A stretch of DNA of 48,094 bases from a virus, in the IMG/VR virus record IMGVR_UViG_3300020214_000025, positions 1 to 48,094 of that record; one strand, 5' to 3'. This document shows positions 1 to 48,094 of this stretch, piece by piece (within the stretch, counting starts at the first letter, position 1; each line of letters opens with the position of its first letter). The notes under the pieces were generated by a model that was given only the letters and a program-made list of their open reading frames with translations, made no database searches and was not told the DNA's origin. A program made the translations under genes and the position numbers.

Positions 1-1
1 C

Positions 2-1615
2 AGGTGGTCAAGAGCATTTAGTGAAACTATTTCAATCAACAAATCAGGCGTTTTCCAAAACATATTCCAGAGCAATGCGTTCCAATCTGTTTACAGAGAG
101 GCGTTAGTTCGACTAACACTCAGAAGATTACAAAATGAAACTGTCTCGGCAGAAGAAATTGTAAGAAAAGTTCTTAATTTAAACAGAGTGGTAAGTAACA
201 GCATAAGCGTAGTCGATGCGTTTGTCAAAAAACAGGTTTTGCGAAGAATTGTTACCGAAGCCAGCAGTACCACTGAGTCATTCAATAAAAAGTGGTCTAA
301 ATCATTCAGTGAAATAATAAGTGTAGTAGAGTCCAAAACAAAACACTTAACACTAAAAAGAGTGATACTTGAATCTGTATCAGTCCAAACATTCAGATCA
401 AAACTAGAACAGTTACGAAGAATTGTCAATGAAGGATTATCTCTAACAGAAGAAAAAATCAGAAGATTGTCCATATTCCGACTGGTAAACGAATCAATCT
501 CAATACAGACATTTAGAAACAGGTTCGGTGTATTCGTCAGGGTAATCATAGAAGGAATACAAACAGTAGAATTAACTACAAAACTCATGGTGATAAAAAG
601 AAACATAACAAAAACAGTACAAACACTGGAATCACCAATCAAGAGGTTATCATTAAAACGTGTCTATGCTGAAACTGTAAGCATAGTTGAAAGTTTGGAA
701 AAGAGCCAAGTTCTCAAACGACTCGTCAACGAACCAATATCAATACAATCATTCAGAGACAGGGCTGGCAAATTAATAAGAATAATTGTAGAAGGAATAA
801 CATTAACAGAACCATACGTCAAGTATCAGACCATAAAAAGAAGGGTGGCAGAAATTGTAAACACCGCAGAATTGCCAATCAAGAGGTTATCAATAAAACG
901 TGTCTATTCTGAATTAAATAATGTTGCCGAAAGCATCAGAAAACAATTCGTTTTGTTAAAGTTGATTAACGAAAGCGAGTCAATACAAACATTCAGAAAC
1001 AGGTTTGGAGTATTTGTCAGGGTTATAAACGAATCATTAAACATAATACATTCACAAATTAACCGTAGTGTATTAAAGAGAATAATTACAGAAGCAGAAA
1101 ACGTAATTGATTTGTTCAAATACTACTTCGTATTAGTCAAGGTTGTAATAGAAGCAGTATATCTGGCAGATAACAGAGTTCGTTCCATGAGGTTATTTAG
1201 AATGGTTACTGAGTCTGTTTCAGTTCAAACGTTCAAAAAGAAACTAGAAACTATACGAAGAATTATTAATGAGGGATTAAACATCAATGAATTATTTAGA
1301 AGCAGATGGTCAAGAGCGTTTAGCGAGTCGGTAGCAGTTCAGTCCTCAATTTCGCAAATAAAGAAAATATTCAGAATAGTTACTGAGTCATTGTCAGTCC
1401 AGTCATTTAGAACCAGTGCGCAGAAACTATTGAAGATAATAAGCGAAAGTGTTAATATAACAGACTCATTCCTCAAATTGTTACTTTCTGTCGTAGATGT
1501 GTTCGCTAAGAAGATTAAATTCAATACAAGGAAGCACTCGATTAAAACACACGCTACAAAGAAAAAAACTAAACTTTATAAAGACGATGAGAATATAAAG
1601 GGTGAAAGCGAATGA
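2..1615 (+). CDS. Repetitive fibre/adhesin-like protein, 5' end missing
   Basis: The frame is already open at base 2, so the gene starts outside the window; the first internal ATG is at 188. Almost the whole product is a tandem 20-residue (60-base) repeat with the pattern R-[IVL]-[VI]-x-E-[SGA]-[IVL]-x-[IVT]-x-(T/E/D)-[FLS], followed by a basic stretch; about 20 copies are visible. Copies such as RLVNESISIQTFRNRFGVFV differ from each other, so the array is old. Similar E-S-[IV]-[ST]-[IV] repeats occur in large surface proteins of ammonia-oxidising archaea (recalled, not searched). The C-terminus is Lys-rich and non-repetitive. It ends in an ATGA overlap with the next gene. Position at the end of the tail module suggests a receptor-binding fibre; this is inference. 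Confidence 0.7.
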   Translation, partial: RWSRAFSETISINKSGVFQNIFQSNAFQSVYREALVRLTLRRLQNETVSAEEIVRKVLNLNRVVSNSISVVDAFVKKQVLRRIVTEASSTTESFNKKWSKSFSEIISVVESKTKHLTLKRVILESVSVQTFRSKLEQLRRIVNEGLSLTEEKIRRLSIFRLVNESISIQTFRNRFGVFVRVIIEGIQTVELTTKLMVIKRNITKTVQTLESPIKRLSLKRVYAETVSIVESLEKSQVLKRLVNEPISIQSFRDRAGKLIRIIVEGITLTEPYVKYQTIKRRVAEIVNTAELPIKRLSIKRVYSELNNVAESIRKQFVLLKLINESESIQTFRNRFGVFVRVINESLNIIHSQINRSVLKRIITEAENVIDLFKYYFVLVKVVIEAVYLADNRVRSMRLFRMVTESVSVQTFKKKLETIRRIINEGLNINELFRSRWSRAFSESVAVQSSISQIKKIFRIVTESLSVQSFRTSAQKLLKIISESVNITDSFLKLLLSVVDVFAKKIKFNTRKHSIKTHATKKKTKLYKDDENIKGESE

Positions 1616-1965
1616 GCATGAATCTTACAGGCAGGGCGGTTGAATTTAGAGTCAAAGCTGGTGCTAGGTCTACCATCGAATTAGAGATTCAAAATGATGA
1701 TGGAACTGCAAAAAACTTGACAAACACGACCAATTTTGCAACTGGCAAGTGGAAGGTTTGGAAACCAGATGGCACATTGCTTATAAATGGTGACATAGTG
1801 TTTTATAACAGGGCGAATGGGACAGTTACATATACTTTGAGTTCTGACGATACACTGCTGTCAAAAGCTGGAGTGTGGGAAGGTGAGGTAGAAATTAAAG
1901 ATACCGCTGGAAACATGACAGAACAAACACAAACTTTTAATTTCATAATTGAGGAATCATACTAA
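1612..1965 (+). CDS. Baseplate/fibre-associated beta-sandwich protein (BppU N-terminal-like)
   Basis: The 117-residue product has the alternating beta pattern of the BppU-type N-terminal domain found in tail baseplate and receptor-binding proteins: an N-terminal strand, a GTAKNLT-type segment, KVWKPDGTLL, then GVWEGEVEIKDTAG near the C-terminus. No signal peptide or membrane segment is seen. Its start overlaps the stop of the repetitive fibre gene (ATGA) and its stop overlaps the next start (TAATG), so the three are translationally coupled. The likely role is an adaptor or accessory domain at the tail tip. Family assignment is by pattern and is moderate. Confidence 0.55.
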   Translation: MSMNLTGRAVEFRVKAGARSTIELEIQNDDGTAKNLTNTTNFATGKWKVWKPDGTLLINGDIVFYNRANGTVTYTLSSDDTLLSKAGVWEGEVEIKDTAGNMTEQTQTFNFIIEESY

Positions 1966-2111
1966 TGACAGAAATCATATTTGTAGCATCGGGCGTGTGT
2001 GCTATTTGCGGTCACTCGCAAGAGGCTCACGAAGGAAATCAGGGTTGCACTGCACCGTCACGGGAAGATCCAACTCAGCCTTGTTCATGCACTAACATAG
2101 GAAGCTACTAG
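1965..2111 (+). CDS. Small zinc-binding protein (48 aa)
   Basis: A 48-residue product starts in the TAATG overlap with the preceding gene. It carries the Cys/His set CAICGHSQEAHEG, then C, then CSC near the end, which can hold one zinc ion. Similar C-x2-C-x-H mini-proteins are common in phages. Its stop codon overlaps the stop of the convergent protease gene by two bases. Confidence 0.6.
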   Translation: MTEIIFVASGVCAICGHSQEAHEGNQGCTAPSREDPTQPCSCTNIGSY

Positions 2112-2812
2112 TTATAGTCTCGTTCACTGGCAACGGTTATCCAGTTTTTCAGGCGTTGTAGCATACTTGGTTGTATTTCTCTGACACCAGCTTTTGCTCT
2201 CGCTCTTTCTATATCAGCTTCCGTAAGATGTTCTTTCATAACTCCATAGTTAGCCGACATGATGTTATTCTCATTTTTATCGTGGGGTAGCCCAAAAACA
2301 CCATGACCAAACTCATGCCGTAAAACCTGATCCAAATCCCATGTTTTTCCTTTAACCTTTGTTTTAACATCGTATCTGATAGGATCAATTTTACTCATGT
2401 TAATTCCCTTGCCATGATTTGTCCAATAGAATCTCGTATTAACGATACACTTTCCGCTATTTGTACCGCCCACGGGGTAATACATATATGCGAGGGTGTT
2501 AGAATTTAAAATCGGGTCTTCGTATTCAGATTTAAATTCCACGCTTATTCTGCCGTCTTTTGGAACTTTTTTAAATTTAATCGGAACGAAAAAAGCCCAT
2601 TCCCCCAATGCGAATTTCACAGCCCTATCGACTGCACGTTCAGATATTTCACCGTCTCTGTTTGTGATCGAAAAAGTTAAAATGCCTTCCTTTGATGGCT
2701 TTAAAAAGCCGAATTTTTTATCGGCTTCTATTTGATTTTGTCCGTCTACTGTTACAGAACTATACTCTACTTTGCCGTTATAAGAAGCTAATGCCCTACA
2801 AATCATTTCCAT
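2108..2812 (-). CDS. Metzincin (matrixin-like) zinc metalloprotease
   Basis: The 234-residue product contains the extended metzincin site HEFGHGVFGLPHD, with the downstream IMSANYG giving the Met-turn. This is the H-E-x2-H-x2-G-x2-H arrangement of M10 matrixins. Residues before it resemble the pro/catalytic N-terminal beta sheet. No signal peptide is evident, so it may be a virion-borne or lysis enzyme rather than a secreted host-type protease. It is the only minus-strand gene in this part of the window, sits tail-to-tail with the fibre genes and head-to-head with the nuclease at 2846. The substrate is unknown; S-layer or surface glycoprotein is a reasonable guess. Confidence 0.75.
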   Translation of the reverse strand: MEMICRALASYNGKVEYSSVTVDGQNQIEADKKFGFLKPSKEGILTFSITNRDGEISERAVDRAVKFALGEWAFFVPIKFKKVPKDGRISVEFKSEYEDPILNSNTLAYMYYPVGGTNSGKCIVNTRFYWTNHGKGINMSKIDPIRYDVKTKVKGKTWDLDQVLRHEFGHGVFGLPHDKNENNIMSANYGVMKEHLTEADIERARAKAGVREIQPSMLQRLKNWITVASERDYN

Positions 2813-2816
2813 AACG

Positions 2817-2825
2817 TTTATATTA
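2817..2825 (+). promoter_or_regulatory. TATA-box promoter of the nuclease gene
   Basis: TTTATATTA ends 20 nt before the ATG at 2846. The same nonamer at nearly the same spacing precedes genes at 12471, 13531, 14845 and 30445. In archaea this places transcription start at or just before the ATG, so the transcript is leaderless or nearly so. Confidence 0.6.
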
Positions 2826-2845
2826 GAGGTGGCTTATTATACTTT

Positions 2846-3610
2846 ATGTTAAAGTTAGAAGATATAGAAAACGAAGTTTATTTTGCTTTTCGTAAGTCGC
2901 AAGTAGAAGCAATGAAAACTCAAAGGCTTGGCGTAATCCATGTGTCGGATATTATTAAACCGTGCATGAGAAATGTAATTTATAAAAAAACTCTGCCCGA
3001 TACAGGAATGTCTACAGAGGACTTTAAATCGCTTTATTTTGGACAAATAGTTCATTCTAATTCAATGCTTGCCAAGCCAGAATATCATGAGATGTTTTTG
3101 GCTTATAACTATGTAAAGGACGAACCTCTCACAAAAACAGAAGCACTCGCAATACCAATAGAAGATCCAGAACACTTGAACATAATATACGGAAGCATAG
3201 ATGACTTGCTTGAAATTGACGGTAAATTTGTTATCTGCGATAAAAAAACTACTGGCTCTATTGACTATTTCCAAAGAGCAACGGCAAAACCAAGCGAATC
3301 ACATGTGGATCAACTTAACAGATATAGAGTGTTGCTTAAAAAATGCTATGATATAGATGCAGAGTTTGGCTGTGTCATGTACATTAGTAACAGCGTAGAC
3401 AAAGAAAAACGAGACCAACCAGTACCAATATCTTTTAAATTAAAACCCATCGAAGAAACATTAACAGACATGGTAGAAAAGGCAAGAATAATCAAGAAAT
3501 CCATGACTGATTGTACTTTGCCAGAAAGAACCAAGTGTTTTTTATGTGATGGAATGTGTCCATACGCATCAATGTGTTTTGGCGACAACCGTAAAAAATG
3601 GAAAGAATAA
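2846..3610 (+). CDS. Cas4/RecB-like PD-(D/E)XK exonuclease with Fe-S cysteines
   Basis: The 254-residue product has the order expected of Cas4/AddB-type nucleases. An early Cys occurs in IKPCMRN, a histidine in FGQIVHS, the catalytic core is GSIDDLLEIDGKFVICDKKT (Asp, then D-x-K), a conserved Gln follows in HVDQLNRYR, and a C-terminal cysteine cluster CFLCDGMCPYASMC could complete a 4Fe-4S site. Such enzymes process DNA ends in recombination and replication. It has its own TATA box and is followed by a 13-nt overlap with a small zinc protein. A CRISPR context is absent, so a viral recombination role is preferred. Confidence 0.8.
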   Translation: MLKLEDIENEVYFAFRKSQVEAMKTQRLGVIHVSDIIKPCMRNVIYKKTLPDTGMSTEDFKSLYFGQIVHSNSMLAKPEYHEMFLAYNYVKDEPLTKTEALAIPIEDPEHLNIIYGSIDDLLEIDGKFVICDKKTTGSIDYFQRATAKPSESHVDQLNRYRVLLKKCYDIDAEFGCVMYISNSVDKEKRDQPVPISFKLKPIEETLTDMVEKARIIKKSMTDCTLPERTKCFLCDGMCPYASMCFGDNRKKWKE

Positions 3611-3717
3611 ATTATTTATCTCCAGAATGTTATCAACACGACCATGCAAAATGTCCCATAACCAGAAGTGGGATTAAATGTACTTGTTTATGTCATAAAA
3701 TAATTGGTGCTGGTTAA
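3598..3717 (+). CDS. Small zinc-binding protein (39 aa)
   Basis: The ATG lies inside the 3' end of the nuclease gene. The 39-residue product has Cys/His ligands in CYQHDHAKCP and CTCLCH. This density of ligands in so short a protein, and the overlap, support a real coupled gene. The function is unknown. Confidence 0.55.
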   Translation: MERINYLSPECYQHDHAKCPITRSGIKCTCLCHKIIGAG

Positions 3718-3746
3718 AGTCCAAAAAAACCCAATCGTGACTGGCT

Positions 3747-4517
3747 ATGAAAATATACTTTAACGCAAACAACAAAGCCCACATGGAATCATTAAAAGCA
3801 TGTAAGGTTAAAAACGTAGTTCTTTCATTCAAATACTCATATGCGAATATAAGTAAGTTTAGAGACAGGTTTGATAAAATATTCGTTGTGGCTGGGACTG
3901 GCACAAACCCAGAAAGGTATCATGACCTTCTTAAAAAACACAGAAACATGTACGATCATGCAATACAATACGATGTGCTTTACAACATGAATGAAACATT
4001 AAAACACTATCAGAAAGAAAAAGAAATGGGAATAGATTGGACTATACCAGTTTTACAAGAAAACTATCTTAATCATATATCACAGCTAAGACCAGAACCA
4101 AACACATATGTCTGTTTGGGTGAAATTCATGGCAGGGAAGAAACCGAAGATCAGATTAGAAAGTTACCAGCCAACCTAAAATATCATGGCTTGGCCAAGG
4201 GCAGGTTTCTTACAAGAACCAAGGCGTTTGAATCACTAGACACATCGGGTTGGATCTCAGCAGCCATGACAAAGAAATGTGAAGTCTGGCACAATAATTC
4301 AACCAATTTTATGTTTTTTGGAGAAAAGGGAAAATCAATGATCCCCATGCTTAATCATGCGTGTGAAATTCACAAAGAATTCTTAGAGCTAATTAACTTG
4401 CGAAAACAGGACTTGTTAGACGCAAAATATGACGCCTTATTAAAAGCCCCATTTGCCCTGCTTTATATGCCCATGTGCCGCCAGCTAAACATTTTAGAAC
4501 AAAATTTTAATATTTAA
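3747..4517 (+). CDS. TGT/DpdA-like 7-deazaguanine base-exchange enzyme (candidate)
   Basis: The 256-residue product looks like a compact TIM-barrel of the tRNA-guanine transglycosylase superfamily, closest in pattern to the phage DNA enzyme DpdA. There is a TIM-barrel-like series of strands (VVLSFKYSY, IFVVAGTG, IPVLQE, YVCLGEI), then KYHGLAKGRF, and ESLDTSGWISAA, which matches the conserved H-G ... S-[VL]-D-[ST]-x-x-W segment. In the known families an Asp attacks the nucleoside and guanine is replaced by preQ0 or a relative. The host makes preQ0 for archaeosine, so one viral gene could suffice. It sits between nuclease and terminase genes. The superfamily call is moderate; the DNA substrate is inference. 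Confidence 0.55.
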   Translation: MKIYFNANNKAHMESLKACKVKNVVLSFKYSYANISKFRDRFDKIFVVAGTGTNPERYHDLLKKHRNMYDHAIQYDVLYNMNETLKHYQKEKEMGIDWTIPVLQENYLNHISQLRPEPNTYVCLGEIHGREETEDQIRKLPANLKYHGLAKGRFLTRTKAFESLDTSGWISAAMTKKCEVWHNNSTNFMFFGEKGKSMIPMLNHACEIHKEFLELINLRKQDLLDAKYDALLKAPFALLYMPMCRQLNILEQNFNI

Positions 4518-4520
4518 ATA
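4509..4520 (+). promoter_or_regulatory. TATA-box promoter of the terminase genes
   Basis: AATATTTAAATA ends 24 nt before the ATG at 4545. The leader is T-rich and ends in TATATATG, like the leaders at 6477 and 36317. An upstream in-frame ATG at 4524 is only a few bases from this box and is therefore not a plausible start. Confidence 0.55.
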
Positions 4521-4544
4521 CTATTGTTTTCTTTACTGTTATAT

Positions 4545-5063
4545 ATGACAGACGACCTCTTCAAAATAAAGCCATTAGACGAACATGCTTCAAAAGTTGT
4601 TGTTGATGGCAGAAAAACTGTTTCGCCCTTCAACTCTATCAAACACCTTAAAGCGGCCAACATACCAGCACTGTGTGATCAGTGTGTTTATCGTTCTGTA
4701 GATTCGGGTGGGAACGGCAAATGTCCCAAGTATGAAGCTGGCGCAATCTGTGCGATAAGAAAAGACTTCATAGCTTTAATTAATGAACTTGATACAAGGA
4801 ATCCAGAACATGTTAAAACAATGCTTGATATGCTAGCAAAACTTTCGTTTGAAAACGTATTAATGGCTTTAACAGAATCCAAATTTGATGGCAATATTCC
4901 AGACAGAAACACCAAGTCGGAAATTAATACCTTGCTTAAAATCATCCAGACCATAGGCGAAATAAGCAACAAGATAGTGGTGAGCGAGGAACAAAGGTTC
5001 AACAAACAAGGCGACATAGAGTCTATTTTCAGACAAATAAAAGCACAAAAAACAAGTGATTAA
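4545..5063 (+). CDS. Putative terminase small subunit
   Basis: The 172-residue product begins at the ATG after a T-rich leader. An N-terminal zinc-type cluster (CDQCVYRSVDSG, then CPKYEAGAIC) is followed by a helical region and a C-terminal helix rich in Gln and Lys. Small terminase subunits of many phages have this Cys cluster plus helical oligomerisation region. The gene ends in a TAAATG junction with the large terminase gene, the classic terS-terL order. It would recognise viral DNA for packaging. Small terminases diverge strongly, so the call rests on context as well as pattern. Confidence 0.65.
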   Translation: MTDDLFKIKPLDEHASKVVVDGRKTVSPFNSIKHLKAANIPALCDQCVYRSVDSGGNGKCPKYEAGAICAIRKDFIALINELDTRNPEHVKTMLDMLAKLSFENVLMALTESKFDGNIPDRNTKSEINTLLKIIQTIGEISNKIVVSEEQRFNKQGDIESIFRQIKAQKTSD

Positions 5064-6446
5064 ATGCCTCAACCATCTAAACAAATAATAGAAGAACGTC
5101 AGAAATTCATGCAAAGCATAGTCGATTGCGTAAACACACCAAGTACCTTTAGTGAAATTTTTCTGGGTCATAAACTATTTGATTATAATAAAAAATATGT
5201 AAATTGTCGAGAAAGATTCATAGTCTATCGTAGTGGAAGGCAGGTAGGGAAAACAATGTCAACTGCCGTCAAAGCCATTCATTTTGCGTTTTTTGCACCG
5301 TTGCTTTCTGATACCGTTAAAAACGAATGTGTCATAGTAATAGCCGCACCAACTCAAAATCAGGCAAGCATCATGTTTGACAGGATTAGAACCTTGGTTC
5401 TTAAAAATGATTTTCTAGCTGGATTTGTCATTAGAAATACGCAGACGGAACTATGGTTAAATTTTTTAGATAATACTGGTATATCAAAAATAATTACTAG
5501 GGCGACAGGCGAAACGGGTACTGGGCTTAGGGGTTATTCTCCCCATGTAATTATTGCAGACGAGTGTTCGTTTATTAAAACCGATATTCTTCGAGCATTT
5601 TTACCGTCAGGTATGGCAACACAGGCTAAGGTATGGTTGACATCAACCCCATTTTCAAAAGCTGGTTATTTTTATGAAGCATGTCAAAACGCCAAACCAA
5701 AAAACCCAGAAGGAATGTGGATAGAATTCCACGTTAAATCAACTGAGAACCCACTGGTTCAACAAGATCCCACGTTTATCGAAGAAATAAAAAGATTAAC
5801 AAAAGAAGAATATACTCAAGAAGTTGACGGTGAATTCTTGGATATAGGTGATGCGTTAATTCCAAACAGTTTAATTACAGAAGCAATATCAGACGGTAAC
5901 CCAAGAGGTAATGTCAGACATTATTTGGGGGTTGATGTAGCCAGAACTGGAAGAGACGAAACTGTTTTCACCATAGTAAAAGTAGACGAAGATGACTGTG
6001 TATATGTTGAACATATAGAATCTGAAAGCCAATCAAACGTGGTGCAGGTGGCAGGCAGAATAGAGGACTTGGTTAGAGATTATAGAATAGAAACAGTTTA
6101 CGTTGACGAAACTGGATTGGGCGGTGGACTTGTTGATCTTTGCAGAGAGAGGCGTGTTTCTGTCAGGGGCGTCATGTTTTCTTTACAGGAAAAGGCCGAC
6201 ATGTATAAAAATCTGAGACTGTTGTTTGAGAACCACAAGATCAAACTAAAACAAATAAACAAACTAGTATATCAGTTATCGTATTTGCGAAGAGAATATA
6301 CAGAAACAGGCATAATGAAGATAAAATCTGATGAACACGATGACTATCCTGACTCTTTGGTTTTAGCGTGTAGATCCGTTTCAGCAGGCGGTGGCTGGTA
6401 TGTGGTAGAAGTCGGCAAAGAGCTACGCAAAGCATTGTTTGGTTAA
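5064..6446 (+). CDS. terL: Terminase large subunit (packaging ATPase/nuclease)
   Basis: The 460-residue product has a Walker A site GRQVGKTMS (about residues 58-66), Walker B IIADE (Asp166, Glu167), and a coupling motif TSTPF. The C-terminal RNase H-like nuclease has acidic residues at GVDVARTG (Asp291), VYVDETG (Asp348) and the DDYPD segment near 430. This is a complete large terminase of normal length. It cuts concatemeric DNA and pumps it into the procapsid. It directly follows the putative small subunit. Confidence 0.92.
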   Translation: MPQPSKQIIEERQKFMQSIVDCVNTPSTFSEIFLGHKLFDYNKKYVNCRERFIVYRSGRQVGKTMSTAVKAIHFAFFAPLLSDTVKNECVIVIAAPTQNQASIMFDRIRTLVLKNDFLAGFVIRNTQTELWLNFLDNTGISKIITRATGETGTGLRGYSPHVIIADECSFIKTDILRAFLPSGMATQAKVWLTSTPFSKAGYFYEACQNAKPKNPEGMWIEFHVKSTENPLVQQDPTFIEEIKRLTKEEYTQEVDGEFLDIGDALIPNSLITEAISDGNPRGNVRHYLGVDVARTGRDETVFTIVKVDEDDCVYVEHIESESQSNVVQVAGRIEDLVRDYRIETVYVDETGLGGGLVDLCRERRVSVRGVMFSLQEKADMYKNLRLLFENHKIKLKQINKLVYQLSYLRREYTETGIMKIKSDEHDDYPDSLVLACRSVSAGGGWYVVEVGKELRKALFG

Positions 6447-6454
6447 ATATAAAT
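6445..6454 (+). promoter_or_regulatory. TATA-box promoter of the gene at 6477
   Basis: AAATATAAAT ends 22 nt before the ATG. The leader ends in TCTTTTATATATG, identical to the end of the leader of the prohead protease gene at 36317, suggesting the two belong to one expression class. Confidence 0.55.
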
Positions 6455-6476
6455 AGTATGAGGTTGTCTTTTATAT

Positions 6477-8234
6477 ATGCCTGTGAAAACCGATAGTAAA
6501 AAACTTAGAATAACTGATATTAAAGAGGAAACAGACATAAAAGAGGAATTAAAAAAAGACGAAAAAACTTTCAGGGATAAAGACGGTACAGGATATGGTG
6601 ATTTACAAAGTACCAACATTACACCTAATTTGGTTACAAACGACCCAGAGACTTTTGTCGGTAAACCAGCACCATCTGTAACGAAAAAAACTTATATACA
6701 ACCACAATATATGAAGAGTATGGTTGTAGATCAAAATAAACTCACCCAAACGAGAGTTGGAGATTATATTGATTATTATGAAAATGGTATAGCAGACAAG
6801 GGAGTAGTAGCCAAAATGGGTGGATCCTTTATTACCATTTTTAAGGAAGACGGAACTTTTCATAACATACACATTAACGATACTTTCTTTATCAAGGATA
6901 TTCTTATAAACAAAACTTGGAACGATATGTCTATGGAAGAAAAAACAGAACAACTAATAAAAATTAAAGCATACTCGCCTAGATACTTGTCTAAGACTTG
7001 GGAAGAATTACCACAGGAGCTTAGAGATGTTATGAAAGATGCACTTGATAATAAAGAGACCGATGGAAAAATTGTGACAGGCTCAAAGCTGAGCGACAGA
7101 CTCGGAGATGCTGCTACTAACCCAATCGAAAATCCAAAGATTTCTTTAAACTATGGTGACAAAACACCACCATCAGGAAAAGTGAGAGATAAATTTCCAT
7201 CCGATGTTCGTGATAGTGACCAAACTTTCCAAGATCAATCAACAGATGCAAGAATAAAGGAAATCCATCGAGATGTTTTGAGAGCCGCAATTAATAACGA
7301 ACCGACTGGAAAAGTGAAATCAGATGTTTTGAAAGACGCACTTGATAACAAACCGACTGGAAAAATTTGGACAAGAGCAAACTGGAACGACTTTCTCCAG
7401 CGCACCATCCACGGAGGAGATGACGCTCCTGTTAACCCAATCGGTAATCCAAATTTTTCTTTAAACCGCCGAGACAAAAAACCACCAAAAGGAAAAGAGA
7501 GAGATAAATTTCCACCCAAGGTTCATAATACCCAAACTTTCCAAGAACAATCATCAGATGCAAGATCTAGTGCAAAAGATGCAAATGACCACTGGAGCCA
7601 CGAGCTGAAATCAGATGTTTTGAAAGACGCACTTGATAACAAACCGACTGGAAAAATTATGGCAGGCAAAAAGTGGATCAATAGACTCATAAACGAGGAT
7701 AACCCAATCGGTAATCCAAATTTTCATTTAAACATTGGAGACAAAAAAACTGGCGCAAAAAATTCACCAGTACGAGGCAAAAACAGAACTACAGGAATTA
7801 TTGGTACATTTCCACCCAATGTTCATGATGACCAAACTTTCCAAGAACAATCAACAAATGCAAGATTTAGAGGAGCCTATCCAATACACGGATACAAGCC
7901 ACCAAAAGGAAAAGTGGGAGATAGCACTCTAAAGTCAGATCAGGAAAAAGGTGTATATGGAACTGTGGGTGGAAACTCAAACGTAGGAGTTTCAACCGAC
8001 ACACCGTTTGATGCTGACAAAGATTATGAGGGTGCAAGCCACAGGGACTATAATGAACAATTTAAACACGAGGAAAAGAAACCAGAAACAAGTAAAACTG
8101 GTCATAAAAAAACAAAATCTGGTGAGTTTGTTTATACCGACAATCCAAACAAATACAAAATACCAGTCCACAAATCAAAAGGTTGGGGGATGAGGTATGG
8201 CGTAAAATATATAAACGAAGAGGATGATGATTAA
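6477..8234 (+). CDS. Repeat-containing protein of unknown function (585 aa)
   Basis: I do not recognise the family. Residues 1-190 are non-repetitive, with a beta-rich patch around VGDYIDYYENG. Then come repeated modules. One has the core DVLKDALDNKPTGKI (four copies, two of them adjacent). The other runs from NPIGNPNFSLN through GDKKPPKGK to QTFQEQSSDAR (three copies). The bases around 7320-7367 and 7612-7659 are practically identical, so at least one duplication is recent. The protein is highly charged and rich in Asn, Lys, Gly and Pro, likely extended or disordered. Position after terL suggests a virion or packaging accessory protein; this is inference. Confidence 0.6.
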   Translation: MPVKTDSKKLRITDIKEETDIKEELKKDEKTFRDKDGTGYGDLQSTNITPNLVTNDPETFVGKPAPSVTKKTYIQPQYMKSMVVDQNKLTQTRVGDYIDYYENGIADKGVVAKMGGSFITIFKEDGTFHNIHINDTFFIKDILINKTWNDMSMEEKTEQLIKIKAYSPRYLSKTWEELPQELRDVMKDALDNKETDGKIVTGSKLSDRLGDAATNPIENPKISLNYGDKTPPSGKVRDKFPSDVRDSDQTFQDQSTDARIKEIHRDVLRAAINNEPTGKVKSDVLKDALDNKPTGKIWTRANWNDFLQRTIHGGDDAPVNPIGNPNFSLNRRDKKPPKGKERDKFPPKVHNTQTFQEQSSDARSSAKDANDHWSHELKSDVLKDALDNKPTGKIMAGKKWINRLINEDNPIGNPNFHLNIGDKKTGAKNSPVRGKNRTTGIIGTFPPNVHDDQTFQEQSTNARFRGAYPIHGYKPPKGKVGDSTLKSDQEKGVYGTVGGNSNVGVSTDTPFDADKDYEGASHRDYNEQFKHEEKKPETSKTGHKKTKSGEFVYTDNPNKYKIPVHKSKGWGMRYGVKYINEEDDD

Positions 8235-8236
8235 GC

Positions 8237-9184
8237 GTGGCTAGACAGAAAAGCGGTGGCTATTTAACTGATGAGGAAATTAAAAGACGAAATGAAGCAA
8301 GTGCTGCAATTTTTAGGAAAGTACGCGAGATGGTCAGATATGGGGCAGACCTAAGTCGTGCAAGAATTAATGTTGCCGATCCCGAAAAAGGTACATCGAT
8401 TACTACAAGGAGAACAAAAACTCCCACGGGCGAAAAAGAATCCCCATCAAAGAAACAATCTAAAAATATTAAAGAACTTAAACAACAGACTGGAATAGGC
8501 ACAATACATACACCTGCTGTGCATCTTCCGCGTGAAAGACAAGCAGCAATAGAACGTGCAAAAAAACGAGCAGCGAAACTAAACGCTAAAGAAAGAGAGA
8601 AAAAGGAAGCAAAACTGCCTAACTACAAGGTGGTAGGAGGCCTAAGCGGAAATACCACTGGCTCTTCGGTTAAACAACCACAGGTAGGAAGATACCAAGA
8701 TCCTAGTACAAGACCACCAAAGAAAGAGCTTACAAACGCAACCACATTTGGTGCAGAGCCACAAAAGAAGACACCGAAAAAGACCGAAGAACCTAAAGAG
8801 TTCGGAAGCAGATTTGATGCTAAAGGAAAAAGGATTAGTGCTAAGAAAACAAAAGCAATCCCCTCATTAGATAATCTTCAAGGTTACATTAATGGACTGC
8901 TCTTTGCTATCAAACAAGGATTTGGAGAAGAGGCAACACAGGCAAGAGCACGAAGTGGCACTAATACAAAAATCAGACAGACAGATCAAGAAGGAAGCAT
9001 AAGAAAAAAGCCAAAAGAAGTTAAAACGGGTCAAAGATTTAATTATCAGAATAGAATAGGAGATGCGGCAATACTGCAAAGTGCAAATTTAAACACAACG
9101 TTTAATGGTTTGCTTGATGCTTTCCAGTTAAAATATAAGAAACAACAAGATCCTGTAAACACCCCAGCAAAGCAAGAAGAGTAA
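8237..9184 (+). CDS. Basic, Lys-rich protein of unknown function (315 aa)
   Basis: It starts at GTG two bases after the stop of the preceding gene, so the two form a pair. The N-terminus is helical (EEIKRRNEASAAIFRKVREM). The middle is very rich in Lys, Arg, Thr, Pro and Gln with low complexity, and the C-terminus (LNTTFNGLLDAFQLKYKKQQ) is a short helix. Strong positive charge suggests nucleic-acid binding, possibly an internal virion protein. No catalytic motif is visible. Confidence 0.6.
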   Translation: MARQKSGGYLTDEEIKRRNEASAAIFRKVREMVRYGADLSRARINVADPEKGTSITTRRTKTPTGEKESPSKKQSKNIKELKQQTGIGTIHTPAVHLPRERQAAIERAKKRAAKLNAKEREKKEAKLPNYKVVGGLSGNTTGSSVKQPQVGRYQDPSTRPPKKELTNATTFGAEPQKKTPKKTEEPKEFGSRFDAKGKRISAKKTKAIPSLDNLQGYINGLLFAIKQGFGEEATQARARSGTNTKIRQTDQEGSIRKKPKEVKTGQRFNYQNRIGDAAILQSANLNTTFNGLLDAFQLKYKKQQDPVNTPAKQEE

Positions 9185-9215
9185 CCTTTAAATATTAGGA
9201 ATAAATACTTTTTGT

Positions 9216-9338
9216 GTGAGAAATCAAGAACAAAAGAAATGTATAAACTGTGGCATGTCTCTGCCTTGGCGTTATAAAGGAAGAGAAAAAATCTATTGTT
9301 CTGAATTATGCAGAAAAAGTTATAGGAAAGAAGAATAG
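9216..9338 (+). CDS. Small zinc-ribbon protein (40 aa)
   Basis: It starts at GTG, with a TATA-like TTTAAATATTA about 20 nt upstream. Ligands are CINCGMSL and CSELCRKSY, one C4 zinc knuckle. The ending resembles the C-S-x-x-C-R-x-x-Y signature of RNA/DNA-binding treble clefts. The RNase H gene follows 9 nt later. Confidence 0.55.
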   Translation: MRNQEQKKCINCGMSLPWRYKGREKIYCSELCRKSYRKEE

Positions 9339-9347
9339 TTTTAAATT

Positions 9348-9695
9348 GTGCGAATATACATAGATGGGGGAACGAGGCACTCTAACATCTGTATGGTTGA
9401 CGGTGATTTTTTAATAATAAAACACAGAGGCGGCAAACCAACAAACAACGAACTTGAATACTTGGCCTTACTATACGCACTTGGTTATATTCGTGAAAAA
9501 TACAGAGATGCCGATGTAGAAATTTATTCCGATTCCATGCTAGTTGTTAAACAAATGAACGGTAACTGGCGCGTCACAACAAATTCGCTTGAACCGCTTT
9601 ACGAAAAATGCCAATCTCTGTTAACAAACAAAATAAAAATAAAGTGGATTTCCAGAAAATTTAATTTGGCTGGACATGTTCTTGAGAAACAATAG
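9348..9695 (+). CDS. Ribonuclease H (RNase HI family)
   Basis: The 115-residue product starts at GTG. It has the type I RNase H core: YIDGG (Asp6), NNELEYLAL (Glu35), YSDSMLVVKQM (Asp62), then WRVTTNSLEPLY and a C-terminal strand KIKWISRKFNLAGH. The position of the fourth acidic residue (N-x-x-A-D in relatives) reads A-G-H, so that ligand is altered. The likely role is RNA removal from RNA:DNA hybrids in viral replication. The 3' end overlaps the convergent gene by 35 bases. Confidence 0.82.
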   Translation: MRIYIDGGTRHSNICMVDGDFLIIKHRGGKPTNNELEYLALLYALGYIREKYRDADVEIYSDSMLVVKQMNGNWRVTTNSLEPLYEKCQSLLTNKIKIKWISRKFNLAGHVLEKQ

Positions 9696-9915
9696 CGTTT
9701 GATTTTCTTGGATATGTGTTATGTGGCACTTTAGCTTCTTCTCGCATGTGTTCTTTATACGCAGCTAAAATTTTGTGGAACACGGCAGAGTCACTTTCAT
9801 ACATGTCACCGTGTTTGGTTTTTTTTACAAACTTGGCAAACTTTCTAAATTCTTCTTTATCGTCCCACGTTATGCAAATTGTAGTGTGCGAGTTTCCTAT
9901 TTTTCTTTTTGCCAT
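9661..9915 (-). CDS. Possible ribbon-helix-helix DNA-binding protein
   Basis: The 84-residue product opens with MAKRKIGNSHTTICITWDD, a short strand followed by two helices with basic faces, as in RHH repressors. A TATA-like TTTATATATTA lies about 20 nt upstream on this strand, back to back with the promoter of the gene at 9995. A regulatory role is inference. Confidence 0.45.
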   Translation of the reverse strand: MAKRKIGNSHTTICITWDDKEEFRKFAKFVKKTKHGDMYESDSAVFHKILAAYKEHMREEAKVPHNTYPRKSNAIVSQEHVQPN

Positions 9916-9994
9916 ACCTCTATTCCTTTTACTAATATATAAATCTTTTTATATATCAGAAAGATTTATAAAAGGGTAAGTATATTATAAAACA

Positions 9995-10372
9995 ATGGGT
10001 TCTAAAATCAAGGCAAAGTTTGACGGACGCTGTAAAATTTGTGGGGAAATCTGGGACATAGGCGATGATCTTTTTTATCAAAAAGATCCTAAAGCAATAT
10101 GTTCAAACGAACAATGTTTTACTAAGCAGGGTGGGACGGTCAGGGAGTTTGTTGTAAGGAAAGACGATGTTATTATAACCAAATTACCTGAGATTGATGT
10201 AAGCGACTCTGTTAAACAGGTGGCCGAAACTCTGCAACAATACATAGTCGTTGCACATCATTTGACCAAATCAATGTATCCCGAACTAGATGTTAACACA
10301 CATACATTTGGTCAGATACGTTCAAAGATAGTAGATCAGTTGCTTTATTGTACAGACATACAAAAGCAATAG
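9995..10372 (+). CDS. Zinc-ribbon protein of unknown function (125 aa)
   Basis: The N-terminus has a C4 zinc site CKICGE ... CSNEQC with a beta-hairpin between, typical of proteins binding nucleic acid or partner proteins. The C-terminal half is helical (VKQVAETLQQYIVVAHHLT). A TATA-like GATTTATAAAAG lies about 25 nt upstream. A T-run follows the stop and probably terminates the transcript. Confidence 0.6.
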   Translation: MGSKIKAKFDGRCKICGEIWDIGDDLFYQKDPKAICSNEQCFTKQGGTVREFVVRKDDVIITKLPEIDVSDSVKQVAETLQQYIVVAHHLTKSMYPELDVNTHTFGQIRSKIVDQLLYCTDIQKQ

Positions 10373-10373
10373 T

Positions 10374-10386
10374 TTTCTTTTTTTTA
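10374..10386 (+). terminator. T-rich terminator
   Basis: A run of T broken by a single C directly follows the stop of the zinc protein at 10372; archaeal RNA polymerase terminates at such tracts. Confidence 0.4.
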
Positions 10387-10394
10387 ATAACACT

Positions 10395-10613
10395 CTAAGT
10401 TATTTTATTAAAAAGTCTTCTGAAGATAAAAGACCTAATCATTGATACTGACGTATATACACAGGTTATTACAAACGATGCGAATAAAATTTGTTCATGA
10501 AGACTTGTAACAAAATAAGGAAGAATAGACGCATTTAGTATAAATGAGATAACCGCTCCACTCCCAACGTTTATGATTGTTTCAAGAGCAGAGTGTTTAG
10601 ATTTCTGTGATAA
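10395..10613 (-). CDS. Two-helix membrane protein (DUF7220-like), start codon missing
   Basis: The 72-residue frame reads SKHSALETIINVGSGAVIS, then a hydrophobic segment to ILPYF, a second hydrophobic segment, and YTSVSMIRSFIFRRLFN. This matches a short membrane protein common in phages, with conserved E-x-x-x-N-x-x-x-G and S-[MLV]-x-R-S-[FY]-x-x-R-R-x-F. I recall it as DUF7220; the name was not checked. Where the start is expected the codon is TTA, preceded by an in-frame TAA, with an ATG four codons before that. It overlaps the upstream 36-residue gene by 17 nt in the +1 frame. Either the start is lost, a frameshift joins the two, or a base is wrong. Confidence 0.55.
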   Translation of the reverse strand, partial: LSQKSKHSALETIINVGSGAVISFILNASILPYFVTSLHEQILFASFVITCVYTSVSMIRSFIFRRLFNKIT

Positions 10614-10707
10614 TTAAAACTCCCTCATGTTCTGTGCAATAAACGTACGAAGTGTGTTGTTTTTTTTCTACGTTTTGCCCACATATTATACAAAATTGAT
10701 TTTTCAT
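10597..10707 (-). CDS. Small zinc protein (36 aa)
   Basis: The ORF starts at ATG and has a C-x2-C knuckle (FCIICGQ) and C-x2-H (YCTEHEG), a plausible zinc site. It lies 10 nt downstream of the stop of the minus-strand gene at 10718 and overlaps the membrane-protein frame. Confidence 0.5.
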   Translation of the reverse strand: MKNQFCIICGQNVEKKQHTSYVYCTEHEGVLIITEI

Positions 10708-10717
10708 GTTAAAAAAA

Positions 10718-10999
10718 TTAAAGGATGTCGAACTCATCATCCCAACCAGCTCCTCGCCAGTAGGTATCATAAGCCCGAATTTTCAGTTTTGCTTTGCCTT
10801 TGATTGATCTGTCTTTTCTTTTCAGAATAATATCCACGGTGTTATCACCTGCTTCTGTTTGAAAAGCTATTATGGGCGATCCGTTCTGATAAACCGCGCC
10901 ACTTAAAAAGTGTGCGCCATCTACTCGGACACTCAAGATTGATCCCTCTTTGGCCGCATTTCCGTTTTTGCCTTTTAAAAAGGATGCTGAATACTTCAT
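10718..10999 (-). CDS. Small beta-rich protein of unknown function (93 aa)
   Basis: I do not recognise it. The sequence alternates strands and turns (GSILSVRVDGAHFLSG, NTVDIILKRKD, GKAKLKIRAYD) and ends in an acidic Trp-containing tail. No signal peptide or metal site is seen. A TATA-like TTTTATTTATT lies upstream in the divergent gap shared with the gene at 11038. A single-stranded DNA-binding or virion role is possible but unsupported. Confidence 0.5.
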   Translation of the reverse strand: MKYSASFLKGKNGNAAKEGSILSVRVDGAHFLSGAVYQNGSPIIAFQTEAGDNTVDIILKRKDRSIKGKAKLKIRAYDTYWRGAGWDDEFDIL

Positions 11000-11037
11000 T
11001 AGCTATCAATAAATAAAACCTTATTTAAACCTTTTGT

Positions 11038-11262
11038 ATGTTTCTAAAAAAAGCGTTAGTATTTATAACAGCCGCAATTTTGTTTTGGATATTGAACGAT
11101 GTAATGACAAACAGCGAAGTAGACTTGCCGATCAACAACCAACTAACTTCCAAAGACTCCGAAACAAGACATGACTGGGGTTGGTCAAACAGCCACTGTT
11201 TAAAAAAATTTTATGTAAAAGAGACGAACGTTCTTATTCTAGTGCCCAGTTGTGAGTTTTAG
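11038..11262 (+). CDS. Small membrane-anchored or exported protein (74 aa)
   Basis: The N-terminus (MFLKKALVFITAAILFWIL) is a positively charged start followed by one hydrophobic helix, an anchor or signal peptide. The rest is polar, with two Cys (SHCLKK and PSCEF) that could form a disulfide outside the cell. The function is unknown. Confidence 0.5.
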   Translation: MFLKKALVFITAAILFWILNDVMTNSEVDLPINNQLTSKDSETRHDWGWSNSHCLKKFYVKETNVLILVPSCEF

Positions 11263-11299
11263 CAAAGGTTTAAATTAGAGATTCTTTATTATGTAACCA

Positions 11300-11635
11300 A
11301 TGAATGTAAGTGATGTGCTAGACATTGAATCTTCTTTTGGTAATTCAACACCACTAAAAGCTGGAGACCACATTGTCATACAAAGTTTTAAGGTAAAACA
11401 TGTAGAGAATGTAGGAGCAGATGTCGCAGAAATAAAAACTACAGAGGGACTCAGACATAGTTTTGGTAAAACCATAATTGGTCAAGCCAAGTCTCAGTAT
11501 TGGCTCGATGTAGTAAAAAAATGTGTTGCCAAAGACGCAAGTGACGGACTTGATTGTTGGGTTGTCGAAAAGGAAGCAGAGAAAACTGGCAGATTAATGC
11601 TGAGTCTTTCCATGTTTCCTCCAAAACAACACTAA
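11300..11635 (+). CDS. Possible OB-fold-like protein (111 aa)
   Basis: The sequence has a beta-barrel-like order (GDHIVIQSFKVKHVE, ADVAEIKTTEGLRHSFGKTI) and then a helix with a single pair of Cys. This resembles the OB-like modules of small phage ssDNA-binding proteins, but the match is weak. It is monocistronic, with TATA-like TTTAAATTA about 20 nt upstream and a hairpin terminator after it. Confidence 0.4.
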   Translation: MNVSDVLDIESSFGNSTPLKAGDHIVIQSFKVKHVENVGADVAEIKTTEGLRHSFGKTIIGQAKSQYWLDVVKKCVAKDASDGLDCWVVEKEAEKTGRLMLSLSMFPPKQH

Positions 11636-11646
11636 CTTTTTTTTCT

Positions 11647-11681
11647 TGTTCAACAAGCATGTTGAACATATGCTTTTTTTT
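11647..11681 (+). terminator. Hairpin terminator before amoC
   Basis: TGTTCAAC (11647-11654) pairs perfectly with GTTGAACA (11661-11668) and a run of T follows (11674-11681). It isolates amoC from the upstream transcript. Confidence 0.6.
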
Positions 11682-11708
11682 ATATACTAGTCAGTCACAA
11701 TAAAACTT

Positions 11709-11724
11709 TTTATACTTATATATC
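11709..11724 (+). promoter_or_regulatory. amoC promoter (TATA region)
   Basis: TTTTATACTTATATAT lies 12-27 nt before the ATG at 11736 and follows the hairpin terminator, so amoC has its own promoter with little or no leader. Confidence 0.55.
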
Positions 11725-11735
11725 GTAATACTATC

Positions 11736-12299
11736 ATGGCACAAATACCTGCCTTAATTCCAAAAGAAGTGGAAATACAACGACTAAAGAAAATTTGGTT
11801 GATTGTAATTGCAATGGGATCTACCGCAGCTTCGGTTGAAGTAGACAACTTTGTAGACGGATCACTTCATCAAACATCTATCAGGGACTCCGCATTCACA
11901 CCTGCACACTGGTGGCTCTACTCACACTTTGTGGCACTGCCACTAGGTTGGGGTTCAGTTGCGATCTATGATCGCAGAGTACCAATACTTAGAGGTGCTG
12001 GAAACTCTATGAACACTGGATTGAAAATGACCATACTGGGTTATCTTGCAACCATGTTCACAATCGGGGTCAATGAAATGTGGCACTTCTGGTTCGTAGA
12101 GGAAATCTTCGCAGTTCCAAACCACTGGATGTTTAACATGGGAGTAGTCGTAGCTTTCATAGGAGCTCTGGCATATGTCGTAAGAGTATATGCCAGACTG
12201 GTAGAACTTGGTGCAGAAACCCCAAGCGAAAACCCATACGTTGCAGAAATGTATAAGATGGCTCTAGAAGGAAAGCTGTATTCAAGGGCTATTCCATAA
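11736..12299 (+). CDS. amoC: Ammonia monooxygenase subunit C (AmoC)
   Basis: The 187-residue product is a full-length archaeal AmoC, an integral membrane subunit of the copper enzyme that oxidises ammonia to hydroxylamine. It has an N-terminal hydrophobic helix (IWLIVIAMGST) and the conserved segment VDNFVDGSLHQTS. RDSAFTPAHWWLYSHF follows, with Asp51, His58 and His64 in the metal-binding region. VNEMWHFWFVEEI and NHWMFNMGVV come next, then the C-terminal helices. The gene is intact and looks GC-richer and more host-like in codon use than its neighbours, which suggests acquisition from the host. Marine thaumarchaeal viruses are known to carry amoC. It has its own promoter and no amoA or amoB beside it. 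Confidence 0.96.
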   Translation: MAQIPALIPKEVEIQRLKKIWLIVIAMGSTAASVEVDNFVDGSLHQTSIRDSAFTPAHWWLYSHFVALPLGWGSVAIYDRRVPILRGAGNSMNTGLKMTILGYLATMFTIGVNEMWHFWFVEEIFAVPNHWMFNMGVVVAFIGALAYVVRVYARLVELGAETPSENPYVAEMYKMALEGKLYSRAIP

Positions 12300-12313
12300 C
12301 CTCTTTTTTTAAA

Positions 12314-12439
12314 ATGAAAGACAACATACAAACATGTGACAAGTGTAATTTTAAAATGAAACGACTTACAGCATGTCATTTGATTTGCCCTAACTGTGGC
12401 TCTCATCTTGATTGTTCCGACAAAGGTACCGTATGGTAA
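12314..12439 (+). CDS. Zinc-ribbon mini-protein with C-terminal CSD motif (41 aa)
   Basis: The product carries C-x2-C (TCDKCNF), a third Cys in TACHLI, then CPNCGSHLDCSD. A C-P-x-C-G ... D-C-S-D ending is shared by a small conserved archaeal and bacterial zinc protein (recalled). It lies 14 nt after amoC and probably shares its transcript. Confidence 0.6.
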   Translation: MKDNIQTCDKCNFKMKRLTACHLICPNCGSHLDCSDKGTVW

Positions 12440-12440
12440 G

Positions 12441-12449
12441 TTTATATTA
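12441..12449 (+). promoter_or_regulatory. TATA-box promoter of the gene at 12471
   Basis: TTTATATTA ends 21 nt before the ATG. An upstream in-frame ATG at 12396 lies before this box and is not the start. Confidence 0.6.
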
Positions 12450-12470
12450 CCCCTAACCTATGATAATGTA

Positions 12471-12848
12471 ATGAGTAGTTCAGAAGGCAAAACTTGTAAC
12501 AGATGTAATAAGAAAGGATTGAGTTGGGATAAAGAGTTTTATAAAAAGACAGGCAAGTGGAAACTAGAAAACCACAAAAGAGCCGATGGCAAATGGTGTA
12601 ATAAGCCACCAGAAATAATGATGATCAAAACCAGAAATGAGTGTCAGCTCTGCCCTTATTGTGAAGGTTCCTCGTTCGGCTTAATAAGAAGCGCAGATCC
12701 AGAGGACTTGAAAAGACACATTCAAACCAATCACAAAGACGGATTGATAAAGACCGATCTGGATTACAAGATGCAGGGTGGAATGCCACGATTTTATGTT
12801 AAATTCTGGTCAAATGATTTTCATTATCAACGCTATAAACATGGATAA
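12471..12848 (+). CDS. Double zinc-finger protein (125 aa)
   Basis: The start is the ATG 21 nt behind a TATA box. The first zinc site is CNRCNKKGLSW ... GKWC, a treble-clef-like motif frequent in phage proteins. The second, CPYC ... HIQTNH, is a classic C2H2 finger. The C-terminus is basic and aromatic (FYVKFWSNDFHYQRY). It probably binds nucleic acid; the target is unknown. Confidence 0.6.
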   Translation: MSSSEGKTCNRCNKKGLSWDKEFYKKTGKWKLENHKRADGKWCNKPPEIMMIKTRNECQLCPYCEGSSFGLIRSADPEDLKRHIQTNHKDGLIKTDLDYKMQGGMPRFYVKFWSNDFHYQRYKHG

Positions 12849-12879
12849 AGTTTATTTAGGTGATTTTATTTACTAAAGT

Positions 12880-13125
12880 ATGATAGATAATAAAAAAGTT
12901 GATACTGCATTTGAAAAAATAGACGATGTTATGGTAAATGTTTTTAATAGTGAGGATTTGACATTTGAAGAAATAGCTTTAGTCTTTTGGCGATTAAGAC
13001 AAAAAATTAAACAACAAGAATTAATGGCATATACCATGTATTTATCTAATGAACAAGCTGATGAACAAAGATCAAAAGAACAAACCGAGAATCAGAAAAC
13101 AAGCCGTGATGATATTTATAGATAG
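12880..13125 (+). CDS. Helical protein of unknown function (81 aa)
   Basis: A small acidic then polar helical protein (FEEIALVFWRLRQKIKQQELM) with a Gln/Glu-rich tail. It has no motif I recognise. A TATA-like GTTTATTTA precedes it. The gene 3 nt downstream is the Fe-S carrier, so they form an operon. Confidence 0.5.
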   Translation: MIDNKKVDTAFEKIDDVMVNVFNSEDLTFEEIALVFWRLRQKIKQQELMAYTMYLSNEQADEQRSKEQTENQKTSRDDIYR

Positions 13126-13128
13126 GGC

Positions 13129-13473
13129 ATGCCACAAGCACAACCTTTAATAACAATCACACCAAAAGCAGCGGAGAAAATTGCCGAGTTTATAAAAGAA
13201 GAAACAGACAAGCCAGAATACTTGAGAGTGTATATTCATGGTGGTGGGTGTTCGGGTTTTTCCTATGGAATTGGTTTTGAAAAAAATCGAGAAGAGGACG
13301 ACATTGTTATTGAAGAACGGGGAGTCAAGCTCCTAGTTGACACCTATTCACAAGAACACCTCAAGGGCGCAAACATTGACTATATAGAGTCTCTATCGGG
13401 ATCAGGATTTAAAATTAACAATCCGAACGTTACAAAACTTTGTGCATGTGGACACTCTTTCAGTACAAAATAA
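13129..13473 (+). CDS. A-type Fe-S cluster carrier (HesB/IscA/ErpA family)
   Basis: The 114-residue product is a complete A-type carrier. It has ITPKAAEKIAEFI at the N-terminus, RVYIHGGGCSGFSYG with Cys41, the strand GVKLLVD, and CACGHSF at the C-terminus with Cys105 and Cys107. These three cysteines hold a 2Fe-2S or 4Fe-4S cluster for delivery to target enzymes. Such genes are known as auxiliary genes in marine phages. Here it may support host respiration or the virus's own Fe-S nuclease (2846-3610). Confidence 0.88.
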   Translation: MPQAQPLITITPKAAEKIAEFIKEETDKPEYLRVYIHGGGCSGFSYGIGFEKNREEDDIVIEERGVKLLVDTYSQEHLKGANIDYIESLSGSGFKINNPNVTKLCACGHSFSTK

Positions 13474-13499
13474 ATACTGATTTTAAAAATGAATAAAGG

Positions 13500-13508
13500 T
13501 TTATATTA
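13500..13508 (+). promoter_or_regulatory. TATA-box promoter of the phosphoesterase gene
   Basis: TTTATATTA ends 22 nt before the ATG at 13531, the same element and spacing as at 12441 and 14815. Confidence 0.6.
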
Positions 13509-13530
13509 CCCACCACCTACTAACTAAACA

Positions 13531-14331
13531 ATGTTCTGCATAAGAAAAACAATAGAGCTTACAAAGAAAGATCAAGTTATACATTTAAGGCCTATTGGTG
13601 ACATTCATCTTGGAAATCTTGGATGTGATATAGAAAAATATCAGAAAAACATAGATTTCTTAGCCAAGAATGACGATTACATTGTTATTGGAATGGGAGA
13701 CTATATAGATAATGTAATGGCATATGCAAATGGCAGCATAGATAAAAGATGGAACCCAGAAACAGTGGACAGGAAAATGTTAACTACTGAGGAACAGACT
13801 CATGCGTTTTTAGAATCTTGGAAACCGATAGCAAAAAAAACACTGGGGTTACACGCAGGTAATCATGAGTGGAAAACTATTAACCAAAGAAGATTCATTG
13901 TTGATTTTTGTAACCCGTTAGACCTGCCATATTTAGGTCGCTTGGCATACACAAGCTTAACATTTACTTACAAGAATCAAGAAATAAGAAACTATCTCAT
14001 ACTTTCAATGCACGGTGGGTATTCTGGCATACAGGCAGGGGGAGCTGTAAACAGAATGAAAGCAATCACTGGTGATTTTGATGGTGATGTAATCCTTATG
14101 GGACACAACCACGATACTTGGGTTAGGCCGATTTTACGAATAGGCTATGACAGAAAACACAATATGCCCGTAGAAAAAAAAGTTCTCATGGGTAATACTG
14201 GGACATTCCTACGAGGCTACGAAAAGGGAGTCGATTCATATGTCGAAATAAATCCAAAAGAGGCAAAGAGGGTTGGCACAATTACAATAACATTCGATCC
14301 GTACAAAGGAGACCTGTTCGGACATGACTAG
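13531..14331 (+). CDS. Calcineurin-like metallophosphoesterase
   Basis: The 266-residue product has every motif of the family in order: GDIHLGN, GMGDYIDN, GNHEW, a His in SMHGG, and GHNHD. Two metal ions would be bound. Relatives include Mre11-type nucleases and phage phosphoesterases; without the Mre11 capping domain the substrate stays open. It overlaps the next gene by 8 nt and lies just before the replication block, so a DNA-end or nucleotide role is likely. Confidence 0.85.
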   Translation: MFCIRKTIELTKKDQVIHLRPIGDIHLGNLGCDIEKYQKNIDFLAKNDDYIVIGMGDYIDNVMAYANGSIDKRWNPETVDRKMLTTEEQTHAFLESWKPIAKKTLGLHAGNHEWKTINQRRFIVDFCNPLDLPYLGRLAYTSLTFTYKNQEIRNYLILSMHGGYSGIQAGGAVNRMKAITGDFDGDVILMGHNHDTWVRPILRIGYDRKHNMPVEKKVLMGNTGTFLRGYEKGVDSYVEINPKEAKRVGTITITFDPYKGDLFGHD

Positions 14332-14602
14332 ATATATAGGAAAACCGCTTGAAGCAGAAAACGAAAAACAAATCATAAAATCTTTCCAAGAAAAACCTTC
14401 TCCAGAAAAAACCACTAGATACAAAATTTGGAAAACCATTAAAACTTTTAAGGACGGTCAGACAGCAAAGGAAATTGAGACCAAGATTGGCAAGACTGTT
14501 GCTTCTAGAACGTTTCTAAGATTGCTTGAAGAACTTACAATAGCAAAACAGGTCACCAGAAAAAAGTGCCGCTGTGGTTGTGCCTTTATTTACTATCCTT
14601 AA
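14324..14602 (+). CDS. Winged-helix-like DNA-binding protein with terminal zinc knuckle
   Basis: The 92-residue product has a helix-turn-helix-like middle (GQTAKEIETKIGKTVASRTF, then LRLLEELTIAKQV), as in winged-helix regulators. It ends in CRCGCAF, a metal knuckle of three Cys. It overlaps the phosphoesterase gene and is followed by a T-rich terminator. Confidence 0.55.
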   Translation: MTRYIGKPLEAENEKQIIKSFQEKPSPEKTTRYKIWKTIKTFKDGQTAKEIETKIGKTVASRTFLRLLEELTIAKQVTRKKCRCGCAFIYYP

Positions 14603-14632
14603 TTTTTTATATTTCTTTTTATATTTCTTTTA
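14603..14632 (+). terminator. T-rich terminator with internal repeat
   Basis: Two copies of TTTTTATATTTC in tandem directly follow the stop at 14602, giving an extended T-tract typical of archaeal termination. Confidence 0.5.
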
Positions 14633-14672
14633 CAGTATAGTTTAAATAAAAGATTAAAGTAAAGGAAATTCC

Positions 14673-14801
14673 ATGTTTATAGAATTACACATAGATGGTC
14701 TAGAAACACCACAAATAATTCCTATTGAGAAAGCTTCTTCTGTTGCTCAACAGTTAGAAAAACGAGGAAAGAATTTTCGATTGGGAAAAACCCACTATTA
14801 A
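14673..14801 (+). CDS. Small protein of unknown function (42 aa)
   Basis: An ATG-started frame with a TATA-like GTTTAAATAAA about 22 nt upstream and an AAAGGA near the start. The product (FIELHIDGLETPQII, then a helix and a basic end) looks like a single beta-hairpin plus helix. No family is recognised. Confidence 0.5.
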   Translation: MFIELHIDGLETPQIIPIEKASSVAQQLEKRGKNFRLGKTHY

Positions 14802-14814
14802 TTTTTTCATAACG

Positions 14815-14823
14815 TTTATATTA
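14815..14823 (+). promoter_or_regulatory. TATA-box promoter of the MCM gene group
   Basis: TTTATATTA ends 21 nt before the ATG at 14845. It is the nearest promoter to MCM and RadA, which follow with overlaps. Confidence 0.6.
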
Positions 14824-14844
14824 TGCCCATGTTAACTAATTACA

Positions 14845-15180
14845 ATGAATTTTAATGCTGGAATAAAATCAATATCTATCAGTTCTCATGCTAAAAAGGT
14901 TTTTCAAGAATTAGATGCAATAAGACCAAAACACATTTCTTTTAGTTTAATGCTAGCCATTGCAGCAGATGAATATATCAAGAATCATAACAGAGGTTTG
15001 GTTAAACTTGATGATTTTTCAACAGAGTGTGTGAATGCCAGAATACCTCACATAATGGCTGAAATTGGCGATTGGGTTAATTATGTTTCTTCAATAAGCT
15101 TGGATGATTTGAAATCTTTGGGAGAAAGAATACTCCAACTACAAAACGTAATGGATAAGAGGAATGAGTTTATACACTGA
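14845..15180 (+). CDS. Helical protein upstream of MCM (111 aa)
   Basis: The N-terminus (SISISSHAKKVFQELDAIR) has the strand-helix-helix order of ribbon-helix-helix proteins, and the rest is helical. It overlaps the MCM start by 17 nt, so the two are co-translated. It may be a loader, regulator or origin-binding partner of the helicase; this is inference from position. Confidence 0.5.
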   Translation: MNFNAGIKSISISSHAKKVFQELDAIRPKHISFSLMLAIAADEYIKNHNRGLVKLDDFSTECVNARIPHIMAEIGDWVNYVSSISLDDLKSLGERILQLQNVMDKRNEFIH

Positions 15181-17146
15181 CTCTGCCATTGTAGATAATT
15201 TCTACAATAACAATGGTACTGGTATATTTCAAAGTAGGAAATACGGCGAACTAATTTCTAAACTCACGCCTAATAGTTCGTTTACTTTAAACATAATGCG
15301 TGATGGCATTTATCAATTTTTTACCATGAAACGTGAGGCGTTTAAGGACGTGATAAAAGAGGCCTTGTTTAGGTTTTTAGAGGATCAATATGGGTCTAAA
15401 GCAAATGTCAGGTTTGAATTTAGGAATATAGGAGTCAATTTTGTTATAGACGATGTTGAAAAAATTCACAACCTTAATGCAAGAGACCATGAACGTGCGC
15501 TGGTTACATTCGATTGCGAAGTGATTGCAACAGAAAAACAGAAAACATATATAAAGAAATGTGATGCCATGTGTCCTCTTTGCTATCTAACCTATAAAGT
15601 AAAATGTGACTATGACAGGAATTTAGCAGATATGTATTGTACTAACATTAAATGCAAGAAAACCAAATTGGTAATAAACAAGAACTCTAATTTAGTAACA
15701 GATAATATCCAGTTTATTTATTTACAAGAGCTGCTTTCAGATGCAAAAAACAACACTCCCATAATACTTAGGGGGGTTGTTTTGGATCAACTGGCAGGGT
15801 CGGTTTATGTAGGCCAAAAAAAGAGAATAACTGGCATGTATAAGTCAATTATTAACTTAGAAAAATCTAACGTGAATGAGATTATTATTGAGGTAATGGC
15901 GGTAGAAGACTTGGAGAAAAAACAAGAAAACTGTTTGACCAAAGAAGAATTAACCATGTTACAAAACGAAGCAAAGAAAGAGGGGTTTACTGACAAAATT
16001 ATTGATAGTTTTGCTCCACTCATAATAGGATATAATGATATTAAATTCTCTATACTCTTAATGCTTGCAGGTGGGTTTTCAAAAGTTAAACGCAGCGACA
16101 TTAACGTACTGCTTGTAGGTGACCCCTCGCTAGCAAAATCAGAATTATTAAAAGAGGCCTCAAAAATATCTTACAAATCAATTTATACATCTGGTAAAGG
16201 TGCAAGTGCGGCTGGTCTAACAATAGGTTTAGTCAAAATGGATAACGGTACAACTGTTGCTCAAGCTGGAGTAATGGCTTTATGCAATGATGGTAATGCC
16301 TGTATAGATGAGTTTGACAAAATGAATCCTAATGACCGAAGCTCCATGCACGAAGCAATGGAACAACAGACGGTCTCTATTGCTAAGGCTGGATTTAAAA
16401 TGACTCTGCCTGCCAAAACAAGCATACTTGCAGCGGCCAACCCGAAATATGGCAAGTATGATATGACTTCATCACTAACTGATAATATAGACATACCAGT
16501 TCCATTACTATCTAGGTTTGATTTAATCTGGTTGCTCAGAGATGTTGTTGATATTACCGAAGACAGTAAAAAGGCAGAACATGTTTTGAATACTTTTTCA
16601 GGTGACGAGTTGGCAGACAAAATATTTCTTAATAGACAACAGCTTTCATCATACTTGTCTCTTGTTAAAGAAATTAAACCCATAATTTCAGACGAGGCAA
16701 AAGCAAAACTAGCACAAATATATCAAAACATGCGTTCATTATCAACGACAAACGATGCGTTGGCGGTGGGTGTCAGGCAATTAGAAGCACTTGCGAGACT
16801 CTCTACAGCACATGCCAAGCTTTTATTTAAAAAACAAGTCGAAATAAGCGATGTAGAAGTTGTAGAAAGATTATTAAAGAAGATGTATGAATCATTAGGT
16901 ATAAAAATGGACAAAGGATTTACACAGACCGTGCTCTTGATAGGAAGGAAACAGACCAAAGAACATATAGCTAATAGAATTTGGAAAGATTGTGAGGACT
17001 CTAACAAATCTGTCAAGTATGATACATTTATTAAAAAATTAGTCGAGGCAGGTTTTGAAGAGGGTTCAGCAAAAACTTTATTTGCTCAGTGGGAGCTAAG
17101 ATGTCTTATAAAATTAATGGGTGATGGGAAATATCGGAAAACATAA
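15164..17146 (+). CDS. mcm: MCM replicative DNA helicase
   Basis: The 660-residue product is a full MCM protein. The N-terminal domain carries a zinc site (CDAMCPLC at 133-140, then Cys148, Cys159 and Cys164). The AAA+ core has Walker A GDPSLAKSE (about 319-327), Walker B IDEFDK (about 381), sensor AAANPKYG and arginine finger LLSRFD. A winged helix closes the C-terminus. It forms a hexamer unwinding DNA 3' to 5' at the viral fork. Archaeal viruses often carry host-derived MCM genes. Its stop overlaps the likely RadA start. Confidence 0.95.
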   Translation: MSLYTDSAIVDNFYNNNGTGIFQSRKYGELISKLTPNSSFTLNIMRDGIYQFFTMKREAFKDVIKEALFRFLEDQYGSKANVRFEFRNIGVNFVIDDVEKIHNLNARDHERALVTFDCEVIATEKQKTYIKKCDAMCPLCYLTYKVKCDYDRNLADMYCTNIKCKKTKLVINKNSNLVTDNIQFIYLQELLSDAKNNTPIILRGVVLDQLAGSVYVGQKKRITGMYKSIINLEKSNVNEIIIEVMAVEDLEKKQENCLTKEELTMLQNEAKKEGFTDKIIDSFAPLIIGYNDIKFSILLMLAGGFSKVKRSDINVLLVGDPSLAKSELLKEASKISYKSIYTSGKGASAAGLTIGLVKMDNGTTVAQAGVMALCNDGNACIDEFDKMNPNDRSSMHEAMEQQTVSIAKAGFKMTLPAKTSILAAANPKYGKYDMTSSLTDNIDIPVPLLSRFDLIWLLRDVVDITEDSKKAEHVLNTFSGDELADKIFLNRQQLSSYLSLVKEIKPIISDEAKAKLAQIYQNMRSLSTTNDALAVGVRQLEALARLSTAHAKLLFKKQVEISDVEVVERLLKKMYESLGIKMDKGFTQTVLLIGRKQTKEHIANRIWKDCEDSNKSVKYDTFIKKLVEAGFEEGSAKTLFAQWELRCLIKLMGDGKYRKT

Positions 17147-18117
17147 AAACCACAGCTAGCCTTGATTTAGAGGTCGACCAGCTAGATGGCGTAGGTCAGG
17201 TTACTAAAAAGAAATTAGAGTCCTTTGGCATAAAGAATATTATTGATATTTGCATTAGGGGTGCAAAGGAAATTCAAGAGATAACGGGAGTGGAAAAATC
17301 AAAGGCTAGTTCTTGGGTTTTTAATTCGCAAAAACTCTTAGAGGAAAACAACATGATTAGGAAATCAGATATGAGTGTTACAGAACTCATGGTTTACCAT
17401 AACAACCAAGACAGGCTACAAACCAAGTGTAAAGAGGTTGACGATTTGTTTGGCGGTGGACTCATACCCGAATGTGTTTACGAAGTATATGGTGAATTCG
17501 GATGCGGTAAAACACAGTTCTGTTTATCTCTGGCGGCAGAGGTTTTGGCTAAAAATCAAGCAGTTATTTGGATAGATTGTGAAGATACGTTTAGGCCTAA
17601 CAGATTAACAGAGATTCTCTTCGCAAGAGAACTAATAACAGAGGACGCACTTAACGACAAGTTAAATCTTATAAAATATTTTTACACTCCTAACTCGGAA
17701 CAGTTAATGGGCACGGTAGATTCGCTTTCAGACACAATGTTAAAAATAAAACCCAGACTTGTTATTCTGGACGGAGCCATAGGGCAATTTCGTGAAGAAT
17801 ATTTAGGCAGGGGTACTCTTGCAGAAAGACAAAATCAATTAGCAAGACTAATGACACATATTAAAAACATTTCATTTTACTTCCGCTGTACTGTAATTTT
17901 TACTAACCAAGTACAATCAGATCCAGCTATAATGTTTGGTGATCCAATAAAGCCCATAGGTGGAAACATAGTCGCCCATGCCAGCACATATAGAGTTTAT
18001 TTTAAAAAATCGGGCAAAAAAAGAATAGCAAGAATGGTCGATAGTCCAGAGCATGAACAAAAGGATGCTTCGTATTCTTTAACAACAAAGGGAATAGAAG
18101 ATGTCGAAGATCAATAA
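17143..18117 (+). CDS. radA: RadA recombinase, probable ATA start
   Basis: The core has Walker A GEFGCGKTQF, Walker B LVILDG, the RecA-type segment TNQVQSDP and GGNIVAHASTYRVYF. Upstream in the same frame is a complete helix-hairpin-helix domain (LDGVGQVTKKKLESFGI, then ICIRGAKEIQEITGV), normal for RadA. No ATG, GTG or TTG exists in frame between the TGA at 17122 and this domain. The first candidate is ATA at 17143, whose bases overlap the MCM stop as ATAA, like the usual ATGA coupling; it gives 324 residues, a normal RadA length. A GTG at 17290 would delete the domain. It catalyses homologous strand exchange. Confidence 0.85.
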   Translation: MKTTASLDLEVDQLDGVGQVTKKKLESFGIKNIIDICIRGAKEIQEITGVEKSKASSWVFNSQKLLEENNMIRKSDMSVTELMVYHNNQDRLQTKCKEVDDLFGGGLIPECVYEVYGEFGCGKTQFCLSLAAEVLAKNQAVIWIDCEDTFRPNRLTEILFARELITEDALNDKLNLIKYFYTPNSEQLMGTVDSLSDTMLKIKPRLVILDGAIGQFREEYLGRGTLAERQNQLARLMTHIKNISFYFRCTVIFTNQVQSDPAIMFGDPIKPIGGNIVAHASTYRVYFKKSGKKRIARMVDSPEHEQKDASYSLTTKGIEDVEDQ

Positions 18118-18211
18118 GTGTCCCCAGTGTAGTAAAAAAATAGAAAGGGGCAAAATATTTTGCTCACTTAGTTGTTATAATTTGTTCTTCATGAGTTCTA
18201 CTCCGACATGA
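18101..18211 (+). CDS. Small zinc-ribbon protein (36 aa)
   Basis: The ATG lies inside the 3' end of radA and the stop overlaps the next start (ATGA). The product has CPQC and CSLSC, a C4 knuckle. Position within a tightly overlapped operon supports translation. Confidence 0.55.
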   Translation: MSKINKCPQCSKKIERGKIFCSLSCYNLFFMSSTPT

Positions 18212-18549
18212 ATCCAAGAGCTCGAATGCGAGCCTCAAATAGGAAAGCCGTACTCTGGTTATTAAAAAACGAATATGACGAAATATGGTTAAAACCCCAC
18301 ATAAGGCGAGCTGATTTAGTTTATACTCGTGGCGAGTGGTATAGAGCATTAGACCTTTGGAATCTTTTTGACGGCATATGCTTTGATGAAAAAAACAACA
18401 TAGTTTTTCTTCAGATTAAAACTAATTCGTGGGCAAAGGCAAAACCTTTAGAGAACTTTGTCAAAACTCACCAGAATGTTAAAATAATCTCAATTAATGT
18501 TAAAGGCGAAAAAAATAAGTGGGTTGTTTATTTTCGCGAATATAAATAA
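18208..18549 (+). CDS. Putative PD-(D/E)XK nuclease (resolvase-like)
   Basis: The 113-residue product has a basic N-terminal helix, then the core FDGICFDEKNNIVFLQIKTN. The Asp, hydrophobic strand and Q-x-K match the compact catalytic fold of Hjc-type resolvases and VRR-like nucleases. It is shorter than most. Location behind MCM and RadA suggests a recombination or junction-cutting role. Confidence 0.55.
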   Translation: MNPRARMRASNRKAVLWLLKNEYDEIWLKPHIRRADLVYTRGEWYRALDLWNLFDGICFDEKNNIVFLQIKTNSWAKAKPLENFVKTHQNVKIISINVKGEKNKWVVYFREYK

Positions 18550-18580
18550 TGTTTAAATTTAAGAGCAGAGTAGTGAAATA

Positions 18581-18985
18581 ATGTACAAGGACAAAAACAA
18601 TAACCTGATTGGAAGGGGCGAAGATGTTGCGGTGGAACTATTAACAAAACTATTTCCAAATTTTGAAATAAAAAGACAGGTAAAGTTCAAATCTTTGCTC
18701 AATGGCGAATGGCTCGATACGGTAACCGACAGGCAAGAAAAAGAGACGCTTGACATAGTTATATATGCTGAGCCAATAATCGTGGTTAGGGTGCAAGACC
18801 CAAGACACACTGGAAGAATTCTAGCCCAAAGAGACTTGGTTCAGAAAAAAACTTTAGAATGGAATGGTGTCAAGGTAATTGATTTATATCACTATGACTG
18901 TGTTAATATTATGAAGGATTTAAACAATGACGAATCTCTAAAAGAGCTAAAAGACGCTTTTAAACAAGCAGGTTTGACTATTTAA
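18581..18985 (+). CDS. Putative endonuclease-like protein (134 aa)
   Basis: The pattern GRGEDVAVELL ... LDIVIYAEPIIVVRVQDPRH ... DLVQKKTLEWNGVKVIDLY suggests a PD-(D/E)XK-type fold: Glu near the N-terminus, Asp in the second strand, and a strand ending in R-V-Q-D in place of E-x-K. The active site is not canonical, so catalysis is uncertain. It is the penultimate gene of the replication block. Confidence 0.5.
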   Translation: MYKDKNNNLIGRGEDVAVELLTKLFPNFEIKRQVKFKSLLNGEWLDTVTDRQEKETLDIVIYAEPIIVVRVQDPRHTGRILAQRDLVQKKTLEWNGVKVIDLYHYDCVNIMKDLNNDESLKELKDAFKQAGLTI

Positions 18986-19021
18986 CAGAAACTTTATTAT
19001 GGAACTTCTCTTTTTAATCAC

Positions 19022-19249
19022 ATGGAAATTGTTTTTAGAACCAACGGTCATGAAAGGGGCATTTATTATCCAGAAACATGTCGAGCAATTATTCATCTTA
19101 ATCATCACGAGTCTTTGGAAGATTTATATAAAACCTTACAACACGAGGCAATACACCATTCGCTAAACACTCTGAGCGTGGAATTAGATGATGATCAAGA
19201 AGAACGGGCTATTTTCTGCCTTGCTTGGGCAGAAGAAGTGTTAATTTAA
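19022..19249 (+). CDS. Small HExxH metal-binding protein (75 aa)
   Basis: The centre reads LQHEAIHHSLNTL, an H-E-x-x-H zinc site in a helix, with acidic residues following. This is the minimal metallopeptidase core, as in SprT-like or minigluzincin-like phage proteins, but very short. Whether it is proteolytic is unknown. Confidence 0.55.
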   Translation: MEIVFRTNGHERGIYYPETCRAIIHLNHHESLEDLYKTLQHEAIHHSLNTLSVELDDDQEERAIFCLAWAEEVLI

Positions 19250-19273
19250 AAAAACCCACTCTAATTTTCCTTT

Positions 19274-19305
19274 AAAAAAAACAGTTTTTTTTGTTTTTTG
19301 TTGTG
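19274..19305 (+). terminator. Terminator of the replication operon
   Basis: Eight A, CAG, eight T, then a second T-run. This A/T hairpin with T-tail closes the plus-strand block. Confidence 0.5.
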
Positions 19306-19358
19306 TACAACTTTTAGAATTGTTTTAAAATATTTAAAGTTGCAAGTAATTAAAAAAC

Positions 19359-19420
19359 TGCCTAGTGGTGTGAGCTTGCATACTCGGTTGAGAGGACTGG
19401 TGTGGCGAACCAGCTAGGCA
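19359..19420 (+). ncRNA. tRNA-like small structured RNA
   Basis: TGCCTAG (19359-19365) pairs perfectly with CTAGGCA (19414-19420), a 7-bp acceptor-like stem. Immediately inside its 3' arm is a 5-bp stem with a 7-nt loop (CTGGT 19397-19401, loop GTGGCGA, ACCAG 19409-19413), exactly the geometry of a tRNA T-arm. A small hairpin (GAG ... CTC) occupies the middle. The total of 62 nt is too short for a tRNA; no D-arm or standard anticodon arm is visible and the T-loop is not TTCRA. A TATA-like AATATTTAAAG lies about 25 nt upstream and ATTTTTG follows. No protein gene occupies it. Confidence 0.6.
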
Positions 19421-19465
19421 ATTTTTGTCGAGCTAATAACCTCTACTTCGATTAGGTAAAGTCTG

Positions 19466-19675
19466 CTATGGTTCTTCCCACATCGCTTTAGAAAGAAATA
19501 GTTCGTTCCGCATTGCGGTTAAAATTTCTTCCACATCTGCATTGCTGAGAGTTCTACATCTGTGTTTTCTAATGTGGTTTATAGTGTGCCAAAACTGCTG
19601 GTAAGTGTTTAAGTCGTTGCTGAGAGAACTCATACTCACATGGAGTATGAATTTATCTTTGTCTGAAAGCTCCAT
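19466..19675 (-). CDS. Small helical protein (69 aa)
   Basis: The last gene of the minus-strand operon overlaps the upstream gene by 23 nt, with GGTGG before the ATG as a ribosome site. The product is helical with several His and Cys (WHTINHIRKHRCRTL), perhaps metal-binding. The family is unknown. Confidence 0.45.
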   Translation of the reverse strand: MELSDKDKFILHVSMSSLSNDLNTYQQFWHTINHIRKHRCRTLSNADVEEILTAMRNELFLSKAMWEEP

Positions 19676-20069
19676 CTTTCCACCAGCCCTCGCCCAGTTT
19701 GCAATCGAAGCAGATTATATCTGCTTTATTTTCTCTTGCTTTTTGGATTTCGAGTTTACCAACTTCCTTCGAGCATTGAGAACACTCAGTCGCTTCTTCA
19801 GGCTTCTGCGTAAATTTAAGCCAAAGTGGTTCGTGCATATGAACTACTTGTCTTACAAGTTCTTCATCTGCAAGAGCCTGTATCTCTTTGAAGTTTAACC
19901 TGCTGCTATGAGACCACATAGACTGCATTCTTAACAAATGTTTACGAATTTTCTTTCGCTGTCTTTCGTTAAGAGCAATCTTCTTTGGCTCATATGTCGC
20001 CAGTTTCTTGAGATAATTTCTGTCTCGTTTTGCCTGTGCCCTTAGCTTCTTTTTGTTTTCGTTGTTCAT
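19653..20069 (-). CDS. Basic protein with C-terminal zinc ribbon (138 aa)
   Basis: A strong Shine-Dalgarno site GGAGGTGG sits 8 nt before the ATG, inside the gap after the VWA gene. The first 80 residues are Lys/Arg-rich helices. Then come CSQC and CFDC, a C4 zinc ribbon. RNA or ribosome binding is plausible from the charge; the function is unknown. Confidence 0.55.
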   Translation of the reverse strand: MNNENKKKLRAQAKRDRNYLKKLATYEPKKIALNERQRKKIRKHLLRMQSMWSHSSRLNFKEIQALADEELVRQVVHMHEPLWLKFTQKPEEATECSQCSKEVGKLEIQKARENKADIICFDCKLGEGWWKDGAFRQR

Positions 20070-20083
20070 GTTATTTCCACCTC

Positions 20084-21868
20084 CTATTGCTTCATTACAT
20101 GAATGATTTCTTTTCGTAATGTATTAATCATAAACTGACTCACATCTTCCATAGTCTTACATACTATATATTTCTTTGCGCCAAACAAACCACGCATACT
20201 AGAATCATGATATAGAGTTTCACCAACGCCTATTATGGATATGTTCGGTGTGTTTAGTAAAGCACGTTTGTATGCCTTGATTACTTCTTTTAAAACCGTG
20301 TCCATTTTTAATCTAACGCCACGCCTTATATAGTTTGGATAGCCATCAGTTATGACAATCAACAGCTTCCTTTGCCCAGACATTTCTTTGAGTATATGCG
20401 AACCCATTTCTATACCAAAATGAGTTGGCGTATAACCGCCTACCTGCTGATCTAAATATTTGAGTTCATCAATGTTCTGAAACTTTTGTATGTTCATGTT
20501 GCCACTTGCATCAGAAGACCATGTTATACATTTAAGTTCTATTGTGTTATGTCCTTCTATGGATTTCCATAATGTTGAGACAAGTTGCTTGACCATAGGA
20601 TTATGCAGACGCATACTGCCAGAACCATCAATGCTGACAACTATGGATAACCCATTAGACTTTGCATCATCAATAAAACACTGACCAAACCCATTTGCTT
20701 TCATATTGATATACTCACCAACATCTAATTCATAGCCATCATCAACCATAATGTCTTTACTTTTTTCTTTAAACATTCTGAGAAGCCTTTTCATTTCTTT
20801 TACTACACCTGCGTTTATTTTTGGTTCTATCGGAGCAGAATTTTTCTTGATTGGTTTGACTCTCACTTCGACTTTGTTGATGGGTACATCACCACCCTCC
20901 ATTGCGATTTTTATACTGTTAAGTTTTTCATCGGCACTTTGTTTTAATTCTTCTAGCTTCTTCTCGTAGTTCGCTAGTTCTTCTTTCTCATATGGTTCTG
21001 CCGATACTATGTCAATTTGGTGCAAGCTTTCAATACGGTTTTTATCATCTATTTTTCTTGCAACATTGGATTGACAAGTTGCTTTCTGGAAATCTGAATG
21101 AACCTTGTCTCGTTTTTCCTCGGCCTTTTTTATTTCTTCGTAAGTGGCACGATGGGTTTCACCCTTCATAGACCTTACATTAGAAGATTCAAAAAGAAAT
21201 TCTTCTTTAAGTTTTAAGGCGTTTTTTATTGTTTCGTCAAGATATGGTTTGATTTTGTTAAGCACTAGTATTGAAGCCATTACATCCTTGCCCTCTACAT
21301 CATGAATGAGCTTTCCTACAAATCCATATTTAGAATTGGGGAGAAGGTCTTCTCTAAAGAACCTTTCAGCTAAGAGTGAAAAGGTCGGACTTTCTACAAA
21401 CTCCAAGTCTTTGCCCAGCTTTTTGCGAACCCTGATAAAGTCCTTGAAGTTTCCTAGATATATCTTACCCCATAATGATTCTATTCGCTGATCCTCGATT
21501 ACATTCAAAGCCTCATAATAAATTTTCTTAGCCAAGTCAGATTCTTTTTGTTCTGAATTATTCCACTTTAAAGCCCACTCATTGACAGTTCTGATTGCTC
21601 GTGGATCAAATGACTCAAAGAGTATGTGTGCTAACTCATGATTCATGGCAGTATTGCCATCTATACCTTTAATCTTTGGAAGTGATTTGGTTATATGAAA
21701 TGAACTGTCTTGTTTTAAGAACGCACAGTTAATCCCCTTTCGGTAATCAATGGTTATTGGTTTGTTTACTATTCTGCTGATAATACCAGCTTTCTTCTTG
21801 TCGTAATCTTGTTCTGTCAAGTAATCATCTATGTTTACATCAGTAAGTTTTGGTAACTCGCCTCTCAT
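20084..21868 (-). CDS. VWA-domain protein with HELAH motif, partner of a MoxR ATPase
   Basis: The 594-residue protein (start chosen at the ATG 7 nt behind AGGAG) has two recognisable parts. Near residue 77 is NHELAHILFE, an H-E-x-x-H zinc-binding motif. The middle is charged coiled coil. The C-terminal 190 residues form a von Willebrand A domain with the MIDAS motif SIDGSGSM (Asp414), a conserved Thr in GGYTPTH, and ITDGYPN. It resembles CobT/VWA proteins that work with MoxR- or CobS-type ATPases, which is exactly its neighbour. A longer in-frame ATG at 21919 exists but has no ribosome site. The role is probably chaperone-like remodelling; the target is unknown. Confidence 0.8.
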   Translation of the reverse strand: MRGELPKLTDVNIDDYLTEQDYDKKKAGIISRIVNKPITIDYRKGINCAFLKQDSSFHITKSLPKIKGIDGNTAMNHELAHILFESFDPRAIRTVNEWALKWNNSEQKESDLAKKIYYEALNVIEDQRIESLWGKIYLGNFKDFIRVRKKLGKDLEFVESPTFSLLAERFFREDLLPNSKYGFVGKLIHDVEGKDVMASILVLNKIKPYLDETIKNALKLKEEFLFESSNVRSMKGETHRATYEEIKKAEEKRDKVHSDFQKATCQSNVARKIDDKNRIESLHQIDIVSAEPYEKEELANYEKKLEELKQSADEKLNSIKIAMEGGDVPINKVEVRVKPIKKNSAPIEPKINAGVVKEMKRLLRMFKEKSKDIMVDDGYELDVGEYINMKANGFGQCFIDDAKSNGLSIVVSIDGSGSMRLHNPMVKQLVSTLWKSIEGHNTIELKCITWSSDASGNMNIQKFQNIDELKYLDQQVGGYTPTHFGIEMGSHILKEMSGQRKLLIVITDGYPNYIRRGVRLKMDTVLKEVIKAYKRALLNTPNISIIGVGETLYHDSSMRGLFGAKKYIVCKTMEDVSQFMINTLRKEIIHVMKQ

Positions 21869-21939
21869 TTTGTTTCTCCTAACCTTTGATTTATTATATC
21901 TTTCATTTTTTCTAAACAATCGCCCATGATTACACTCAT
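21865..21939 (-). CDS. Possible coupled microprotein (24 aa)
   Basis: A short frame starts within the end of the ATPase gene and stops in an ATGA overlap with the VWA start. Both junctions are typical of translational coupling, so it may be a leader peptide that sets VWA expression. The product is short and carries no motif. Confidence 0.35.
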   Translation of the reverse strand: MSVIMGDCLEKMKDIINQRLGETK

Positions 21940-22880
21940 CTTAATGTCACTCCAAATATTTCTGTTATTTGTTTCTTAATTAGTTCTCTCTGTGTTGGAT
22001 CACTGAACTTTGAGAGAACCGCATTCTTCAAACTTCTTTCCAAAGGCTTAGTCAGCTCTGAGGCTGTCCACATTCTGTAACACTCTGTAAACTGTACCAA
22101 ATCCCTTGGTGATAGTGAGTAGTCAACATCAGCGTTCAATCTGAGATTATGTATGTTCTGTGTCAAAGTAAGCATGGGTTCGATTACGGTGTCAGGAGGA
22201 ATCTGCTCCCAATTAATTATCTTTTGAAGGTCTGCGTTGCTCGGATATTCCCAAACAGCACCAACAAACCTACTCCTTGCGGCTTCAGCCATTGTATTGA
22301 CACCAGCATAGGTACTTGGGTTCATGGTCGCTATGACAGATAGTATACAACCTTTTTTCAGTCTGTAAACCGCTCCGTTTGCTACTATGGACTTTCTTTC
22401 GTCTGTCACTGAGTTAGTCGCAATCTGCATCTCATGTGTGAGTGCATTAAACTCATCAAAGTACAGCACACCTTTACCGAAGTGATTAGCAACTTCAAGT
22501 GCAGTGGGCAACACGCCTAGTTGGAAATAACTCCCAAACTCATTTATCTGTGGTCTGCCTATAAGGTCACCTATTCTAGTGCCCTCTGAACAGTTCATGG
22601 GTATCAAAGGAATGTTATGTTTGACACACAAGTTATGAACAAGCTGTGTCTTGCCCAATCCTTTATCGCCCTCGATCAGATAATTTTTGCCAGTTAATAT
22701 CATGGCTTCAAGTTCGTCAGCTTCATCTGTTAGTTGGACATATTCTACTCCCCATTTGACAGGAAGATAGTTATCGAACTCTATTTCTGCCGTTGGTACT
22801 TTAAAAATTCGTTCCACGTTTGCAGTTTTGGTCGACTTTAACGACTCTATGTATTCTTGTTTTTCTTTTATGTTGTTCAT
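21936..22880 (-). CDS. MoxR/CobS-type AAA+ ATPase
   Basis: The 314-residue product has Walker A GDKGLGKTQL (71-80), Walker B GVLYFDEFNAL (Asp142, Glu143), sensor 1 IATMNPSTYAG and arginine finger AARSRFVGA. This is the MoxR branch, whose members act with VWA proteins to insert cofactors or remodel complexes. The VWA gene follows directly. Comparable CobS/CobT-like pairs occur in other phages, where their task is not settled. Confidence 0.85.
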   Translation of the reverse strand: MNNIKEKQEYIESLKSTKTANVERIFKVPTAEIEFDNYLPVKWGVEYVQLTDEADELEAMILTGKNYLIEGDKGLGKTQLVHNLCVKHNIPLIPMNCSEGTRIGDLIGRPQINEFGSYFQLGVLPTALEVANHFGKGVLYFDEFNALTHEMQIATNSVTDERKSIVANGAVYRLKKGCILSVIATMNPSTYAGVNTMAEAARSRFVGAVWEYPSNADLQKIINWEQIPPDTVIEPMLTLTQNIHNLRLNADVDYSLSPRDLVQFTECYRMWTASELTKPLERSLKNAVLSKFSDPTQRELIKKQITEIFGVTLR

Positions 22881-22894
22881 TATTATTTATTTCA

Positions 22895-23071
22895 CTATAT
22901 ATTCGCAAGGTCACGTCTTATTGCGTTCAGTTGGTTTAAAGTAGACTCAAAATCAACTTTTTCAATAATGAAATTTCCGCATTTATCACAGCGTACGAAA
23001 TGAGAGTCACAGGTCAATAAGTGTATGGGCTTAGGATTTTGACATTCACACCTTGCTAATTTAAATTCCAT
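22895..23071 (-). CDS. Small zinc-ribbon protein (58 aa)
   Basis: Ligands CECQN, a further Cys in LTCDSH, and CDKCGNF make a C4/C5 ribbon, followed by a helix. AGAGGAT precedes the ATG and overlaps the end of the upstream gene, so it belongs to the operon. Confidence 0.55.
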   Translation of the reverse strand: MEFKLARCECQNPKPIHLLTCDSHFVRCDKCGNFIIEKVDFESTLNQLNAIRRDLANI

Positions 23072-23073
23072 AT

Positions 23074-23313
23074 TTATCCTCTCTCTCTAATTTCTTTTGC
23101 AGTTTTTGCAAGATCGTTTGATAGATTTAGCATCATTTCTTTCATTATGGAAAGGTTTTCTTGTCCAGTATTTTCTACTTTGCCCATAGCCCACAGTCTA
23201 ATAAACTGATATTCATCGGAATTATAGATTTTTTCGACAATCCTAAACAATCTCAACTCATCCATATCCTTGGAGTAATGCGAATTGTCTGGTTTTATTT
23301 TAGTCGTTTTCAT
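23074..23313 (-). CDS. Helical protein of unknown function (79 aa)
   Basis: Mainly helical and charged, with no motif I recognise. The ATG follows a purine-rich Shine-Dalgarno run and the leader GGGGATTGAAACCAAATG, nearly the same as that of the upstream gene at 23445. Confidence 0.5.
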   Translation of the reverse strand: MKTTKIKPDNSHYSKDMDELRLFRIVEKIYNSDEYQFIRLWAMGKVENTGQENLSIMKEMMLNLSNDLAKTAKEIRERG

Positions 23314-23331
23314 TTGGTTTCAATCCCCCCC

Positions 23332-23445
23332 TTAGAACCGACCACAAAAAAAGCACCCATTTTTAGTTCCCTCATTTTTGCAAATGGTACAGTAAGGGAT
23401 GCACTTTGGATTTCGAGGCGGTAAGGATGTCCATTTGCTTTTCAT
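23332..23445 (-). CDS. Small zinc protein (37 aa)
   Basis: The product has CIPYCTICKN and CFFCGRF, five Cys in a C4-type ribbon. Its strong ribosome site GGAGGGG lies within the end of the SWIM gene. Confidence 0.5.
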   Translation of the reverse strand: MKSKWTSLPPRNPKCIPYCTICKNEGTKNGCFFCGRF

Positions 23446-23663
23446 TTGGCTTCAATCCCCTCCGTAATCATTTTGACGGCAATTATGTGATAACAATTCT
23501 GTGAGAATTGGAATCCTACACAGTCACATTCATATCCGTCAGACTTGACAACTGTGTGAAATTTTCCATCACTCGAAAGTGATGGCAACAACCATGTATC
23601 TGATTGCACACACACTATTTTGTCAAGAACCTTTCTTGCTTTCATTTCTTGTTGTTTAGACAT
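23442..23663 (-). CDS. SWIM-type zinc finger protein (73 aa)
   Basis: The C-terminal half reads CDCVGFQFSQNCYHIIAV, matching the SWIM signature C-x-C-x(n)-C-x-H. SWIM domains bind DNA or proteins and often accompany recombination factors. The protein consists of little else. Confidence 0.65.
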   Translation of the reverse strand: MSKQQEMKARKVLDKIVCVQSDTWLLPSLSSDGKFHTVVKSDGYECDCVGFQFSQNCYHIIAVKMITEGIEAK

Positions 23664-23711
23664 GATTATAATTTCTTCTCATCTTCTATTACGTTAATCC
23701 AATATTTATAT

Positions 23712-23906
23712 CTAACTGAAACCATAGTCCCTTAATTGCAAATCTATATCCTTAATTAGTCTTTTTAACAACGCTACGTTTTTTCTGTTAGATGAGGGTG
23801 CACTCATACCACGCCAGTGATATTCAAAGATTCTACTTGTTTCAGCACATAACCACAATTCATACTTTCTTTTATTCTGTATTAGTTTTTCTTTTCTGTT
23901 GTTCAT
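23712..23906 (-). CDS. Small basic helical protein (64 aa)
   Basis: Its ATG overlaps the upstream stop (ATGA). It is basic, with aromatic residues (YELWLCAETSRIFEYHW). The family is unknown. Confidence 0.45.
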   Translation of the reverse strand: MNNRKEKLIQNKRKYELWLCAETSRIFEYHWRGMSAPSSNRKNVALLKRLIKDIDLQLRDYGFS

Positions 23907-24076
23907 GTCTTTGGACTCTCCCTAGTTAAATATCTCTCGATCTCCACTATTGTAAATTGATTTTTATAACCTTCGATTAAACCTTCAATATATTTTTCTG
24001 CATCCATACGGTTTTGATAACGCAGTATTATTTTATTAGTTGATTTATTTAGTATGCAAAAGTTTTTTGCAGTCAT
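23903..24076 (-). CDS. Small alpha/beta protein (57 aa)
   Basis: The product (FCILNKSTNKIILRYQNRMDAEKYI) looks like a two-strand plus helix domain. It starts 3 nt after the previous stop and overlaps the next start. The function is unknown. Confidence 0.45.
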   Translation of the reverse strand: MTAKNFCILNKSTNKIILRYQNRMDAEKYIEGLIEGYKNQFTIVEIERYLTRESPKT

Positions 24077-24079
24077 GGC

Positions 24080-24187
24080 TTATGATAACACCTTATATTG
24101 GGCTAGAATCCAAGCCAGCAAACTTTCTTTTTGTTTTTCTGTTAGTCGGGATATTAAGTCCGACTCTATCTTATTTTGTTGTTTCAT
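24080..24187 (-). CDS. Small helical protein (35 aa)
   Basis: A single amphipathic helix-like sequence (LISRLTEKQKESLLAWILA) in the tightly packed operon. Support comes from packing and composition only. Confidence 0.35.
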   Translation of the reverse strand: MKQQNKIESDLISRLTEKQKESLLAWILAQYKVLS

Positions 24188-24196
24188 AATCCACAA

Positions 24197-24448
24197 TCAC
24201 ATTTTTGATCTGCATAATTCCCACAACCACAACATGTCCTTCCTTTGCCATTGAATCTGGCCAAGTAGGTCGAAATTATGCTTAATTACTCGAGCGAACT
24301 CCCTCCAGTCACATGGAGTCCATTCGTCCATTGGCACTTCATTGTGCCAGCCAAGATTTGGCCAAGCTTCTAGCTCTTTTCTTGTTGGCATTTCTCTGTT
24401 TTTTCTTGGTTTTTGATTTGTTTTTGTTTTGCGTTTTGTTTTTTTCAT
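24197..24448 (-). CDS. Trp-rich basic protein (83 aa)
   Basis: A Lys-rich N-terminal tail is followed by a domain with eight Trp (LGWHNEV, EWTPCDWREFARV, IQWQRKDMLWLWE). The pattern is unusual and not recognised; nucleic-acid binding is possible. Confidence 0.45.
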   Translation of the reverse strand: MKKTKRKTKTNQKPRKNREMPTRKELEAWPNLGWHNEVPMDEWTPCDWREFARVIKHNFDLLGQIQWQRKDMLWLWELCRSKM

Positions 24449-24509
24449 AAGACCGTTATCGGTTTCGGCTCTTAAAGCCTCGTCAGTTATGATTTAGACT
24501 CCTTCGGTT

Positions 24510-24854
24510 TTAAATTTCATATTCCCACGCACTTGTCTTTTTTATTTCGCCTGAACTGTATCGTGCAACTATTGTCTTATCCACGCCAACCGCAACGCAG
24601 TCAAGAATTTCCTGTTGTACTGCATCTTGTATCTTCATGTTTCTTTCAAAGTTCTTGATGTCGAATCTATCTTCTTTTTCTGTTTTTGCAACCAATTCCA
24701 AGTATTCGCAATCAATTATTTTTTTGTACAGAGCTAGGCCAGTAAAAATTCTGCCAGTTTGCAACCATCTGTTTTCTTGAACAATCTGGTAATGTTTGTT
24801 TCTGTTGTTTCTTTCATGGAGTATTGCCATTGTTATTTTTGTTTGATCAGTCAT
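24510..24854 (-). CDS. Protein of unknown function (114 aa)
   Basis: A mixed alpha/beta sequence without recognisable motif. It lies just downstream of the nested inverted repeat at 24927-25008. Confidence 0.45.
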   Translation of the reverse strand: MTDQTKITMAILHERNNRNKHYQIVQENRWLQTGRIFTGLALYKKIIDCEYLELVAKTEKEDRFDIKNFERNMKIQDAVQQEILDCVAVGVDKTIVARYSSGEIKKTSAWEYEI

Positions 24855-24926
24855 GATTTAAATAAGCCAATTTGTTTTTAGAAAAAAGTCATCTCTCTTG
24901 GTTTTTTCGTGTACAGATTTTTAGGT

Positions 24927-25008
24927 AAAATGATAGGCATCAATGAAACCTACCAACGATTGATTTGTATGGGTTTCATTATATGCCCATAGTCTAGCCT
25001 ATCATTTT
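24927..25008 (-). repeat. Nested inverted repeat, likely RNA structure
   Basis: AAAATGATAGGC (24927-24938) is the exact inverse of GCCTATCATTTT (24997-25008). Inside it AATGAAACC (24942-24950) is the exact inverse of GGTTTCATT (24972-24980). There is no coding frame in this gap, so the operon transcript would fold here. It may be a processing site, attenuator or small RNA. Confidence 0.65.
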
Positions 25009-25012
25009 AATA

Positions 25013-25288
25013 TTAGTCGTATGAACTGATCGTGGTAGCTATCTCTGCTAGAGTATAACCATCTTCGAGCATTTCATATATTGTTTGTGCCCAACGTTTT
25101 GGCAATCCAAATGTTAACAACATCTCACGGGTTGATAACCTGCTGAATTGCGAGGGCATTATCTTAATAACCTCTGGGGTTAAATACCCAAGCTTATCAG
25201 CTAATGCCAAGTATGGACATTGATAAGAGTATGTCTCTTTATCTGCATCTGTTAATGCTTTAATTAATAGCCTGTCGCTTTCTCTCAC
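25013..25288 (-). CDS. Helical protein of unknown function (91 aa)
   Basis: The start is chosen at GTG, 9 nt behind GGAGGTGA and in a GTGA overlap with the preceding stop; an ATG eight codons earlier has no ribosome site. The helical pattern (TREMLLTFGLPKRWAQTIYEM, LAEIATTI) could be a helix-turn-helix. Confidence 0.5.
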   Translation of the reverse strand: MRESDRLLIKALTDADKETYSYQCPYLALADKLGYLTPEVIKIMPSQFSRLSTREMLLTFGLPKRWAQTIYEMLEDGYTLAEIATTISSYD

Positions 25289-25452
25289 TTTGCTATCACC
25301 TCCGCTTTCCATGCAACTAATCCATGTACTAGATTCTTTATGCTGTACTCTCTGTGGAACTGTTCATGTCTTTTCATTTGATTAAAAAGTTCTGGGTTGA
25401 GATGAAACGATTGGCTACAAAGAGAGCACTTAAACCTAATCAGGTAAAACAC
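25285..25452 (-). CDS. C2H2 zinc-finger mini-protein (55 aa)
   Basis: The frame starts at GTG within the end of the amidotransferase gene. It has C-x2-C (FKCSLCSQSF) and, after a helix, H-x3-H (RHEQFH), a standard C2H2 finger, then a basic tail. Overlaps on both sides support it. Confidence 0.55.
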   Translation of the reverse strand: MFYLIRFKCSLCSQSFHLNPELFNQMKRHEQFHREYSIKNLVHGLVAWKAEVIAK

Positions 25453-26392
25453 CTCTTATATCATTCGCTTCATCTATTGCATCTCTCATTGCTTTGTCTT
25501 CTGCATTTTGTTTGTCGAAGAAACGATCATCTTCTTCAACTCTGGCTAGAATGTCGTACACAGTCCAACCAAAGTCTAATGATTCTTCTATCTCATGCAA
25601 CGTAAGATAATGGTCATTGATTAAATCATCAACGATCTTCATCTCTCCGAGTGACAAAGCAAACCTATCTTGTAGGTCAAGTGTAGTTTGCTGTTTATAA
25701 TGAGGATTGTACTTGAACGGTGTCGCATCGTAAGTAGACCTGTAATCACCGTAAGTACTCCAATCAAATCCATGACCGAAACCAAGATAGCCTTGACTAA
25801 ACGGTTTGTCAACAAAGAGATCGTTGCTACACTGATTGCCTTCGTGATTAACCCATGAGCCATACTTAACTATGCCACGACTCGTAAGCAGAGCAATCTT
25901 ATTGACTCCGCTTGTGATCTTGTTTAACTTCTTGTGACCTAGTCGGTGGGCTAGATATGCCATGACTCTGGTATCACTCCACTCACCTTTAGGCACCTTC
26001 GTTGCTTCTGTTAATGTGCCGAAATATTCTAACAAAGCTTCTGCATAGTCCGACCATGTTCCGTTATGGAATAACAAGCTACACTTTAGTTTATCACCTT
26101 TAAGATTGAGACTAACATTGTTTGTCACCTCAAACGGGTGGCATAGTTGTTTAGAGACTTCTCCTACACTTGCAATTCTAAAGTGAATGATTGCTGTCAT
26201 AATGCCATTCGGTTTCAGTTCCTTTTCTATGATTGAATTAATCTTCTTAGCTGTAATGCCCTTGAGATAAGACTTGGTCTTATCTTTGTTCAACCATGCG
26301 ATTGAACCACCATGACTATTCAGCTTCTCAGCAGAGTTCAATGTTTCTAACGAAGGATATTTGCCATCTTCAATACATATTATTACACACAC
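25436..26392 (-). CDS. Class II (Ntn) glutamine amidotransferase
   Basis: The 318-residue protein begins M-C-V-I-I: removal of Met exposes the Cys nucleophile of class II amidotransferases. Supporting motifs are HGGSIAW, IHFRIASVG, CHPFEV and LLFHNGTW, in the order of the Ntn fold. The GTG start lies behind GGAGGTG, inside the final codons of the amidoligase gene, and the two overlap by one base. It would release ammonia from glutamine for its neighbour. The C-terminal 150 residues are not recognised. Confidence 0.8.
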   Translation of the reverse strand: MCVIICIEDGKYPSLETLNSAEKLNSHGGSIAWLNKDKTKSYLKGITAKKINSIIEKELKPNGIMTAIIHFRIASVGEVSKQLCHPFEVTNNVSLNLKGDKLKCSLLFHNGTWSDYAEALLEYFGTLTEATKVPKGEWSDTRVMAYLAHRLGHKKLNKITSGVNKIALLTSRGIVKYGSWVNHEGNQCSNDLFVDKPFSQGYLGFGHGFDWSTYGDYRSTYDATPFKYNPHYKQQTTLDLQDRFALSLGEMKIVDDLINDHYLTLHEIEESLDFGWTVYDILARVEEDDRFFDKQNAEDKAMRDAIDEANDIRGVLPD

Positions 26393-27612
26393 TATTCTTC
26401 ACCTCCTATGTTTGTATTCAAACCTAGATATAATGTTCTCATTGAGTTTCTTTCTTTTGTAAGGTACTCATCAATTATACTTAATATACGTTCATGTTGT
26501 TTCACTGTTAGTTTCTTATCCTGAAAGATATGAGCCACCCTAAACTCCATTGTGTTGCGTAATGTATAACAGTAATTAATTGTTGTATATCTAAAGTCAC
26601 CCTTTGTTTGTGCGTTTACTTGTTCGTATGCTCGCCATATGTGAGAACACCAACGTTCACAAGTGCCATGAACTCTGTTCCAAAAGTTTGATGTGTTCCT
26701 TATGTTATGTTCCGCACCCCAAGCCTTCAAGCCAGTTGTGATTGTTTCGGTAAACCTTCTATTCATTAATATCGAATACGATCTGATCTTCTTAAATGAA
26801 ACGTGAAGGTGGGCAGAACAACTGCCGTTTACTTCATCAGGATAATGGTTCTCTGTCCATCTTGCTAGGTCTTTTCTTCGTAAGATTGGTGAGACAAGTT
26901 CTTTATCAATACGTTCTGATTCACAACATGAACAGCACCCACAATCAACTGGATCTCTACACATATACCTTGCATGCTCTGTGCCCTCACAATTATAAAT
27001 CCAGTTCTCAGCTCTGAAATTATCATAACATTCTTCACAAGCACCTCGACCATCAGGAGTAGTCCAGTACGCCTGTGTTTCTCCCCTTCCGATTCTCTTA
27101 CAAGTATCACAAGATTCATCTGACATATCACAACGACAATTATCAACATGGCGGTCGCAAGATTGACACATCATACAACAAGAACAAGAACATTCATCTG
27201 TCAGTTCTTCACAACTTATACATCTTCGACACATATCACACTCACAATTCTCGCTACAATTACACTCACCACCCTCATCACCGTTTACTTCAATAGAACC
27301 GTCATCATGTTTTTCGCCCATGCCAGAACAAGTTGGATCCTTACACCAACATTTACTAGAGTTTAACTTACTACGTTCATACGATCCCTCTAATTCAGTA
27401 CCAACTCTGTCTATGTATTCCATTGGTTCCTCCGTTGGTTTATCCTCTAGGTCTACAAGCCCCATGTCACACGCCTCCATAAGATCAAATTCCATAAGGC
27501 ATGGTTCCAATTCATCATCAGCTTCATCATCTTCCACATTTGCATTTGGGATCAAAATCTCATCTTCATCATCAGCTTCATCTATTGGCATATTCCACAA
27601 TTCATCAGGCAT
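26392..27612 (-). CDS. GCS-like amidoligase with large Cys-rich insertion
   Basis: Landmarks of the glutamine-synthetase/GCS-like amidoligase fold are VGTELEGSY (first strand with E-x-E), SAHLHVSF (metal-binding H-x-H) and MEFRVAHIF (E-F-R). These enzymes use ATP to join an amine to a carboxylate, often on peptides. Between the first strand and the HLH motif are close to thirty cysteines, mostly as CxxC or CxC pairs, with acidic residues, enough for several zinc sites. The start is chosen at the ATG 6 nt after GGGGGGA; it overlaps the upstream gene by 8 nt. The very acidic N-terminus (many Asp and Glu, residues 8-45) may be a substrate or docking tail. Confidence 0.7.
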   Translation of the reverse strand: MPDELWNMPIDEADDEDEILIPNANVEDDEADDELEPCLMEFDLMEACDMGLVDLEDKPTEEPMEYIDRVGTELEGSYERSKLNSSKCWCKDPTCSGMGEKHDDGSIEVNGDEGGECNCSENCECDMCRRCISCEELTDECSCSCCMMCQSCDRHVDNCRCDMSDESCDTCKRIGRGETQAYWTTPDGRGACEECYDNFRAENWIYNCEGTEHARYMCRDPVDCGCCSCCESERIDKELVSPILRRKDLARWTENHYPDEVNGSCSAHLHVSFKKIRSYSILMNRRFTETITTGLKAWGAEHNIRNTSNFWNRVHGTCERWCSHIWRAYEQVNAQTKGDFRYTTINYCYTLRNTMEFRVAHIFQDKKLTVKQHERILSIIDEYLTKERNSMRTLYLGLNTNIGGEE

Positions 27613-28525
27613 TAGAGTCCCCCCAATATCCATGTGCCATCTTAACAAATCTCTTTTGAATTATAATGTCAGCATATTTAGAATAGTTACTTATTGCTTT
27701 CTTAACATAATGCTTGTTTGTTTTTAGATAAGTCCGTAACATTTCTTGTGCGAGTGGTGCCCGATAACCGAAATACTGATAGCCTCTACTCTGATAAGTG
27801 TATTCGTGATAATGCCACATTCGTATATATGGTGTGTGTCTTGTCAAATCTTCTTCAATATCTCCATTGATAGAGCTGGGCACTGTGCGATTCGCATATG
27901 GATGACTAATTAATCCATTTGTTTTTATGCAAGTGTTGTTCCCAAATTCTCTTGACCTATCGCAAACCATGTAGCCTTGATTTATTATTCCGTCCCTTCT
28001 TACAGGTACAAAGTTGTGAAAGGTGCTTGTTATAATATTAACAGAATCTGAGGAAGGACACAAGGTATGGAAGACATTGTAATCATTTCCTCCAGTATCA
28101 TCGGTATCTAAAACAGTTACCTCTTGTCTATTTCTATTATCTGCCGCAAACATGATTGCCTTAACAACATCTGGGCTAGAGAAAGTGACTATTCCAAAGT
28201 GATCGTGCTTATCTGTCGGTGGAATTACAAAAACATGATGATAAGTGCCGACTAGCTGAACTTTCCTAGGTCTTCCTATTGATTTGAGCATGAAATTAAA
28301 TAGCTCCTGTTTACTCAAACCCTTTTGCTTCTGTGCTTTCTTATACTCAGTGGGATTTACAAAATCTGGGACATCGTTCCTAACATCATTTGTGTCTTTT
28401 CTAGAACCTCTTATGTTATAGTATGCTAGGAACATAGCTTTCATACAGTTTTCATGCTGTAAGTCTTGCAATTCTATTTGAGATAAGTCATGTTCTTTTG
28501 ATATTTTGTTCATTTTAACTGTCAT
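27605..28525 (-). CDS. Unknown protein upstream of the amidoligase (306 aa)
   Basis: I do not recognise a family. The sequence is globular, rich in His, Tyr and Asn, with segments such as LVGTYHHVFVIPP and FHNFVPVRRDGIINQGYMV. It has no membrane helix or known catalytic motif. Overlap with the amidoligase (8 nt) and with the upstream zinc protein means all are co-translated, so it is a candidate third component. Confidence 0.6.
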   Translation of the reverse strand: MTVKMNKISKEHDLSQIELQDLQHENCMKAMFLAYYNIRGSRKDTNDVRNDVPDFVNPTEYKKAQKQKGLSKQELFNFMLKSIGRPRKVQLVGTYHHVFVIPPTDKHDHFGIVTFSSPDVVKAIMFAADNRNRQEVTVLDTDDTGGNDYNVFHTLCPSSDSVNIITSTFHNFVPVRRDGIINQGYMVCDRSREFGNNTCIKTNGLISHPYANRTVPSSINGDIEEDLTRHTPYIRMWHYHEYTYQSRGYQYFGYRAPLAQEMLRTYLKTNKHYVKKAISNYSKYADIIIQKRFVKMAHGYWGDSNA

Positions 28526-28613
28526 GTTCTGCCTCGAATGAATCTACATGGTGTGTTTTGTCGCATTTTTTGCACCATCTTACTGGTAGTCCACACTCAT
28601 CGCAAATTAACAT
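28515..28613 (-). CDS. Small zinc-ribbon protein (32 aa)
   Basis: ICDECGL and CKKCDKTHH give a compact C4 knuckle with a C-terminal acidic tail. It overlaps genes on both sides. Confidence 0.5.
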   Translation of the reverse strand: MLICDECGLPVRWCKKCDKTHHVDSFEAEHDS

Positions 28614-28828
28614 ATACTGTTAGGCCTGTTCTCAATACACATAATCATTATATGTACTGCACACCATAAAACCCCTAGTGCAGCTATGGCATATAGGGCG
28701 ATCCAAGTCTTGTCAAAACAGTACCACGCATATTTAATACGTTCCCATGTGGTGCAATTACATATTTTGACCAAGTCTGGGAAGCAACAATGACGGCAAG
28801 CCCTGAACCACCTTTGCTTTAAATTCAT
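28607..28828 (-). CDS. Cys-rich membrane protein (73 aa)
   Basis: The N-terminal half has several Cys (CRHCCFPDLVKICNC). The C-terminal half contains one membrane helix (WIALYAIAALGVLWCAVHIMI). GAGGTGA lies upstream of the ATG. The function is unknown. Confidence 0.5.
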   Translation of the reverse strand: MNLKQRWFRACRHCCFPDLVKICNCTTWERIKYAWYCFDKTWIALYAIAALGVLWCAVHIMIMCIENRPNSIC

Positions 28829-28852
28829 AATTCCAATATCACCTCTTTTTCA

Positions 28853-28942
28853 CTATAATCTGCTTTTGAAACGTCTTACCCATTCTTCAGGACTATAATC
28901 TTCCTGTTTGGTTTTGTCGTTTGTTTTCCTTAACCATTTCAT
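28853..28942 (-). CDS. Possible small basic protein (29 aa)
   Basis: The frame (WLRKTNDKTKQEDYSPEEWV) begins immediately after a hairpin with T-run and ends before the ribosome site of the next gene. Coding support is modest. Confidence 0.35.
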   Translation of the reverse strand: MKWLRKTNDKTKQEDYSPEEWVRRFKSRL

Positions 28943-28943
28943 C

Positions 28944-28978
28944 AAAAAAGTAGGCAGAACTAACTTTCGGTAGTTCTG
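28944..28978 (-). terminator. Intrinsic-type terminator or attenuator
   Basis: CAGAACTA and TAGTTCTG form an 8-bp stem (28955-28962 with 28971-28978). On the minus strand it is followed by a run of six T (28944-28949). It lies before the main accessory operon. Confidence 0.5.
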
Positions 28979-29115
28979 TCCTGTGTTTCTTCGGTTTTCC
29001 TGTATAATTCCTTATACAGTTTTCGCAGTGTAAAGGCGTTCATTTTTACTAGTGGAAATTTTACGTCTAACCACCATAGACGGTAATCATAATCAGAAAT
29101 AATACTTACTGTCAT
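28960..29115 (-). CDS. Small protein of unknown function (51 aa)
   Basis: An ATG-started frame with protein-like composition (SDYDYRLWWLDVKFPLV, then a basic helix LRKLYKELYRK). Its stop lies in the terminator stem. No family is recognised. Confidence 0.4.
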   Translation of the reverse strand: MTVSIISDYDYRLWWLDVKFPLVKMNAFTLRKLYKELYRKTEETQDRTTES

Positions 29116-29142
29116 ATATAACGCACATTTGATTCATGTGGG

Positions 29143-29259
29143 CTAAGTCAACGTGCCTGCCGTACCCGTCATATATACCTTTCGGTAAGTTTGCAAATAC
29201 AGGAGTAAAAGCTCTTGTTTATCATCGAAACGAACAGGTAGATCGTTTACAGCGACCAT
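29143..29259 (-). CDS. Possible small protein (38 aa)
   Basis: The frame (VAVNDLPVRFDDKQELLLLYL) follows the large RNA by about 40 nt. It could be a leader peptide. Support is weak. Confidence 0.3.
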   Translation of the reverse strand: MVAVNDLPVRFDDKQELLLLYLQTYRKVYMTGTAGTLT

Positions 29260-29298
29260 TTTCGTTTTGCTTCGACCGCTTTATCCTGTGGGTTAAGC

Positions 29299-29818
29299 AA
29301 AAAATTTGGTAGGGAGGGCTTGTACTGCTACTTGAGTTCTCACCTAAGCCGAATTGCTTCGACTCCCCTCCCGATCCGAAGTTATGCTTGACCGATTTAG
29401 CACCGTTCACCATGTGGCGACCGTTTGTTCATCAGTCAAGTGTTATTAGCTCTTCAAGCTGAACGTTTTCAGAGTCGGTTTTCACCACGACCTTAGTTTC
29501 CAGTCCTCGGTCTACTCCTACTTATTCTGCTAGCTGACCATCAGTTGTCCGTTTAACGTCATACGGCCAGTGCAATTTGTCGGACTCTACTAAATCCGCT
29601 TATCGCATGAGTTTTTACTCCAATCTCGCCTTCTGGAAAAGGTTACCTTAGTCCCACCTTTCAGTAAGACTCGGAGTGTCCTATACGGTAGAGTGCGCTC
29701 TATCGCCCTCCCATAAAGGAGAGCCACACAGCAAAACTCTACATAGGCGCATCGGCATGGATTCTATATAAGCACTTCCACAACATTCCACGCCTGTTCT
29801 CAGTGTGCAAGTGCATAT
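29299..29818 (-). ncRNA. Large structured non-coding RNA, about 520 nt
   Basis: No long frame fits here, base composition is richer in G and C than its surroundings, and paired segments abound. Pairs on the minus strand: 29772-29777 with 29809-29814; a two-part stem 29680-29684/29743-29747 and 29688-29694/29736-29742; a 10-bp stem 29387-29396/29431-29440; a 7-bp stem 29312-29318/29366-29372. The 10-bp stem has a G-U pair on the minus strand that would be an A-C mismatch on the plus strand, fixing the orientation. A TATA box (29843-29851) lies about 26 nt above the 5' end. Six T (29299-29304) follow the last stem. It matches no RNA class I know. Confidence 0.65.
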
Positions 29819-29842
29819 AAAGAAAATTCAATTTTTAAAAAA

Positions 29843-29851
29843 GATATATAT
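29843..29851 (-). promoter_or_regulatory. TATA box of the large RNA
   Basis: The alternating GATATATAT element is placed about 26 nt above the first paired base of the RNA. It may also start the whole minus-strand operon if the 3' T-run is read through. Confidence 0.5.
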
Positions 29852-29864
29852 ACAAATCTACAAC

Positions 29865-30038
29865 TTGGGACGGAATTGGTTCGAGTCCTTGTCCGAAAAT
29901 AAGAAGACTGTTGTTAAAAGATTTTTATAACACTCTCTGCAATACTTGTTTTTGGCAAGAGACAAGGATTCCCTTCGGCACAAGTGGCAGGGCACGTTGA
30001 TATTGCTTTTCATAATCCATAAAGAAAGCCTAATATAA
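29865..30038 (+). other. Weakly supported open stretch with one in-frame stop
   Basis: From a TTG at 29865 the frame reads 21 codons (GRNWFESLSENKKTVVKRFL), a TAA, then 35 more open codons to 30038. A TATA-like TTTTTAAAAAAG lies about 25 nt upstream. The composition is protein-like, but stretches this long occur by chance in AT-rich DNA. Apart from this and the hairpin at 30058 I see nothing in 29865-30167. Confidence 0.2.
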
Positions 30039-30057
30039 TAAAGATTCTTTAGTTAGC

Positions 30058-30083
30058 ACTTGTAAAGAGTTGCTTTTACAAGT
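30058..30083 (+). terminator. Hairpin, possible terminator
   Basis: ACTTGTAAA (30058-30066) pairs perfectly with TTTACAAGT (30075-30083), followed by TTTATAATAAG. It could end a short plus-strand transcript or mark the end of the minus-strand gene at 30168. Confidence 0.4.
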
Positions 30084-30167
30084 TTTATAATAAGATTAAT
30101 CTGGTCTCCGTTAGGCATTGTTTCAAGCCGTTTAATAATTTTGTTAATAGATGTTTCTAAACTTTTG

Positions 30168-30368
30168 TCAATTTTTTCCAATTTCGGCCTCGTTTTGACT
30201 AACAAATTCCGTCATAGCTGTTTTTTGCCCTGCGGTTTTTCCCACATCGGCAATTAAAGTTCCTTGAATTCGGAGCAAACATCTGCCTAATCCGTTCTTT
30301 GTATGAAGACCAATCGGTTCATTGCAGGCAATACATGTAATTTTATCTATTTGTTTTGAACCCATCAT
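30168..30368 (-). CDS. Small zinc protein (66 aa)
   Basis: The product has CIACNEPIGLH and a later Cys, a partial zinc knuckle near the N-terminus, then a mixed domain. A TATA-like element lies upstream in the divergent gap with the gene at 30445. Confidence 0.45.
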   Translation of the reverse strand: MMGSKQIDKITCIACNEPIGLHTKNGLGRCLLRIQGTLIADVGKTAGQKTAMTEFVSQNEAEIGKN

Positions 30369-30415
30369 GTTTTAAAACACACTTCCTTACATAAAAATGT
30401 TGTGTTAAAGAAAGC

Positions 30416-30424
30416 TTTATATTA
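30416..30424 (+). promoter_or_regulatory. TATA-box promoter of the gene at 30445
   Basis: TTTATATTA ends 20 nt before the ATG, the same element as at 2817, 12441, 13500 and 14815. Confidence 0.6.
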
Positions 30425-30444
30425 CTAAAACACCATTACCGATC

Positions 30445-30660
30445 ATGGGAAAAGGTTGTAAAGGTCTTTGTGAACGGTTCAAATCGTCAAAACCGTTTGC
30501 ATTTCCTTATCAAACACATGTTTTGTGCAGAAGGTGTGATATTTGGATAAAACGAGAGCAACTTTTGAACGAAAAGTGTCCCTGCTGTTCTTTCAGACCA
30601 AAACACAAATCATACCGAAAAAACGAAGCAAGAGAAAAAATACAGAAGAATTTACGCTGA
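30445..30660 (+). CDS. Thaumarchaeal-type zinc protein (71 aa), paralogue of 32441
   Basis: The order is CKGLCERFKSSKP, then a Tyr segment, LCRRCDIWI, then CPCCSFR and a basic tail. This matches a small family with many copies in ammonia-oxidising archaea (C-x2-C-x-[RK], R-C-x2-C, C-P-C-C-G), recalled from memory. A second copy is on the minus strand at 32441-32635. This links the virus to its host group independently of amoC. The function is unknown. Confidence 0.65.
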   Translation: MGKGCKGLCERFKSSKPFAFPYQTHVLCRRCDIWIKREQLLNEKCPCCSFRPKHKSYRKNEAREKIQKNLR

Positions 30661-30666
30661 TTACGT

Positions 30667-30873
30667 CTATTTAAAGCGTTCTAGAACCTTATCGTCAATT
30701 TCAAAAATTCTGTGTTTGGGATTAGTGCCGTTTGACGTTTTTGGTTTTGGGGACTTGAAGACATAATACAGCATTATTATTCCAAATGGCGAAAGAATCA
30801 AAGTGCCAATCAGAAAAAGTCCCAAGAAAAAAAGTAATATTTTCAATTTCTTATTAGTTATACAACAAACCAA
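30667..30873 (-). CDS. Small membrane protein (68 aa)
   Basis: One long hydrophobic segment (ILLFFLGLFLIGTLILS), probably a helical hairpin or single span, followed by a polar tail. It lies downstream of the methyltransferases on the same strand. Confidence 0.5.
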   Translation of the reverse strand: MVCCITNKKLKILLFFLGLFLIGTLILSPFGIIMLYYVFKSPKPKTSNGTNPKHRIFEIDDKVLERFK

Positions 30874-30886
30874 CGTATAAATGTTT

Positions 30887-31450
30887 CTACATTTTTCCGA
30901 TTACTGAGTCCTGTTCTAATTGATCACCCCAAGCATCAAACCCAAAATGTCTTTTTCGTGCAAAGATGTCTATTCGTGGTTCAGGTGACATTGAACGAAT
31001 TAATTCGTAAAAATCATCAGGTTTTGCCGAATGGTTATCTCGTTGTGGTGATGCTTTTAACCAATTAAGTTTTCCACCACCAATAAATTTCTGCATTGGT
31101 TTTCCAAAGAAACCAAGTATGCAAAACTCACTTGCAAATTTATAAGCGAAACATGGTGCTATTCCACTTGGCTTAACCCAAGGTAGTGTTAGATGATAGT
31201 TAACCCCCCAAGATTTGAAAATATTCCAACTGTGTTCAAGCATCTTGTTTGTAATCCACATGTAAACATGACATCCAATGTCAGCATATTCGTTTATTGG
31301 AAATTGTTTTATCTCATCTAACGTCATTGTCTTATATGGTAATTCTTTACGCCTGTTTGGTCTGAGGTTTGTTTTACCCGTTAAGGATATTTCCCAAGGT
31401 GGATCAATAACAATGGTTTTGTAAAATTGTCTAGTGGGTAGATTTTTCAT
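30887..31450 (-). CDS. MT-A70-family N6-adenine methyltransferase (second copy)
   Basis: The 187-residue product has the catalytic DPPW (residues 16-19, IVIDPPWEIS), LPYKTMTLDEI, HVYMWITNKM and the SAM-fold ending ARKRHFGFDAWGDQ. The fold and motif order are those of MT-A70 enzymes that methylate adenine N6. It overlaps the upstream methyltransferase by 4 nt (ATGA). Both copies keep DPPW, so both could be active. The substrate may be viral DNA. Confidence 0.82.
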   Translation of the reverse strand: MKNLPTRQFYKTIVIDPPWEISLTGKTNLRPNRRKELPYKTMTLDEIKQFPINEYADIGCHVYMWITNKMLEHSWNIFKSWGVNYHLTLPWVKPSGIAPCFAYKFASEFCILGFFGKPMQKFIGGGKLNWLKASPQRDNHSAKPDDFYELIRSMSPEPRIDIFARKRHFGFDAWGDQLEQDSVIGKM

Positions 31451-31980
31451 TTGTTTACCTCATTACCCCAAGCATCCCATCCCTCAACTTTTTCCCTAGC
31501 AAACAATTCAATGCGTGGCAAATCTCCGCAAAGTTGGACTATTTTCTCTCTCACCTCGTTTGGTTTTTTACTATGCTCTTCAGGTATAGATTCGACTATT
31601 TGCCTCACGCCTGCATTAATTCTTTGAGGCTTGCCTTTTGTAGCCAATAGACATACTTCTGCGTTTGCCCTAGTCCATCTACCCATTCCCATAAACCAAG
31701 TTCCAAGTCCAGTTTTTTTAACCCAAGTGAAAGCAACTGTCTTATATTCAAACCCCCAAGCTTTAATTATATTAAAACACTCGTTCAGTTTAGGGTAAGT
31801 AACCCACAAGAATAAAATACAGTTGTCGTCAGCTATGTCTTTGACAGGTAAATTTGCTATGTCATTTAATGACATCACTGGATATTTGCAACAAGCTCCA
31901 CGGTTTCCAGCCAGTGCCTTATCATTGTAAGACCAAGGTGGATCTGCATAAATTATTTTGTATTTTTTGTTTGTCAGCAT
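31447..31980 (-). CDS. MT-A70-family N6-adenine methyltransferase (first copy)
   Basis: The 177-residue product has IIYADPPWSYND (DPPW at 13-16), YPVMSLNDIANLP, CILFLWVTYP, TFTWVKK-type motifs and the ending FAREKVEGWDAWGNE. The promoter CTTATATTA ends 20 nt before the ATG. It is only distantly similar to its downstream partner, so the duplication is old or the two were acquired separately. The pair may act as a heterodimer, as MT-A70 proteins do elsewhere. Confidence 0.82.
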   Translation of the reverse strand: MLTNKKYKIIYADPPWSYNDKALAGNRGACCKYPVMSLNDIANLPVKDIADDNCILFLWVTYPKLNECFNIIKAWGFEYKTVAFTWVKKTGLGTWFMGMGRWTRANAEVCLLATKGKPQRINAGVRQIVESIPEEHSKKPNEVREKIVQLCGDLPRIELFAREKVEGWDAWGNEVNK

Positions 31981-32000
31981 ACAAACATAATGTTAAAACT

Positions 32001-32009
32001 TAATATAAG
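32001..32009 (-). promoter_or_regulatory. TATA-box promoter of the methyltransferase pair
   Basis: CTTATATTA on the minus strand ends 20 nt before the start codon at 31980. Confidence 0.55.
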
Positions 32010-32014
32010 TGTTT

Positions 32015-32218
32015 CTACAAATTAAAAAGGGTAAACGTTACGTCTTTACCTAGCTTGCGACCTGCAAGAACGAAGGCATTTGCTCTGAGTGCTGCCTTTA
32101 CACTCATAGGTCTAAGAGAGCTACCGAATTATTGTTGTTTTTGTAACCAAGTTTTGTTTCTTGGTTTTCCTCTTGATCTAGAGTGCCCAACAATAAAGAG
32201 TAATCTCTGACGACCCAA
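32015..32218 (-). pseudogene. Interrupted small gene with one in-frame TAA
   Basis: A TATA element (32237-32245, TTTATATTT) ends 18 nt before a TTG at 32218, the spacing seen at true genes here. From it 29 codons are open (GRQRLLFIVGHSRSRGKP), then TAA (32129-32131, in the context CAA CAA TAA), then 37 codons in the same frame (FGSSLRPMSVKAALRAN, VLAGRKLGKDVTF) before the final stop. Both halves look like protein. A single C-to-T change of a third CAA would explain it. Read-through or two small proteins are alternatives. Confidence 0.5.
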
Positions 32219-32247
32219 AGTAGTTACTTTATAACCAAATATAAACT

Positions 32248-32418
32248 TTACTCGTTTTTATTGAGTTTGTCGTCATTGGCCTTGTCTTCACAAAGAAAGG
32301 TAAGCTTCCAAAAAGTCCGTTTGTCTTCAAGAGAAACCTTGTCAGGTGTAAGATTAGCAAACGCCAATTCAAACCATCTGACAAGTGTTTTATAGTCGCG
32401 AATCTCAAATTCAACCAT
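32248..32418 (-). CDS. Small protein of unknown function (56 aa)
   Basis: An ATG-started frame (EFEIRDYKTLVRWFELAFA, then LEDKRTFWKLTFLCED) with a TATA-like TTTTAAATA upstream. It is acidic and aromatic with balanced composition. Another frame over the same bases looks non-coding by comparison. Confidence 0.5.
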   Translation of the reverse strand: MVEFEIRDYKTLVRWFELAFANLTPDKVSLEDKRTFWKLTFLCEDKANDDKLNKNE

Positions 32419-32440
32419 TTTATTAAATAAAACAGGGTAT

Positions 32441-32635
32441 TTAAAATCTTTTGTGGAGAGTTGACTTTTTGCGCGATCTTACTTTGTATCTAAGAAAATA
32501 ACCGCAACATGGGCAGTGTGGCTCTTTTGTGCAAATAAACAAATCGCAAAGCGTACATCTTCTGGACACCCTGTAATTTCTCATCCCCAGTGGGGCTTTC
32601 ATCCGTTCACAAATATTCTTGCAAAAGTGTGTCAT
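32441..32635 (-). CDS. Thaumarchaeal-type zinc protein (64 aa), paralogue of 30445
   Basis: Start chosen at the ATG 21 nt behind TTTATATTG (32657-32665). The ligands are CKNICERMK, RRCTLCDLFIC and CPCCGYFLRYK, colinear with those of the gene at 30445, followed by a basic tail. Confidence 0.65.
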   Translation of the reverse strand: MTHFCKNICERMKAPLGMRNYRVSRRCTLCDLFICTKEPHCPCCGYFLRYKVRSRKKSTLHKRF

Positions 32636-32725
32636 TAGAATCTTTTGCAGAGACCTCAATATAAACCTACCTGCACTTTAATGTTATTTCATAAACCTTT
32701 AATACTGCTAATAAGTAAACCAAGC

Positions 32726-32854
32726 ATGGCTAGCGAAGAAAAACCACAGGAAAAGCCCGTCAAGCACGAAAAAGCAGAAAAGAAATGTACTTGTACTCCG
32801 ACCATTGGGAGACATATTTATTGCCAGATACATGGCGACAGAGATAAAATCTGA
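32726..32854 (+). CDS. Small Lys/Glu-rich zinc protein (42 aa)
   Basis: A charged N-terminal tail (EEKPQEKPVKHEKAEKK) is followed by CTCTPTIGRHIYCQIH, a Cys/His zinc site. TATA-like CTTTAATAC lies about 20 nt upstream. Its stop lies in the first of the three repeats at 32851. Confidence 0.5.
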   Translation: MASEEKPQEKPVKHEKAEKKCTCTPTIGRHIYCQIHGDRDKI

Positions 32855-32880
32855 CAAATTTTGACAAATTTTGACAAAGT
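32851..32880 (+). promoter_or_regulatory. Triple 10-bp direct repeat upstream of the portal gene
   Basis: CTGACAAATT, TTGACAAATT and TTGACAAAGT follow each other without gap, a period of one DNA turn. A TATA-like GTTTATTAG follows at once and the portal ATG is 28 nt behind the last repeat. It may be a cooperative operator controlling the head genes. Confidence 0.55.
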
Positions 32881-32908
32881 TTATTAGTGAGAAAACCAGA
32901 GAAAACAC

Positions 32909-34783
32909 ATGGGTTTAAAGGATTATCTTGTAAATCTTGGCAAGTCTCTGACCAATACCACCAAAGCTTATACTGAAACCACGTCAAGACCGTCCATTGT
33001 ACAGCCTTACATGTCAACAGACACTGGCGCAAAACTGCCTATTTTCCCGTTTCCCCTGATAATGATTTACGAATTAGCTGATAATATTGATGCTATTAGA
33101 ATACCCATTGAAACCCTGAACCGCGAAATGTTTAAAAACGGATTTGAAATTACGGAACGCTGGAAGTACAAGTGCAATAACTGTTCCAAGGAATTTAAGT
33201 ATGCGCCAAACATTACGGTAGAAGGCGAAATAAGCACGAATTTACACCGAGTACAGTGTGATTCTTGCCTTAGTTATGATTTAAGACGACCTATAGCAGA
33301 ACACAGAAAACTGCTTGAAAAACTAATGACACAGCCCGTTAATGGCAACAATCAGAATTTGGAAGATGTTGCAAGACAGCTAGAACGTGATTTGGAAATT
33401 GCCGACAACGCATATCTGTTGCTGTTAAAGAATTATTTTATAAACGGATCAGGCGACATTGATCTGCAAAAAACCGAAATAAAAGAAATTCTCAGAATTG
33501 ATCCACCGCAGGTTGCCATGATTGCAGATAGTGATGGTCGGATAGGTTACGATGATAAACGCAACCGAGTTTTTGTTTGTCCCCGTTTTGAACACCGAGA
33601 CAAACGACTTTACTCACAAAAGTGTGATCGTTGCGGTGCTAAGGCGATTAAGGCCATAATGGAAGTTAACTCCGTTTATTCTGTTGGAATACCCCAACCG
33701 AAACGTGTTATTTATGCAGATGGTGAAGTGATTTGGAAGGCAGGTAAATACAAACCCTCGCTGATTTATGGGCTGTCGCCTATCTACGCAATTTGGTCTA
33801 AAGCAATGGCTTTGTCGCACATGGACGAATATGTGAGAAAATATTTTGACAAAATGAGACCGCCAAGAGGACTTTTGGTTATTGCCTCAAGAAACTATGA
33901 GACATTTCGTAAGTCTTGGGACGCATTGGAACAAAAAGCTGTTGAAGATCCATACATGATACATCCGCTAATGGTCGAATCCGACAAGGGTGGGAAAAAC
34001 ATGGCTAATTGGATTGACTTTACAGGCTCTTTGCAAGAATTACAATTTATTGAGGTAAGAAAAGAACTGAGGCAGATAATTGGGGCTGTTTACGGTGTGC
34101 TTCCGCTTTATTATGGTGAAATGGTGGGCGGTTGGAGTCAGGAGGGCTTGCAAGTTACCATTACAAACAGAGCAGTAAAATGGGGACAAGACGTGCTTTA
34201 CAAGTCATTCTTTAAGAAATTTGCAGAGGTTATGGGCATAGATGATTGGGATTTAAAGCTTGTTGCAGGTGAAGAAAATGACAAACTGTCGGAATTACAA
34301 AGAGAGGGAGTAGAAATACAAAACATGGCGTTGTTGCAGCAAATGGGCTTTATTATCACTCGAACTCACACTGGTGAGTTTAATGTTTCAAAAGAATCGA
34401 CATTAAATCAACAACAACTCGACATGGGGAACAGTGGTATAAATTCAAGAGGTAGGGGAACCGCGGCTCCAATAGAGCAAAGACAAAACTTTTCTGGTGA
34501 GCCAACATTAAATAGGCCGTCAGATATGGGTGGAGTTGCTCAGGGGCACCCGTCTTCTGGAAATGGAACGTCTCTCTCTCAGAAAAGCTTTCCTGACGGA
34601 ATAACACCTACAAACTTTGAAGTTGTAAAGAAAACACTGCAAACAGCCGTAGACTATGGCTGGAAAAAGACAAAAACTGTAGACGAATTAAGAAAATATA
34701 CTGGAATGACGGTAAGGCAAGCTAGGGATATTGTGCAAAGCGAGTTTGAAGGCATAAGAAAATGGGAAGACAATGACGACTAA
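32909..34783 (+). CDS. Portal protein with two zinc-ribbon insertions
   Basis: The 624-residue product has the landmarks of HK97/SPP1-type portals: an N-terminal crown-side region (NIDAIRIPIETLNREMFKNG), the wing strands (EILRIDPPQVAMIAD), the clip/stem (YVRKYFDKMRPPRGLLVI) and EVRKELRQIIGAVYGVLPLYYGE. Unusually it carries two C4 zinc sites: CNNC with CDSC near residues 90-125, and CPRF with CDRC near 210-250. Portals form the dodecamer at the capsid vertex through which DNA enters. The C-terminal 100 residues are Gly/Gln-rich and end in a helical segment. It opens the head module. Confidence 0.85.
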   Translation: MGLKDYLVNLGKSLTNTTKAYTETTSRPSIVQPYMSTDTGAKLPIFPFPLIMIYELADNIDAIRIPIETLNREMFKNGFEITERWKYKCNNCSKEFKYAPNITVEGEISTNLHRVQCDSCLSYDLRRPIAEHRKLLEKLMTQPVNGNNQNLEDVARQLERDLEIADNAYLLLLKNYFINGSGDIDLQKTEIKEILRIDPPQVAMIADSDGRIGYDDKRNRVFVCPRFEHRDKRLYSQKCDRCGAKAIKAIMEVNSVYSVGIPQPKRVIYADGEVIWKAGKYKPSLIYGLSPIYAIWSKAMALSHMDEYVRKYFDKMRPPRGLLVIASRNYETFRKSWDALEQKAVEDPYMIHPLMVESDKGGKNMANWIDFTGSLQELQFIEVRKELRQIIGAVYGVLPLYYGEMVGGWSQEGLQVTITNRAVKWGQDVLYKSFFKKFAEVMGIDDWDLKLVAGEENDKLSELQREGVEIQNMALLQQMGFIITRTHTGEFNVSKESTLNQQQLDMGNSGINSRGRGTAAPIEQRQNFSGEPTLNRPSDMGGVAQGHPSSGNGTSLSQKSFPDGITPTNFEVVKKTLQTAVDYGWKKTKTVDELRKYTGMTVRQARDIVQSEFEGIRKWEDNDD

Positions 34784-35216
34784 ACTAAACGTAAACACTG
34801 GTCAAACCCATATGGGGAAAAAAATTTGGGAAATACACCAAAAAAATGAATATACAAAAGTAAACAACTATAAAGAGGGAATGTGTTTTAATTGCTTTGA
34901 AAACAATGCGGTGTCAGCGTTAATACTCGATATATGCGGTGATTGTGCTGGAAAACGTGGCAGAGAGACCATTTTGGTTCCAATTAAATCAGTTTATTAC
35001 GGCATGTGTTATTTTTGTGGCAATTATAAGTTCAATATGGAACAAATAAATGCAAGGTTGTGCCACAAATGTCACAAAAAAGTGGCAAAAGTAATGCGAG
35101 CTTACAACAAAAAGGGTGGAATGTTTAATGCTGATCCGTTTTGGGTGAGGCAAAGAAAGAAAAACGGCAAAGACTGGCGAATAATTTTTGGTCAGGGTTT
35201 AGGAAACAGCCGTTAG
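34773..35216 (+). CDS. Multi-zinc-ribbon protein (147 aa)
   Basis: It overlaps the portal gene by 11 nt. Four Cys pairs (MCFNCFE, ICGDCAG, MCYFCGN, LCHKCHK) form two C4 ribbons, followed by a basic, aromatic tail. Location suggests a virion or packaging factor. The gene ends convergently with the gene at 35213. Confidence 0.6.
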   Translation: MTTKLNVNTGQTHMGKKIWEIHQKNEYTKVNNYKEGMCFNCFENNAVSALILDICGDCAGKRGRETILVPIKSVYYGMCYFCGNYKFNMEQINARLCHKCHKKVAKVMRAYNKKGGMFNADPFWVRQRKKNGKDWRIIFGQGLGNSR

Positions 35217-35653
35217 CCGTTTTTTAGAATAAAATTAATTCTGTCTAGCTCAAAATCATAGTACCTGTGTGAATAATCTAAGTTTTTCTCATGGTTTTTT
35301 TCGTCATTTGTGATAAATCTGTCAACATGCCACTCTAAAAGAGGTTTTCTAAGAAACCTTGGAAAAAAACAGAGCTTCATTTTTTTCTTGTTAAAAAAAA
35401 TCTTGTTAAAAACAACTAATTTGGTATTTTGATCTGCATAATCGTACAAAGTGCCGTTTCTAAAATGCACAAGTGATTTTTGCAGTGTCGGTTTTTCTTT
35501 TAGGCTATTGGAATTTGTCACAACCCACAACTTTGATTTGTCTTTGATATATAAATCTACAATATTTATTTTTTTAAGAGGCTCGTTTAGAAAACCACGA
35601 TAAAAATTTTCAAAGTCTTGCAAACTGGAATAAACATAAATTGATGAAGCCAT
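35213..35653 (-). CDS. Protein of unknown function on the opposite strand (146 aa)
   Basis: A basic alpha/beta protein (NIVDLYIKDKSKLWVVTNSN, LVVFNKIFFNKKKMKL). It is one of two reverse genes inside the head-tail module and has a TATA-like TTTATTAATAAG upstream. Such insertions are often later acquisitions. No domain is recognised. Confidence 0.5.
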   Translation of the reverse strand: MASSIYVYSSLQDFENFYRGFLNEPLKKINIVDLYIKDKSKLWVVTNSNSLKEKPTLQKSLVHFRNGTLYDYADQNTKLVVFNKIFFNKKKMKLCFFPRFLRKPLLEWHVDRFITNDEKNHEKNLDYSHRYYDFELDRINFILKNG

Positions 35654-35700
35654 AAAAAATAAATGCGAAACCTTATTAATAAATGCTTCTCTAAATAAAC

Positions 35701-35955
35701 ATGCAAGAAATAGACTTTATGACCGAACTTGCAACAAAAACTCTGCCAGCAGTATTAGTAGCTCTTGGTACAGGTCTTGTAGCATATATAAGAAAAATGC
35801 AAAAAATTCATAATGAACTGTGTAAAAAAGTCGAAATGCTACAAAAAACCATTATTGTTTTAGCAAAAACCATTGATAATCAAACAAAAAGAAATCATCC
35901 TGAAAATACAACCGAATTAGACGAACTTGTGCGTGAATTATTAAGCAAAGATTAA
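35701..35955 (+). CDS. Small membrane protein with coiled coil (84 aa)
   Basis: One hydrophobic helix (LPAVLVALGTGLVAYI) near the N-terminus, then a heptad-like helix (ELCKKVEMLQKTIIVLAKTI) and an acidic end. The size and topology recall holin-like or spanin-like proteins, but the evidence is only topological. Confidence 0.5.
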   Translation: MQEIDFMTELATKTLPAVLVALGTGLVAYIRKMQKIHNELCKKVEMLQKTIIVLAKTIDNQTKRNHPENTTELDELVRELLSKD

Positions 35956-35980
35956 ATAACACATTGCTTTCTAAAAAAGA

Positions 35981-36256
35981 ATGGGAAGTGAAGTAGTTAC
36001 GCTGCTTGCTCTCGCGGCAGCAGCTCTCGGAGCAGTTGCCTCAACAATACAGGGTTATAAATCCTCAAATGGTGAAGGCTATTCTGCGAAAAAACTTGCG
36101 TCTGCACTAATATCTTCAGTGTTCTTTGCTTTTGGCATTGTAAACATTGCTGGACTACAGAACACGGAAAATAATATTGGCCTAGTAGGCGTAGTAATTA
36201 CGAATGCCTTACTTGGCTATGGTGTAGACAAAGCACATGCCGTTTTGGACAAATAA
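35981..36256 (+). CDS. Small membrane protein (91 aa)
   Basis: Three hydrophobic segments (VVTLLALAAAALGAVA, ALISSVFFAFGIVNIAGL, GLVGVVITNALLGYGV) with Gly/Ala-rich faces. It may be a holin or virion membrane component; it pairs with the preceding gene. A T-run follows the stop. Confidence 0.5.
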   Translation: MGSEVVTLLALAAAALGAVASTIQGYKSSNGEGYSAKKLASALISSVFFAFGIVNIAGLQNTENNIGLVGVVITNALLGYGVDKAHAVLDK

Positions 36257-36283
36257 TCCAAAAACAAACTCTTTTTTTATCAG

Positions 36284-36293
36284 AATATTTATT
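36284..36293 (+). promoter_or_regulatory. TATA-box promoter of the prohead protease gene
   Basis: AATATTTATT ends 23 nt before the ATG at 36317. The alternative ATG at 36299 is only 5 nt away and cannot be used by the same transcript. Confidence 0.6.
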
Positions 36294-36316
36294 AAGACAT
36301 GGGTGTTCTTTTATAT

Positions 36317-37594
36317 ATGGAAGATATACTGTTTTTTAACGGATTTGAAACATCGCTAAAAAGCATGGAGTCTGTAAAATCAGAAGAAAGGTATTTTGAG
36401 GGACTATTAACGGTTCAAATGAAAGATAAACAAGGCGAAATTACTATTGTTGACGAACTTTACAAAGTTTTACCGATTTGGATGGACAGGGGAGCTCCAA
36501 TTTCTGACACACATTCCAACAGAATTATCGGAAAAGGAATTAATTATTCAAGAACAACCGTAAAAAATGCTGACGGTGTAGACCTGCCAGCAATCAAAAT
36601 AACAGGTAAAATTTACAATGATTACGAACTAGATAATTTAATTTGGGATAAAATTAAAAATAAAGAGTATAAAGGACTGTCGTTTGGCGGTGCGACCAGA
36701 ACAAACCGTACACCAGTAGTGATGAAGGATGGGTCGATTGCATATGCTTTAAAAGACCTTGAACACTACGAAGTTGCTGTCTGCAAAGATCCAGCCGTAC
36801 CTATGGCACTAATTACTGATTTTAATCCACTTGCAAAAGCAATGACAGAAAACATAACTGAGCGTGGTGACAAAATGGTTATACAGTGTTCAAAATTTGG
36901 CTGTTATGTAGAAAAATCAGATAATGCAATAAAAGCAAATCTTGCTCAATATAAAACGTTTGAAGAAAAAGTACAAGCGTTAATCAGAGAAGGACATTCG
37001 GAAGAAAGTGCCAAAAATATAGTTGGTTCGTTTGTCAAAAACGAAAAAACGAAAACAAGTGAAGGTGGTGACGGAGGAACAATGACTACAGAAACCAGTG
37101 GAACTAATAACCCGACCTATAATAAAAGACCTAAAACGGCTGATTTTTCTAACGCTGATTTAAATTTGGGCATGAATAAATTAGCTTCTATGAAAAAAAA
37201 TCTCGAAATCTTAGGAAAAACAGTGTTTATTAGATCAATTAAAAATTATTTAGAAAACAACATAAACAAGAAATGGGAGAAAAATTTTGATGGAACTTGG
37301 AATACGCCAACTGGTAAAAAACCCAAAGAGCTAGATGTATACGGTGACGAGTCAAATTTAAAAGAGGGAGTACATTATAAACAATTAGGAGAGCCAGTAA
37401 AAACAGATCAACAGATAAAACAAGATGAAAAAGATGCAAGAGCAGCAAAACGAAGAGCAGCCCGTTATGCAAAATTGGGCAATACGACTGGTATTGATCA
37501 AAGAACAAACAAATTACTCAGACGGCAACAACGAGAACAAAGAAACCAAAGCGGTTCTTCTCTCAATGACAGAAACGCCTATAATGCGTTATAA
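36317..37594 (+). CDS. Prohead protease (HK97 gp4/U35 family) with long C-terminal extension
   Basis: The 425-residue product has the catalytic triad of the herpesvirus/HK97 protease fold: His66 in ISDTHSNRI, Ser122 in YKGLSFGG, and Glu152 in LEHYEVAV, close to the HK97 positions. It cleaves scaffold and capsid precursors during head maturation. The region after residue 185 is a Lys- and Asn-rich extension that may act as internal scaffold. Confidence 0.85.
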   Translation: MEDILFFNGFETSLKSMESVKSEERYFEGLLTVQMKDKQGEITIVDELYKVLPIWMDRGAPISDTHSNRIIGKGINYSRTTVKNADGVDLPAIKITGKIYNDYELDNLIWDKIKNKEYKGLSFGGATRTNRTPVVMKDGSIAYALKDLEHYEVAVCKDPAVPMALITDFNPLAKAMTENITERGDKMVIQCSKFGCYVEKSDNAIKANLAQYKTFEEKVQALIREGHSEESAKNIVGSFVKNEKTKTSEGGDGGTMTTETSGTNNPTYNKRPKTADFSNADLNLGMNKLASMKKNLEILGKTVFIRSIKNYLENNINKKWEKNFDGTWNTPTGKKPKELDVYGDESNLKEGVHYKQLGEPVKTDQQIKQDEKDARAAKRRAARYAKLGNTTGIDQRTNKLLRRQQREQRNQSGSSLNDRNAYNAL

Positions 37595-37643
37595 AACCAA
37601 CAAAACTTAAGCCAAAACAAAAAACAGCAATATATATATACCC

Positions 37644-37654
37644 ATATATTTAAA
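37644..37654 (+). promoter_or_regulatory. Promoter of the scaffold-capsid operon
   Basis: ATATATTTAAA lies 13 nt before the ATG at 37668, and a second AT box TATATATATA (37631-37640) lies 27 nt before it. The capsid gene has no separate box, so this is the major late promoter candidate. Confidence 0.5.
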
Positions 37655-37667
37655 GGTTTGTAATAAC

Positions 37668-38228
37668 ATGACTCTAGAAGAACTACGAAAAGTAGACGAA
37701 AAGGTAGAAGACGAAGAAAGTGACGAAGAAGAGGAAGATACAAAAAAATCTTTTGATGAGGCTTTACTTGAAACACTATCAACACTAACTGACCATGTAA
37801 AAGCAATAACAGAATCTCAAATTTCTCTTGAAAGCAGACTAAAAGCTATGGAAACACCGTCTGACCTGCCATTGAAGCCAAAAGAATCTGATTCAGAGGA
37901 TATTGGCGCAAAGGTAGAAGCTCCAGACACATATCAATCTAATTCTGTCCAAGCATCACTAGATGATGATGGTTCAGAAACAGAAGATGATGCTTCAGGC
38001 TATTCTCTGCAAAAATCAGCAGAAACTGAGAAAGCTAGTTATGACGAAACCGAAACACCTCGACCAAACGCAGCTTTAGAAACAGTTAATAAATCAACAT
38101 CATCTGTTGAACTTAACATGATTCTAAAAGATGCAAGAGCCGAAGGTTATGAAGGACTGTCAAAAGTAGCACAAAAAATTCTGAGAGGCGATTATTACGC
38201 TCCATCAGAAGAAGAGAGGTTATTCTAA
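37668..38228 (+). CDS. Acidic scaffold-like protein
   Basis: The 186-residue product begins with an extreme acidic run (VEDEESDEEEEDTKKS), then a coiled-coil region (LLETLSTLTDHVKAITES), then a low-complexity linker, and ends in a helical segment near DYYAPSEEERLF. Scaffolding proteins of HK97-like phages are short, acidic and coiled-coil, and lie between protease and capsid gene, as here. The stop is 1 nt from the capsid start. Confidence 0.6.
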   Translation: MTLEELRKVDEKVEDEESDEEEEDTKKSFDEALLETLSTLTDHVKAITESQISLESRLKAMETPSDLPLKPKESDSEDIGAKVEAPDTYQSNSVQASLDDDGSETEDDASGYSLQKSAETEKASYDETETPRPNAALETVNKSTSSVELNMILKDARAEGYEGLSKVAQKILRGDYYAPSEEERLF

Positions 38229-38229
38229 A

Positions 38230-39447
38230 ATGGTACAAGTACGAACTATTGACGAACTAGAAGCACTCTATTATGGACATAATAGAAACCTCATTAGGAA
38301 AGCAGATTCCCCAATTACAACATCAACTACTGGCGTTTTTAACGCTGTGTTTGGTGCTTATGCGTGGGCACAGCTTAACTTAGAGGCAAACGCATTTGGC
38401 ATACTGCCAAAGAATCCTTGGGACAAGTCTGGTTGGCGTGTAATTACGTCTAAACCGACACTGAACACCAACAACAGTAACACTGTTTTAGGTGGAACAT
38501 CCGAAGGTGGTTTGATTGCTGAAACTGTAAAACCAGATTTGCAAGAGATCGACATCCGACCAAAAACTGCTCAGTTGCCATTTAGTGCATCTGAAGTTAT
38601 GGAATGGCTAGCGACTCATAGCAAAGACGACATTTGGGGTGGACTTGGTTCCCTCAGATTGTATATGGCAGTCCAGCATAAAGAGTTCATAAATAGAATG
38701 CTGCTAGCAGATGTTGAAGGATCGGCAGCAGGTGGTGGCGCATGGGCTGGAACAAAAGACTTTGAGTCGCTTGATAGAATTATATCAAGTAACGCAGAGG
38801 AAACTGTTACAGGCGGTGCAGGTTCAGGACATTATGATCCTTGGGCTGCAAATGCAACCATTGATAGAGATGCAGGTACAGTTTTTGACTCTACCGTTGA
38901 ATCTGCTTCTGGTACAATCGGTACAAATGGCGTCCTGACTGATGATACTCTGAGAACTTTCCTAAGAAAGATCAGAAAAGCAGCAGGGAAAGACCCAAAT
39001 GTATTTCTAGGATCACACGAAGTTTATTCTGAAATACAAGGACTGTATATGCCTTCCGTAAGAATTCCAAATCCTTATGGCGAGCAACTAGTACAAGTCG
39101 ATGTAAACGGAATCCAAACTTTCAAGGGTACAGGTGTGGGAATTCATGTAGATTCTATCTACGGCATTCCATTTATCCCGACAAAGGATGCGCCAAGTTA
39201 CTCAAGTGATTCTTCGGAAATTGGAAGACTGTTTGCATTGGACACATCCGATGCGGAAGGATACGGTTATCCGAGAATTGGAATTCAAATTGCAATTCCA
39301 ACCGAGTATTATGAAGCCACACGCAGAACACCAGCATATCCATTTATAAACAATGCCTTTGTTGAAAAGGGTGTTTATAGGACTATGGGTGAAACCGTGT
39401 GCCGACATTTCAAATCACAAGGAAAAATTAGAGATATTAAACTCTAA
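38230..39447 (+). CDS. Major capsid protein (HK97 fold)
   Basis: The 405-residue product follows the scaffold directly (TAAAATG). Features typical of HK97 capsid proteins are an N-terminal helical arm, the P-domain with AQLPFSASEVMEWLATHSKDD and FINRMLLADVEGSA, an E-loop-like region, LRTFLRKIRKAAGKDPNVFLGSHEVY, and the A-domain ending in KGVYRTMGETV. It forms the icosahedral head. Cleavage by the protease at 36317 is expected. Confidence 0.85.
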   Translation: MVQVRTIDELEALYYGHNRNLIRKADSPITTSTTGVFNAVFGAYAWAQLNLEANAFGILPKNPWDKSGWRVITSKPTLNTNNSNTVLGGTSEGGLIAETVKPDLQEIDIRPKTAQLPFSASEVMEWLATHSKDDIWGGLGSLRLYMAVQHKEFINRMLLADVEGSAAGGGAWAGTKDFESLDRIISSNAEETVTGGAGSGHYDPWAANATIDRDAGTVFDSTVESASGTIGTNGVLTDDTLRTFLRKIRKAAGKDPNVFLGSHEVYSEIQGLYMPSVRIPNPYGEQLVQVDVNGIQTFKGTGVGIHVDSIYGIPFIPTKDAPSYSSDSSEIGRLFALDTSDAEGYGYPRIGIQIAIPTEYYEATRRTPAYPFINNAFVEKGVYRTMGETVCRHFKSQGKIRDIKL

Positions 39448-39507
39448 ATAATCCGACCCATTCTTTTTTATTTAAACATTAAATAATAGAACAGACCAAA
39501 TTAAATT

Positions 39508-39627
39508 ATGAATGATAAGTCAAAGTTAGAAATTGAGCAAACTTTAAAAATTTTATTACAGTTTAGTATTAAATATGCCCCTCATCATAAAAAAGAGCTG
39601 TTAGATTTATTAGCTAAGTTAGCTTAG
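39508..39627 (+). CDS. Small helical protein (39 aa)
   Basis: The frame (SKLEIEQTLKILLQFSIKY) has a TATA-like element upstream and lies between capsid and decoration genes. Its composition is protein-like. It is too short for a family call. Confidence 0.4.
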   Translation: MNDKSKLEIEQTLKILLQFSIKYAPHHKKELLDLLAKLA

Positions 39628-39671
39628 CTAAGTTAATTAACTTTCATACGTTCTTTAAGGTTAATTAAACT

Positions 39672-39830
39672 TTAATTAGGATATGGCTTAAGCTGTTTTC
39701 CGAAATTAGCACAAAATGGGTTTTGGCAATAATATAACACTTTGCCAGTTTCTCCCAAAATTACAGCATAGGCAATAGCCCAACATTTCGGACATATTCT
39801 ATTACTTAAGGCCGTATGTATTTCTTGCAA
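39672..39830 (-). CDS. Small zinc-ribbon protein on the reverse strand (52 aa)
   Basis: From a TTG start the product reads ICPKCWAIAYAVILGETG, then YYCQNPFCANFG, giving C-x2-C and C-x4-C, a plausible C4 ribbon. A TATA-like TATATAAAG lies just upstream and is shared head-to-head with the gene at 39867. Confidence 0.45.
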   Translation of the reverse strand: MQEIHTALSNRICPKCWAIAYAVILGETGKVLYYCQNPFCANFGKQLKPYPN

Positions 39831-39866
39831 TATATCTTTATATATAACCAATTATTTAAGTATTTC

Positions 39867-40217
39867 ATGGCTATCACCACATCTGTAAGTGATTGGACAG
39901 CAGCCAATGTTTCCAAAACTCTCAGCATACAAAGTGCTCTAAACTCGAAACTCAGGTTGTACAAAATCAAATGCACAGCAGGGGGAGCTGATAACTATGC
40001 CACAAACGGCGTTTTAGCAGACATAAAACAGGCAAGAGTATCAACCCTAGTAGCGGTCATTCCAGAAACCTCTAGTCTAAATCATATTGTAAAATATGAT
40101 AAATCGACAACAAAAATCAAGCTCTTTACGGCTGGAGCTGAGGGTGGAATTTCAGAGGTTGCAAACGGAACCTCTATCGCAAACGCAACATTTGATTTTC
40201 TAGTTATAGGCTACTAG
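39867..40217 (+). CDS. Putative decoration or minor virion protein (116 aa)
   Basis: Start taken at the ATG about 25 nt behind the TATA box at 39838. The sequence is beta-rich and Ser/Thr/Ala-rich (SVSDWTAANVSKTLSIQ, VSTLVAVIPETSS), without motif. Downstream of the capsid gene such proteins are commonly head-decoration proteins; this is inference from position. Confidence 0.5.
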   Translation: MAITTSVSDWTAANVSKTLSIQSALNSKLRLYKIKCTAGGADNYATNGVLADIKQARVSTLVAVIPETSSLNHIVKYDKSTTKIKLFTAGAEGGISEVANGTSIANATFDFLVIGY

Positions 40218-40276
40218 CGTCCAAAAGCCCTCTTTTTTATCTTAAAGTTTATATATTTCAATAGGTCAGATTATTC

Positions 40277-40549
40277 ATGGTCGAATATAATCACAATATC
40301 AAAAACATTGATGGTGCTAACACACTCGTAAAAGGCAATCATGGGGTAGTAGTTGGTATTTTTGTAATGATTCCAGCTAGCGGTTCTACTTTAGCTTTCA
40401 GAAACGGAACTAATGCCTCAGCACCGATAGAATTTACTGTTTACTCAGAAAGCGCACAACCATTTGTCGAACTAAACAGGCGTTTTGAAAACGGCATTTT
40501 TGTAACCTGCTCATCAAATACGGTTAGAGCACTCGTGGTTTTTAAGTAG
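40277..40549 (+). CDS. Small beta-rich virion protein candidate (90 aa)
   Basis: The sequence (NHGVVVGIFVMIPASGSTLAF, then PIEFTVYSES) is a compact beta-sandwich pattern. TATA-like TTTATATATTT lies upstream. Decoration or tail-tip role by position only. Confidence 0.5.
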   Translation: MVEYNHNIKNIDGANTLVKGNHGVVVGIFVMIPASGSTLAFRNGTNASAPIEFTVYSESAQPFVELNRRFENGIFVTCSSNTVRALVVFK

Positions 40550-40582
40550 TAAATTTAAATAGTCAAACTTCTTTATTAAATT

Positions 40583-41209
40583 ATGCCTACTACATATTAT
40601 TGTACGGTTTCTGACGTATCAGATTTTCTTCGCGTACCTATTACTGCTACGACTACTCCAAACAAAACTCAAGTTGAAAACATCATCAACAGAAAAGAAG
40701 AGGAATTAGATAGGCGTTTAGGCCACACTTTTGGAAGAAACAAACAAATTAAAACAGAAGTGCATAGTTTACCATTACATTATAATTACGGTTGGGGTAT
40801 TCCAATTTATTTAAAACACAGAAACTGTAGGCCTTTAAACTCAGACCTTGGTGACAAAATCGAAATTTGGAAAGGTAGTTCTTCCGAATGGGAAAACATA
40901 ATGGGTAATTCTTCTTGGTATGATTTTGAAGAAACACTCGGAAGACTTTTTTTAAGAGGGTTTTTGTTTTCAATTCTGCGAGATTATAGAGTGAGAGTAA
41001 CATATCGTTACGGTGACGAAACAGTACCTTTAGATATTAAAGACTCTTGTATAAAACTAGTTGCAATAGATTTATTAAATGCTAGTTTTAGAATGGACAT
41101 CATATTAACGGGAGCCAGCGGAATAGACATAGCCACATCCAAAGCAGAGTGGCGAGCAGACATAGAAAATTGTATTGATAATAGACAAGAAATCTTTTTT
41201 ATACCGTAG
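40583..41209 (+). CDS. Head-tail connector/adaptor protein
   Basis: The 208-residue product starts TTYYCTVSDVSDFLRVP and contains an N-terminal helical bundle with ENIINRKEEELDRRLGHTFG and C-terminal helices (CIKLVAIDLLNASF). Connectors of the HK97 gp6 type start in this way. It docks under the portal and links to the tail. Confidence 0.65.
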   Translation: MPTTYYCTVSDVSDFLRVPITATTTPNKTQVENIINRKEEELDRRLGHTFGRNKQIKTEVHSLPLHYNYGWGIPIYLKHRNCRPLNSDLGDKIEIWKGSSSEWENIMGNSSWYDFEETLGRLFLRGFLFSILRDYRVRVTYRYGDETVPLDIKDSCIKLVAIDLLNASFRMDIILTGASGIDIATSKAEWRADIENCIDNRQEIFFIP

Positions 41210-41233
41210 CTTTTTAATATCAAGTGGTTAATA

Positions 41234-43243
41234 TTGCCAAAAAGCAAAAAAACAACAAAATCATTTTATGTTTATATTAACGGTGCAAGAAAAAAACTTA
41301 GTCTTGACTCTTCCACTTTATCAGCCATAGACAAAAATTTAACAGAAAACGAATATCGAAAAATGCTCCATGACCCAGAAATTGCAGAGCTACTCAAAAA
41401 CTTTACGGCTGATGGAACTAAGCTTTTTATAGACCTACTTAGAGAAGAACAAGCAGTTTTAGACGCAGACGTGAAGATTATGGCAGATTTAAAATTTCCT
41501 TATTCGCAAGCACGAAAACTTAAACTTCTGATTGCAAAACAAGTAGCAGAAAGAATGGCAAGAGATGCAAAAGTAGCAAAAGTTTTTGCAGAAGAAAGAG
41601 AAAAAGCTATTTCAAAAGAAGGTGCAGGTGCAAAAGCCCACGCCATAATAAAAACAATACTGGCATTAGAAACAGATAACATAAACAGGTTTTTAAAAAA
41701 CCAAGCAAAACAGTTTGGCATAAAATATGTTCCATTTAAATTTATTGTACGGGAAGAAAGATCCAAGTATGCTAGTGGTGCAAAACCTAAATGGAAACGG
41801 GAATATGTTGTTTATTTAGTCGTAGACGATGTGTATTTTAATTTTGTTTTTAATAAACAAGTAAGTTTTATTAATTATCTTTATGAAAAAAAAGAGTATG
41901 ATCTTGCAATTCTTATAGGAAAAGACATATACACGCCCAAAGTGATCCATAAGAGGGTAATAAATTTTAGTACACTTTTAAAGGCAAGTAACACAGCAGC
42001 AAACGTTTTAAGCCCTTTAGAGACTGCAAGATTTAAAAAACACTATCAAGAATTTACAAAAAAAGCCAAAAGCGAGCCTGCAAAATATCAACCAATATCA
42101 TTTCTAAATTTTAATAACGAATCAATAACAAACAACCTAAAACTCAATAAAAAGTTTGGATTAAGAATTGCATCCGTAACAGCCAAGCTGGAACTAACAG
42201 AACAAGAATCATTTACACCAGCACAAATAAAGGGACTTCCTAGGCTTTTTAATCTTCACATGAATGAAGAAGCTAATAACCTTGTTAATGAATCACAAAG
42301 ACTTTTACAGCTTTCTGACGCTGGGAGTGAGGCTAATCTTAAGTTTATGTTAGATTTTCCTTCGTTTTATACCAGAGTAGCAACAACATCAGCACCAGAG
42401 TTGCTTTTGCGAAACAGCAATGAAAATCTTAAAAAACTTATGGCAGAAGTAATTGACAGAATAGTTACAAATATATTGGATTATCAGGGAAAAGAACTGA
42501 CGGGCAATCTAGGACTAGAAAAACTTTTAAAAGAAAGTTCTGTCGCAAATATGCTTTCTCAGTTGCAAGAAAAGATTCCATTAGATCCAAAATGGACAGA
42601 AGGAATAAAAGCTCGCCAACTAGGAACAAAAATACTAGAAAGGAATAAAAGATCAAGATATAGGCAAAGACCAGAAGACGTAAAATTTCCTAATATTCTG
42701 TCAATACTATTTTGGTGGATTACAAGCGGTCAATACAAAGAAGCAGCACTTGACCCCTCTAAAGCCTTAAAGGCAAGATGGGAAAAAGTTAAATATTATA
42801 ATCCAGAAAACAAGGCAACTTTTCTTAATAAATTAATTTTTCTAATAGCAAACAGCATTTATGAAAAGAAAACAGCGGCACTTGGTCAAAAGTTAAGTAA
42901 AAAAGTTCCTATTACTCATGCAAGAAAACACAGACACGGTCAAATATCTAGAAGAGACAAGAAGCAACAAGAGCGCATAGCTAAATATGCTACTTGGATA
43001 ACTGATTTAAGACGTGTCAATCCTAACCCGTATAGGTTTTCTCGAAAATTCAGAATGTCTAGCGAATTTACTCCATCAAACATTAGAGAAAGAATTACTA
43101 CTAATTATAATTCACATGGTCAGGTTTTTAAATCACGCAAGGAAAAAATTAGAGTTAGAGACATTTTTAATAAAAAACCACCAAAAGGCAGAAAAACTTA
43201 TGGTTCACACTGGAACAAACGCAAAAGAAGAAGAAAAACTTAA
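41234..43243 (+). CDS. Large basic protein in the neck region (669 aa)
   Basis: I cannot assign a family. It starts at TTG, about 20 nt behind a TATA-like TTTTTAATATC; no in-frame ATG is near. The N-terminal half is Lys-rich and helical (EYRKMLHDPEIAELLKNF, ARKLKLLIAKQVAERMARD). The C-terminal 80 residues are very rich in Arg, Lys, Tyr and His, ending in HWNKRKRRRKT. It could be a minor head protein ejected with DNA, like the Mu F family by position, but no such motif is evident. Confidence 0.6.
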   Translation: MPKSKKTTKSFYVYINGARKKLSLDSSTLSAIDKNLTENEYRKMLHDPEIAELLKNFTADGTKLFIDLLREEQAVLDADVKIMADLKFPYSQARKLKLLIAKQVAERMARDAKVAKVFAEEREKAISKEGAGAKAHAIIKTILALETDNINRFLKNQAKQFGIKYVPFKFIVREERSKYASGAKPKWKREYVVYLVVDDVYFNFVFNKQVSFINYLYEKKEYDLAILIGKDIYTPKVIHKRVINFSTLLKASNTAANVLSPLETARFKKHYQEFTKKAKSEPAKYQPISFLNFNNESITNNLKLNKKFGLRIASVTAKLELTEQESFTPAQIKGLPRLFNLHMNEEANNLVNESQRLLQLSDAGSEANLKFMLDFPSFYTRVATTSAPELLLRNSNENLKKLMAEVIDRIVTNILDYQGKELTGNLGLEKLLKESSVANMLSQLQEKIPLDPKWTEGIKARQLGTKILERNKRSRYRQRPEDVKFPNILSILFWWITSGQYKEAALDPSKALKARWEKVKYYNPENKATFLNKLIFLIANSIYEKKTAALGQKLSKKVPITHARKHRHGQISRRDKKQQERIAKYATWITDLRRVNPNPYRFSRKFRMSSEFTPSNIRERITTNYNSHGQVFKSRKEKIRVRDIFNKKPPKGRKTYGSHWNKRKRRRKT

Positions 43244-43267
43244 ATTATTCTACTTATAAGTGTTTTT

Positions 43268-43684
43268 ATGGCAGGTTCCCACCTTTACAAAAGTGCTCAA
43301 ATACTTAAAGACCTAATAAACGAAAAATGGTCTTTATCAAAAAAACCACAAGTAGTCCTCTCATGGGAAGAAAAAACGGTGGGTTTTATGGATGACAGAG
43401 AAGACTCTATTATAATCTATGCGTTAAACGAAGTTACGGATTATTTTGGCCTTTACGCTCAAGATTTTTTTCATACCCTTTCGTTTAAAATAGATGCCTA
43501 CACCTATCAAAACCAAGAATATCACCAAAACTTTACTGATGAGCTGTTTAGAATTTTCAAAGAAAACGTTAAATCAAGTTCTTACATTCTTCTTGTTTTA
43601 ACAGCCTCATCGTCAGAAAATGACATATATAGGAATATTTTCAAACATAATTTTGCTGTTGACATAAAAGTCTTAAATCCATAA
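43268..43684 (+). CDS. Tail completion/terminator-like protein (138 aa)
   Basis: The size, the position directly before the tail tube gene, and the pattern (LYKSAQILKDLINEKW, VVLSWEEKTVGF, IYALNEVTDYF, FSFKID-like strand, and a late hydrophobic strand YILLVLTAS) fit the tail-terminator fold. It would cap the tail tube at the neck. Confidence 0.6.
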   Translation: MAGSHLYKSAQILKDLINEKWSLSKKPQVVLSWEEKTVGFMDDREDSIIIYALNEVTDYFGLYAQDFFHTLSFKIDAYTYQNQEYHQNFTDELFRIFKENVKSSSYILLVLTASSSENDIYRNIFKHNFAVDIKVLNP

Positions 43685-43715
43685 TATTTATAAGCAAATT
43701 CAATACTTGGTATTT

Positions 43716-44687
43716 ATGGTTACAACAGCAGCGAATGTTTATCTAAAATATGCTTACGAAGGAGACACTTTTGGCGTTCTTCCAAGCGGTGTGTCTTGTA
43801 ACAAAAAATTCGGTTTAAATGATAGATTTACAAGCATGACATTAACCAATAACAAGATCAATATTCCAGCATTAGGTCAAAACACATATGCCAAATTCGC
43901 CTTTGGTCAACAATCTGGTGCGGCAAACGTTGGATTCATATTATCAAACCCTTGGATTTTTGGTGCAATTTTGGGCGAACCTGTCAAAACTGGCGCATCG
44001 GCACCGTTTACTTACACATACACTCCAACCACAACAGTCCGAAGGGTTCAAATTGAATCAGGTATTGATGGCAGCTCGGATGTAGTCAGAACATTTAAGG
44101 GTTGTGTAGCAAGCACACTTGGAATTTCTACATCTGTTGGTGGGTCGGTAGATTGCACACTTGACTTTAATTATGGGTTAGAAACCAGCCCTAGTACAAC
44201 AATAGGTACCGCACCGACAAAACCCGATCTGGAGTTTCCTTTTACATTTGCCCATGCTGAGTTAAAATTCAACAACGGTGTTGTAGCACAGTGTCAAGAT
44301 GCAAGTTTAAACTTGGCACAAAACGCAGAACTGCTTTATGGACTAAATTCGCATCATGCAGTTTCATCCTTTAAAAAAATTCTAGACATTACAGGCTCAT
44401 TTTCGGCAACATGGATTGATAAAACACTATTAGAGAAAGTATTAGAACAAGTAAAAGCAGGTACATCGGCAGGCACTTTCTCAGAAACATTAGGCAGCGG
44501 CACAGAAATGAGTTTCACATTTACGAAGAGTGCTTCTGAAAAGATCGTCATAACTTGTTCAGGTGTTGCAATTTCAGACTATGCAATAAACGGATTTGAA
44601 GCAGTCAACCCAATATTTAACGAGGTTTCTTGGCAAGCAAAATCCATTTCTGTTGCAGCCACAAACGGACAAGCTGCCGAAGAATAG
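43716..44687 (+). CDS. Major tail tube protein
   Basis: The start is the ATG 23 nt behind ATATTTATAA (43683-43692). The 323-residue product is beta-rich with TFGVLPSGVSCNKKFGLND at the N-terminus and repeated strand-turn elements, including FTFAHAELKFNNGVVAQ and the ending FNEVSWQAKSI. Tail-tube proteins of siphoviruses share this layout and lie before the chaperone genes. It polymerises into the tail tube. Confidence 0.75.
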   Translation: MVTTAANVYLKYAYEGDTFGVLPSGVSCNKKFGLNDRFTSMTLTNNKINIPALGQNTYAKFAFGQQSGAANVGFILSNPWIFGAILGEPVKTGASAPFTYTYTPTTTVRRVQIESGIDGSSDVVRTFKGCVASTLGISTSVGGSVDCTLDFNYGLETSPSTTIGTAPTKPDLEFPFTFAHAELKFNNGVVAQCQDASLNLAQNAELLYGLNSHHAVSSFKKILDITGSFSATWIDKTLLEKVLEQVKAGTSAGTFSETLGSGTEMSFTFTKSASEKIVITCSGVAISDYAINGFEAVNPIFNEVSWQAKSISVAATNGQAAEE

Positions 44688-44721
44688 AAAGACTTTTAAC
44701 TTACATTATTTAATATTTTTT

Positions 44722-45111
44722 ATGGCTATAAAGTCGTTTGAGATCGATTGGGAAGGAAAGAAAGAAATAATTGAATATGAAGACGATATAAAATTTGGCG
44801 ACTTGGAAGCGATTTTAAATAAATGTCTTGATTTGACAAAAGTTAATGAACCAAAGGTTAACATACCTCTTTACAGACAATTAATTCTTACTACCGTTAT
44901 TACAAAAGCACCATTTAACCTTCACGATCAAGTAGCAATCCGAAACCTTAAAATCTCAACAGCAAAAGTTATCATGTCGGAGGTCATGAAAGTCTACCCT
45001 TTAGCCAAATATCTGGAAGAGTGGGTAGGAACGTTCGTAGGGGAAATGACTCAAGAGCAAAACTCTATTACTTCTTTGCCAGAGAGTTCGGTTGGACAAA
45101 ACAACAAGTAG
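44722..45111 (+). CDS. Tail assembly chaperone, short form
   Basis: The ATG follows a TATA-like ATTTAATATT. The 129-residue product is helical (DLEAILNKCLDL, QLILTTVITKAP), with LAKYLEEWVGTF near its end, and lies between tail tube and tape measure genes. This is the position of gpG-type chaperones. The downstream reading frame (45021-45200) is open in the -1 phase across its end, so a longer -1 frameshifted form is likely, as in lambda gpG-GT. Confidence 0.7.
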   Translation: MAIKSFEIDWEGKKEIIEYEDDIKFGDLEAILNKCLDLTKVNEPKVNIPLYRQLILTTVITKAPFNLHDQVAIRNLKISTAKVIMSEVMKVYPLAKYLEEWVGTFVGEMTQEQNSITSLPESSVGQNNK

Positions 45112-45200
45112 ACGAACTTCCTGTATCCTATATTAATGACTTAATTCAAGAATTTAACGCAGAACACACAAAACAAAGATTACAAAACTTAAATAGATAG
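45021..45200 (+). CDS. Downstream frame of the tail chaperone (-1 frameshift extension)
   Basis: In the -1 frame relative to the gene at 44722 the sequence is open from 44952 to 45200. It reads YYFFAREFGWTKQQVDELP, then a helix (INDLIQEFNAEHTKQ). F-G-W-[ST]-x-x-[EQ]-[VI]-[DE]-x-[LM] is typical of the T part of gpGT-type chaperones. No ribosome site is obvious; GTG at 45021 is the only possible independent start. Slip candidates are CAAAAC (45058-45063) and GCAAAAG (44962-44968); neither is a perfect canonical heptamer. Confidence 0.65.
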   Translation: MGRNVRRGNDSRAKLYYFFAREFGWTKQQVDELPVSYINDLIQEFNAEHTKQRLQNLNR

Positions 45201-45216
45201 ACATATAATTGGTTAT

Positions 45217-47082
45217 ATGGCTGATGATTTTACCATCAAAGTAGATGGCGAAAAGTTAGTAAAAGAGTTACAGAGGCTAAGCGATGCGATTGAAGGTGTT
45301 CTGGACGGGCTATCAGGCACTATCAGTTTTGAGCAACGAAAAGCACTCATGCAGATAGACCACCAAAACAAAATGGCCAGAAGAGCATATGAGGTTTCTT
45401 CTAGAGTGGGCGGCATATTTGGTAGCGGTTCTGGCCTGAGCGGCTTTACAAACATAATACAGGGATTTGCCATGATGAGAAGGCTCGACACTAAAAACCT
45501 TGCAGCTCTTAACGAAAAAATAAAGAGTGGAGGAAAACTTTCTACTGAAGACGAAGCAGAAAAAGCAAGACTTATTAAAACTGGTGCTGGCGAATCCGTT
45601 TTTGATAAATTAACTGACAGGTTTGATAAAATTTTTGGCTCTGGTTCTAAATGGGACACGCTTTTCAAAGGTCACGGGAAAGAAATGGCTTTGGGTCTTG
45701 GTTCGGCTGGCGTAGGAGGCGGTCTTGCATTAGGCAAAGCAATTATAGATTCTTCTCCAGCATTTCAACAGTTGCTCAAACTTATGAATTTTGGCTTTAT
45801 GCTAATCTTAAGGCCTATAGGTGACTTTTTCTTTTTCTTATTCAGACCGATTCTTTTAATGTTGTTAAGAATGTTTATTATACCGTTTTACAAATATGTT
45901 TATCCTTGGTTCGCACAATATGGAAGTGCTCTTGGAGAGGGTTTTGCAACAATAGTTAGTGGAAACTGGGCAAAAGGTTTAGCAGAAAGCTTTAAAGTTA
46001 AAATGGCTGACTTTTTTGGTGAACCAAAAGGCACTGCCCCTGACGATTCATCCTCTAAGGCAACAAACCAAGATAAGGCTAATAAATTCATGGAAACGGA
46101 AGCAGAGAAAACAAAACAGTCTAAAGGCGCTGCCCAAGAAGCATTGGATAAATTTACTTCTGGAACAAAACCGTCACCGACTGCAGGCATTGCCGAGGCC
46201 GCAATGAATGATTTTACTGGAACCAAAATTTTAAAACAAGCGGCCGCTCTCAAAACAGTACCAGCAGTTACGACAACAAGTAAAATTTTGCCAAAATTAA
46301 CAAAAGTCGCTAAAATAGCAGACAGGGTGGCAGGGTTACCAGCAGAAGTAGCAATGAAAGCTGGAAAAGTCGCCTACACGGGAGCAAAAGCCGCAGTAAC
46401 TCCTTTTGTGCCCAAACCTGTTAAAGATGTTACAAAAACACTAACAACAAAAGCCACACAGGCAACAGCAAAGCTGGCAACAAACACAGCAATAAAAACT
46501 GCGACCAAAGCCATACCTGTTGTTGGTCAAGCACTATTAGCTATTGATGCTGCTGGTTCAATAGTCAAAGGTGTTAATCCAGAATTATATGAAAACATTA
46601 GGCAAGGTACTAAAGGAATTTTTGAACCAATTTTAGGCAAAGATATTACAGAAGGAATTTTAGATTTTGCTGGTTGGGGCGAACAGTCAACAGCAGAACA
46701 ACTTTATGGATTGGCAGAAACCGCAGGTTCCATGCTCACGGGACACACCGTAGGTACAAACACACCAAATAGCGCAAGAACAAACAAAGGTTCTAACGCC
46801 AAGCAAAATGACCCAGTTCAAGCATTGGCGTCAGGTGGACTTATCACCGAACCAATTTTGGGTATCGGTAAATCTGGCAAAAAATACATGATGGGAGAAC
46901 GTGGAGCGGAATTCGTAATTCCAGCCTCACTTGGCTTATTTTCAAAACCTAAAATATCAGACAGCCACTCACAACAAATTGTGATTAATGTTTATGGCGA
47001 TGTCAACGATAGAACAATGGCAGAATTTAAACGAAAAGTCTTAGAAGTTCTTAGAGAATCTAATGCAAGAAGGGGAGCTTAA
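45217..47082 (+). CDS. Tail tape measure protein
   Basis: The 621-residue product has a helical, charged N-terminal half, a hydrophobic patch (GFMLILRPIGDFFFF, LLMLLRMFIIPFY), an Ala/Thr-rich helical middle, and the C-terminal signature SGGLITEPILGIGKSGK, GERGAEFVIP and IVINVYGDV. That ending is characteristic of phage tape measure proteins. Using the known rule of about 0.15 nm per residue the tail would be near 90 nm long. It overlaps the next start by 1 nt. Confidence 0.8.
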   Translation: MADDFTIKVDGEKLVKELQRLSDAIEGVLDGLSGTISFEQRKALMQIDHQNKMARRAYEVSSRVGGIFGSGSGLSGFTNIIQGFAMMRRLDTKNLAALNEKIKSGGKLSTEDEAEKARLIKTGAGESVFDKLTDRFDKIFGSGSKWDTLFKGHGKEMALGLGSAGVGGGLALGKAIIDSSPAFQQLLKLMNFGFMLILRPIGDFFFFLFRPILLMLLRMFIIPFYKYVYPWFAQYGSALGEGFATIVSGNWAKGLAESFKVKMADFFGEPKGTAPDDSSSKATNQDKANKFMETEAEKTKQSKGAAQEALDKFTSGTKPSPTAGIAEAAMNDFTGTKILKQAAALKTVPAVTTTSKILPKLTKVAKIADRVAGLPAEVAMKAGKVAYTGAKAAVTPFVPKPVKDVTKTLTTKATQATAKLATNTAIKTATKAIPVVGQALLAIDAAGSIVKGVNPELYENIRQGTKGIFEPILGKDITEGILDFAGWGEQSTAEQLYGLAETAGSMLTGHTVGTNTPNSARTNKGSNAKQNDPVQALASGGLITEPILGIGKSGKKYMMGERGAEFVIPASLGLFSKPKISDSHSQQIVINVYGDVNDRTMAEFKRKVLEVLRESNARRGA

Positions 47083-47972
47083 TGGCTGGAATTTTTTTAA
47101 GAAAAATCGTTAACAACGCAATAACCCGTATTTTTCACATTCAAAATCTAGAATCAATGTCGATAAATCACAATACACCAATAAGTCCGATGCCTTTGCC
47201 TGAAGAAACGGACGCGGAAAACATTCTTATTAAAATTGAGGGAAATTCTACCGACATATCTCTTTCATGGGTTTTAGTTCCAAATCCAGCTTGTGCTGCC
47301 ACAGTAGTAAATGAAGTCGTAACGTTAAATGAAACTACTACTATTTGGCAGCAAAGACAATTTTTGTATGAAATGACACCAAAACACATTGATGAAAAAT
47401 TTGACATTTTTCTAGATCCGACTGGAGTTTTACCTAACACTTTTGCAGGGGAAAACAGTGCCTGTGAAAAATTAAAAAGCGAAAATTTTAGCGAAGATAA
47501 AGTAGAAAAATTTGAGGGTACTTGGCAAAAATTAGATTTTACTATCACTGGTGGTTCTCCAGCAAACATGAGCGTAAATTTACAGTTTATAGTAGGTAAT
47601 ATAATTGCAGCATATTCTTCAGACGCGCCAAACGCACCAAGAAACTTTCAAGTAAATATCATGGTTCAGCAAGACAAGCTTCGGCTAACTTGGGATTCAC
47701 CCTCTACTTTTGGTGGTTCTGAGCTTCCAATAGAAAAATATATAATATCTGCTTTTAGAATAGGCGGTAGTTATAAAGAAATCCCTCTAGTGAATTTAGC
47801 TTCTAGTAATATTCCACCAAATTTTACACACGATATTTCTGCTGAGGATTTGCCAGACGCTGTCTCACCTGTACTTTTATCAGGTAATAGTTATTCTTTT
47901 TTTGTAAGAGCCGTCAACAGTCAAGGAGCCAAAGGCGAAAAATCACCGACACGCAGAGTGGCGATAACATAA
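47082..47972 (+). CDS. Distal tail protein with fibronectin type III domain
   Basis: The 296-residue product has an N-terminal beta-rich domain and a C-terminal fibronectin type III module (about 190-296): APRNFQVNI, LRLTWDSPSTFGG, IEKYIISAFR, and YSFFVRAVNSQGAKGEKSP. Such modules are frequent in siphovirus tail-tip proteins and bind surfaces. It starts at the overlap with the tape measure gene. Confidence 0.7.
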   Translation: MAGIFLRKIVNNAITRIFHIQNLESMSINHNTPISPMPLPEETDAENILIKIEGNSTDISLSWVLVPNPACAATVVNEVVTLNETTTIWQQRQFLYEMTPKHIDEKFDIFLDPTGVLPNTFAGENSACEKLKSENFSEDKVEKFEGTWQKLDFTITGGSPANMSVNLQFIVGNIIAAYSSDAPNAPRNFQVNIMVQQDKLRLTWDSPSTFGGSELPIEKYIISAFRIGGSYKEIPLVNLASSNIPPNFTHDISAEDLPDAVSPVLLSGNSYSFFVRAVNSQGAKGEKSPTRRVAIT

Positions 47973-47973
47973 C

Positions 47974-48094
47974 TTGCTTCTTAAATTAATTATAGAAAAT
48001 TCAAACGGTATTAAAACACCAACACGCATTCTTCAATCCCGTGTTGTTAGAGAGGGCGGCCGTACTGTCGATTCTGCTTCTATTACCGTGGGAG
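47974..48094 (+). CDS. Start of a tail-tip gene, cut by the window end
   Basis: A TTG-started frame one base after the previous stop reads LLLKLIIENSNGIKTP and continues open to the last base. Only 40 residues are visible, so no family can be named. By position it is a tail-tip or fibre protein, and may be the 5' part of the repeat gene that is cut at base 2. Confidence 0.5.
   Translation, partial: MLLKLIIENSNGIKTPTRILQSRVVREGGRTVDSASITVG

Follow-up and report, generated by a model that had tools for sequence, protein, structure and literature searches.

The locus and its neighbours

The 48,094-nt stretch of DNA analysed here (the window; IMG/VR virus record IMGVR_UViG_3300020214_000025) is a virus contig with terminase, MCM helicase, portal and capsid genes, and most relatives are 72-88% identical to it in terminase. 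It also carries an amoC-like gene on the plus strand (11736-12299) that is about 90% identical to copies in two related genomes, G003 and G004, and from this amoC gene we infer that the host probably belongs to the ammonia-oxidising (marine) archaea. On the minus strand, we also noted two MT-A70-type methyltransferase genes side by side (30887-31980), as well as genes for an AAA ATPase and a VWA-domain protein (20084-22880), a pair that is kept throughout the virus group.

The region of interest lies between a gene for a small cysteine-rich protein (30168-30371) and a minus-strand operon. An earlier note, made from the letters of the sequence, had placed here, at 29299-29818, a large minus-strand structured RNA of no known class and had seen no credible gene. 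We agree with both statements: ORFs of 60 aa or more within the RNA have no relatives in the syntenic genomes, no conserved protein-coding frame across the region was found among those genomes, and no Rfam family reached its gathering score anywhere in the window. At the RNA locus and in its relatives, Rfam matches were at chance level only (E up to 1-2). As the note had also stated, RNase P RNA, SRP RNA and tmRNA are not represented, with no match to the Rfam models and no ARAGORN tmRNA call. Covariance models for GOLLD, ROOL and OLE matched nothing in the window, the RNA locus or the relatives, and tRNA genes were not found in the window. A direct search of phage records at the DNA level gave no match; a DNA search of the syntenic genomes returned short pieces only, mostly attributable to chance, and two queries with proteins of the operon found no relatives.

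The minus strand is predicted to fold into an unusually stable structure

Given the composition of the sequence, the minus strand of 29299-29749 is far more stable than expected, with a minimum free energy of -155.4 kcal/mol (z = -5.85) that was equalled by none of 100 shuffles in which composition was held constant. For the plus strand of the same stretch, z was -1.1 and 15 of 100 shuffles were as good. A strand bias was also seen across the longer stretch delimited in the earlier note, 29299-29818 (z = -4.0 for the minus strand versus -1.3 for the plus strand). Among 384 fold windows covering the whole record on both strands (mean z = -0.3, sd 1.4), 29501-29750 on the minus strand ranked third. 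The excess of structure ends near 29750, and the fold of 29751-30000 on the minus strand has a z of only -0.8. A separate stable fold was observed on the plus strand at 36001-36250 (-78.8 kcal/mol, z = -3.1), within a probable coding ORF (35981-36256).

The predicted fold comprises 137 pairs, 24 of which are G-U, and its confident helices are local, reaching across roughly 70 nt at most (Table 1). The 10-bp stem from which the earlier note had read the direction of the RNA, by way of a G-U pair that can form on the minus strand only, is predicted with a mean pair probability of 0.99. The description of the stems as long-range was not borne out, since the longest-range predicted helix (29675-29672/29378-29375) has a probability of just 0.30. 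Direct repeats were looked for, and none of note were found.

Table 1. Positions of the predicted RNA, its helices and the flanking signals in the window.
Feature	Position	Strand	Basis
Predicted structured noncoding RNA, ~445-451 nt	29299-29749	minus	MFE and z against shuffles; no conserved ORF
5´ domain of three helices (29747-29743/29684-29680, 29742-29736/29694-29688, 29724-29717/29712-29705)	29680-29747	minus	Mean pair probabilities 0.89, 0.98, 0.99
9-bp hairpin	29650-29671	minus	Mean pair probability 0.87
Hairpin (29607-29602/29576-29571 with 29598-29592/29587-29581)	29571-29607	minus	Mean pair probabilities 0.92, 0.98
8-bp hairpin with inner pairs	29534-29570	minus	Mean pair probability 0.98
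10-bp stem (29431-29440/29387-29396), one G-U pair minus-strand-specific	29387-29440	minus	Mean pair probability 0.99
3´ domain closed by GGGAGGG/CCCTCCC, adjoining the T run	29312-29372	minus	Mean pair probability 0.99
Conserved DNA element upstream, least variable at TGTGGAA	29772-29818	minus	Alignment of 18 sequences, not all of which carry the RNA
TATATAG, probable TATA box of the RNA	29764-29770	minus	TATA-like box after the conserved element in most relatives
TATATATAT, TATA-like box of the earlier note	29844-29852	minus	Sequence; only some relatives have one
T6 run, probable terminator	29299-29304	minus	Sequence; stretches of relatives also end in T runs
TATA-like box behind the RNA	29171-29177	minus	Sequence; segment aligns with G003, G004, G001
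TATA-like box before the operon	29114-29120	minus	Sequence; segment aligns with G003, G004, G001
First listed ORF of the downstream operon, 73 aa	28607-28828	minus	ORF listing

The RNA is preceded by a conserved DNA element and bounded by a probable promoter and terminator

Upstream of the RNA, an alignment of 18 sequences from the virus group shows the pattern T-run CCATG..ACTTGG.ACGC....ACACTGTGGAAATG in the slot that it occupies in the window. The somewhat longer stretch 29772-29871 on the minus strand and the equivalent slot in 17 relatives constitute strongly conserved intergenic DNA, in which GATTTGTATC-like copies often precede the element. In distant relatives, what comes after the element is either a protein gene or a gene in converging orientation. 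Because it also occurs in these settings, we interpret the element as a probable signal at the DNA level that lies outside the RNA; 29772-29871 could be a regulator or a replication site. For the same reason, 29772-29818 was rejected as a 5´ domain of the RNA. The 5´ end near 29818 suggested in the earlier note thus appears to be about 70 nt off, given the presence of the element in relatives lacking the RNA and the end of the structure excess near 29750.

The TATATAG box at 29770-29764 predicts a transcription start at about 29741-29748, and the first stem opens at 29747. The TATA-like box proposed earlier does exist at 29852-29844, but the box at 29770-29764 is commoner among the relatives. 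Six T residues after the last stem, also part of the earlier description, are found at 29304-29299, and in the window both the first and the last stem stand in register with the TATA box and this T run. Archaeal promoter and terminator signals were assigned by consensus reading, and the promoter, terminator and transcript of the window's RNA are putative; a scan for bacterial promoters and terminators gave chance-level results. The segment behind the RNA that contains both further TATA-like boxes aligns with G003 (65% over 129 nt, E = 7.5e-10), as well as with G004 and G001. We also noted a second possible short RNA or leader on the minus strand at 28955-29180, between two TATA-like boxes, with a terminator-like hairpin at its end (28978-28955).

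The same slot carries a noncoding stretch in a single clade of related viruses

Since gene order is common to the relatives, the equivalent slot could be read in them. A noncoding stretch of 370-740 nt was found in the slot in eight lineages: the window, G003, G004, G001, G005, L225, L228 and L231. The sense-strand z was below -2 in seven of the eight (G003, -3.8; G004, -5.2; G001, -2.8; G005, -2.2; L228, -4.3; L231, -6.6; and the window, -3.8 for the 473-nt cut including the TATA box that was used in this comparison), and the excess was weak in L225 (-1.1). For G001, the antisense strand beat the sense strand in fold score.

In a tree built from the glutamine-amidotransferase-like protein encoded next to the slot, the eight lineages with the RNA form one clade (support 89/91), such that a single gain suffices. 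In the nearest outgroup relatives, L221, L227 and L233, a protein gene lies directly behind the upstream element, and behind the RNA of L228 and L231 comes a relative of the protein encoded after the element in the RNA-less viruses. This arrangement makes the RNA look like an insertion that separated the promoter element from the gene.

The body of the window's RNA aligns with none of the relatives, though the flanks align, and no near relative of this particular RNA was found in the sequence collections searched; L302, the contig with the closest neighbouring protein, stops before the RNA. Structure-driven pairwise alignments of the window's RNA beat decoys for G004 and G003, though not for G001, and were not sensible end to end. 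They were kept out of the covariation evidence because such alignments create apparent compensation. The shared slot, flanks, TATA box, T run and over-stability suggest that the window's RNA is orthologous to those of the relatives.

Compensatory changes support the structure in the relatives

The earlier note had named compensatory changes in aligned relatives as a test. Such changes were indeed found in the relatives that carry the slot, but the window's own sequence could not be aligned. G001, G003, G004 and G005 share a 3´ hairpin in which a conserved core, GGUAGGAAA ... UAUAACU.UC, lies inside a stem of variable letters. Across the four relatives, both sides had changed in 7 of 16 pairs and 92% of cells pair, and the covariation score was 0.604, compared to 0.02-0.10 with slid partners and with none of 500 shuffles reaching this value; covariation here draws on three to four sequences and the counts are alignment-dependent. 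One G-U pair, present in all four relatives, is possible on the RNA sense strand only. Matches to a model of the hairpin were confined to this virus group, and with filters off the model found nothing in the window (best score 6.9 bits). The hairpin pattern also gave 14 scattered matches in cellular genomes, which we ascribe to chance given the unrelated organisms and weak model scores; the viral contig L358 was likewise judged a chance match.

Additional evidence came from near-clones. The RNA of G005 (also L172) was compared with those of L216 and L220. Over 3,058 nt, G005 and L216 differ by six substitutions and one indel, every one of them within a 61-nt stretch in one helix of the RNA, and the changes include A-U to G-C, U-A to C-G and A-U to G-U at pairs that had been predicted from G005 alone. 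Such clustering suggests template switching in a hairpin or local recombination. Further double changes in this helix were seen in L225. Collectively, covariation is strong for the relatives, and the exact fold of the window's RNA stands as a prediction.

An independent RNA is the best reading of the locus

In our judgement, a real structured RNA gene is very likely to be present at this locus. The best reading, to which we give a probability of roughly 0.6 based on sequence and on analogy, is an independently transcribed, fast-evolving structured RNA that would act in trans. Host RNA polymerase would start from the TATA box at 29770-29764, behind the conserved DNA element, and stop at the T6 run, freeing the RNA as its own transcript, while the downstream operon would be transcribed from its own TATA boxes. 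The RNA would have arisen or arrived once, between the promoter and the first genes of the operon, in a virus ancestral to the single clade, and it would have retained a heavily base-paired architecture while the sequence itself changed with hardly any constraint. By analogy with GOLLD and ROOL, it would most likely work in trans during infection, as a folded scaffold or as a protein- or ribosome-binding RNA.

The main rival, which we regard as unlikely, is a long structured leader that controls read-through into the minus-strand operon in cis, as an attenuator or switch, with no free RNA. As expected for attenuators and riboswitches, the RNA sits between a promoter element and an operon and ends in a T run, and the upstream element leads straight into a gene in relatives without the RNA. 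Such a leader would be expected to have no promoter separating it from the operon and to offer alternative terminator and antiterminator pairings. However, the TATA-like boxes at 29177-29171 and 29120-29114 intervene before the operon, in a segment alignable with relatives, and the body is long and fast-evolving, unlike a ligand-binding switch. Of the two alternatives offered in the earlier note, it is these new boxes that make the independent RNA the better fit.

We consider it improbable that the stretch in the window is a decaying or unrelated remnant occupying the slot, with a real RNA in the relatives and an incidental fold here. The unalignable body and the lack of the 3´ hairpin conserved elsewhere are in line with a remnant, but the z of -5.85 at constant composition, the register of the promoter, stems and T run, and the retention of a noncoding slot stretch in all eight lineages of the clade argue against it. 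A hairpin-rich DNA-level site (a replication origin, packaging or recombination site) with no RNA is more improbable still, for although RNA-less genomes conserve the neighbouring element 29772-29818 in the manner of a DNA site, the structure excess is strand-specific, and both the invariant G-U pair of the relatives and their A-U to G-U change are sensible on one strand only.

Relation to known large RNAs and significance

Bacterial viruses are known to encode large, ornate RNAs of unknown function. GOLLD RNAs, many of which exceed 800 nt, often lie near tRNA genes and form an RNA-only multimer; ROOL RNAs are encoded in tailed viruses and proviruses, often near tRNA islands; and OLE is a bacterial RNA class with protein partners. 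GOLLD has a conserved 3´ region and a variable 5´ region, and ROOL, a large virus-encoded structured RNA of unknown function, has been proposed to act untranslated (PMC12286853). The window's RNA resembles GOLLD and ROOL in kind and is a member of neither. Like GOLLD, it is a large, heavily folded noncoding RNA of a tailed virus, with the 3´ hairpin as the best conserved part in the relatives, but it is only about 450 nt long, has no Rfam match, belongs to an archaeal virus, has no tRNA nearby and is far less conserved in sequence. Like ROOL, it is a large structured RNA encoded by a virus, whereas the host domain differs and there is no Rfam match or tRNA island. As to the genomic setting of ROOL, the terminase and portal genes of the window indicate a tailed virus, but no tRNA gene was found in it. 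OLE is likewise a large structured RNA adjoining an operon; in contrast, the RNA described here is viral and without an Rfam match, and the protein partners of OLE are not encoded in this virus as far as tested.

Full-text literature searches returned no report of a large ornate RNA from an archaeal tailed virus, and the gene described here is possibly the first for a large folded RNA to be seen in such a virus. More tentatively, it could represent a new archaeal class, a virus-encoded large RNA that would form an RNA-only or RNA-protein assembly during infection. This class would be an analogue of GOLLD and ROOL that originated independently, with sequence turnover so rapid that only the slot, the flanks and the fold give it away. 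Such RNAs are missed by sequence or Rfam searches, and this family was revealed by its flanks and not by the RNA. With eight lineages, a single gain, a conserved slot and compensating near-clones, the role of such RNAs can be addressed in a concrete set of viruses, whose probable archaeal hosts are important to ocean nitrogen turnover.
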